Shown in pieces: positions 1 to 35,226 of a DNA stretch of 35,226 bases. The notes below the pieces were generated by a model. It saw nothing but the letters and a program-made list of their open reading frames with translations. It was not told where the DNA came from and did no database searches. How positions within the stretch are numbered: position 1 is the stretch's first letter; each line of letters opens with the position of its first letter. Source of the stretch: a virus; the IMG/VR virus record IMGVR_UViG_3300007734_000620, positions 1 to 35,226 of that record. The stretch is one strand, 5' to 3'. Made by a program: the position numbers and the translations under genes.

Positions 1-88
1 ACAATATTATGCTGGTTACCAGTCTAACGAAGATTTAGGTAATTACAAAGACTGGGGAGATGTGCTAGAATCAAAAGACTATTTTTAA
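1..88 (+). CDS. 3' fragment of the 69-aa conserved phage protein (duplicate of 35100-35187)
   Basis: This is the last 28 codons plus stop of the gene complete at 34978-35187. It appears here only because the circular genome was opened inside it. It is not a separate gene. Confidence 0.95.
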   Translation, partial: QYYAGYQSNEDLGNYKDWGDVLESKDYF

Positions 89-127
89 GAGGCTACTATG
101 CCAATGAAAAAAGGCTCAAGCAAAAAA
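1..127. repeat. Terminal direct repeat, left copy (circular assembly overlap)
   Basis: Bases 1-127 are identical to 35100-35226 at the other end. The repeat cuts through two genes, so it is not a gene boundary. A 127-nt identical overlap is the usual trace of a circular contig from a de Bruijn assembler with k=127 (established knowledge of assemblers). The unit genome would be 35,099 bp. A genuine 127-bp terminal repeat is less likely but not excluded. Confidence 0.95.
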
Positions 128-238
128 GTTATAAGCAAGAATATCTCTACTGAGATGAAAGCTGGTAAGCCGCAAAAACAAGCGGTCGCTATAGCAATGT
201 CTAAAGCCGGTAAGACCAAGAAAGGGACTTATGAGTAA
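98..238 (+). CDS. Small basic DUF6496-like protein, 46 aa
   Basis: The reading frame has a start at 98 and a TAA that overlaps the TerS start (TAATG). The protein is very lysine-rich. It carries a pattern with [13 protein letters not shown], which I recognise from the short phage/bacterial family DUF6496, whose function is unknown. The family commonly sits among phage structural genes. An in-frame second ATG two codons on (104) is an alternative start. Its place right before the terminase genes suggests late expression. A basic DNA-associated role is only a guess from charge. Confidence 0.75.
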
Positions 239-621
239 TGGCTAAGATGGGCAGACCTACCGATTACTCAGAAGAACTAGCAAGGAAGGCTTGGGATTAT
301 CTCGATGATTTTGAAACAATCTACGGTCACGGAATTCCTAGTCATTTAGGACTGTGTGAAGCACTAAGTATAAATAAAACAACGCTTTACAGATGGGCTG
401 AAGATAAAGACAAAGAGATTAGAGCTATATTAGACGAATGCATGGCAAGGCAACATAATCTACTGATCTCAAAGGGATTGAACGGAACTTTCAACGCATC
501 GATTGCTAAGTTAGTTCTGGGTAAGCACAACTATCACGACCGACTAGAATCAACTGGTGCTGACGGTGGTGCTATCAAGACAGACACGACATGGACGATT
601 AAAGTTATCGAGCCAGCCTAA
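238..621 (+). CDS. Terminase small subunit, P22 gp3/Sf6 gp1-like
   Basis: The 127-aa protein opens with MGRPTDYSEE, the same style of start as Sf6-type small terminases. An N-terminal helix-turn-helix-like segment around residues 35-60 (LCEALSINKTTLYRWAED) would bind the packaging site. The C-terminal part (about 70-110, ASIAKLVLGKHNYHDR) matches the GP3_package family pattern. The stop at 621 overlaps the TerL ATG (TAATG), so the two subunits are translationally coupled. In this family TerS forms a ring that selects pac DNA and stimulates TerL. Assignment rests on pattern plus position before TerL. Confidence 0.88.
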   Translation: MAKMGRPTDYSEELARKAWDYLDDFETIYGHGIPSHLGLCEALSINKTTLYRWAEDKDKEIRAILDECMARQHNLLISKGLNGTFNASIAKLVLGKHNYHDRLESTGADGGAIKTDTTWTIKVIEPA

Positions 622-2045
622 TGCCAGAGATGACAATACCAAAGAAGCTGCTGCCGCTGATTGAAAAGCAAAAGCGGTTCAAGATTATTCTTGGTGGTCG
701 AGGATCTGGCAAGTCAGTGACGGTTGGCAACCTTTGCTTGATGGACGCAATGACGAAGGGAATTAAGACCGGCTGCTTCCGAGAGTATCAGGTATCGATG
801 GATGACTCTGTACTCTCACTTTTATCTGGAGAGATCACACGGCTAGGACTCGAAGGCTTCAACTGCCAGTCCAACGCTATCCAGTACAACGGGCAAGACG
901 CTTTTAAGTTCCGTGGTCTCGCTAGGAACGCAGAGTCAATTAAATCAATGTTTGGCTTCAATCGCTGGTGGGTGGAGGAAGCCCAAACGGTCAGCGAAGA
1001 ATCATTGAGGATACTTACTCCAACGCTCAGAGAAGCCAACTCTGAAATCTGGATGACCGCTAATCCCAGACACAGTGCTGACGCTTTCTCAAATCGATTT
1101 ATAAAACCATTCGAGAAACAACTCCGTAGAGATAAATACTACGAAGATGATATGCATTTAATTATTTGGTTAAATCATACTGATAACCCTTTCTTTCCAG
1201 AAGTCTTAGAGCAGGAAAGGCTACACGATCATAAAAGTATGTCGTCTGCTTTATACAGACACATCTGGGAGGGCGAGTATTACGATGAGGTTGAGGATTG
1301 TATTATTCCGGTTGAGTGGTTCGACTCAGCGATTGATGCCCATGTTACGCTAGGCTTCAAGGCTGACGGAGCGATCATTGCTAGTCACGATCCATCTGAT
1401 GAGGGTGGCGATACTAAAGGTCTGGTCATTCGTAGAGGCTCTGTTGTTTTAGATGTACAAGAGAAAACCACTGGCGACTCGAATGCAGGCATGGACTGGG
1501 CGTTAGAAGAAAGTCGTAAGGCTGGTGCAGACTGGTTTGTCTGGGACTGCGATGGGATGGGAATAGCACTTAAGAGGCAAGTAGAGCAATCACTTGAAAA
1601 CACTCGGACTCGATGGTGGATGTTCAGGGGTTCAGAGATGGCAGACGATCCAGAAATGCCCTATGCATCTGGGAAGGATCAGCTTAAAACTAACAGGGAT
1701 ACATTCTTAAATAAGCGAGCGCAGTATTGGTGGAAGCTCCGAGAACGCTTCGAGAATACTCATAGAGCTATAAACCAAAAGACTTATATCAATCCAGATG
1801 AGATGATTTCCCTGTCGTCTTCTATCGAGTGTTTAAATCAGTTAAGGTCTGAGGTCTGTAGGATTCCCTTAAAACGGAATAATAATGGTAAGATACAGAT
1901 TATGTCTAAATTGGAAATGTCAAAGAAGCCGTATGAGTTGCCGTCTCCGAACATGGGTGACTCGTTGATGATGTCGATGTTTAGTCCGAAAGTTCAATTA
2001 TCCAATGTAGTTAAAATTAATTTTGCAGGGTGGGGCAATGGCTGA
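621..2045 (+). CDS. Terminase large subunit (packaging ATPase/nuclease)
   Basis: The 474-aa protein has Walker A GGRGSGKS (25-32), a Walker B WVEEA (117-121) with the catalytic Glu, and an RNase H-like nuclease part with acidic residues in HDPSDEGGD (256-264), WDCDG (308-312) and GDSLMMSMF near 450. This is the PBSX/Terminase_3 type used by Sf6-like headful phages. It hydrolyses ATP to drive DNA into the prohead and cuts the concatemer. Length is normal. It starts on the TerS stop and ends 8 bp inside the portal gene. Confidence 0.96.
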   Translation: MPEMTIPKKLLPLIEKQKRFKIILGGRGSGKSVTVGNLCLMDAMTKGIKTGCFREYQVSMDDSVLSLLSGEITRLGLEGFNCQSNAIQYNGQDAFKFRGLARNAESIKSMFGFNRWWVEEAQTVSEESLRILTPTLREANSEIWMTANPRHSADAFSNRFIKPFEKQLRRDKYYEDDMHLIIWLNHTDNPFFPEVLEQERLHDHKSMSSALYRHIWEGEYYDEVEDCIIPVEWFDSAIDAHVTLGFKADGAIIASHDPSDEGGDTKGLVIRRGSVVLDVQEKTTGDSNAGMDWALEESRKAGADWFVWDCDGMGIALKRQVEQSLENTRTRWWMFRGSEMADDPEMPYASGKDQLKTNRDTFLNKRAQYWWKLRERFENTHRAINQKTYINPDEMISLSSSIECLNQLRSEVCRIPLKRNNNGKIQIMSKLEMSKKPYELPSPNMGDSLMMSMFSPKVQLSNVVKINFAGWGNG

Positions 2046-4281
2046 ATACGATATGAACTCAGACCCAGAAGACACTGGCACGATTAATCTCAGTGCTAAA
2101 AAAGTCGCAGAGTTAGAATCTGCTAGAGAATATACTGGTATTGATTTCAGTGATCACGATACGGTGATTGATTTACTTTCATCTGCGCAACAAGCCGATC
2201 ACGACAACCGAGAGGCTGCGAGAGAAGCTCATTTGTTTGTTGATAAGCGAGACGGACAGTGGGAGCCATACTGGTGGAACGCTAATGTCAATCAGCCCCG
2301 TTATACATTCGACATGGTTAATCCAATAATCGATCAAATCACTGGCGAGATTCAGAACGCTGACTTTGATGTGAAGGTTTCACCTGCTGGTGGTTCGGCT
2401 AATAAAAAAATAGCTGCAACGATTGACGGAATCATTCGCAACATTGAGAACATTTCTAATGCTAGTAATATTTATTCTGCTGCTGCAAGGTCGATGGTCA
2501 CTTGTGGGTTTGATGGATGGAGAGTCTCTACTAAATACGCTGACGACAATTCCTTTGATCAAGACTTAGTTGTTGAAGCTGTTGGTAACTGGGTTGACCG
2601 AGTGTGGTTTGATCCTAGTGCTGAGATGAACGACAAGTCTGATGCGAGATATTGTTTTGTATTACATCCAATTGCAGTAGAAGAATACGATGCACGATGG
2701 GAAGATCGTGGTGGTATATCTGTAACTGTCGATAGGGATGGCGATGCCTATTACGACAAAGCCGAGACGATAGTTATCGGTGAATTACTTTATGTGAAGT
2801 ACGAAGACCGAACACTTATCATGATGTCTAATGGTCAAGTCTACGAAGAAAACGATGACTACAAAGCATTAAAAGATGAATTGAAAAGTATCGGTGTGAC
2901 TGAAGTCCGAAGGCGAGTCAGACAGGATAGACAGGTTCACTCAAGATTATTCGATAATGACGGCTGGCTTGAGCCTCACAAAGAAACAGTATTCTCTACC
3001 ATCCCTGTAATTCCGTTATACGGGAATTTTAAAATATTCGAAAATAAAACTTTGTATTGGGGAGTGGTGGAGAAACTACTAGACCCGCAACGAGTGTTAA
3101 ATTATTCACTGTCACGAGAAGTCTCCGAGAGCGCACTAGCTCCGAGAGCTAAGTACTGGATGACACTAGCACAAGCGGCTGGACATGAAGACCAACTCAG
3201 AACATTAAACACCAACGCAGATCCTGTTCAATTTTTTAACAACGATCCGATGTTCCCGCAGATACCACAGCAACAAGGTGGAGCGCAGGTCAACGCAGGT
3301 CTAAGGACAATCTCCGAAGGTATGCGGGGAATGATAGCTCAGACCGCTGGAATGTTTGCGGCTAACATGGGCGACAATCCTAATGCCCAGTCTGGCGTGG
3401 CTATCGAGGCACTTCAGAATAAAGGTGACAACGGAACGCTCAAATACTTCAAGGCGTTAGAGATAGCAATAGCTTACACAGGTAGACTATTTGTTGACGC
3501 TATTCCGAAGGTCTACGACACTGAAAGAACTATTCGAATCTTAAAAGAAGATGGCTCGTTTGATATGGCTGAGATCAATCAGAGGGCTGTCGATCAGCAG
3601 ACTGGTCAGGTCAAAACACTGAACGACTTATCGATTGGTAAGTACGATGTGATTTGTAGAGCAGGTGCATCCTTCAAGAATCGAAATCAAGAGACCATGC
3701 AATTCATCATAGACTTAGCGAAGATCGATGAATCTATTATGCCGATTGCTGGAGATATATTATTACAGGCTGTATCAACTCCGGCTGCTGCAATGATTGG
3801 TGAAAGAAAACGAATGCAGATGGTGGCTCAAGGTATGATTCCGATGTCACAACTGACTGACGAAGAAAAAGCAGAGATGCAGGCTAAACAGCAGGGTCAG
3901 GGTGAACAACAAGACCCGAATATGATATTGGCTCAAGCTGAACTATTAAAAGCACAAGCGATGCAGATCACAGCGCAGACTGACGCAGCAAGGGCGCAGA
4001 CTGAACTAATGAAACTTCAAGCTACGAGAGAAACCGATCAAGGCAAACTAGCTTTAGCTTCAGGATCAAATCAGATTAAAGCATTCGATTCAGAAACCAA
4101 ACGAATGGATACTGAGATCAAAGCACAGCAGGCTGGTGCGAATGTAAACCTGAATACTTCTAAAGCTGAAGGTCAGTCCATTGATAACCAAATTAAGATG
4201 AACGATATGCAAGCGATGGCTAATCCATTTGCTAACCTATCTGATGAAGAATTAATGTTGATTGCAAGAGGTGGTCAATGA
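2038..4281 (+). CDS. Portal protein, P22 gp1-like
   Basis: The 747-aa product is close in size to P22 portal (about 725 aa). I start it at ATG 2038 because GGGTGGGG lies just upstream; a TTG at 2023 would add five residues and is less likely. The N-terminal half shows the P22-type core, with an acidic leader and a WWN..QPRYTFDMVNP segment near residue 80. The C-terminal 130 residues are a long Gln/Ala/Lys-rich helix, like the P22 portal barrel. It forms the dodecameric DNA gate at one capsid vertex. It overlaps TerL by 8 bp and the next gene by 4. Confidence 0.93.
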   Translation: MAEYDMNSDPEDTGTINLSAKKVAELESAREYTGIDFSDHDTVIDLLSSAQQADHDNREAAREAHLFVDKRDGQWEPYWWNANVNQPRYTFDMVNPIIDQITGEIQNADFDVKVSPAGGSANKKIAATIDGIIRNIENISNASNIYSAAARSMVTCGFDGWRVSTKYADDNSFDQDLVVEAVGNWVDRVWFDPSAEMNDKSDARYCFVLHPIAVEEYDARWEDRGGISVTVDRDGDAYYDKAETIVIGELLYVKYEDRTLIMMSNGQVYEENDDYKALKDELKSIGVTEVRRRVRQDRQVHSRLFDNDGWLEPHKETVFSTIPVIPLYGNFKIFENKTLYWGVVEKLLDPQRVLNYSLSREVSESALAPRAKYWMTLAQAAGHEDQLRTLNTNADPVQFFNNDPMFPQIPQQQGGAQVNAGLRTISEGMRGMIAQTAGMFAANMGDNPNAQSGVAIEALQNKGDNGTLKYFKALEIAIAYTGRLFVDAIPKVYDTERTIRILKEDGSFDMAEINQRAVDQQTGQVKTLNDLSIGKYDVICRAGASFKNRNQETMQFIIDLAKIDESIMPIAGDILLQAVSTPAAAMIGERKRMQMVAQGMIPMSQLTDEEKAEMQAKQQGQGEQQDPNMILAQAELLKAQAMQITAQTDAARAQTELMKLQATRETDQGKLALASGSNQIKAFDSETKRMDTEIKAQQAGANVNLNTSKAEGQSIDNQIKMNDMQAMANPFANLSDEELMLIARGGQ

Positions 4282-4700
4282 ATATAGATAAAATGTTGGG
4301 CGGGATGATGGGCGGTATGGAAGAAGAAAATCCGTTAGCCGGTAAGATGTCCATTATGATCGTCAAGGAAGATGAGCTAGACGCAAAGACCAATAAAAAG
4401 AATAGAGACATTGTGATTGCTGATTGGAATTATTCAGACGGGACTAATCCTGACTACTGGAAGAAGATGGCAAAACTCTGGATGGTGGACTTGAGTGAGG
4501 CTAAACGGCAACGCTGCTCTAACTGTGATTACTTCGACAACAAACCAGAATGTCTAGAGAAGCTGGAATCAATTCCAGAAGATGCGTTTGATGAAGTTGG
4601 TGGCAGAGGCAAATGCACTAAGTTTGATTTCATTGCGCACGATGTACGAGTCTGTCAGGCGTGGGAAGAACACGAATCTCACAAGGACTACGAGGATTAA
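4278..4700 (+). CDS. Five-cysteine protein of unknown function
   Basis: The 140-aa protein begins with a Gly/Met-rich stretch (LGGMMGGM). Its second half carries Cys80, Cys83, Cys92, Cys113 and Cys126 with aromatic neighbours (CSNCDYF, CTKFDF, CQAW). This spacing suggests a bound metal or Fe-S cluster, loosely like small high-potential iron-sulfur domains; that is inference. It starts inside the portal stop (ATGA) and is followed 3 bp later by the next gene, so it belongs to the portal operon. I do not recognise a named family. Confidence 0.8.
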   Translation: MNIDKMLGGMMGGMEEENPLAGKMSIMIVKEDELDAKTNKKNRDIVIADWNYSDGTNPDYWKKMAKLWMVDLSEAKRQRCSNCDYFDNKPECLEKLESIPEDAFDEVGGRGKCTKFDFIAHDVRVCQAWEEHESHKDYED

Positions 4701-4703
4701 CTT

Positions 4704-5933
4704 GTGGCACAAAGCGCACTGAGAAACCTACAAAAGTCTTTAGTACCTGACTTTAATAGACCACTGCCGTCTGAAACTATGCAGCCTACCTATGGCGTGG
4801 CTGAGAATGTCGATCCTAGCTTGCGTGAACGGATGATGATGTCGATTTATGATGTGCTAGGTGGGAGTGTTAGTCCGTCAGCCAGAGCAAGAGCCAATAG
4901 TTATTCTGACATAGCATCTAATTTAGTTGATTGGATTCCTACTGCTGGAGAAGGTGTTGGCGCAAGTGATGCTTATACTGATTTTAACAGAGGCAACTAT
5001 GGTCAGGCGGCAATAGGCGGTGCTGCCACAATGCTTGGTGTCGTACCAGTTGCTGGTGACGCAGCGGCTAAAGCTGTTAAGAAGGTAGGCAATGCTATTA
5101 GATCAGCCGAAGCAATCAAGGAAGGAGCAAAGCGAGGTATTGATTTAGATGAAGCGGATAGAATGCAGAGGGCTTTAGACTTGGGATATTCTACGCAGGA
5201 TTTCTATCATGCAACGATGCAAGACCTTGAAGAATTCAAGCCAATATATAACAATGGTCTTACATTTTTAACGCCAAATGCTGAATTTGCAAATAAATGG
5301 CTTGGTAAAGGAGCATTACGGACACGGGTTGGTGATGATTCTGTTGAAGCAATGAAAAAATTAGATAGGCTCAAACTAATAAAGAAATATGAAAGTGAAA
5401 TCGGTGTGCCAGCAGACAGTTGGACAGGAGATATATGGGATGATTATTGGAAAAAATACTTATCAGAAGAAAGCAAAATACAGAGGGAATACGATAATGT
5501 TCATAAAACTATATATCAACTAAGAACAAATGTTCAAAACACTTTTGACCCACAACAACATGAGAATGTTGTTATTGATTTATTAAGGTCTAAAGGAGTA
5601 GATCCACAAGGAAGTTTTCAAAATGGGTTGTCTAACCTAGATGCTTACAAGCAGGGTAATTATTTGCTCTATGAAACTAAACCAACTGTAGATTTCCTGA
5701 AAAATAAAGGATTCGACTCTATGTGGTTAAGAGAAAGTACATATTCACCAGAAGATATTGCAGCACCATACTCAACGCTTGCTGTTTTTGATCCAGCAAA
5801 CATCAGATCAAAATCTGCAGAATTTGATAAAGGTCAACGACTCTCCAGAAACATTAGTGCTGGCGTAGCTGGTACAGCTTTAGGTCTGTCTGCACTACGC
5901 AATATCAACAAAGATAATCAGGGTGCAGAGTAA
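4704..5933 (+). CDS. Putative virion protein with ADP-ribosyltransferase-like core
   Basis: The 409-aa product starts at GTG 4704 and begins MAQSALRN, the same eight residues as the next gene. Residues about 100-125 are Ala/Gly-rich and hydrophobic, possibly membrane-active. Residues 167-200 (FYHAT..LEEFKP..GLTFLTPNAEFANKW) and 331-375 (FLKNKGFDSMWLRES, LAVFDPANIRSKSAEFD) match the pattern of ADP-ribosyltransferase-like domains in phage MuF and polyvalent proteins (ART-PolyVal type). A catalytic Glu is not clear. By family analogy it could be packaged and ejected to modify host proteins, as T4 Alt is. That role is inference. Confidence 0.7.
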   Translation: MAQSALRNLQKSLVPDFNRPLPSETMQPTYGVAENVDPSLRERMMMSIYDVLGGSVSPSARARANSYSDIASNLVDWIPTAGEGVGASDAYTDFNRGNYGQAAIGGAATMLGVVPVAGDAAAKAVKKVGNAIRSAEAIKEGAKRGIDLDEADRMQRALDLGYSTQDFYHATMQDLEEFKPIYNNGLTFLTPNAEFANKWLGKGALRTRVGDDSVEAMKKLDRLKLIKKYESEIGVPADSWTGDIWDDYWKKYLSEESKIQREYDNVHKTIYQLRTNVQNTFDPQQHENVVIDLLRSKGVDPQGSFQNGLSNLDAYKQGNYLLYETKPTVDFLKNKGFDSMWLRESTYSPEDIAAPYSTLAVFDPANIRSKSAEFDKGQRLSRNISAGVAGTALGLSALRNINKDNQGAE

Positions 5934-7549
5934 TGGCACAAAGCGCATTAAGGAATATAGCTGGCGCACTGAACGATCCGCAGTTCAGGAGTGAGGTTGG
6001 TAATAACTTTATGACTGCGGTAAACCGTGGTGCTGTTGGTATGACGCTTGGCGCACCTGTAGACATTGTTAATTCTGCAACAAATCTTGGTCTTGCTGGT
6101 TATGGTTATCTTGGTAATAAATTAGGACTACTAACCCCAGAACAAATGCCTAAATTAAATAACGAACCATTTGGTGGCTCTGAGTGGATCGGAAAACAAA
6201 TGGAACGGGCTGGAATAATTAACAGCAACCGTAATCTACCTGCTGAAATGATCGCTGGTTCAGTTCTTCCTTTTGCACCTGTTGCGATGGAAGCCAGAAT
6301 ACCGCAGATGGTCAGAGGGTTAGACCAGCTTGCCGCCAACTACAATGCTCCGAGAAATCTGAACACTAGTCAGTATATGAGTCAGCGTGGAGCAGTAAAA
6401 ATAACACCTGCTGAAGCTGCTGCTGAGTTACAAAGGCGTAACAATAGAAATATATCTGGCGCAATTCCTGTTGTTACTAAAAAAACTGGGTTTTTACAAA
6501 GAGCCGGAGATGTGGAATCTGTTAACTCTATGAATGTACAGATGACTCCTCCAAAGATGCCCACAGTTCCTATAGTAAAAGCAGAAGACTTAATTGACAG
6601 GGCATTGATGACAGGCATTACCGACACCACTAGAGCAGGGCTAGAGACTGTTGAGGCTGTAAATAATGTCCCTATGAATGCAGAGATGCTTGGCGGTATG
6701 TGGTGGGGATTCCAGCCAATACAGCGAGCAAGCGGACAAGCATTTTCATCTGCTGATACAGCCGTAATTGGACAATTGAATAGAGCAAAGCTGGCTCAAG
6801 AGTTAAGCAAAAGACAAGGAGTGGTATATGTTCCGCATGGTATGAGAGGTAAGAGTCCAGATTACTCCACATTGTCAACTGATATAGCTATCCCATACGC
6901 TAGAAGTGAAATGTCTGCGCTAGACAAAGCGCATTTAGATAAAACAATTATTAAAGGTGTTCCTAGCTGGCGTGGTATTGATAATGCTACTCCTGAATAC
7001 CTGTCTAGTATTGGTGGTCAAAGAAAAATAGTGATTAATGCACTAGATGATTTTAGAGATAGAGGCTCATTAAATCTGTCACAAATAAGGGCAATAATTA
7101 CAGACCCAAATCAAGTGGATGTACCGTGGGGAGATGTAAACGCTGCATATTTGCTTGATCCGGCTGCTTATATGAATACTCCTATAGTGCCGAAAAGCCC
7201 CCATCCATCGTATAGTGGCGCACTTTCTGGAACACCACTTGGCGCATTTCGAGAAGCCACTAACATATTAGAATTTAACCCAATGATAGGAACTAAGTCT
7301 ACTGGGGAGATTAATTTTCTACAAGAAATGGCAAGGCGTAAATCTAAAGCGCAACAAAATTTGCAAAGCGCAATGACATCTGGTGACAAAGAGTTGATTG
7401 GCAAAGCTCAAACAAATTTCAAAAGCTATGATATGGCAAATGGGAAATATGGATCATCTATACAAGGTGGTTTAAAAGCCGGTGGACACGGAGTATTTAC
7501 TCAGTCAATGATCGATGACCTTATCAAGAGAGGCTTAGTTTTACCTTAA
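5933..7549 (+). CDS. Large putative virion protein with polyvalent-associated-like domain
   Basis: The 538-aa protein shares the N-terminal tag MAQSALRN with its upstream neighbour and starts on that gene's stop (TAATG). Residues about 35-130 are rich in Gly/Ala with hydrophobic stretches. Residues about 217-330 hold DRALMTGITDTTRAG, VNNVPMNAEMLGG and VYVPHGM. These resemble a large polyvalent protein-associated domain (pattern: DRT..G..L, GG, M). Such domains occur in big effector proteins delivered by phages and mobile elements. I propose a co-ejected internal protein; no catalytic residues are evident. Confidence 0.65.
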   Translation: MAQSALRNIAGALNDPQFRSEVGNNFMTAVNRGAVGMTLGAPVDIVNSATNLGLAGYGYLGNKLGLLTPEQMPKLNNEPFGGSEWIGKQMERAGIINSNRNLPAEMIAGSVLPFAPVAMEARIPQMVRGLDQLAANYNAPRNLNTSQYMSQRGAVKITPAEAAAELQRRNNRNISGAIPVVTKKTGFLQRAGDVESVNSMNVQMTPPKMPTVPIVKAEDLIDRALMTGITDTTRAGLETVEAVNNVPMNAEMLGGMWWGFQPIQRASGQAFSSADTAVIGQLNRAKLAQELSKRQGVVYVPHGMRGKSPDYSTLSTDIAIPYARSEMSALDKAHLDKTIIKGVPSWRGIDNATPEYLSSIGGQRKIVINALDDFRDRGSLNLSQIRAIITDPNQVDVPWGDVNAAYLLDPAAYMNTPIVPKSPHPSYSGALSGTPLGAFREATNILEFNPMIGTKSTGEINFLQEMARRKSKAQQNLQSAMTSGDKELIGKAQTNFKSYDMANGKYGSSIQGGLKAGGHGVFTQSMIDDLIKRGLVLP

Positions 7550-7709
7550 TTATATCTTGCATCAATTGACCAGTAATACCTTCGATATCTAGGTGTGCTG
7601 TCAGCGTACCGATATCCCAAGCATCTGGATCATTTAAAATAAGATCGACCCACATATCATAATTATGCATATCTTCTTCTTCTTGTTCTAACTCTGATTT
7701 ATCAATCAT
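7524..7709 (-). CDS. Lone minus-strand acidic protein, 61 aa
   Basis: This is the only well-supported minus-strand gene. It encodes an acidic 61-aa protein (many Asp/Glu, one compact helical-looking sequence around NYDMWVDLILNDPDAWD). Most of it lies in otherwise gene-free DNA; only the last 26 bp overlap the neighbour's 3' end. A GGGGG Shine-Dalgarno (complement of 7715-7719) is 5 nt before its ATG, and a perfect extended -10 lies at 7733-7741. Function unknown. Its own promoter and opposite direction fit a separately expressed accessory (moron-like) gene. Confidence 0.72.
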   Translation of the reverse strand: MIDKSELEQEEEDMHNYDMWVDLILNDPDAWDIGTLTAHLDIEGITGQLMQDIIKVKLSLS

Positions 7710-7732
7710 AACGACCCCCGTAAATGGAACAC

Positions 7733-7741
7733 ATTATACCA
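7733..7741 (-). promoter_or_regulatory. Extended -10 promoter of the minus-strand gene
   Basis: Read on the minus strand this is TGGTATAAT, a perfect extended -10 (TGnTATAAT). No good -35 is present, which extended -10 promoters tolerate. The predicted start is about 7726, giving a leader of roughly 17 nt before the ATG at 7709. Confidence 0.7.
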
Positions 7742-7783
7742 TAATCTTGCTGTGATTTAATTCATACACATTATTCTCACAAC

Positions 7784-7863
7784 CTGATCAAAATTTGTAC
7801 AGATTGATTAATATTTGTACAGTTTGGTTAAATCCTATACAAGTTGGTTAAATTTTGTGCTAA
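7784..7863. repeat. Four tandem 20-bp repeats (iteron- or operator-like)
   Basis: Four consecutive 20-bp units lie at 7784-7803, 7804-7823, 7824-7843 and 7844-7863, with consensus near TTGGTTAAATTTTGTACAGA. Units 1 and 2 share ATTTGTACAG and units 3 and 4 share TTGGTTAAAT. The array sits between the divergent minus-strand promoter and the scaffold gene. It may be a protein-binding array controlling either side, or an origin-type iteron set. No strong sigma70 promoter for the scaffold direction was found inside it. Confidence 0.8.
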
Positions 7864-7916
7864 TCTGCCAGCAGGAACACGACCTTTTCGTGGCAAATTA
7901 CCTATTATGGGGCGAT

Positions 7917-8738
7917 ATGAATAAAGAGCCGCAACCAACAGTTGAGTTTGAAATCGATGGCGATTTAGAGCCAGAGACACTTAAAGTTGAAGATCAGACC
8001 GAGGAAGAAATTCCGGAGGTAGATTCCGAACCGGCAGCGGAGGAAAAAGAACCAATAAAGTTTGACGCAAAACAGCAAAAGGTTTTCGAGGAAGCACTAG
8101 CTAAGAAGGTTTACAAACAGCGTGAAGCCGAGCGTGAATCAGAAAGGTTAAGGCGAGAACTCGATGAAGTTAAAGCTAGATTACCAAAGCAAGAACGACC
8201 ACCTGTTTACGAGTCACCAGACCCGTTTGCTTATTCCGATCAAGAATACAGACAACGGCTACAGTATCGAGAGCAGAGTTTGGTTCAGGCTGCGCAGTGG
8301 GACGCACAACAAAATGCTCTGAGGTATCAAGAGCAGGTGCATCAAAATGAGCAGGCTCGTAAGCAGCATGAAGTCTTAGCTGACACAGTCAAGACTTATG
8401 CAGACCGAGCGGTTAAGTTGGGAGTGAGACGAGAAGAATTGCAGGCTGCTGGAAATTTAGTTGCGCAGGCTGGATTGAGCGAGGAAATTGTTCAATTCAT
8501 ATTGCACGAAGAACAAGGCGCATTGTTCACTAAGTTCTTAGCTGACCATCCTTCTGAACTCGAAGAACTCAAGGACTTAACACCGACAAGAGCAGCGGTA
8601 AGATTAGCTACGATCATTAAACCTAAGTTGGTTGCGCTTCAACCTAAAGTAAACAGAACGCCCGATCCATTAGTTAAAATGAGTGGTTCAGGCAGACCCC
8701 CAAAACCCAGTGGCGCAAAAGGTGTCACTTATGAATAG
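7917..8738 (+). CDS. Scaffolding protein
   Basis: I start this at ATG 7917, preceded by TGGGGCG at 7908-7914. The open frame runs further upstream through the tandem repeats but has no good start there. The 273-aa product is highly charged, with an acidic first 65 residues and long Glu/Gln/Arg-rich coiled-coil helices (about 65-200). It ends in a basic Gly/Pro tail (SGRPPKPSGAKG). Size, composition and position right before the coat gene fit a P22-like scaffold that guides prohead assembly and leaves before packaging. Sequence itself is diverged from P22 gp8. Confidence 0.85.
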   Translation: MNKEPQPTVEFEIDGDLEPETLKVEDQTEEEIPEVDSEPAAEEKEPIKFDAKQQKVFEEALAKKVYKQREAERESERLRRELDEVKARLPKQERPPVYESPDPFAYSDQEYRQRLQYREQSLVQAAQWDAQQNALRYQEQVHQNEQARKQHEVLADTVKTYADRAVKLGVRREELQAAGNLVAQAGLSEEIVQFILHEEQGALFTKFLADHPSELEELKDLTPTRAAVRLATIIKPKLVALQPKVNRTPDPLVKMSGSGRPPKPSGAKGVTYE

Positions 8739-8748
8739 GTAAATTGTC

Positions 8749-10017
8749 ATGGCTAATAGTCTAAGTAGTAACATTACACGGGTAGTCGCTAAAGTATTTC
8801 TGGAAGCGTTTGAATCCAGCCGAGTGATTACCAAAACCGTAAACACTCAGCTTCTTGCTGGTCGTTTCAATCCATCATCTGGAAGTACTGTGGACTTCAA
8901 ACGCCCACACGACTTCAACACCATCCGCACATCTGGTGGTGATATTTCATCAAGCACCAAGTCTGACATCATTGCTGGTAAGGCAACGGGTACAGTCCAG
9001 AATTATTTCACTGCTGCTACAGAGTGGTCTAACATTCAGGAAGCGCTTGAACTTGATCAGTTAGATGACATTCTTGCTCCAATGGCATCACGCATTGTTA
9101 CTAACCTTGAGTTGGATTTCGCTGCGTACATGATGAAGAATGCTTCATTGCGTTATGGAACACACGGTACTGCTGTCTCAACTTGGTCTCATGTGGCTGG
9201 CGCAGGCGCAACAATGGATTCAATCGGTATTTCACCATCTGATGAAAAATACTACCTGATGAACCCATTCACAGTTGCTACACTTGCCTCCGCACAGACT
9301 GGACTGACTGCGGCAGATTCCTTAGTGCGTACTGCTTGGGAAAATGCTCAGATCAGCACAAACTTCGGTGGTATGCGAGCATTATCCGCAACTACTCTTG
9401 CCAGCTTTACTTCTGGCACGGGTGCTGACCGAGCAGGTACTTTGTCTGCTGCTCCTGATGCAACTTACCTAACTGCTAAAGATACAATGACGCAATCACT
9501 TGCTGTCACTGCATTCCAAGCAAACATGGTTGTTAAAGCCGGTGATATGGTAACGATTGCAAGCGTTAATCGTTTAAATCTAAACACACGGCAAGCAATG
9601 GTTAACGCCTCTGGTACTAATGTGGCGTGGACTGGTGTTGTGACTGCTGATGTAACTCTCGGATCGTCTGGCGAAGGTACTCTAGTAGTTGCCGGAGCAG
9701 CAATCTACGAAGCAACCGGTCAGTACAATACTGTTACTGCTGCTCCAGCTAACGGTGCTGTTGTAACGATCTTGTCTGCTACTGCTACTTTGTATCAGCC
9801 AAACTTGTTCTACAACAAACAAGCCTTTGGTCTTGGTACTGTCAAACTTCCTAAACTGTATTCTACGGATACTGTTGCTACTACCAGTGATGGTATGAGC
9901 ATCCGTATTTCTAAATACAGCGATGGTAATGCGAATACACAAAAAATTCGCTTTGACTTATTGCCAGCATACGCTGTCTTTAATCCGATGTTCGCTGGAC
10001 AAGGATTTGGCGTATAA
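8749..10017 (+). CDS. Major capsid (coat) protein, P22 gp5-like
   Basis: The 422-aa protein matches P22 coat in length (430 aa). Its C-terminal pattern is that of the family: a Phe/Leu-rich LPKLYSTDTVATTSDGMSIRI segment leading to FDLLPAYAVFNPMFA. The early region TVDFKRPHDF and the ELDFAAYMMKNA helix correspond to the N-arm and spine of an HK97 fold. Residues about 240-320 are Gly/Thr-rich and likely form the I-domain-like insertion. It follows the scaffold gene by 10 bp and is closed by a strong terminator, as expected for the most abundant product. Confidence 0.93.
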   Translation: MANSLSSNITRVVAKVFLEAFESSRVITKTVNTQLLAGRFNPSSGSTVDFKRPHDFNTIRTSGGDISSSTKSDIIAGKATGTVQNYFTAATEWSNIQEALELDQLDDILAPMASRIVTNLELDFAAYMMKNASLRYGTHGTAVSTWSHVAGAGATMDSIGISPSDEKYYLMNPFTVATLASAQTGLTAADSLVRTAWENAQISTNFGGMRALSATTLASFTSGTGADRAGTLSAAPDATYLTAKDTMTQSLAVTAFQANMVVKAGDMVTIASVNRLNLNTRQAMVNASGTNVAWTGVVTADVTLGSSGEGTLVVAGAAIYEATGQYNTVTAAPANGAVVTILSATATLYQPNLFYNKQAFGLGTVKLPKLYSTDTVATTSDGMSIRISKYSDGNANTQKIRFDLLPAYAVFNPMFAGQGFGV

Positions 10018-10024
10018 ATAGAGG

Positions 10025-10051
10025 GGGAGGGCGAAAGCTCTCCCTTTTTTT
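10025..10051 (+). terminator. Rho-independent terminator after the coat gene
   Basis: An 8-bp stem (GGGAGGGC with GCTCTCCC, one G-U pair) closes a GAAA loop and is followed by seven T. This is a textbook intrinsic terminator 7 bp after the coat stop. It would reduce transcription of the tail genes relative to coat. Confidence 0.95.
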
Positions 10052-10068
10052 ATAATAGTGGGGCTTAA

Positions 10069-10551
10069 ATGGCAACAGTTGCACAAGTAGCAAAGGCGTC
10101 ACTACAGAGAATTCTAGTACAAGGTTCAGAAGCTCCATTACAGGCTGACGAATACCAAGACTACATATTTGCAATGAACAACTATATGACTTCACTTGCA
10201 GCAAGTGGAATCAATTTAGGTTATACAGTTGTCTCTAATCTCTCTGATACAGTAACAATCCCTGTAGGTGCATTGCGTGGATTAATAGCTAATATGGCTG
10301 TTGAGGTCGCACCAGATTATTCTGCTCCTATATCAGAGGCTCTAGCTCTTGCAGCGAGAGAAGGACTAACAGCGATGAGAATGCTAGGTCAGACGATGGC
10401 TGGTAGTAGATACCCGTCTACATTACCTGTTGGTTCTGGTAACGAGGGAATGTGGAACACAAACAATAGTCACTTCTATGTTCACGAAGAAGATTCAATC
10501 TTGGCAGAAGGCGTAGGCACAATCGGACTTGAGGTAGACACAGATGGTTGA
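10069..10551 (+). CDS. Head-to-tail adaptor, P22 gp4-like
   Basis: The 160-aa protein shows the gp4 pattern: an N-terminal helix with ADEYQDYIFAMNNYM, a central AVEVAPDYSAPISEALALAAREG helix, and a C-terminal YPSTLPVGSGNE..NNSHFYV, closely parallel to P22 gp4 (YPSRMPTGSGN..WHYF). In P22, gp4 is the first protein added below the portal after packaging and keeps DNA inside. A GTGGGG ribosome site precedes the ATG. Its end overlaps the next gene by 8 bp. Confidence 0.9.
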   Translation: MATVAQVAKASLQRILVQGSEAPLQADEYQDYIFAMNNYMTSLAASGINLGYTVVSNLSDTVTIPVGALRGLIANMAVEVAPDYSAPISEALALAAREGLTAMRMLGQTMAGSRYPSTLPVGSGNEGMWNTNNSHFYVHEEDSILAEGVGTIGLEVDTDG

Positions 10552-11395
10552 TAGAGCGTATGGGATTAAGCAATCTGAATTCCTAGTTCAGACATCAGTT
10601 CCTTCTGGATCGTCACTGGGAATATTTAATAACGGTGTCAACTACCAGATTACTTATGCAAGTTTCTTATCCGGTCTGGGTGTTACTGGGACGATTGTAC
10701 AAGACGGAGATGTTACTGGTACTCCGGTATTAGATGTTGCAGGCACTGTTAACAACATACGCAATCTAGAAGATGGATCAGGGATTGTGTGTAATGTCTC
10801 TGCATCAAACGGAATAACAGTAGCGCATAACTTTACTGTGAATGCGACTGGCTCACCTTTAATGTTAAACACCACAGCTGCTAGTCCGACATTTGCATCA
10901 TTGGTCGCAGGCACTGGGATAAGTCTGGCATCAGCAAGTAGCACAATAACAATAACAAATACTGCTGCATCAGCGCAGGCTCGTGGTCAGGTCTATATGC
11001 AGGGCAATGCTACTGCAACTGTTATAGCGTCCACTGCTACACCAGTCTTAGTAGCGGGGACATGGACTGTAGACCTTTCTACTAACATGACTTGTACAAC
11101 TGCTGGAAGAATTACTTACACTGGTACAACTACTCAAGTGTTAACAATTAACGCAGCACTGAGCCTTGATCCTGCAAGTGGTTCTAACCAAAACATACAG
11201 GTCTACTTGTACAAGAACGGATCTTCTATTGCTGGTTCAAGAATGGAATCTAAGATAAACACTGGCGAACATAAAACTGTTCCACTTGTCTATCAAATCT
11301 CAATGGCTACAAATGACTACATTGAAATCTATGTACAGAACTCTACCGCAACAAATAATATAACGGTAAGCCGAGCAGTCTTGAGTATTAACTAA
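10544..11395 (+). CDS. Tail/virion beta protein with C1q/TNF-like C-terminus
   Basis: The 283-aa protein is Thr/Ser/Asn-rich and predicted mostly beta. Residues about 10-140 carry repeated fibre-like strands (VAGTGISLASASSTITITNTA). Residues about 145-283 resemble the trimeric jelly-roll (C1q/TNF-like) head seen in phage fibres: a start like RGQVYMQGN, then NQNIQVYLYKNGSSIAG and NDYIEIYVQNSTATNNITV. Placed between gp4 and gp10, it may be a tail knob, needle or appendage. No P22 gp26-type coiled-coil needle is otherwise present, so it could fill that role; that is speculation. Confidence 0.75.
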   Translation: MVDRAYGIKQSEFLVQTSVPSGSSLGIFNNGVNYQITYASFLSGLGVTGTIVQDGDVTGTPVLDVAGTVNNIRNLEDGSGIVCNVSASNGITVAHNFTVNATGSPLMLNTTAASPTFASLVAGTGISLASASSTITITNTAASAQARGQVYMQGNATATVIASTATPVLVAGTWTVDLSTNMTCTTAGRITYTGTTTQVLTINAALSLDPASGSNQNIQVYLYKNGSSIAGSRMESKINTGEHKTVPLVYQISMATNDYIEIYVQNSTATNNITVSRAVLSIN

Positions 11396-12834
11396 TGCCA
11401 GCAACAGTCCTGCCGATTGCTAATGGTTTCTATGTCAGCCCTAGCCTGCCGATTTCAGCGCAGGAGTGTACTAATTTCTATCCTAATATAAACGAAGTCC
11501 CTGCTTTAAGTCAGGAGACCTTATTTGGTACAGCGGGACTAGAACAAGTCGCATCAACCGGCACTGTACAAAATCAGAATCGTGGCTCGCATGAGATGAA
11601 CGGTGTTCCCTATTTTGTGAATGGGACTACATTCTATAGTTTGGTTGAGACAATCGTCAGCGGTGTGACGGTATACACACTTACAAGCTATGGAACAGTG
11701 GCAGGAACGGCTAGGGTGTCGATGGCTGACAACGGCACACAGTTAATGATCTTAGTTCCTTCTGGTGCTGGTTATATCTTCACACACACCGCTAACACAT
11801 TTGTCACAATTACAGATGTAGATTTTGTCGCTAACGGTTTGCCGCAGTTTGTAGTGTTTATAGACTCTTATTTTGTTGTCACGACTAATACTAAAAAGTT
11901 CATTTGTTCTGCTCCTAATGATGGCACTAGTTGGAACGCTTTAGACTACGGAACTGCTGAGTCTGATCCCGATGACACTGTTGCTCCGGTTGTGTTTAAG
12001 AATCAATTATTTATATCAGGTAGTGAAACAATAGAAGCATTTCAAAATATCGGAGGGACTGACTTTCCCTTTCAGAGGACTGGACTGTTCTTACAGAAAG
12101 GCGTTTATGCTCCGTATAGTTTAATTAATGTACAAGATTCCTTCATGTTTATCGGTGGTGGCTCTAATGAATCACCAGCAGTGTGGGCATTGAGTGGAAA
12201 TAGTACAGCTAAAGTCTCGACCATCCCGATAGATTCGATCCTACAAGGATTATCAAGTGATCAATTGGCAGCGGTGTTCTCTTGGACATACGCTCAGAAC
12301 GGTGCTTACTTTGTAGGGTTTACCTTACCGACTACAACCTTTGTCTACGACCTAACATCTAAGCGGTGGCATGAGAGAAAATCTGTAGTCAGTGGTCAGC
12401 TCGGTGCGTTTAGAGTGGCTTCGATGGTTCAGGCTTACAACCATGTATTATGTGGTGATTCTATAGACGGAAGGATTGGTCTACTTGATCCTTCTTATTA
12501 TTCTGAATACGGTGAGGACATTATTAGAACGGTCGCAACTCAGCCATTCCAAAATACAATGAACTCTTTCTTTGTGCCGAGTATTGAATTAACTGTCGAG
12601 TCTGGCGTAGGCAACACAACTGTTGTAGACCCACAGATTTCAATGGAACGCAGTAGAGACGGCAAGACTTGGTCAGACCCCAGATCACGATCAATCGGTA
12701 AGGTGGGTGAGTATGATCTACGAGCCGTGTGGCGAAGAAATGGTTATGTTAATCGTTTTGAGATATTTAGATTTACATTAACTGATCAAGTAAAACCTGT
12801 AATTATTCAACTGACAGCAGATATAGTGACATGA
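11395..12834 (+). CDS. Packaged DNA stabilization protein, P22 gp10-like
   Basis: The 479-aa product matches P22 gp10 in size (472 aa) and layout. The start MPATVLPIANGFYVSPSLPI, NFYPN near residue 28, and the FGTAGLEQV turn parallel the gp10 opening. A later VFISGSETIEAF-type strand, FLQKGVYAPYS, SMERSRDGKTWSDPR and WRRNGYVNRFEIFRF parallel the gp10 propeller and C-terminus. In P22 gp10 forms the hexameric tail hub below gp4. It starts on the upstream stop and overlaps the next gene by 4 bp. Confidence 0.9.
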   Translation: MPATVLPIANGFYVSPSLPISAQECTNFYPNINEVPALSQETLFGTAGLEQVASTGTVQNQNRGSHEMNGVPYFVNGTTFYSLVETIVSGVTVYTLTSYGTVAGTARVSMADNGTQLMILVPSGAGYIFTHTANTFVTITDVDFVANGLPQFVVFIDSYFVVTTNTKKFICSAPNDGTSWNALDYGTAESDPDDTVAPVVFKNQLFISGSETIEAFQNIGGTDFPFQRTGLFLQKGVYAPYSLINVQDSFMFIGGGSNESPAVWALSGNSTAKVSTIPIDSILQGLSSDQLAAVFSWTYAQNGAYFVGFTLPTTTFVYDLTSKRWHERKSVVSGQLGAFRVASMVQAYNHVLCGDSIDGRIGLLDPSYYSEYGEDIIRTVATQPFQNTMNSFFVPSIELTVESGVGNTTVVDPQISMERSRDGKTWSDPRSRSIGKVGEYDLRAVWRRNGYVNRFEIFRFTLTDQVKPVIIQLTADIVT

Positions 12835-13076
12835 GTTTAAACGCATCCCAACCGATTATTCTAGATGACGGAACGATGACGCAGGCGTTCAGGACTTGGA
12901 CTTTGCAGGCGACTTTAAGCATTCCTATTGTTGGAGTTGGATCTCCGGAGTCAGTTGTGACAGCACCACAGTATTCACTCTATTTAGATTCGACAGGTGC
13001 AGCAGGCTTTGTCGCTTACAGAAAAATGCTTCCTTCTATCGGTGGGGATAAATCGCAGGGATGGATTCGTACATAG
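12831..13076 (+). CDS. Small conserved phage protein downstream of gp10, 81 aa
   Basis: The 81-aa protein reads SLNASQPIILDDGTMTQAFRTWT then SPESVVTAPQYSLYLD and ends in LPSIGGDKSQGW. I recognise this pattern as a frequent small phage protein following gp10-like genes; its function is not known. The PQYSLYLDSTG segment looks like a fibre N-terminal anchoring motif. It overlaps both neighbours, so it belongs to the tail operon. Confidence 0.7.
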   Translation: MSLNASQPIILDDGTMTQAFRTWTLQATLSIPIVGVGSPESVVTAPQYSLYLDSTGAAGFVAYRKMLPSIGGDKSQGWIRT

Positions 13077-13432
13077 TCAGATGTCGTGAAGACATTGCTT
13101 TAGATATTTTACAACATCCGAGCGTTGTAAGACCGTTAGGACTGTACGCAGATAGCGTACTAGAAGATTTCGAATGGTGGTTGATTGACGACAAGTTACT
13201 TGTAGCTTTAAAGCCACAAGGTAAAGAGGTTGAGGTTCACATAGCCTGTAAGTTTCGAGATAGACATACAGTGCGTGAATCAATGAAAAATGGTTTAGAA
13301 TGGTTGAAATTCCGTAAGTTTAAAACGGTGTGGACTACCGCACCTGATAACCGAAAAGCCTTATTAAATATGTTAACGGCTCTGAATTTTACCAGAGCAG
13401 GAGAAGATAGATGGCAATGCAACTTGCTGTAG
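13061..13432 (+). CDS. GNAT-like protein, P22 gp14/DUF2824-like
   Basis: The 123-aa protein has an acetyltransferase-like alpha/beta pattern: WWLIDDKLLVALKPQGKEVEVHIACKF, a helix, FKTVWTTAPDNRKALLNMLTALNFTRAG. This ends with the LGF-like turn of GNAT folds. P22 gp14, in the same position between gp10 and gp7, belongs to DUF2824 and is needed for normal head assembly. Synteny and fold pattern support the same role here. No clear acetyl-CoA loop (R/QxxGxG/A) is seen, so catalysis is doubtful. Confidence 0.72.
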   Translation: MDSYIVRCREDIALDILQHPSVVRPLGLYADSVLEDFEWWLIDDKLLVALKPQGKEVEVHIACKFRDRHTVRESMKNGLEWLKFRKFKTVWTTAPDNRKALLNMLTALNFTRAGEDRWQCNLL

Positions 13433-13902
13433 CTGCTGCAACCGCTGGTGCTAATTATTTAGGCAATAAAAAAACAAACGCTGCTAATAAAAAAGCGGCA
13501 GAAGAAGCCAACCGAGTTGCGCAATCAAGAACTACGGCTGGTCTTGGTTATTTAGAGCCTGCCTACAATAAAGGGATGGACGCTCAACAGAGAGCGTATG
13601 AGCAGTCTTTATCATTACAAGGTCAGACCTTCAGACCAACCATCGATGCGATGCAAGGTGGAAATCTTGCAGCACAAAGAGCGATCCTAGCAGGACTTCC
13701 CATGCAAAGAGCCGCTATTCTCGGTGGCAAGATCGATTATTCTCAATTACAACCTTATCAGCAGAATATTGACACAAGTGCTATGCAAGGTTTGTTTAAC
13801 CCACAAGCAATGCAGTTCAGACCACAACAAGCACCACAAGAACAAATGTCACCTGAGATGATTGCCTACTTGAATTCTATGCAAAATGGAGGCTACTCCT
13901 AA
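13411..13902 (+). CDS. Internal/ejection protein, P22 gp7 position
   Basis: The 163-aa protein begins with an Ala-rich hydrophobic helix (MQLAVAAATAGANYLG), then a Lys/Ala/Asn-rich amphipathic helix and a Gln/Met-rich second half. This composition and the position after a gp14-like gene fit a DNA-ejection protein (P22 gp7 slot). Sequence alone does not prove homology. It starts 22 bp inside the upstream gene and its stop overlaps the next start. Confidence 0.62.
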   Translation: MAMQLAVAAATAGANYLGNKKTNAANKKAAEEANRVAQSRTTAGLGYLEPAYNKGMDAQQRAYEQSLSLQGQTFRPTIDAMQGGNLAAQRAILAGLPMQRAAILGGKIDYSQLQPYQQNIDTSAMQGLFNPQAMQFRPQQAPQEQMSPEMIAYLNSMQNGGYS

Positions 13903-15776
13903 TGGCTGTTACCGCAGAACAGATTCAGGGTTGGATTAAAGAGAACCCGAACGCATCGACTGGGCAAATTCAGCAAGCAATGACCGACAATGGCGTTAGC
14001 AATCAAATGCTGGCAAGTGTTTTGGGGACTCAGCCTTTATTAAATGCACCTGCTGAAGTAAAAGCAATGCAATACAATAATTGGTCGCAAGGCGCACCTG
14101 CCTTAACGAATGACGCTAATCGTGCCTCTATCATGCAGCGATTCGGATTGACTCCGCAACAAGCTGCGCAGTATTCCAATATTCCTGTTGAACAAATTCA
14201 ACAACGATATGACACTGGCATGGCACAAGCCACTGCTCCGATCACATCAGGCAAGGTCACTGACCAACAGCTTGCAACCTATCTTGCGGGAAATCCCAAC
14301 GCATCAGACGCACAACTGTCAGCCTTAATGACGCAGTACGGTGTGACACCTGCTCAGATGTCTAAAGTAACGGGTGGCTCAATACCTGATATTGAAAAAA
14401 GACTTTTAGACGTTACACAAGCACAAGCTGAAAATATCCCAACAGGGTTGGCTGGGTTTGAGTCGTCTATAAATAAAGGGTTGGCAGACACAACAAAAAC
14501 TCTTAGAGATGCTGAGACGCTTTCACGACAAGACCTGTCAACTTCACAAAACGAAGTCGCTAGACTGTACGGTAAAAATATTGCAGGGATACAAGACGCA
14601 GGTAATGTCGCTGCGCAAGACTTAACATCAGCACAAGAGCAAGTCGCTAAACTCTATGGATTAAACATAGCAGACATTCAAGCAGCGGGTGCTAAAGCTC
14701 GAAGCGATGTTGAGGGTACATTTAAAACTGCCGGTAGTTACTACACTCCGTATCAGCAGGCAGGCACTCAGGCGTTAACTCTACAGCAGGCTCTCTCAGG
14801 TGCGTCAGGACAGCAGGCATTCGATCAGGCATACCAAGAGTCACCTTACATTGCGTTTCTGCGTGAGCAAGGAATGAGAGCCAATCTAGCAGGTGCTTCT
14901 GCTACCGGTGGACTCGGTGGTGGTAATGTCCAAAAAGAATTAAACCGATTTGGTCAAGGACTTGCTAGTCAGGGAATTCAACAACAGATTGGTAATCTAC
15001 AGAACTTATCTGCACAAGGTCTTAATGCTGCTGGTGGTGCTGCCGGTGTACAAACAGGTTTAGGGACTAACCTTGCTAATATTGGCACTGGTGTTGCCGG
15101 TGATGTATCAAATCAGCGTGGTGCTTTAGCGGGATATGAATCTGGCACTGGTACTAATCTCGCTAATCTAAGAACAGGTACTGCGTCTAGTGTCGCTAAT
15201 CAGGGCAGTCAGTTGGCGGGGTATGTGTCTGGAACAGGCGTTAACTTAGCAAATATTGGTCAACAGACTGGAGCTAACATTGCCAACTTTCAAGGCTCTG
15301 CTGCAAGTGGTATTGCAACACAGAGAATGAAAGCTGGTGAGTCACTACAAAACCAAATCGACTCAGCCACAATCAATCTTGCCAATCTTGCCAATGCACA
15401 AGGCACTAATCTTGCCACTGCATACCAAAAACAGACAGGTGCTGTACAAGGGTTCAACACTGGTGCAGCAGACGCATACGCAGAAAACACAGTTAATTTA
15501 GCAAATAAGCAATCAGGTCTTGTTACAGGACAGCCATATACTCAAGCACCAGTTCCAGATTATGCAAAGCAGTATACGGATGTATTTAACGCAGGTTCGG
15601 CTGGTTATCAGTTAGGAGGCATGGCTGGACAGCCAACAACACAGCCAACAACATTCGACCCAAATTTCAAACCTACTATTTATACACCGGCTTCTGGTGG
15701 ATCTATAGCAAGGGGTGTTAACACGATGGGTTCACCATTAAGCGGGAATTACCCAAAATTTTATTACAATTACTGA
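13902..15776 (+). CDS. DNA transfer/ejection protein, gp20 position
   Basis: The 624-aa protein is Ala/Gln/Gly-rich. Two helical repeats of about 37 residues share a core (WIKENPNAS.GQIQ..M...GVS at 11-40 and YLAGNPNAS.AQLSALM..YGVT at 127-150). The centre (about 285-350) holds a motif frequent in phage DNA-transfer proteins: YYTPYQQAG, FDQAYQESPYIAFLREQGM, then a Gly-rich link and QKELNRFGQGLASQ. Residues about 375-520 are degenerate repeats around GTNLANIGTG. It is expected inside the head and ejected through the tail. It follows the gp7-like gene directly. Confidence 0.75.
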   Translation: MAVTAEQIQGWIKENPNASTGQIQQAMTDNGVSNQMLASVLGTQPLLNAPAEVKAMQYNNWSQGAPALTNDANRASIMQRFGLTPQQAAQYSNIPVEQIQQRYDTGMAQATAPITSGKVTDQQLATYLAGNPNASDAQLSALMTQYGVTPAQMSKVTGGSIPDIEKRLLDVTQAQAENIPTGLAGFESSINKGLADTTKTLRDAETLSRQDLSTSQNEVARLYGKNIAGIQDAGNVAAQDLTSAQEQVAKLYGLNIADIQAAGAKARSDVEGTFKTAGSYYTPYQQAGTQALTLQQALSGASGQQAFDQAYQESPYIAFLREQGMRANLAGASATGGLGGGNVQKELNRFGQGLASQGIQQQIGNLQNLSAQGLNAAGGAAGVQTGLGTNLANIGTGVAGDVSNQRGALAGYESGTGTNLANLRTGTASSVANQGSQLAGYVSGTGVNLANIGQQTGANIANFQGSAASGIATQRMKAGESLQNQIDSATINLANLANAQGTNLATAYQKQTGAVQGFNTGAADAYAENTVNLANKQSGLVTGQPYTQAPVPDYAKQYTDVFNAGSAGYQLGGMAGQPTTQPTTFDPNFKPTIYTPASGGSIARGVNTMGSPLSGNYPKFYYNY

Positions 15777-15783
15777 GATCACT

Positions 15784-16887
15784 ATGGCACTTAATTTTGG
15801 TGAATTGTTAGGTGGGATCGGGGCTGCAATAGGCGGCACTGCTCCTCAGTATGTGCAAGATTTGAAAGGCAGAAAACAGTCTGAACTCTTAGCTCGTGAA
15901 AAGGCTATGTATCAAGACGCAGCCATTGGATTGCAGCTTTTAGAAAGTGGGCAACTCCAACAGTTAGATGACTTGGGTAGGGATCGGATGGATCAGCTCA
16001 GACAATTTCCTGATGCTGTACCAAACGACACACTCAGAATGTTAGCCTTGAATAAACTGGCGATGGGCGGTGATAGATCCGCACTAGGTCAGCTTCACGC
16101 TGAATTAATTTCTGCTAATAAAGCCGGTCAGATTAAGGGCTACCTGTCAGCACCAGCAGCACCTGAAGGCTACACCTTAAGTCAGGGACAGACAAGATTT
16201 GAAGGCGGTCGAAATGTAGCAAGTGTTCCTGCTGCTACACCAGAAGCAAAGGCAACATTTGACATTATCTCGGCTGAAAGAGCTAAAGAGTTAGGACTTC
16301 CTGATGGCAAACAGTATCAGATAAATTCACTCACAGGACAAATATCGGCTATCGGTGGTGGCGATACTACTATCTCTGTAGGAAATGCCACAGAGGGTGA
16401 AAGAACGGCAGGCATATTGGCTGATAGACTTGATTTCGCACAAAGCCAAATCAATGATGTTCTTGCAAGTTCACCGGAATCAAATAAACCGAAAATGGGA
16501 TCAACAGCCTTAAATGCTCTAGGTCTTTATTATCTAGCAAACATTTCTAATCCTGCTGAAAGGCAAATTATAGAAGCAGCGCAATTAGATATGTTAGACG
16601 CTGCTCTTACTTTGGGAACTGGTGCTGCATATACAAAAGAACAACTAGAGGGATATAGAATTGCATATTTCCCGCAAATAGGTGATACCGACCAAGTTAT
16701 TACAGCAAAGTCTGCACGACTAAATAATTTGATAGGAGGAGCATATAAAAAAGCAGGACGAGCAGCACCAGAAGTTATGCGAAGCTCGACTCCTACTATA
16801 AGTGGCAATGTAGTGCGGGTAGGAGACGAGTCATTTACATTCCCAACACCTGAAACGGCTGAAGCATTTAGAAAGGCGATACTATAA
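15784..16887 (+). CDS. Internal virion protein, 367 aa
   Basis: The N-terminus is a Gly-rich hydrophobic helix (LLGGIGAAIGG), followed by a long Gln/Leu/Arg helical region (about 25-140). Near residues 275-330 is LGTGAAYTKEQLEGYRIAYFPQIGDTDQV, a pattern I have seen in internal proteins of many podoviruses and siphoviruses (GAAIS..E...Y...YFP.PGD). Function is unknown; the context, between two probable ejection proteins, suggests the injectisome. Confidence 0.7.
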   Translation: MALNFGELLGGIGAAIGGTAPQYVQDLKGRKQSELLAREKAMYQDAAIGLQLLESGQLQQLDDLGRDRMDQLRQFPDAVPNDTLRMLALNKLAMGGDRSALGQLHAELISANKAGQIKGYLSAPAAPEGYTLSQGQTRFEGGRNVASVPAATPEAKATFDIISAERAKELGLPDGKQYQINSLTGQISAIGGGDTTISVGNATEGERTAGILADRLDFAQSQINDVLASSPESNKPKMGSTALNALGLYYLANISNPAERQIIEAAQLDMLDAALTLGTGAAYTKEQLEGYRIAYFPQIGDTDQVITAKSARLNNLIGGAYKKAGRAAPEVMRSSTPTISGNVVRVGDESFTFPTPETAEAFRKAIL

Positions 16888-18470
16888 TGGCTGAATCGAT
16901 AGCAGATATTGCAAAACGGATGGGCGGTACAAAAACTGAATCAGTAGCAGATATTGCTGCTCAATATCAGGGAGTGCTTACTCAAGAGCAGCCACAATTA
17001 TTGTCAACATCAGGAATGTTAAGTCAGGCAGCAAAAAATGCTCCTTCATCGCTTTATAATTTAGGTGCTGAGACTATAAAAGCTCTTTTCAGTCCAATAC
17101 AAACAGCTAAAACAGTTTTAGATTTAGGTGTTGGCGTGGTTGGTGTGTTGGCTGAAACAGCAGCAGATTTGGTAGGATTAAAAGCAACACAAGAAAGCCC
17201 AATGGCTGACAAAACAGAAATGGCTAGAAATGTTGGTCGTTATTTTATGAATAAGTACGGATCACTTGAATCTACCAAACAAGCCTTTGCTAGTGACCCT
17301 GCTAGTGTATTAGCAGATGCTGCGACAATATTTACGGCAGGTGCTGGTTTGCCTAGAGTTGGTGCTACTTCTGCAAAGATAGCAGGTCTTGTTGATCCTT
17401 TATCATTATCTCTTAAAGCAGGCGGCAAAGTTGCTGGTGGTGTTGGAAGTATAGCCGCTGAAACATTGGGACTAACCACAGGTGCTGGCGGTGCGTCTTT
17501 TAGACAAGCGGCAGCTTCTGGAAGGGAGGGCGGTCAAAGGGCTGCTCAGTTTAGAGAAAACATGAGAGGCAATGTACCGCCAGAAGAAGTATTAACTATT
17601 GCCAAAAATAATCTTGCAGAGATACGGAATATAAAAAATGCTGAATACCGATCCGGCATGGTTGATATATCGAATGATTCTACTGTCCTAGAATTTCGAG
17701 ATGTAAATTCTGCGCTTAATAATGCTAGTCAAAGAGTATCATTTAAAGGAAAGATTAAAGATCAGATTGCTGCTGATTACCTTCGAGAAGCATATGATAC
17801 GATTACTGATTGGAAGGGCTTAGACCCTGCACAATATCATACACCAGAAGGGTTTGATGCGCTAAAACAAAGTGTTGGCGCAATATTAGAGAAAATACCT
17901 TTTGAGCAGCGCAACGCTAGGGCTGTAGTGCAAGGTGTTTATGATTCTTTAAAAACAACCATAAGTAAACAATCTCCAACTTATAGTAAGGTCATGTCTG
18001 ATTACCAGAACATGAGCGATACCATATTGCAAATTGAAAAGTCTTTGTTGGGGCGTGGAGATAAAGCATCGATTGATACATCTATGCGTAAATTACAATC
18101 TCTAATGCGAAATAATGTAAATACTAACTATGGTCAAAGAACTAAAGTTGCTCAGACTTTGGAGCAAATGGGCGGTCAACCATTTATGCCAGCACTAGCA
18201 GGTCAAGCACTGAATGATTTTACACCTAGAGGGATTCAGCGTGGGGTATCTGGCTTAACGGGTATTGGTGCTTACAGTGTGGGTGGATTACCCGCCACTG
18301 CCGCTACTGCTTTAGTGTCATCCCCAAGACTTATGGGAGAGGCTGCTTACTACGGTGGGAAGATGGCTGGTGCTGGAGATTATTTGGGTGGGCTTATACC
18401 GCAAGCATTAAAAGACCCAAGAATGTATAATTTAATGTATCAGACGCAGCAGGCAGAGGATAAACGCTAA
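16887..18470 (+). CDS. Large internal/ejection protein, gp16 position
   Basis: The 527-aa product begins with two short related segments (ESIADIAKRMGG, ESVADIAAQYQG). Several Ala/Gly/Val hydrophobic stretches follow at about 65-95, 140-190 and 445-500, the last two long enough to insert in membranes. The middle (210-420) is soluble and helical. Location as the last gene before the fibre, after three other internal proteins, fits P22 gp16, which helps DNA cross the host membrane. Direct homology cannot be shown by eye. Confidence 0.65.
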   Translation: MAESIADIAKRMGGTKTESVADIAAQYQGVLTQEQPQLLSTSGMLSQAAKNAPSSLYNLGAETIKALFSPIQTAKTVLDLGVGVVGVLAETAADLVGLKATQESPMADKTEMARNVGRYFMNKYGSLESTKQAFASDPASVLADAATIFTAGAGLPRVGATSAKIAGLVDPLSLSLKAGGKVAGGVGSIAAETLGLTTGAGGASFRQAAASGREGGQRAAQFRENMRGNVPPEEVLTIAKNNLAEIRNIKNAEYRSGMVDISNDSTVLEFRDVNSALNNASQRVSFKGKIKDQIAADYLREAYDTITDWKGLDPAQYHTPEGFDALKQSVGAILEKIPFEQRNARAVVQGVYDSLKTTISKQSPTYSKVMSDYQNMSDTILQIEKSLLGRGDKASIDTSMRKLQSLMRNNVNTNYGQRTKVAQTLEQMGGQPFMPALAGQALNDFTPRGIQRGVSGLTGIGAYSVGGLPATAATALVSSPRLMGEAAYYGGKMAGAGDYLGGLIPQALKDPRMYNLMYQTQQAEDKR

Positions 18471-18535
18471 TGGCACGAAAATCGGCTGAATTAATTATGG
18501 GATTCCATGCGAATCACGGGAGGGTAGCACAATAG
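18470..18535 (+). CDS. 21-codon leader ORF before the tail fibre
   Basis: ATG 18470 overlaps the previous stop (TAATG) and opens a 21-codon frame that begins MARKSAEL and ends at TAG 18533-18535. That TAG overlaps the first plausible fibre codon (ATA 18532). It may be a real leader peptide that couples translation into the fibre, or the relic of the true fibre start. The fibre frame is -1 relative to it, and no good slippery heptamer is visible. Confidence 0.4.
   Translation: MARKSAELIMGFHANHGRVAQ
18519..18523 (+). promoter_or_regulatory. Strong Shine-Dalgarno before a non-ATG fibre start
   Basis: GGAGG within GGGAGGG lies 8 nt before the ATA at 18532, ideal spacing, with no ATG, GTG or TTG at that place. 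It decides the fibre start: translation should begin here, not at the GTG at 18730. Confidence 0.7.
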
Positions 18536-20577
18536 CTCGCTTTGGCTCACTTGATGCACAATACTTTGATGACGCTGGCGATCCGCTCATCTCCGGTAAG
18601 GTTTACTTTTACGAGTCTGGTACTTCGACTCTTAAAACCACTTACTCTGATGTTAACTTAACGATTGCAAATACCAATCCAGTTATTCTGACTGCTGCGG
18701 GTCGTCAGCCGAATGTATTCTTTGACGGTGTGGCTAAAGCAATTCTAGCTACTAGTGCGGGTGTACAAATATTAGTTAGAGATCCTGTTGGCGAGACTAC
18801 TAGTGCATTCGGTGATGCGTGGATCAGCTCTAAGATTTATGCGGCTAACGATGTTGTGCAAGGCACTGATGGTGAGTTCTATGTCTCACTTGTAGGCTCT
18901 AATGTAAATCAGAATCCTGTTTCGACTTCTGGTTATTGGGTTCTACTTTATTCTGTAGAGTGGAATGCAGGCATTACTTATACAGAGGGTGCTGTTGTTA
19001 CTGTTAGCAATATCATGTACCAGTCACTACAGAATACAAACTTAAATCATAACCCAACATCATCTCCTACTTACTGGGTTGTAATTTCATTAGCGTATGT
19101 CTCAACGATTACTTACACAGTAGGTCAGAATGTAGTTGGTAGTAACGGAGTCTTCTACACAGCACTCAGGACAACGATTGGTGATGAGCCTTCTATCTCT
19201 ACGAGTGATTGGGTAGGTACGAGTGCTGCTGCTGCAACTAGTGCTACTGCTGCTGCTGCTTCTGCTACTGCCGCTGCTGCTAGTGCAAGTGCTGCCAGTA
19301 CATCTGCAACTGCTGCTGCTGCTTCTGCTTCTACGGCTACCACACAAGCCGCTAATGCCTCAACAAGTGCAAGTGCTGCTAGTACCAGTGCAAGTAACGC
19401 TTCAACATCAGCGACTAACGCAGCTACAAGTGCAAGCAGTGCTAGTACATCAGCAACCACAGCATCTACCCAAGCAAGTAACGCATCTACCAGTGCTACG
19501 AGTGCGGCATCAAGTGCTACCTCTGCTACAGCTTCAGCTTCTACTGCTACGACTCAAGCGTCTAATGCTTCGACAAGTGCAACGAACGCAGCTACTTCAG
19601 CATCAGCGGCAAGTACAAGTGCTACGAACGCAGCTACTAGTGCTACGACAGCCACTACGCAAGCGAGCAATGCTTCCACAAGCGCATCTAGTGCTAGTAC
19701 AAGCGCAACTACTGCGACAACACAGGCATCAAATGCGAGTACATCTGCCGCAAGTGCATTGACCTACTTAAATACTTTTAAAGGTCAGTATTACGGAGCA
19801 TTAGCCACAGACCCAACAGTTGATCCGTTAGGCGCACCAATGACTGCCGGTGATTTATATTGGAACAGCGTTTCTAGTGAGATGAGAGTTTATTCCGGGG
19901 CAGTGTGGGCGGCTGCATATCTACCAGCATCAGGCTATGCAACTTCTGGCGCAAACTCAAACATCACAAGTCTAAGTGGTTTAACGACTGCTTTATCAGC
20001 ACCACAAGGCGGTACAGGTCAATCCAGTTATGCGATTGGCGATATATTATACGCATCAACCACAACTGCTCTTTCTAAGTTAGCGGATGTAGCAACTGGA
20101 AATGCAATAATATCTGGAGGTATTTCTACTGCTCCGTCTTGGGGAAAAATAGCATTAACGACTCATGTATCTGGAACGCTTCCAGTCGCTAACGGTGGCA
20201 CTGGGCAAACCTCTAACTTTACTCAGTACGGTGTTGTCTACGCACCCACTACGACTACATTAGGTAATACAGGTGCAGGCACAACTACTACAGTCCTTCA
20301 CGGTAATGTAGGTGGTGCGCCAAGTTACAGTGCGGTGTCTTTGACTGCGGATGTATCAGGTACGCTTCCAGTCGCTAACGGTGGCACTGGCGCAGCTACC
20401 TTGACTAGTAACTATGTCTTACTGGGTAACGGTACTAGCGCACTACAGATGATTGCACCTAGCACTTCTGGTAATGTTTTAACGAGTAATGGAACGACTT
20501 GGTCTAGTACAGCACCAGCAGCGAGTGGAGCAACTAAAGGTCAAGCAATTGCCTTTTCAATGGTTTTTGGATTCTAG
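18532..20577 (+). CDS. Tail fibre with carbohydrate-binding repeats and Ala/Ser/Thr shaft
   Basis: From ATA 18532 the product is 681 aa. It begins ARFGSLDAQYFDDAGDPL and continues with KVYFYESGTSTLKTTY and AAGRQPNVFF, a fibre N-terminus I know from other phages. Three CBM5/12-like repeats (Tyr, Gly, Val, NP, Trp spacing) fall at about 95-225. Next comes an Ala/Ser/Thr shaft of about 180 residues, then C-terminal SGTLPVANGGTG-type repeats. The frame has no ATG, GTG or TTG before 18730 (residue 67), which would remove the conserved start. ATA initiation, coupling or a point change is needed. Probably the main receptor-binding fibre. Confidence 0.85.
   Translation: MARFGSLDAQYFDDAGDPLISGKVYFYESGTSTLKTTYSDVNLTIANTNPVILTAAGRQPNVFFDGVAKAILATSAGVQILVRDPVGETTSAFGDAWISSKIYAANDVVQGTDGEFYVSLVGSNVNQNPVSTSGYWVLLYSVEWNAGITYTEGAVVTVSNIMYQSLQNTNLNHNPTSSPTYWVVISLAYVSTITYTVGQNVVGSNGVFYTALRTTIGDEPSISTSDWVGTSAAAATSATAAAASATAAAASASAASTSATAAAASASTATTQAANASTSASAASTSASNASTSATNAATSASSASTSATTASTQASNASTSATSAASSATSATASASTATTQASNASTSATNAATSASAASTSATNAATSATTATTQASNASTSASSASTSATTATTQASNASTSAASALTYLNTFKGQYYGALATDPTVDPLGAPMTAGDLYWNSVSSEMRVYSGAVWAAAYLPASGYATSGANSNITSLSGLTTALSAPQGGTGQSSYAIGDILYASTTTALSKLADVATGNAIISGGISTAPSWGKIALTTHVSGTLPVANGGTGQTSNFTQYGVVYAPTTTTLGNTGAGTTTTVLHGNVGGAPSYSAVSLTADVSGTLPVANGGTGAATLTSNYVLLGNGTSALQMIAPSTSGNVLTSNGTTWSSTAPAASGATKGQAIAFSMVFGF
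20176..20204 (+). repeat. 29-bp direct repeat in the fibre gene, copy 1
   Basis: Identical to 20362-20390, 186 bp (62 codons) away in the same frame. It encodes the TLPVANGGTG core. An in-frame spacing means recombination between the copies would delete or add one fibre repeat without frameshift. Confidence 0.9.
20362..20390 (+). repeat. 29-bp direct repeat in the fibre gene, copy 2
   Basis: Second exact copy of 20176-20204, encoding the same fibre motif. Confidence 0.9.
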
Positions 20578-20586
20578 GAGAGTATT

Positions 20587-20985
20587 GTGGCAAACCCAAA
20601 TATAGTAAGCGTAACAAGCATTCTCGGCACTACAACTTATCTAACACCCTCGGCTATTACAGCGGTGGTGTTGTTGGCTAATACAGCAGCAAGTGGTTTA
20701 GTTTATAAAATAAATCAAATAGTAGCTGCTAATGTAAACGGTGCTGCGGCAGTTAATACTACTGTCTCTGTTTACACAAATGGTGGAGTTGTACAAGGCT
20801 CTGCACCTTCTGGCGGTACAGCTTTCCCGATATGTTCTACAGTATCAGTCCCTGCAAGTGCATCACTTATAGTAGTAGATAAAGGCACAGCAGTTTACCT
20901 AATGGAAGGTACTTCAATATCAGTAACTTCTGGCACTGCAAGCGGCATTACTTACACAATTAGTTACGAGAGCATAGCAGCGTAA
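20587..20985 (+). CDS. Small beta-rich virion protein, 132 aa
   Basis: GTG 20587 follows AGGAGAG by a good distance. The product, MANPNIVSVTSILGTTTYLTP onward, is Ser/Thr/Val-rich and beta-predicted. It ends in YTISYESIAA. I recognise the opening NPNIVxVTSILG as a common small protein beside fibre genes of aquatic phages, probably a fibre- or capsid-associated decoration. Function unproven. Its stop overlaps the sulfotransferase start. Confidence 0.72.
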   Translation: MANPNIVSVTSILGTTTYLTPSAITAVVLLANTAASGLVYKINQIVAANVNGAAAVNTTVSVYTNGGVVQGSAPSGGTAFPICSTVSVPASASLIVVDKGTAVYLMEGTSISVTSGTASGITYTISYESIAA

Positions 20986-22757
20986 TGGAAAAGCAATTTC
21001 ATTTCTTGTCTGGTTTGCCTAGATCAGGATCAACAGTTCTAGCGGCTGTTCTTAACCAGAATCCATTGACTCATGTGTCTACAACATCAGGGTTAATTGC
21101 TGCATTAGATGGACTAGCAAATACATGGACACAATCACCACTACTTAATGTAAATGATTTAAAGCGCACTAAACTTTCTAAAACTATGAAAGGAATGATT
21201 GATGCGTTTTATGAGGATACTGATAAGTCTGTAGTGATTGATAAATCTAGGGGATGGGCTACTAGCTATATTATGAGCGCAATGTCGCAAGTGTTAGGAA
21301 GCACTCCTAAAGTTATTGCTACTGTAAGATCAGTCCCAGACTGTGCAGCGTCCTTTGTTCGTATTAATAAGCCTGCTGACCTAGACGAGTTCATGGCTAA
21401 CGGTCAGTTAATGAATCATCTAAAAGCTGCTTATATAGCATTGCAGGATGGTTACAGCTTTGCTCCTGAGAGCTTCTTATTTATAGAGTATGAAGACCTT
21501 ATTAGCAATCCTAAATTAGAACTGGAGCGAGTACACGCCTTCCTAGACCTGCCTCCTTTTACCTATGACTTTAATAACATAGATGGAAGTACAGTAATTG
21601 AAAATGATGAAGAATTGCATGGCACTAAGGGTATGCACGATGTTAAACCTGTCTTAGAAGCCCAGCACAGGCAAGACTCTAAAGACCTGCTCAAGCACCA
21701 CTACACATCGTTCTGTCAGCCTGAGTTCTGGCTAGATCAACCTAGAACCATACCTGAACTACACGATCTAGACCTACAGTTAGCAGCGTCTACCATTGGT
21801 GACTTTGCAGAGGGCTGGAGACTTGCCCAGAAGCTAGAAGCAGAAGAACCTACTAACCATCGTGCAGCGTACAACAGAGGCTGGTACTTGTTGTCACAAG
21901 GGCAGATACAGAAAGGCTACCAGTTGATGGATCGTGGTCGTCAGTCAGGCGTATTCGGTAACAAGCGTCCTGATGTACCTACACAGGCGTGGGATGGTAA
22001 GAGCAAAGGTATTGTAATGCTCTACCTTGAAGGTGGCTTGGGTGACCAGATTCACCAAGTGCGTTATGCCAAGCTCATAGCTCAAAGGGGCTGCAAAGTT
22101 GTTGTGTCTTGTTCAGGTGCGTTGGCTTCTTTGTTTGTAGGCGTAGAAGGCGTATCAGCCGTCATTCAACATGAGGCTACCTTCGGTATCTACCATGATT
22201 TCTTTGTACAAGGCATGAGTGCAGTGGTCCCGTTAGGCGTAGAGCTAGAGGACTTAACTGGCAGACCGTACATAGCCAAGCCCACTACCATTAAGAACCG
22301 TAAGAAGCGCATAGGTCTTAGATGGCAAGGACAGTCTAAGTTTGAACATGAACACCATAAGAAGTTTCCGTATGACTTAATGTTTGATGCAGTTAAAGAT
22401 TGTGATGCTGAGTTCATTAGTTTGCAAAGAGACGAAGGCGTTGACTCTTGCCCTGCATGGGTTAAGCAAGTTCCACTTAATACTTGGGAAGACACCCGCA
22501 ATGCTGTTGCGTCATGTGACTTAGTAATTAGTTCTTGTACAAGCGTTTCGCATCTATCTGCTGCTATGGGCGTTGAGACGTGGGTCGTGATCCCCGTAAT
22601 GGGATATTTCTTGTATGCAATGGAGGGTGACACTTGTCCTTACTACGATTCGATGAAACTGTTTAGACAAGAAACCTTTGGTGAGTGGGAAGCTCCGTTT
22701 AATAAAATGAAAGAAACTCTTACTGTAGTGAACAAAGCAATTAGGAGAGTAAAATGA
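20985..22757 (+). CDS. Sulfotransferase fused to TPR-like and GT9/GT41-like glycosyltransferase
   Basis: The 590-aa protein has two enzyme halves. Residues 5-190 are a PAPS-dependent sulfotransferase: the 5'-phosphosulfate loop GLPRSGSTV (10-18) and the 3'-phosphate pair R115 and S123, eight apart as in the family. Residues about 270-322 look like TPR helices (GWRLAQKLEAEEPTNHRAAYNRGW). Residues about 341-590 match a GT-B glycosyltransferase of the heptosyltransferase/TPR-GT type (GGLGDQIHQVRYAKLIA, KKRIGLRWQGQ, CDLVISSCTSVSHLSAAMG). Expected role: transfer of sulfate and a sugar to a surface glycan or virion protein. It starts on its neighbour's stop, amid receptor-binding genes. Confidence 0.85.
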   Translation: MEKQFHFLSGLPRSGSTVLAAVLNQNPLTHVSTTSGLIAALDGLANTWTQSPLLNVNDLKRTKLSKTMKGMIDAFYEDTDKSVVIDKSRGWATSYIMSAMSQVLGSTPKVIATVRSVPDCAASFVRINKPADLDEFMANGQLMNHLKAAYIALQDGYSFAPESFLFIEYEDLISNPKLELERVHAFLDLPPFTYDFNNIDGSTVIENDEELHGTKGMHDVKPVLEAQHRQDSKDLLKHHYTSFCQPEFWLDQPRTIPELHDLDLQLAASTIGDFAEGWRLAQKLEAEEPTNHRAAYNRGWYLLSQGQIQKGYQLMDRGRQSGVFGNKRPDVPTQAWDGKSKGIVMLYLEGGLGDQIHQVRYAKLIAQRGCKVVVSCSGALASLFVGVEGVSAVIQHEATFGIYHDFFVQGMSAVVPLGVELEDLTGRPYIAKPTTIKNRKKRIGLRWQGQSKFEHEHHKKFPYDLMFDAVKDCDAEFISLQRDEGVDSCPAWVKQVPLNTWEDTRNAVASCDLVISSCTSVSHLSAAMGVETWVVIPVMGYFLYAMEGDTCPYYDSMKLFRQETFGEWEAPFNKMKETLTVVNKAIRRVK

Positions 22758-23956
22758 GTTCACGATTTCCGGGTGGCTTTGATAAGCCCAACATATATCC
22801 CGCTATAACAGGAACAGGCACAACACGCTGGACTGGTATGTGGACATTAACTGATGCCGCTAATGCGCTTGTTGCAGGTAATTGGCCTTCATCTCCTATT
22901 TGGGGGTCAGGCTATAACAGTAATGGAGGAGGTCTCGGTCTTAACGATACTACTGCCCGTAGTAGTCCCTCTGCGGTAGGTGGTGGAATGATTCCGTGGA
23001 CTGATATAAGTAGCGGGTATAGAAATTGTTTAGCATTAAAACAAAATGGAACGCTGTGGGCGTGGGGTACTAATCCTTATGGTGCGCTTGGAGACAGCAC
23101 AATTATTGCTAAATCTTCTCCAATTCAAGTAGGAGCACTCACCACTTGGGCAAAGATTGCCAGTGATCAATACACATCGTTTGCTATCAAGACCAATGGG
23201 TCGCTTTGGTCGTGGGGGTATAACAGTGTAGGACAACTTGGTGACTCGACTGTTTATACAACTAATCGTTCTTCACCAGTACAAGTAGGTGCGCTGACTA
23301 CTTGGTCTAATGTGTTTTGTGGTGGTAGGGCAATAATGGCTGTCAAGACTGATGGGACGCTCTGGGGGTGGGGAGGTAACGCCTATGGTCAGTTAGGCAT
23401 AGGCAACACTGCTAATTACTCCTCACCTATGCAAGTTGGCGCACTCACTACTTGGTCTAAAGTAACTATTGATAGCAATAGGACATTAGCACTAAAGACC
23501 AATGGGACGCTTTGGTCGTGGGGACTAAACAACACTGGTCAAATTGGGGATGGCACTACTTTAAGCAAATCTTCTCCTGTTCAGATAGGGGCTTTAACCA
23601 CTTGGACAGCTACAGGGAAAATGGGCGCAATAAAAGGGGGTGAGTTGTGGCATTGGGGCGATGTCACACAAGGAAGATTAGCTATTGGTGGAAGCATTGC
23701 CTTTAGCTACTCTTCACCAGTACAAGTAGGCACCCAAACTAATTGGTCAAGTTTATCTACTGGGGGTTCGTCTGATTTTTGTACAGCAATCAAGACTGAT
23801 GGGACGCTCTGGGGGTGGGGAGGTAACGGTTCTGGTCAACTAGGACTAGGCAATAACACTTATCTCAATAAGGGTGTTACTCAAATTTCTAATTTAACCA
23901 CTTGGATAAAAACTACAAATCAAGGTTCTGCCTCTGTGCATCTCAAAACAGTATAA
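22754..23956 (+). CDS. RCC1-like seven-bladed beta-propeller, likely adhesin
   Basis: The 400-aa protein contains seven repeats of about 48 residues. Each has a turn like TLWAWGTNPYGALGD and a linker SSPxQVGALTTW. The first, PIWGSGYNSNGGGLGL, is diverged, so the blades number seven as in RCC1. Each blade also has the A(I/L/V)KTNG(T/S)LW strand. Propellers of this type are used by phage tips to bind host receptors (inference). GGAGAG precedes its ATG, which overlaps the stop of the fusion enzyme. Two exact 39-bp repeats lie within it. Confidence 0.88.
   Translation: MSSRFPGGFDKPNIYPAITGTGTTRWTGMWTLTDAANALVAGNWPSSPIWGSGYNSNGGGLGLNDTTARSSPSAVGGGMIPWTDISSGYRNCLALKQNGTLWAWGTNPYGALGDSTIIAKSSPIQVGALTTWAKIASDQYTSFAIKTNGSLWSWGYNSVGQLGDSTVYTTNRSSPVQVGALTTWSNVFCGGRAIMAVKTDGTLWGWGGNAYGQLGIGNTANYSSPMQVGALTTWSKVTIDSNRTLALKTNGTLWSWGLNNTGQIGDGTTLSKSSPVQIGALTTWTATGKMGAIKGGELWHWGDVTQGRLAIGGSIAFSYSSPVQVGTQTNWSSLSTGGSSDFCTAIKTDGTLWGWGGNGSGQLGLGNNTYLNKGVTQISNLTTWIKTTNQGSASVHLKTV
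23343..23381 (+). repeat. 39-bp direct repeat in the propeller gene, copy 1
   Basis: Exact copy of 23790-23828. The 447-bp spacing is a multiple of three and equals about three propeller blades. Confidence 0.92.
23790..23828 (+). repeat. 39-bp direct repeat in the propeller gene, copy 2
   Basis: Second exact copy of 23343-23381, encoding KTDGTLWGWGGN in both places. Confidence 0.92.
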
Positions 23957-23973
23957 CGAAAAGGTAAATTATT

Positions 23974-24366
23974 ATGGCACTTTATGTACAAGTTATAGAT
24001 AACGAAGTTAAACAATGTTGGGACTCCTTGCCGCCAGATGGAATAGGCAACAATGGCTGGAAGAATGCCGTTGAAGTCCGTCCTAGCATCAAAGCACATC
24101 ATCAAGGATACACTGCTCATGTGTTTAATCTTGAGACTGATCCAGTACAAATCGTTTACGGCACATACGAGATCGAAGTTGCAGACCGTAAGAATCAGAT
24201 GAAAGCGAATGCGAACTTTGGTTTTCAGCAAGAGATGCGGAAGCAGATGAACGATCCATCTACTTATGATCCTGCTAAGTTACAGGCTGCTAAAGACGCT
24301 GTTGCGCCTAAGATCGCTGCGATAGAAGCTGCTACTAGCCATGACGACCTTGATGCGTTGATGTGA
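23974..24366 (+). CDS. Tail-associated hypothetical protein, 130 aa
   Basis: The protein begins with a beta-rich part (ALYVQVIDNEVKQCWDSLPPDG, NNGWKNAVEV, VQIVYGTYEIEVADRK) and ends in an Ala/Lys helix (about 85-130). This two-part build, with a domain reading VIDNEVKQCWDSLP then a helix, recalls small tail-fibre assembly or cap proteins next to fibre genes. I do not recognise a named family. It follows the propeller gene and overlaps the kinase gene by 4 bp. Confidence 0.65.
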   Translation: MALYVQVIDNEVKQCWDSLPPDGIGNNGWKNAVEVRPSIKAHHQGYTAHVFNLETDPVQIVYGTYEIEVADRKNQMKANANFGFQQEMRKQMNDPSTYDPAKLQAAKDAVAPKIAAIEAATSHDDLDALM

Positions 24367-24773
24367 AAATACTGGTGATGGGTTTGCCTAATGCGGGTAA
24401 GACCACATTAGCGACAGCTCTAGCAGAAAGGCTCAGGTGTCCTCACTTCAATGCTGACGACATCAGAGAACACGTTAACAAGGACTTGGGCTTTAGCGTT
24501 CCAGACCGGATAGAGCAAGCCCGTAGGATGGGGCATCTGTGTGACATAGCAGGTAAATACGGTCATGTTATTGCTGACTTTGTATGCCCTACGCCTGAGA
24601 CTAGAGAGGCGTTCAATGCCGACTTTGTAGTCTGGGTAGACAGGATCAAAGCAGGTAGGTTTGAAGATACGAATAAGTTGTTTGTAGCACCTGAGAAGTA
24701 CGATGTGAGAGTTACGAATACATTTGATAGCTACCCTACGCACTATGTGGATTTGATTGTGAGGCTGGTTTGA
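24363..24773 (+). CDS. Adenylylsulfate (APS) kinase-like P-loop protein
   Basis: The 136-aa protein starts at GTG 24363. It has Walker A GLPNAGKTT (7-15), FNADDIREHVNKDLGFSVPDR (29-49) and RRMGHLCDIAGKYGHVIADFVCPTPETR (54-81). This is the order and spacing of CysC: an LDGDxxR-like acidic motif, the APS-binding DLGFS loop and the FISP-like arm. It is shorter than bacterial CysC (about 200 aa), and the C-terminal lid (92-119) differs. If active it makes PAPS, the donor for sulfotransferases such as the fusion enzyme at 20985. It might instead act on another small substrate. Confidence 0.8.
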   Translation: MKILVMGLPNAGKTTLATALAERLRCPHFNADDIREHVNKDLGFSVPDRIEQARRMGHLCDIAGKYGHVIADFVCPTPETREAFNADFVVWVDRIKAGRFEDTNKLFVAPEKYDVRVTNTFDSYPTHYVDLIVRLV

Positions 24774-25006
24774 ACGAAGACATTAAAGGCAGATTGACAT
24801 ACATAATCTCGTTGAGGGTTGCAGCAACCTTGTGCTTCAGCGTTTTAGTTATCGTGCTGGCTTTGGTAACTGGATTGTGGTTCGAGAGCATCGACAATGC
24901 AGAAATCTTCAAGACCATTGCTGCACCGTTCAATGCAATAGTCGGTGGTTTTATTGGACTACTGGCTGGAATGAAACTCAGTAACGACCCATGTAAAAAG
25001 GAATAG
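24770..25006 (+). CDS. Two-TM protein, holin candidate
   Basis: TTG 24770 overlaps the previous TGA, with GAGG five bases upstream. The 78-aa product has two hydrophobic helices (about 14-37 and 46-68), a short link with acidic residues, and a charged C-terminus (SNDPCKKE). Size and topology fit a class II holin or antiholin. It opens the lysis cluster. No family was recognised. Confidence 0.62.
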   Translation: MNEDIKGRLTYIISLRVAATLCFSVLVIVLALVTGLWFESIDNAEIFKTIAAPFNAIVGGFIGLLAGMKLSNDPCKKE

Positions 25007-25008
25007 AA

Positions 25009-25233
25009 ATGGACGACTACCAACAAGCGTTTAATCTTGCAATCGGAGCAGTAGCGTTTTGTGGTGGTTTCATCTTGAATAAGATATGGGCAGCACTTGA
25101 ACGCTTAGATAATGAAGCTCGACAGCTACCCAAGACTTATGTCAGTAAGGATGACTACAAAAGTGACATCCATGACATCAAGGCAATGCTTCGACAGATC
25201 TTTGATAAACTTGAACTAAAGGCGGATAAATGA
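25009..25233 (+). CDS. Single-TM coiled-coil protein of the lysis cluster
   Basis: The 74-aa protein has one N-terminal TM helix (about 7-28, LAIGAVAFCGGFILNKIW) and a charged helix (KDDYKSDIHDIKAMLRQIFDKLELK). That design is like haemolysin XhlA-type or class III holin partners, or an i-spanin-like protein. An AAGGA site precedes the ATG. It overlaps the next start by 4 bp. Confidence 0.62.
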   Translation: MDDYQQAFNLAIGAVAFCGGFILNKIWAALERLDNEARQLPKTYVSKDDYKSDIHDIKAMLRQIFDKLELKADK

Positions 25234-25769
25234 GATACCTACTCTTACTACTTACATTCGTCTGTTCTGTTTCACAAGCTGCTCGCTATCAAATCTGTAC
25301 CGGAGAGTTTGCTTTCTGCGGTGCGTCTAGTGCTGTACCAACTGGCAATCTAATAACTGTTGCTACACCTACAGGTACTGCTCAGTTCAACGAAGCAATG
25401 GCTGTATGTCCTGTGATGACTGGAAGTTCTGTAGCTGATGTCAAGGGTGGAAATATGCAAGGTAGTTGTGATGCAGCAGAGGGTCATGTCTGGTCACTGT
25501 TTGCACCTTTCTCCGAAGTACCTACCTCTCCGACTTGGGATGTCACTACTGTTGTTCCTAGATTATTTGTAAGTGGATCAGATGCAAATTTTAGTCAAAT
25601 GTTTTCATTCGATTGCGTCAAGACAGAAATAGTAAATGGTGTTCAGTTAGCTGATTGCTTTGGTGCTATCAACGAAAGTCTAACAGGCGCACCAGTACCT
25701 GCCGGAACTACTATGTTGACCGAAGCTCCACTAGGTTCGATTCTACCTGTATCCGGTTCACTGCCATGA
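25230..25769 (+). CDS. Secreted six-cysteine protein of unknown function
   Basis: The 179-aa product has a clear signal peptide (MRYLLLLLTFVCSVSQA, cleavage near residue 17-18). The mature part carries six cysteines (23, 30, 60, 80, 129, 143), enough for three disulfides in the periplasm. It is rich in Thr/Pro/Val and looks beta. Not recognised. Location between holin-like genes could mean an envelope role (lysis, or exclusion of superinfecting phage); that is inference. Start and stop are both coupled to neighbours. Confidence 0.72.
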   Translation: MRYLLLLLTFVCSVSQAARYQICTGEFAFCGASSAVPTGNLITVATPTGTAQFNEAMAVCPVMTGSSVADVKGGNMQGSCDAAEGHVWSLFAPFSEVPTSPTWDVTTVVPRLFVSGSDANFSQMFSFDCVKTEIVNGVQLADCFGAINESLTGAPVPAGTTMLTEAPLGSILPVSGSLP

Positions 25770-26242
25770 TTTTAGAATCTACGCTCGGTGCTGTTGTAGG
25801 TGGTGCATTTCGACTAATACCCGAAGTGATGAAAACCTTTGACCGCAAGAATGAGCGTGGACATGAATTAAGTATGTTGGAAGCAGAGATGAAGTTTGCA
25901 TCTCTACGAGCAGAACACGAAATGAAGAAGGTTGAAGCGTCTATGACTCTTGCAGAGCTAGATGCTGTGACTAAAGCTGTAACAGAACAAGGTGAGACAT
26001 CGAGAGCAGCAGGATGGTTCGTTGCTGGTATATCTGCTCTGGTAAGACCATTAGTGACCTATTGGTTTGTTATGATGTACTCAGCAGTTAAAATAGTTGG
26101 TATGCAACTGGCAGTAGCAGCCGGTGGTGATTGGCGAGAAGTCATAATAAAAAGCTGGACTGTAGACGATATGAGTATGCTAACAATGATACTAACCTTC
26201 TGGTTTATTGGACGAATCTTCGAAAGGCAGAAAGGTGCGTGA
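25766..26242 (+). CDS. Holin of the 3TM (GTA-holin) superfamily
   Basis: I start at ATG 25766, which overlaps the previous stop (ATGA). The open frame upstream belongs to another gene. The 158-aa protein has an amphipathic coiled coil (25-75) and hydrophobic segments at about 84-116 and 137-152, with the typical ALVRPLVTYWFV motif of GTA-type 3TM holins. It would release endolysin or depolarise the membrane. Position directly before the endolysin supports this. Confidence 0.82.
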   Translation: MILESTLGAVVGGAFRLIPEVMKTFDRKNERGHELSMLEAEMKFASLRAEHEMKKVEASMTLAELDAVTKAVTEQGETSRAAGWFVAGISALVRPLVTYWFVMMYSAVKIVGMQLAVAAGGDWREVIIKSWTVDDMSMLTMILTFWFIGRIFERQKGA

Positions 26243-26678
26243 GGCACTCAGACTTGCTGTAGAAATATGCAAGACATTCGAAGGATTTAAGTCAGAGCCG
26301 TATAATTGTCCAGCCGGTGTTCCCACCATCGGCTACGGAAGTACCTATTATCTTGATGGGACTAGAGTCACACTACAAGATAAGTCTATAACTCAATCAC
26401 AAGCTGAATTGATTTTAATTAAAGTCTTGTTAATTTATATACAAGATGTTCTAAAAGCATCACCAACTTTAGTCAATAATGAGCTCGTTTTAGGCGCAAT
26501 TGTATCATTCTGCTATAATCTAGGCGTATCTCGCTATAGAGCCTCAACCTTACGAAAAAGAATCGACAGTCAAAACTGGGCTGAAGCTCGAATTGAGATA
26601 ATGAAGTGGACTAGATGCAATGGAAAAATACTTTCAGGATTAGTTAAGCGCAGGGCAGTTGAAGCCAAATTAATTTAA
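26235..26678 (+). CDS. Endolysin, GH24 lysozyme
   Basis: The preferred start is GTG 26235, 7 nt after AAGG; an upstream TTG at 26208 is possible. The 147-aa protein has the GH24 core: catalytic Glu16 in FEGF, then Cys25 and Thr31 (E-8x-C-5x-T, the common variant of the T4 E-D-T triad), TIGYGST, and AIVSFCYNLG. It cleaves peptidoglycan glycan chains. No signal or SAR segment is seen, so it depends on the holin. Confidence 0.93.
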   Translation: MREALRLAVEICKTFEGFKSEPYNCPAGVPTIGYGSTYYLDGTRVTLQDKSITQSQAELILIKVLLIYIQDVLKASPTLVNNELVLGAIVSFCYNLGVSRYRASTLRKRIDSQNWAEARIEIMKWTRCNGKILSGLVKRRAVEAKLI

Positions 26679-26688
26679 TGGAGTGCTT

Positions 26689-27894
26689 ATGCCTTACAGA
26701 GTTAATTTCGATTGGAGATCAGTTCCTGCTGAAGCTGAAGCTGTCTTAGAAAGCGACAAGCAAAGAGTTGCGTTTAATCTATTAAGAGCAGGCGGCAGAC
26801 CGAAGGACATTACTGAAGCTCTTGGTGTAGATCAAAGAAACTACTTCAAGATGGCTGCAAGAATTCGTGACCTAATTAATAAGTCTGGTTACGATCCCGT
26901 TCATCACATGACACTGATGTCTCCTTCTCCCCAAGTAATATCTGGTCGTAGCTCATTAGTTAAGGTTGATGAGGATGGGAAAGAAACAGTAGCAATGTAT
27001 TGGAATAAGACGAATGTAAAGCAAGAGTCACAAGTTGCTGCATTCCGATCTGCTATAGAATCTCTTGCTGAAGGTATAACTCCTTTCGTACAAGTACCAG
27101 CCAAGCAAGGTGCTAACTTCGACTTACTCACTGTTTATACTCTGACTGATTTCCACTTGGGTATGTATGCGTGGCAAGAAGAAACTGGTGCAAGTTGGGA
27201 CATGAAAATTGCAGAAGGTGTTTTGCTAAATGCGTTCTCAGATATGATGAGTGGTAGTCCTGACTCAAGAGTAGGGATATTTGCCCAGTTGGGAGACTTG
27301 TTACACTGGGATGGGATGTTAGCAATGACACCAACAGCTAAGAATGTCCTTGATGCTGATACGAGATTCCCTTTATTAGTACAGACAGCCATTAGTGTTT
27401 GTCTGAAAGTTATTGAGATGCTTCTTCACAAGCACGACAAGGTTCATGTGTTAATGGCAGAGGGTAATCACGATATGGCATCGAGTGTGTGGATGCGAGC
27501 AATAATGAAAAATACCTTTCGAGATAATCCGAGAGTTACAGTAGACGCTTCACCATTTCCTTTTTACCACTACAGATGGGGTAAGACTTTCTTAGGGTGG
27601 CATCATGGACACTTACAGAAGATGGACAGTCTTCCTCTGTTGTTTGCTACCGATCCACAATTTAAAGCAGACTACGGTCAATGTAATTTTACTTACATCC
27701 ACACTGGTCATATGCACCATACAAAAGTAATCGACAAGGGAGGGATAATTGTTGAGCAGCATCCTACTCTATCTGCAAGAGATGCGTATGGAGCTAGAGG
27801 GTTCTTGTATTCAAATCGAGAAGCCAAAGCAATTACATATTCTAATGAACACGGTGAAGTTTCACGCAGCACTGTGAGACCTAATTTCACATGA
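26689..27894 (+). CDS. Calcineurin-like metallophosphoesterase with N-terminal HTH
   Basis: ATG 26689 has GGAG five bases upstream; a GTG at 26683 is weaker. The 401-aa protein has an HTH-like segment (about 27-62, FNLLRAGGRPKDITEALGV). The phosphoesterase domain shows all motifs: DFH (154-156), GD (202-203), GNHD (259-262), WHHGH (304-308) and TGHMHH (339-344). The two-metal site is complete. Phage relatives are annotated as phosphoesterases of unknown substrate. A DNA-end or nucleotide substrate is plausible. Confidence 0.88.
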   Translation: MPYRVNFDWRSVPAEAEAVLESDKQRVAFNLLRAGGRPKDITEALGVDQRNYFKMAARIRDLINKSGYDPVHHMTLMSPSPQVISGRSSLVKVDEDGKETVAMYWNKTNVKQESQVAAFRSAIESLAEGITPFVQVPAKQGANFDLLTVYTLTDFHLGMYAWQEETGASWDMKIAEGVLLNAFSDMMSGSPDSRVGIFAQLGDLLHWDGMLAMTPTAKNVLDADTRFPLLVQTAISVCLKVIEMLLHKHDKVHVLMAEGNHDMASSVWMRAIMKNTFRDNPRVTVDASPFPFYHYRWGKTFLGWHHGHLQKMDSLPLLFATDPQFKADYGQCNFTYIHTGHMHHTKVIDKGGIIVEQHPTLSARDAYGARGFLYSNREAKAITYSNEHGEVSRSTVRPNFT

Positions 27895-28328
27895 CGACTA
27901 TAGTGTACGATTTAAAATCTAAACGGGTTGCCTGCGATGGTCGAGTTACTCAGGGCGATGAGATCATTACTGACGAAGCAGAAAAAAGACTTGAGTTGGA
28001 TAATATTGAATTTTTCTTTGCTGGTGATGTTGGATCGTTTAAAGAAGTCGCAGAGGCTTTTGTAAAGCAAACACATAAGATTAGAAAAGGTGTCGATGCT
28101 CAAGCACTAGCTTGGGATGGACTAGACCTGTTCGATTTATCAGCCGAGAAGGGTGTCTTAAGCTGGCATCCAGTAGTGGCTCGTAGGGGTGCTATAGGAG
28201 GGGGCGCATCCTATGCATCGGTCTCATTAGATAGTGGCTGTACGCCCAAACAGGCGGTCTTAGCAGCGATTAAAAAGCACACAGGCACTGGCGGTAAGGT
28301 TCGCTGTTATAGATTGAGATTAAGATGA
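27891..28328 (+). CDS. HslV/proteasome-like Ntn hydrolase
   Basis: The protein starts MTTIVYD. Removal of Met exposes Thr as nucleophile. With that Thr as 1, Asp15 (ACDGR) and Lys31 (EAEKRL) match the Asp17 and Lys33 of proteasome subunits. FFFAGDVGS and GGGASYASVSLDSG follow the family pattern. At 145 aa it is a little shorter than HslV (about 175). It could act as a small protease or peptidase, possibly with host HslU; that is unproven. ATGA overlap with the phosphoesterase. Confidence 0.8.
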   Translation: MTTIVYDLKSKRVACDGRVTQGDEIITDEAEKRLELDNIEFFFAGDVGSFKEVAEAFVKQTHKIRKGVDAQALAWDGLDLFDLSAEKGVLSWHPVVARRGAIGGGASYASVSLDSGCTPKQAVLAAIKKHTGTGGKVRCYRLRLR

Positions 28329-28528
28329 TCGGCTGGTTAGCTAACTTACTTCAAGTGATGGGTCTAATCTTGCTCGGAGAACGACGGGCTGCCGGTTGGC
28401 TATTTGGAATAGCCGCAGAGCTATTGTGGTTAATCAGGGCGGGTGATAAAGATATGCCCGACCTTCAATTCATCTCGATTGTCTATATATGTCTCGCAAT
28501 TTCAAATCTTGTCAAGTGGGGTAAATAA
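28325..28528 (+). CDS. Small PnuC-like membrane protein
   Basis: The 67-aa protein has two or three hydrophobic helices (about 3-20, 23-38, 47-63). Residues WLANLLQVMGLILLGERRAAGWLFGIAAELLW resemble one half of PnuC-type nicotinamide riboside transporters, but it is far too short to be a full transporter. It overlaps the Ntn hydrolase stop (ATGA) and is the last gene before a regulatory gap. Confidence 0.6.
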   Translation: MIGWLANLLQVMGLILLGERRAAGWLFGIAAELLWLIRAGDKDMPDLQFISIVYICLAISNLVKWGK

Positions 28529-28558
28529 ACTTATTTGTTTATTTATTTAAAACAAATA
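28523..28558. promoter_or_regulatory. Overlapping AT-rich inverted repeats before the recombination operon
   Basis: Two competing stems share the same bases: 28523-28530 with 28537-28544 (AAATAAAC/GTTTATTT), and 28532-28540 with 28550-28558 (TATTTGTTT/AAACAAATA), both perfect. They lie just after the membrane protein stop. They may be an operator pair or a weak terminator and antiterminator; there is no T tract after a GC-rich stem. Confidence 0.5.
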
Positions 28559-28559
28559 G

Positions 28560-28588
28560 TTTACTTCTGTAAATACAACGGTTAATGT
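28560..28588 (+). promoter_or_regulatory. Weak promoter candidate for the recombination operon
   Basis: TTTACT, 17 bp, TAATGT: four and three matches to the sigma70 boxes. It is in the only gap before the annealing-protein gene, which has its own GGGAG site at 28605-28609. Low confidence by sequence alone. Confidence 0.3.
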
Positions 28589-28616
28589 AGCGGCTCATTC
28601 AAACGGGAGCTACACA

Positions 28617-29195
28617 ATGAAAACAATCTGGTCTACTTTATCCGCAATAGATGTCTCGGCTCATGTCGAGAAAAAGAATAACCTTTCTTACTTAAGCTGG
28701 GCGTGGGCTTGGGGTACGCTGATGAAGCACTACCCTGATACATCCTATGCATTTTCTGACAGGACATTTCCTGACGGCCCGATGGCGATTACCTGCCAAG
28801 TTACAATTCTTGCACCAGACGCAAGTTTCCCTGTAAGCCAGTTTATGTGGTTGCCGGTCATGAACCATAAAAATCAGGCGATCAGTAATCCTGATGCATT
28901 TCAAATCAACACAGCTAAGATGCGATGTTTGACAAAATGCTTGGCTATGTTCGGACTTGGACATTACATCTACGCAGGCGAAGACTGCCCCGAAGCTGAA
29001 CAGGAAAAACAGAGTCAGCCTTTGACTGCCGAGCAATACGAAGAACTATCTGATCTATTGATCGAGACTGATTCCAATATTACGGCTTTCTGCAAACATT
29101 TTAAAATCGGTGAGGTTGCTGTCTTAAAACAGTCTGACTTCAACAGAGCGAAGACAGCTCTCGAAGTTAAGTTGGCAGCGGGTAAGACTCTATGA
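28617..29195 (+). CDS. Single-strand annealing protein, DUF1071/Sak3-like
   Basis: The 192-aa protein carries VEKKNNLSYLSWAWAWGTLMKHYPDTSY (about 18-45), the signature of DUF1071, grouped with the Sak3/Rad52-like annealing proteins. QINTAKMRCLTKCLAMFGLGHYIYAGED follows, also typical. It would anneal complementary single strands during recombination-driven replication. It is coupled (ATGA) to the YqaJ exonuclease, forming a Red-like pair. Confidence 0.88.
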   Translation: MKTIWSTLSAIDVSAHVEKKNNLSYLSWAWAWGTLMKHYPDTSYAFSDRTFPDGPMAITCQVTILAPDASFPVSQFMWLPVMNHKNQAISNPDAFQINTAKMRCLTKCLAMFGLGHYIYAGEDCPEAEQEKQSQPLTAEQYEELSDLLIETDSNITAFCKHFKIGEVAVLKQSDFNRAKTALEVKLAAGKTL

Positions 29196-29800
29196 GAACC
29201 GTAGACTTTGAACAAAGATCACCTGAGTGGTTTCAAGCACGACTTGGAATCCCAACTGCGAGTAACTTTGCAAAGTTAATAACTCCAACAGGCAAGCCCT
29301 GTGCTAGTGCTGATGGATATATTAACGAACTTGCAGCAGAAAGAATTACCGGCAAACGAGTTGAGATTTATGTTAACGAAGCTATGCAACGGGGAACTGA
29401 CTTAGAGCCAGAGGCTAGAAGTTTCTTCGAGTTTGTAACTAACTTCACTGTTGACGAAGCACCTTTGTGTTTACACGACACACTAGAGTGTGGTGCAAGT
29501 CCTGATGGCTTCTGCGGTAACGCATTGCTAGAAATAAAATGTCCTAGTGGAAGTACACAAGTGGAATATCTACGAGCAGGAATCCTGCCGCCAAAATACA
29601 TTCCGCAAGTTCAGGGACAACTATGGATCACTGGTAAGGCTAGTGCTTATTTCATTTCATACCATCCTGACTTTAAACCTTTAATAATTCAGGTTGAGCG
29701 TGACGAAGAATTTATTTCTAAACTTGAGGTAGAAGTAGTAAAAGCATTACTTAAAATAAAAGAATTCATGGAGTTTAAAAATGATGGAACTATGCTTTAA
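29192..29800 (+). CDS. YqaJ-type recombination exonuclease
   Basis: The 202-aa product shows the lambda-exonuclease/YqaJ order: QRSPEWFQARLGIPTAS (8-24), Glu72 in TDLEPEA, SPDG (103-106, metal Asp105), EIKCP (114-118) and PQVQGQLW (138-145). It is a PD-(D/E)xK 5'-3' exonuclease that makes single-stranded tails for the annealing protein. Starts at ATG on the upstream stop. Confidence 0.92.
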   Translation: MRTVDFEQRSPEWFQARLGIPTASNFAKLITPTGKPCASADGYINELAAERITGKRVEIYVNEAMQRGTDLEPEARSFFEFVTNFTVDEAPLCLHDTLECGASPDGFCGNALLEIKCPSGSTQVEYLRAGILPPKYIPQVQGQLWITGKASAYFISYHPDFKPLIIQVERDEEFISKLEVEVVKALLKIKEFMEFKNDGTML

Positions 29801-29930
29801 GGAACTATACGGTACAGAATTTAAGGATGCAGATGCTCTGACAAGGCATTTGTGGGTGGACGCATGGAATGCGGCAATCGGGTCAATTTATAAACATTGT
29901 AAAATAATAAAGGCTGAATATGGAATATAG
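29781..29930 (+). CDS. 49-aa protein between exonuclease and SSB-like gene
   Basis: A start at 29781 (a second ATG follows directly) is preceded by GGAG at seven bases. The product begins MMELCFKELYG and contains RHLWVDAWNAAIG. It overlaps the exonuclease end by 20 bp and the next start by 11 bp, filling the gap neatly. It looks helical. No family recognised. Confidence 0.65.
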   Translation: MMELCFKELYGTEFKDADALTRHLWVDAWNAAIGSIYKHCKIIKAEYGI

Positions 29931-30156
29931 TAATACAAATCGTGGCGCAATCTGGGCAAACAAAAAACATTCAGAGAATCCTAAAGCTCCGAAGTGGACA
30001 GGAAAATTAGATGTAGAGGGTGTTACTTATACCGTCTCTGCGTGGGCTGGCAAGCAAGAACCAAATCAACCGTCTTTGACTTTTGTAATTCAAAAGGCAG
30101 ACATGGGTTTTGTACCAGTAAAAGCAGGAGACAAATTCGATGACATCCCATTCTGA
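29920..30156 (+). CDS. SSB-like protein with DDIPF tip
   Basis: The 78-aa protein starts EYSNTNRGAIWANKK and continues with TGKLDVEGVTYTVSAWAGK, a pattern seen in small phage proteins near recombination genes. It ends in KFDDIPF, the same C-terminal acidic tip as bacterial SSB, which recruits repair enzymes. A short OB-type ssDNA binder is likely (inference). Its tip codons overlap the start of the HTH gene by 17 bp. Confidence 0.75.
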   Translation: MEYSNTNRGAIWANKKHSENPKAPKWTGKLDVEGVTYTVSAWAGKQEPNQPSLTFVIQKADMGFVPVKAGDKFDDIPF

Positions 30157-30397
30157 TTTTAATTTTGGTATTGGTCTGAAGAAATATCTAAAGGACAGGG
30201 GAATTCGTCAGGGCTTTATCGCTGAACGAATCGGAGTCTCTCCGCAGATGTTTCACCAGTGGTGTAAGAGTCCTGATGTTAAGTTTTTAACAGCGGTGAG
30301 GATTTCTGATGGGCTGGGGATCACTGTTAACGAACTAGCTAATTGTGCGAGGGAGGCATATGGAAAGTTGGAGAGCCAGCAGTCAGCACACATTTGA
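30140..30397 (+). CDS. HTH transcription regulator (XRE-like)
   Basis: The 85-aa protein is mostly one helix-turn-helix domain: LKKYLKDRGIRQGFIAERIGVSPQMFHQW (13-41), then a third helix and ISDGLGITVNELAN. GGAG lies upstream of its ATG. No dimerisation or cleavage domain exists, so it is Cro-like rather than CI-like. It may act on the early promoters at 34.5 kb or the inverted repeats at 28.5 kb (inference). Confidence 0.82.
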   Translation: MTSHSDFNFGIGLKKYLKDRGIRQGFIAERIGVSPQMFHQWCKSPDVKFLTAVRISDGLGITVNELANCAREAYGKLESQQSAHI

Positions 30398-30767
30398 TGA
30401 ATTTATCAAACACGCTGATCTTCTTTTTAAGAAACATGGCGAAGTAACCTTTACTTGGACTACTGGAAACCGAAGAACTGCAAAGCAGAACAACGCTTTG
30501 CACCTTTGGATCAGGTGGTTAGTTAAAAGATTAAACGATGCTGGACTGGATATGCGGAAAGTTTTAAAACCAAGCATTCAGATTCCGTGGACAGAAGAAA
30601 GCGCAAAGGAACACTTGTGGCATCCAATCCAAAAGATCGTTTGTGGAAAGGAAAAGTCGAGTGACTTAGATACAAAAGAAGTCTCAGAGGTCTACGAAGT
30701 TTTAAATAGACATCTGAGTGAGAAGTTTGGCGTTAGTATCGAGTTCCCAGAATATGAAAAAATATAA
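30360..30767 (+). CDS. NinB-like recombination protein
   Basis: I start at ATG 30360, with GAGG seven bases before; a GTG at 30345 is an alternative. The 135-aa protein has RRTAKQNNALHLWIRWLVKRLNDAG and later SSDLDTKEVSEVYEVLNRHLSEKFGV..FPE. This resembles the lambda NinB/Orf style (RSLDQNRKLWA) of recombination mediators, with limited similarity. It sits next to NinG, as in lambda nin regions, and overlaps the HTH gene by 38 bp. Confidence 0.62.
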   Translation: MESWRASSQHTFDEFIKHADLLFKKHGEVTFTWTTGNRRTAKQNNALHLWIRWLVKRLNDAGLDMRKVLKPSIQIPWTEESAKEHLWHPIQKIVCGKEKSSDLDTKEVSEVYEVLNRHLSEKFGVSIEFPEYEKI

Positions 30768-30936
30768 CACTCGGTTTGAGGAACAGGCATATCAAGATGG
30801 GAAGACTGCGAGGATTTCAAACTTACCGTTGATGTCTTGTAATCTAAACAGCAACGATCCTGAAAGATGCTGGTGGGTAGCTGGTTGGCACGATCAGGAT
30901 ATGGAACTCGGAGTAGTCTATGCCAAAAAAGGTTAA
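30754..30936 (+). CDS. Ribosome modulation factor (RMF)-like protein
   Basis: The 60-aa protein from ATG 30754 carries RFEEQAYQDGKTAR, then Cys29-Asn and Cys39, and ends with WWVAGWHDQDME. E. coli RMF has the same frame: an RGYQAG helix, a CPY turn and QWLGGWREA. RMF dimerises ribosomes in hibernation. A phage copy might tune host translation; the similarity is short, so this is tentative. It overlaps both neighbours. Confidence 0.6.
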   Translation: MKKYNTRFEEQAYQDGKTARISNLPLMSCNLNSNDPERCWWVAGWHDQDMELGVVYAKKG

Positions 30937-31342
30937 GTCTATTTCAAGAATTGCTAATGATTGTGCTGAACTCTTACAGAGACTTGTAAGAATTAAATCA
31001 TCTGACTTAAATGGATTTTCTAGGTGTGTCACCTGCGGCAAGCAAGACCAGTGGACAAACTTACAAGGTGGGCATTTTATTGAGAGAGGCAGACTCGCCA
31101 CTAAACTTGTGGAGGAAAATATTCATCCGCAATGTTCAGGATGTAATATGTACAGAATGAAAACAGCGAGTGGGATATTAGACTATAGACTTTTTATGAC
31201 GGAGACTTACGGAGAAGAATTCGTCATGGAACTTCACAGGCTTTCAAGATCAACAAAGAAATACACCAGAGTTGAACTGGAAGAAATGAAGGCTGATTTA
31301 AAGATTAGACTTGAGGAGCAGCAGGAGCGTTTAGGTGCGTAA
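30920..31342 (+). CDS. NinG/Rap recombination endonuclease
   Basis: The 140-aa protein shows the NinG pattern: CVTCG (Cys36, Cys39), LQGGHFIERGR (His52), NIHPQCSGCN (Cys72, Cys75), then GILDYRLFMTETYGEEF. The two CxxC pairs bind Zn and the GH motif is part of an HNH-like site. Lambda Rap cuts branched (Holliday) DNA. It fits beside annealing protein, exonuclease and NinB-like gene. Confidence 0.88.
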   Translation: MPKKVKSISRIANDCAELLQRLVRIKSSDLNGFSRCVTCGKQDQWTNLQGGHFIERGRLATKLVEENIHPQCSGCNMYRMKTASGILDYRLFMTETYGEEFVMELHRLSRSTKKYTRVELEEMKADLKIRLEEQQERLGA

Positions 31343-31754
31343 AGTATACGAAACATCTAACGGTAGATCGATGGAGCATAATTTGTTTCACGAAATATCT
31401 ACAAAGATGGATTGTATATGTATTACAACACCACAACTGTGTGCTGTAGATGGTTTGATTTGTAGGCTAGATGGAAGTCTTTGGTGTTTAGCAGAGATAA
31501 AAATAAGATCAAATCATAGTAATAAATATACGACATATCTATTAAGCTCTGAAAAACATAAAAACATTATTGATATATCTGTTTGCTTGAGAGTGCCTGC
31601 ATTACTTATAGTAAAATTTACGGATTGTGTGATGGCTACTACATTAAGAGATAATTACTTAACAAGCTCTGGTGGTCGATTAGATAGGAATGATATTCAA
31701 GATATAGAGTTGTGTGCATATATTCCAATGAGTGAATTCAGGCTGGTGCTATGA
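31335..31754 (+). CDS. PD-(D/E)xK nuclease-like protein
   Basis: GTG 31335 has AGGAG seven bases upstream. The 139-aa protein shows VDGL (Asp39) and, 14 residues on, AEIK (Glu54, Lys56), with Glu20 in an N-terminal helix. This is the spacing of a small PD-(D/E)xK core. The base composition is more AT-rich and the codon use less uniform than in its neighbours. Possible resolvase or endonuclease; no family name can be given. Confidence 0.6.
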   Translation: MRKVYETSNGRSMEHNLFHEISTKMDCICITTPQLCAVDGLICRLDGSLWCLAEIKIRSNHSNKYTTYLLSSEKHKNIIDISVCLRVPALLIVKFTDCVMATTLRDNYLTSSGGRLDRNDIQDIELCAYIPMSEFRLVL

Positions 31755-31927
31755 GTGACTTAAAAGAAAAGCTATGTCCAAAGTGCGGCAACAAAGCGAT
31801 AGAGGTTTTGAATCTAGAGTCGTGGATCAGGACTGGGTGGTTTTGTTTGAACCCAGATTGTAAAGGTTATGAAGTATCAATCGGACGGGAGAGAAAAATA
31901 AATGATTATAAAAAAGATAAGCAGTAA
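31751..31927 (+). CDS. Zinc-ribbon protein, 58 aa
   Basis: The start is on the previous stop (ATGA). The product has CPKCG (Cys9, Cys12) and CLNPDC (Cys32, Cys37), a four-cysteine zinc ribbon, then a basic tail. Small ribbon proteins of this type are frequent in phage accessory regions. Function unknown. Confidence 0.72.
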   Translation: MSDLKEKLCPKCGNKAIEVLNLESWIRTGWFCLNPDCKGYEVSIGRERKINDYKKDKQ

Positions 31928-32051
31928 GTGGTTTATGTTAACCAGTGACGGTGATGACGGTAGAATGATCTGGTTTGGATATTCAGAAGCAGAAGTGAAG
32001 TTTAAATTTAATTCATTCATTAGAAATATTGATCTAAAAAAATGGCAATAA
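31902..32051 (+). CDS. 49-aa hypothetical protein
   Basis: ATG 31902 follows GGGAGAG by a good distance. It encodes MIIKKISSKWFMLTSDGDDG and on to IWFGYSEAEVKFKFNSFIRN, a compact alpha/beta-looking short protein. It overlaps the zinc-ribbon gene by 26 bp and the next gene by 10 bp, in a different frame. The W/F-rich strand pattern with a SEAE helix is protein-like. Confidence 0.62.
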   Translation: MIIKKISSKWFMLTSDGDDGRMIWFGYSEAEVKFKFNSFIRNIDLKKWQ

Positions 32052-32236
32052 TATTTGAGTGTAGGGAATGTGGTACAACTGACCTAGAGTCTAGAAGACT
32101 TGTCACTTCGTTTTGTAGAGATTGCTTTTCTAAGACCGAGAAAAAATATAGACAAGACTTAAACGCAAGTCGATTAGTAAATAGACATGAACCAAATTGG
32201 GACATGAAGCTCGCTAATAAGTGGTTAAAAATATGA
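32042..32236 (+). CDS. Zinc-ribbon protein, 64 aa
   Basis: The protein has CRECG (Cys7, Cys10) and CRDC (Cys25, Cys28), a treble-clef/ribbon type metal site, followed by a charged helix ending KLANKWLKI. Function unknown; second small ribbon protein in a row. It overlaps the next ATG by 4 bp. Confidence 0.7.
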   Translation: MAIIFECRECGTTDLESRRLVTSFCRDCFSKTEKKYRQDLNASRLVNRHEPNWDMKLANKWLKI

Positions 32237-32391
32237 GACCAACAAAAAAAGACGAACAGTCTACCGCAAAAGAAGTGCAGATTTATCTAAAAAAGGGTGG
32301 TGTTATAAAGCAATTGAAACACGGTGAAACAGCGGACACTGTACTTTTAAGACAGAAGTTTACGATTAATATTAAAAAGAATGGTCGATAA
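32233..32391 (+). CDS. Small conserved phage protein, 52 aa
   Basis: ATG 32233 overlaps the previous stop (ATGA). The basic product includes AKEVQIYLKKGGVIKQLKHGET, a pattern seen in small phage proteins (YLxxGGxIxxLxxG). No function known. It is the last gene before the noncoding region. Confidence 0.65.
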   Translation: MRPTKKDEQSTAKEVQIYLKKGGVIKQLKHGETADTVLLRQKFTINIKKNGR

Positions 32392-32422
32392 AAAAGCCCC
32401 GCAGCTTTTGGCATTGGGGCTT
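32390..32422 (-). terminator. Minus-strand intrinsic terminator
   Basis: AAGCCCC (32394-32400) and GGGGCTT (32416-32422) form a 7-bp stem. Read on the minus strand it is followed by TTTTTT (complement of 32390-32395). On the plus strand there is no T tract. It would stop transcripts coming leftward from the noncoding region. Confidence 0.65.
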
Positions 32423-32449
32423 GACCTCAACCACACGGGAGCGTAGTAT
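32421..32449 (+). promoter_or_regulatory. Sigma70-type promoter of the candidate ncRNA
   Basis: TTGACC (32421-32426), 17 bp, TAGTAT (32444-32449): five and four matches to consensus with ideal spacing. The start is expected near 32456, three bases before the foot of the first long stem. It is among the best promoters in the window and lies where no gene follows. Confidence 0.7.
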
Positions 32450-32455
32450 CGGTTT

Positions 32456-32919
32456 GTCGGTTGGATTTGCGTCCAGTCGATACTGAATGGGGGTAAAGCA
32501 TCGACTTGCCGACAGCGGCATTATCGTAACTCCCTCCGAATAAAGCAACATATTTATCAGTATCGAATCCAACCTTCCGGTAGGTCAAGCATTGGTCTCT
32601 TCGGAACACCTAGCTTGTAAAAATTTAGGGATACTATCAAACCCTACCGATAGCGTGATGAGTGGCTAGACCGTGAACTTACATTGGAGAAATCCTTGAG
32701 TGAACCACAAATGGTCTGGCGCAATTGAGCGTGATAGTGCGGTGTGTATAGCCGTAATCAATTGATCTGAGTGCTTATACCAGTGACTCAGACCAGACAC
32801 GAGGGCGAAAGTTCGGGTGGATGGTAACGCACTTAGTGGTGATGTTAATTCATCATCACTAGGGTGAATATTGTCCAGAACTCAGGCTCAGAAACGAATG
32901 GATGATAAATGTTTTTATC
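32456..32919 (+). ncRNA. Candidate large structured phage RNA (about 460 nt)
   Basis: No credible ORF covers this GC-richer stretch. Stems: 32459-32466 with 32567-32574 (8 bp) stacked on 32477-32486 with 32557-32566 (10 bp). Inside lie 32489-32494/32529-32534 and 32507-32511/32516-32520. Then 32586-32590/32613-32617 with a C(UUCG)G loop, 32626-32630/32642-32646 (its loop can pair 32634-32638 with 32649-32653), 32665-32672/32713-32720 with an inner GGA-GAAA-TCC, 32722-32728/32758-32764, 32766-32772/32786-32792 and 32832-32844/32851-32863. Several contain G-U pairs that would be A-C on the other strand, so the RNA is plus-sense. The 3' end is uncertain. Size and setting recall GOLLD/ROOL-type phage RNAs, but I do not recognise the sequence. 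Confidence 0.7.
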
Positions 32920-32963
32920 TATACGATTATAAATAATAAATAGAATGATTTAACGGGAGATGT

Positions 32964-34439
32964 ATGGAATTAAGACCACACCAGCAATTAGCAATTGATT
33001 TAATTAGAAAGTCTTTAGCTACTGGACACAAGCGACCACTGTTAGCAGCTCCTTGTTCTTTTGGAAAGACTTTAGTATCTGCTTACATCCTTCAACACGC
33101 TGTAGAAAAAGGTAATCGTGTTATCTTTTTTGCTGATCGATTGAAATTAATTTCTCAGACTCAGGCTCAGTTTGATTCGATGGGAATTAAATACGGAGTT
33201 ATTCAAGGTCAGCATGAAATGACCGACTCAAGACATCCGATTCAAATCGCAAGTGTTCAGACTATTTCCCGAAGAAAGTTTATGCCTGAGTTTGATCTAG
33301 CTATAGTTGATGAGACTCATGTCCTACCGCAAGTTATTATTAAACTGATGGAGAGATATGACAATGTTCCGTTTATAGGTTTAAGTGCTACACCTTATTC
33401 AAAAGGACTTGGAAAATATTACGATGATTTAATTGTTCCTATAACACCAGCAGAATTACTTGAGCAAGGATACCTAGCACCAGTTCATTATTACGGTGGC
33501 TCTCATGTAGACATGAGTAAAATTAAAATGAAAGCTATATCAACTGGTGGATCTGACTACGATCCCGACCAACTCGCAGAAGCTACTGAGGCTCAACAAG
33601 AAAAACTCACTGGAGATATAGTTAGTAATTGGAAACTCTACGGAGAGAATTCCCAGACCATCGCCTTTAGTCCATCGATAAAACATTCAAAGTATTTAGT
33701 AGAGATGTTTAACAGAGAGGGAATACCTGCTGCGCACATCGATGGCTACACAGAAGAATCCGCACGACAGGTTTTATACAAAGCCCACAATAATAATGAA
33801 TTTAAAATACTATCCTGTTCTCGTCTTTTAAATACCGGCTACGATGCACCGCAAGTTAAGTGTTTGATAGATTGTTTTCCGACTAAATCAATTATTGCTT
33901 ATCAACAAAGAGCCGGAAGGATTATGAGAATCCATCCTGATAAAACTCATGCGATATATTTAGATCACGCCAGTAATGTCCAAAGATTTGGTTTTGCAGA
34001 AAACATAGTCCCTACTATTCTAGATGATGGTGAAAAGAAATTTGCTGAGAAAGATCAGATTAAAGAAGTAAAAGAAACTAAACAAAAAGATTGTCCGATG
34101 TGTCAAAAAATTATGATCGGTCTTAGATGTTCTTGTGGGTATGAAATTCCCATCAGAGAGAGAATAGAAACTGACGGATCAACTTTAGTTAAGATAGCTA
34201 ATTTAAAGGCATACACACACGCCAGCAAGTCGATGTGGTATTCAGGGCTATTGACTTACGCAAGAAACAAAGGATTTTCGGATGGGTGGGCTGCTTGGAA
34301 ATACAAAGGCAAGTTCGGTGTATTCCCTCGCAGTTTAGAAATTCGGATAGGTCAAATCCCTGTAGAGGTCCAAAACTGGATCACTTCTGAGAACATCAAA
34401 TATAGTAAAAGTCAAGAGAAATTTCGAAAACAGGCATAA
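32964..34439 (+). CDS. SF2 DNA helicase (UvsW/SSL2-like) with zinc-binding insert
   Basis: The 491-aa protein has RPHQQLAI (Q-like), motif I APCSFGKT (29-36), motif II DETH (116-119), motif III SATP (141-144), motif V-like LNTGYDAP (290-297) and motif VI QQRAGR (315-320). Four cysteines (378, 381, 390, 392) form a zinc site. The C-terminus (about 420-470, WYSGLLTYARNKGFSDGWAAWKYKGKFG) is a domain seen in phage helicases. It likely remodels forks or branched DNA in recombination-dependent replication. GGGAG precedes the ATG. Confidence 0.9.
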   Translation: MELRPHQQLAIDLIRKSLATGHKRPLLAAPCSFGKTLVSAYILQHAVEKGNRVIFFADRLKLISQTQAQFDSMGIKYGVIQGQHEMTDSRHPIQIASVQTISRRKFMPEFDLAIVDETHVLPQVIIKLMERYDNVPFIGLSATPYSKGLGKYYDDLIVPITPAELLEQGYLAPVHYYGGSHVDMSKIKMKAISTGGSDYDPDQLAEATEAQQEKLTGDIVSNWKLYGENSQTIAFSPSIKHSKYLVEMFNREGIPAAHIDGYTEESARQVLYKAHNNNEFKILSCSRLLNTGYDAPQVKCLIDCFPTKSIIAYQQRAGRIMRIHPDKTHAIYLDHASNVQRFGFAENIVPTILDDGEKKFAEKDQIKEVKETKQKDCPMCQKIMIGLRCSCGYEIPIRERIETDGSTLVKIANLKAYTHASKSMWYSGLLTYARNKGFSDGWAAWKYKGKFGVFPRSLEIRIGQIPVEVQNWITSENIKYSKSQEKFRKQA

Positions 34440-34460
34440 AAATAAAGTGTAATATTTACC

Positions 34461-34478
34461 AGAAAAATAACTTTTTCT
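34461..34478 (+). other. AT-rich hairpin after the helicase
   Basis: AGAAAAA and TTTTTCT pair perfectly around a TAAC loop. It is too AT-rich for a confident terminator; it may be a weak one. The rest of the 34440-34629 gap is AT-rich promoter DNA. Confidence 0.35.
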
Positions 34479-34519
34479 ACAAATAAATTGCAAACCTATA
34501 AAAAAGCTATCGTAAGTCT

Positions 34520-34549
34520 TTGATATATATACTATAAATATATTAAAAT
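34520..34549 (+). promoter_or_regulatory. Upstream promoter of a tandem pair
   Basis: TTGATA (34520-34525), 18 bp, TAAAAT (34544-34549): five of six matches in each box, in very AT-rich DNA. It lies 36 bp upstream of the stronger promoter. Confidence 0.6.
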
Positions 34550-34555
34550 AAATGC

Positions 34556-34583
34556 TTGATAATAATACATAGATCGCTATAAT
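34556..34583 (+). promoter_or_regulatory. Strong sigma70 promoter
   Basis: TTGATA (34556-34561), 16 bp, TATAAT (34578-34583). It is the best sigma70 match found, with start near 34590, about 40 nt before the gene at 34630. It likely drives the small genes and perhaps reads on through the circle junction. Confidence 0.82.
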
Positions 34584-34587
34584 AGCG
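34575..34587. promoter_or_regulatory. Palindromic operator candidate over the -10 box
   Basis: CGCTAT-A-ATAGCG is a perfect 13-bp palindrome centred on the -10 hexamer. A bound repressor would block the promoter. The HTH protein at 30140 is the obvious candidate (inference). Confidence 0.55.
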
Positions 34588-34629
34588 TCATACCGAAGCA
34601 ATCAGGCCTAGGGTAACGGGAGATTTAAA

Positions 34630-34899
34630 ATGATTATCACATACAAAAGCTCAGTAAAAACTCCAGCAGGCTGGAGATCAGTCACAGTGACAGCAGAGGC
34701 AGTAGAAGTCTCTGATAAGCGGGTAAAGGTAATAAAAGTGTCTGATATAGATGGAGAAGGCAGTTCGGGGTTTGCAAGTAGAACTGGTGCAAATCGTCAG
34801 AAATATAATCTAGGTTATTTTGCAGATGCAGAAGCTGGCAAGCTCAAGAACAAAAGCTCTGTAAAAATGGAGACACAAATAGAGACACAAAATGTCTAA
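34630..34899 (+). CDS. Hypothetical protein under the strong promoter, 89 aa
   Basis: GGGAG lies eight bases before the ATG. The protein is a run of beta strands (MIITYKSSVKTPAGWRSVTV, TAEAVEVSDKRVKVIKVSDI) followed by a basic, Ser/Lys-rich tail. Not recognised. As the first gene after the strongest promoter it should be made early and abundantly, a position typical of host-takeover proteins (inference). Confidence 0.75.
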   Translation: MIITYKSSVKTPAGWRSVTVTAEAVEVSDKRVKVIKVSDIDGEGSSGFASRTGANRQKYNLGYFADAEAGKLKNKSSVKMETQIETQNV

Positions 34900-34981
34900 G
34901 ATTGATATATTAAAAATCATAATCGGCTTGCCACTCATGATGGCTTTTGTTTGGTTATTTGCGGTAGGGGTAATGATATGA
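34892..34981 (+). CDS. 29-aa single-TM protein
   Basis: ATG 34892 opens MSKIDILKIIIGLPLMMAFV and ends in VGVMI, one TM helix of about 22 residues. It overlaps the previous stop and its TGA overlaps the next ATG (ATGA). No strong ribosome site is seen, so translation may be coupled. Confidence 0.5.
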   Translation: MSKIDILKIIIGLPLMMAFVWLFAVGVMI

Positions 34982-35187
34982 CACACGGATCACCACACGA
35001 CAGGGGAGCTGCCGACTCGTACTACGGCAGACCGGAGATGCCACACCAGATCATAGACGGCAAAAGCATTAGCTTGAAGGCTGGCAGTGACGAGGCTAAA
35101 CAATATTATGCTGGTTACCAGTCTAACGAAGATTTAGGTAATTACAAAGACTGGGGAGATGTGCTAGAATCAAAAGACTATTTTTAA
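34978..35187 (+). CDS. Conserved small phage protein (SPHDRGAADSYYGR type), 69 aa
   Basis: I start at ATG 34978, with GGGG seven bases upstream; an ATG at 34951 would add nine residues and lacks such a site. The pattern SPHDRGAADSYYGRPEMPH then YYAGYQSNED and KDWG is common in phages as a short hypothetical protein. Function unknown. It lies a few bases before the DUF6496-like gene across the circle junction. Its 3' end is repeated at 1-88. Confidence 0.78.
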   Translation: MTHGSPHDRGAADSYYGRPEMPHQIIDGKSISLKAGSDEAKQYYAGYQSNEDLGNYKDWGDVLESKDYF

Positions 35188-35226
35188 GAGGCTACTATGC
35201 CAATGAAAAAAGGCTCAAGCAAAAAA
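35100..35226. repeat. Terminal direct repeat, right copy
   Basis: Exact copy of 1-127. See the left copy. Confidence 0.95.
35197..35226 (+). CDS. 5' fragment of the DUF6496-like gene (duplicate of 98-127)
   Basis: First ten codons of the gene complete at 98-238, cut by the window end. Not a separate gene. Confidence 0.95.
   Translation, partial: MPMKKGSSKK

Follow-up and report, generated by a model that had tools for sequence, protein, structure and literature searches.

Few large structured RNAs have been described from phages, and for most of them no function has been established. Two of them, GOLLD and ROOL, form homo-oligomeric nanocages, with GOLLD (often over 800 nt) carrying a conserved 3′ region and lying near tRNA genes (PMC12286853). 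ROOL sits near tRNA islands and is very abundant. The put RNA of phage HK022 is far smaller: about 70 nt in length and built from two stem-loops, it is found in early operons just downstream of the promoter and, as RNA alone, affects terminators at distances of 10 kb or more (PMC9378689). Put suppresses terminators in cis, via the zinc-binding domain of the β′ subunit of RNA polymerase (RNAP). A protein that also touches on what follows is SutA, a host factor of Pseudomonas aeruginosa, which binds the β protrusion of RNAP and opens the cleft at promoters (PMC9300723).

We have analysed a phage record of 35,226 bases (hereafter ‘the window’), in which the preliminary description, made from the sequence alone, had proposed that 32421-32919 encodes a new RNA, large, structured and plus-sense, which is transcribed from a promoter of its own. 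That proposal is upheld by the fold, by covariation, by the position of the promoter and by the absence of an Rfam match, albeit without transcript data. We consider it very likely that window 32454 to about 32905 (plus strand) encodes a structured RNA that belongs to a genuine family; the assignment rests on the folding z-score and on homologues, with a start at about 32455 and a 3′ boundary that is approximate. It is likely, though again without transcript data, that the RNA is a leader heading a late transcript rather than a gene-specific switch, unless it is cut.

How does this locus compare? Like GOLLD it is a large, ornate phage RNA with one part more conserved than the rest, but here it is the 5′ module that is shared more widely; like ROOL it is a large phage RNA that has pseudoknots and is of comparable length, but it is joined to the late operon as a leader. 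GOLLD and ROOL are transcribed apart from the operon that follows, whereas this RNA runs into the next gene, and the tRNA genes or islands that characteristically lie near them are absent here, neither the window nor any of 10 relatives containing a tRNA or tmRNA. The suggestion of a GOLLD/ROOL-like setting does not hold: this is a modular leader, without tRNAs, at an early/late junction. There is a likeness to put, in that both are structured phage RNAs that lie just after a promoter, head a long operon and act, or would act, in cis without gene specificity. The differences are nonetheless considerable, as the leader is 300-560 nt, has a 5′ domain of a helix (P1) and a pseudoknot, carries exchangeable 3′ domains, precedes late genes and comes with no activity data; we should add that size and fold were compared by eye only, without a direct comparison to the put sequence. 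There is also a resemblance to the late-control region of phage lambda (pR′, the 6S leader and tR′) in the position between nin and late genes and in the pairing of promoter with leader, extending in some relatives (type E, below) to a tR′-like terminator before the genes. However, no Q-like protein is recognised here, and the leader is much larger, with a conserved structure.

Homologues and modularity

Scanning IMG/VR with the downstream helicase recovered three contigs of one phage, whose helicase is 77% identical to that of the window and whose upstream DNA is 88% identical to window 32390-32524 before diverging. A motif scan then gave a third phage, L011, with 83% identity across the same part; its 3′ half is a different one, and shares 71% identity over 300 nt with L023 and L033. 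An alignment-based helicase scan returned 80 loci, the diagnostic RNA motif being present in 62 (loci without it were mostly cut short or of divergent types), and two further motif scans returned 66 and 19 contigs. With chance hits and repeats removed, the family comes to about 120 viral contigs in IMG/VR, with one extra contig that is binned as an Anaerolineales genome and is itself phage-looking. Chance motif hits in coding DNA account for L007, L010, L012, L014-L017, L154, L159, L094 and L136, and for an apparent ‘RNA beside portal gene’, all of which were dropped; a motif scan for CGAAAGTTCGGGTGGATGGTAACGCAC found nothing.

Members of the family are about 300-560 nt long, with a 5′ module that is more widely common than the 3′ halves, of which there are several types. 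The window RNA combines a type A 5′ module with a type D 3′ half, L008 and L022 combine 5′ A with a C-like 3′ end (as judged by eye), L011 combines 5′ A with 3′ E, and L090 combines 5′ C with 3′ D; such mixed combinations indicate that these phages have recombined inside the RNA.

Against Rfam 15 the window gave no match at gathering thresholds, and a relaxed search of 32200-33100 (up to E=10) returned only unrelated eukaryotic families at E≥1. Thirteen relatives likewise gave nothing at gathering, and in four relatives searched up to E=5 the sole hit was a snoRNA (E=1.7) that falls beyond the limits of the RNA. No Rfam match links the window RNA to GOLLD, ROOL, OLE, HEARO, group I or II introns, RNase P or 6S RNA. 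When the RNAs of the window and of types B, C and F were searched as DNA against 50,697 named phage records, nothing matched, and a search of the open-access literature found no description of this RNA. We regard the family as new, in the sense of being absent from Rfam, from the named phage records and from the literature searched. Cultured relatives by helicase or portal (Vibrio 1.148.O, Pelagibacter Baldr, Pseudoalteromonas H6/1 and Vibrio 234P9) gave no match to model R1; as this model misses types B, D and E, absence of the RNA from these phages is not proven. One protein of H6/1, gp46, is annotated as an antiterminator but has no supporting domain match, and was set aside.

Promoter, fold and 5′ domain

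The conserved unit begins at 32390, upstream of the limit set in the preliminary description, with an A-run and a GCCCC/GGGGC inverted repeat (32390-32420) that is terminator-like on the minus strand. This stem is kept in L008, L011 and L022, and the arrangement is the same in the B and C relatives; in group B the stem also has a U-run, and reads as a bidirectional terminator. A terminator-like stem of this kind often shields the RNA promoter from transcription that arrives from upstream. The promoter itself, a sigma70-type TTGACC-N17-TAGTAT on the plus strand at 32421-32449, held up, although by its conserved position and not by its consensus score, on which it is unremarkable (24 promoter-like sites, against 22.7 in shuffles). 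Of 27 homologous RNAs, 26 have a −35/−10 pair of sigma70 type at the right distance for transcription to begin at the first helix, P1, a placement that only 11% of random positions fit at the same threshold; the predicted start in the window is about 32455.

No credible ORF is found in 32392-32963, as had been claimed; the two minus-strand ORFs in this gap (60-66 aa) overlap a stretch with single-base indels in the homologues. The claimed rise in GC content also holds, although it is only modest (0.42-0.44, against 0.35-0.39). The plus strand of 32456-32919 folds at −150.8 kcal/mol (z=−4.33, with 0 of 100 shuffles as low) and the minus strand of the same stretch at z=−1.59; for the plus strand of 32454-32905, z=−4.8.

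Four alignments show strong covariation. In group B (13 sequences) 96.7% of cells are paired across 106 pairs, with 61 double-change cells against 19.5 in shuffles; in group C (13 sequences) 99.0% are paired, with 29 double-change cells against 7.8. The window 3′ domain, aligned with L078, L091, L093 and L090 (four distinct), has 89.9% of cells paired and double changes in 23 of 52 pairs (10.1±2.3 when shuffled), and in none of these three sets did any of 500 shuffles reach the observed values. Shifting the structures by 1-3 columns reduces pairing to 28-45%, a control that is biased in their favour since the consensus structures were derived from the same alignments. Of the checks and refutations that the preliminary description had named, the Rfam comparison was thus run without a match, covariation in homologues was run and is strong, and no coding explanation was found.

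In the aligned helices G-U outnumbers A-C by 58:7, 147:10 and 82:0. This excess fits a plus-sense RNA, as had been inferred from the G-U mismatches in the window, although G-U is a pair that the folding program favours or permits of its own accord. It bears also on another conceivable role, either in packaging, like the RNA of phi29, or at the level of the DNA, for example as an origin or a pac site, which could be entertained as in many contigs the RNA lies a few kilobases 5′ of TerS/TerL. We think this very unlikely: pairing is plus-sense, with G-U present and few A-C, the element starts at a promoter, and the terminase encoded here belongs to a family unlike that of phi29.

The best-supported helix of the leader, missed by the preliminary description, is P1, in which UUGUCGG (32454-32460) pairs with CCGACAG (32509-32515) on the plus strand. 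Across 24 sequences 98.8% of its cells are paired and five of its seven pairs covary, with 24 double-change cells against 7.2±3.0 when shuffled. The form UGUCGG/CCGACA is found in the window, L008, L011 and L022, GUGUUGG/CCAACAC in type C, GUGCCGG/CCGGCAC in type F, AUACCGG/CCGGUAU in L078 and GCGUCGG/CCGACGC in L080. Two new variants, GUGUCGG/CCGACAC and GUUCCGG/CCGGAAC, turned up at the predicted place, with a promoter, in contigs that had been fetched by their 3′ tail only, and provide an out-of-sample test that is independent of the alignment-derived consensus structures.

Within P1, a hairpin termed P2 (UGGA at 32462-32465 with UCCA at 32472-32475, plus strand) is kept in L008 and L011, and competes with a window-only helix, 32459-32467/32566-32574. 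An ‘18-bp two-part stem’ had been proposed here, and this holds in part: its inner portion, UCGAUACUGA:UCAGUAUCGA, is kept in L008 and L011 with analogues elsewhere, whereas the outer portion, GGUUGGAUU:AAUCCAACC, is found in the window only and fails as a conserved element. As UCGAUACUGA (32477-32486) lies inside P1 and UCAGUAUCGA (32557-32566) outside it, the presence of P1 makes this plus-strand helix a pseudoknot. Single-sequence searches for it are not significant case by case; significance comes alone from a comparison of strands matched within a phage with strands exchanged between phages (−18.6 against −15.4±0.85 kcal/mol; permutation p=0.0006, 12 representatives). P1 with the overlapping pseudoknot is common to nearly all types. 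The most conserved stretch of the 5′ domain lies at 32505-32529 (plus strand), around CTTGCCGACAGCGGCATTATCGTAA, where ATTATCGYAA is also found in group B.

3′ domains and passage into the following gene

The type D 3′ domain of the window spans 32636-32898 on the plus strand, and covariation with the four relatives named above supports helices at 32659-32664/32830-32835, 32665-32670/32715-32720, 32722-32728/32758-32764 and 32739-32743/32751-32755, amongst others. Near its end, at 32859-32876 (plus strand), is the tail CUAGGGUGAAUAUUGUCC, which we equate, by eye, with UAAAUGACnACUAUUGCC of types C and F. A hidden mini-ORF in the tail (AUGACNACUAUUGCCUAA, which reads MTTIA*) was considered and rejected, its AUG not being conserved.

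At most loci the conserved tail lies no more than about 25 nt from the start codon, and at 39 of 40 tail sites (150 nt scanned, a few of the sites being chance motif hits) there is no terminator between the RNA and the next gene, which makes it the leader of a late transcript, unless cut. The main rival reading, which remains possible, is that it is indeed cut near the 3′ tail, giving a large stand-alone noncoding RNA that works in trans, as a scaffold or an assembly made of RNA only, much as with GOLLD, ROOL or OLE. Its size and ornate, pseudoknotted fold resemble GOLLD and ROOL, the 3′ tail is sharply conserved, and the downstream genes vary; against this, no terminator follows the RNA, no tRNA genes lie nearby in the contigs tested (unlike GOLLD and ROOL), the RNA always heads an operon, and it has no sequence relation to GOLLD or ROOL.

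Returning to the leader, the E-type relatives are distinctive in that its first part is closed by a very strong intrinsic terminator (>20 bp, U7; −42 to −48 kcal/mol), after which come the 3′ domain and then the gene. These terminators fall in the interval from promoter to 3′ domain, at about 5785-5870 in L023, about 7585-7690 in L033 and about 1220-1330 in L024, so that in these relatives the site, inside the leader and ahead of the gene, controls read-through. In different phages (L011, 717-1319; L023, after 6170) the gene after the type E 3′ domain encodes a related HNH endonuclease, and RNA and gene may possibly move jointly as a cassette.

In the window, terminase, portal, capsid and tail genes occupy the left side and lysis, recombination, nin-type and helicase genes the right, with the gene after the RNA (32964-34439, plus strand) encoding a superfamily II DNA helicase (phrog_16, E=1.6e-81). 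As the terminase genes are here at the other end of the record, the link between RNA and late genes rests on other contigs, many of which have the order exonuclease/Sak, NinB/NinG, RNA, helicase, TerS, TerL and portal, all on one strand. The RNA is usually 5′ of this same helicase gene, between the early (recombination/nin) and late (terminase, portal) genes, a junction at which many uncultivated aquatic phages pass from the one set to the other, but what follows it varies by phage and includes the helicase, a C5-methyltransferase, Mom, HNH, PD-(D/E)XK, phrog_18407 and unknown families. It follows that the RNA serves the operon and not a single gene; the constant tie to one gene or pathway that would mark a riboswitch or gene-specific leader is lacking, as the downstream genes differ.

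This variation also weighs upon a cis-acting 5′ UTR that tunes translation of the first gene by exposing or hiding its start site, possibly under the influence of some factor from phage or host. The closeness of the 3′ tail to the start codon is in its favour, and E-type leaders look like attenuators, but the target would have to vary among helicase, methyltransferase, Mom, HNH and PD-(D/E)XK genes, and translational leaders are usually bound to one gene or pathway; we consider it unlikely.

Three further candidates were rejected: a type III toxin-antitoxin RNA (ToxI), there being no tandem repeats and the next gene being a helicase and not ToxN-like; a self-splicing intron, as the element lies between complete genes, has its own promoter and has no Rfam intron match; and a nuclease guide RNA, which the HNH or PD-(D/E)XK genes that sometimes follow might suggest, as the downstream gene varies.

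Elsewhere in the window, an HslV-like peptidase gene (27891-28328; phrog_1040, E=2.3e-24) is nearly identical in L011, and two ORFs by the tail genes, noted by eye only, have a sulfotransferase-like start (20985-22757) and RCC1-like repeats (22754-23956).

A proposed model for action on host RNA polymerase

We propose a model, inferred from these comparisons, for how the leader might function. What they show is an RNA that starts at a dedicated sigma70 promoter, has its 5′ end locked by P1 and the overlapping pseudoknot, continues into a 3′ domain drawn from a set of interchangeable types, and closes with the short conserved tail that abuts the next start codon; the same-strand genes after the leader lead into terminase, portal and capsid. 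We suggest that the nascent RNA folds on, and stays with, the host RNAP that made it, and that a polymerase with RNA so bound may traverse the late operon resistant to pausing and termination, an effect that the put RNA of HK022 has for early genes. The SutA-like mini-protein, where encoded, may help the same polymerase to open the late promoter. Action via RNAP would be the simplest reading of a structured RNA at the start of a transcript, followed by any gene, adjacent to a gene for an RNAP-binding protein and without N or Q (no annotated N/Q antiterminator was found among 20 window proteins scanned). It is nonetheless inferred, with no transcript or activity data, and although we rank a put-like effect on antitermination or processivity first among the explanations, we judge it somewhat less likely than not.

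Several observations tell against it. Strong intrinsic terminators are rare downstream: 9 of 12 relative contigs scanned have none, and the only one in the scanned late region of the window (10020-10052) lies directly after the major capsid gene, so that a need to antiterminate them is not shown, Rho terminators being outside the scan. At 300-560 nt the leader far exceeds what a job done by some 70 nt of put requires. The SutA-like gene and the RNA are not always together (types C and F; L005/L006), and the conserved 3′ tail near start codons could possibly signal translation or processing instead.

A bolder reading, which is no more than possible, is that a widespread, uncultivated lineage of aquatic phages controls late transcription by a large nascent RNA, pseudoknotted and RNAP-modifying, that replaces a Q-type protein and evolves by whole-domain swaps, with the SutA-like mini-protein aiding in many of these phages. 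If the leader does act on RNAP, it would constitute a late switch made of RNA, far exceeding put in size, and would supply RNA modules that are naturally interchangeable; if put-like action were shown, it would be a new and much larger variant of RNA-mediated antitermination. With about 120 members, a fixed early/late place, a defined promoter and start, and a supported pseudoknot, the leader lends itself to a simple reporter assay of what it does.

The putative protein partner is a 52-aa ORF (32233-32391, plus strand), the last gene before the RNA, whose stop codon touches the A-run of the stem. It matches the SutA-like RNAP-binding domain PF20661 at E=2.8e-4, which falls below the curated cut-off, but all 12 of its aligned homologues match the same domain (best 2.8e-10) and its profile matches the SutA chain 7f0r_G at E=7.4e-6; the likeness to SutA is in this neighbouring protein’s domain, not in the RNA. 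Such an ORF lies directly 5′ of the RNA in types A and B, some of type D and the L053/L059 group, whilst types C and F have no SutA-like gene beside the RNA, and L005/L006 have the gene with no RNA found.

An adjacent RNAP-binding gene could also point to an RNA decoy or inhibitor of a host factor at late onset, be it RNAP (as with 6S RNA) or a defence system, and the large size, rapid diversification and domain swapping are as in an arms race. This too we consider unlikely: 6S RNA is in Rfam and gave no match, there is no direct evidence for a target, and the strict position at the head of an operon is left unexplained.

Finally, in type C an ORF that looks, by eye only, like a sigma region-4 HTH precedes the RNA in place of the SutA-like gene (L065, upstream of 6600).
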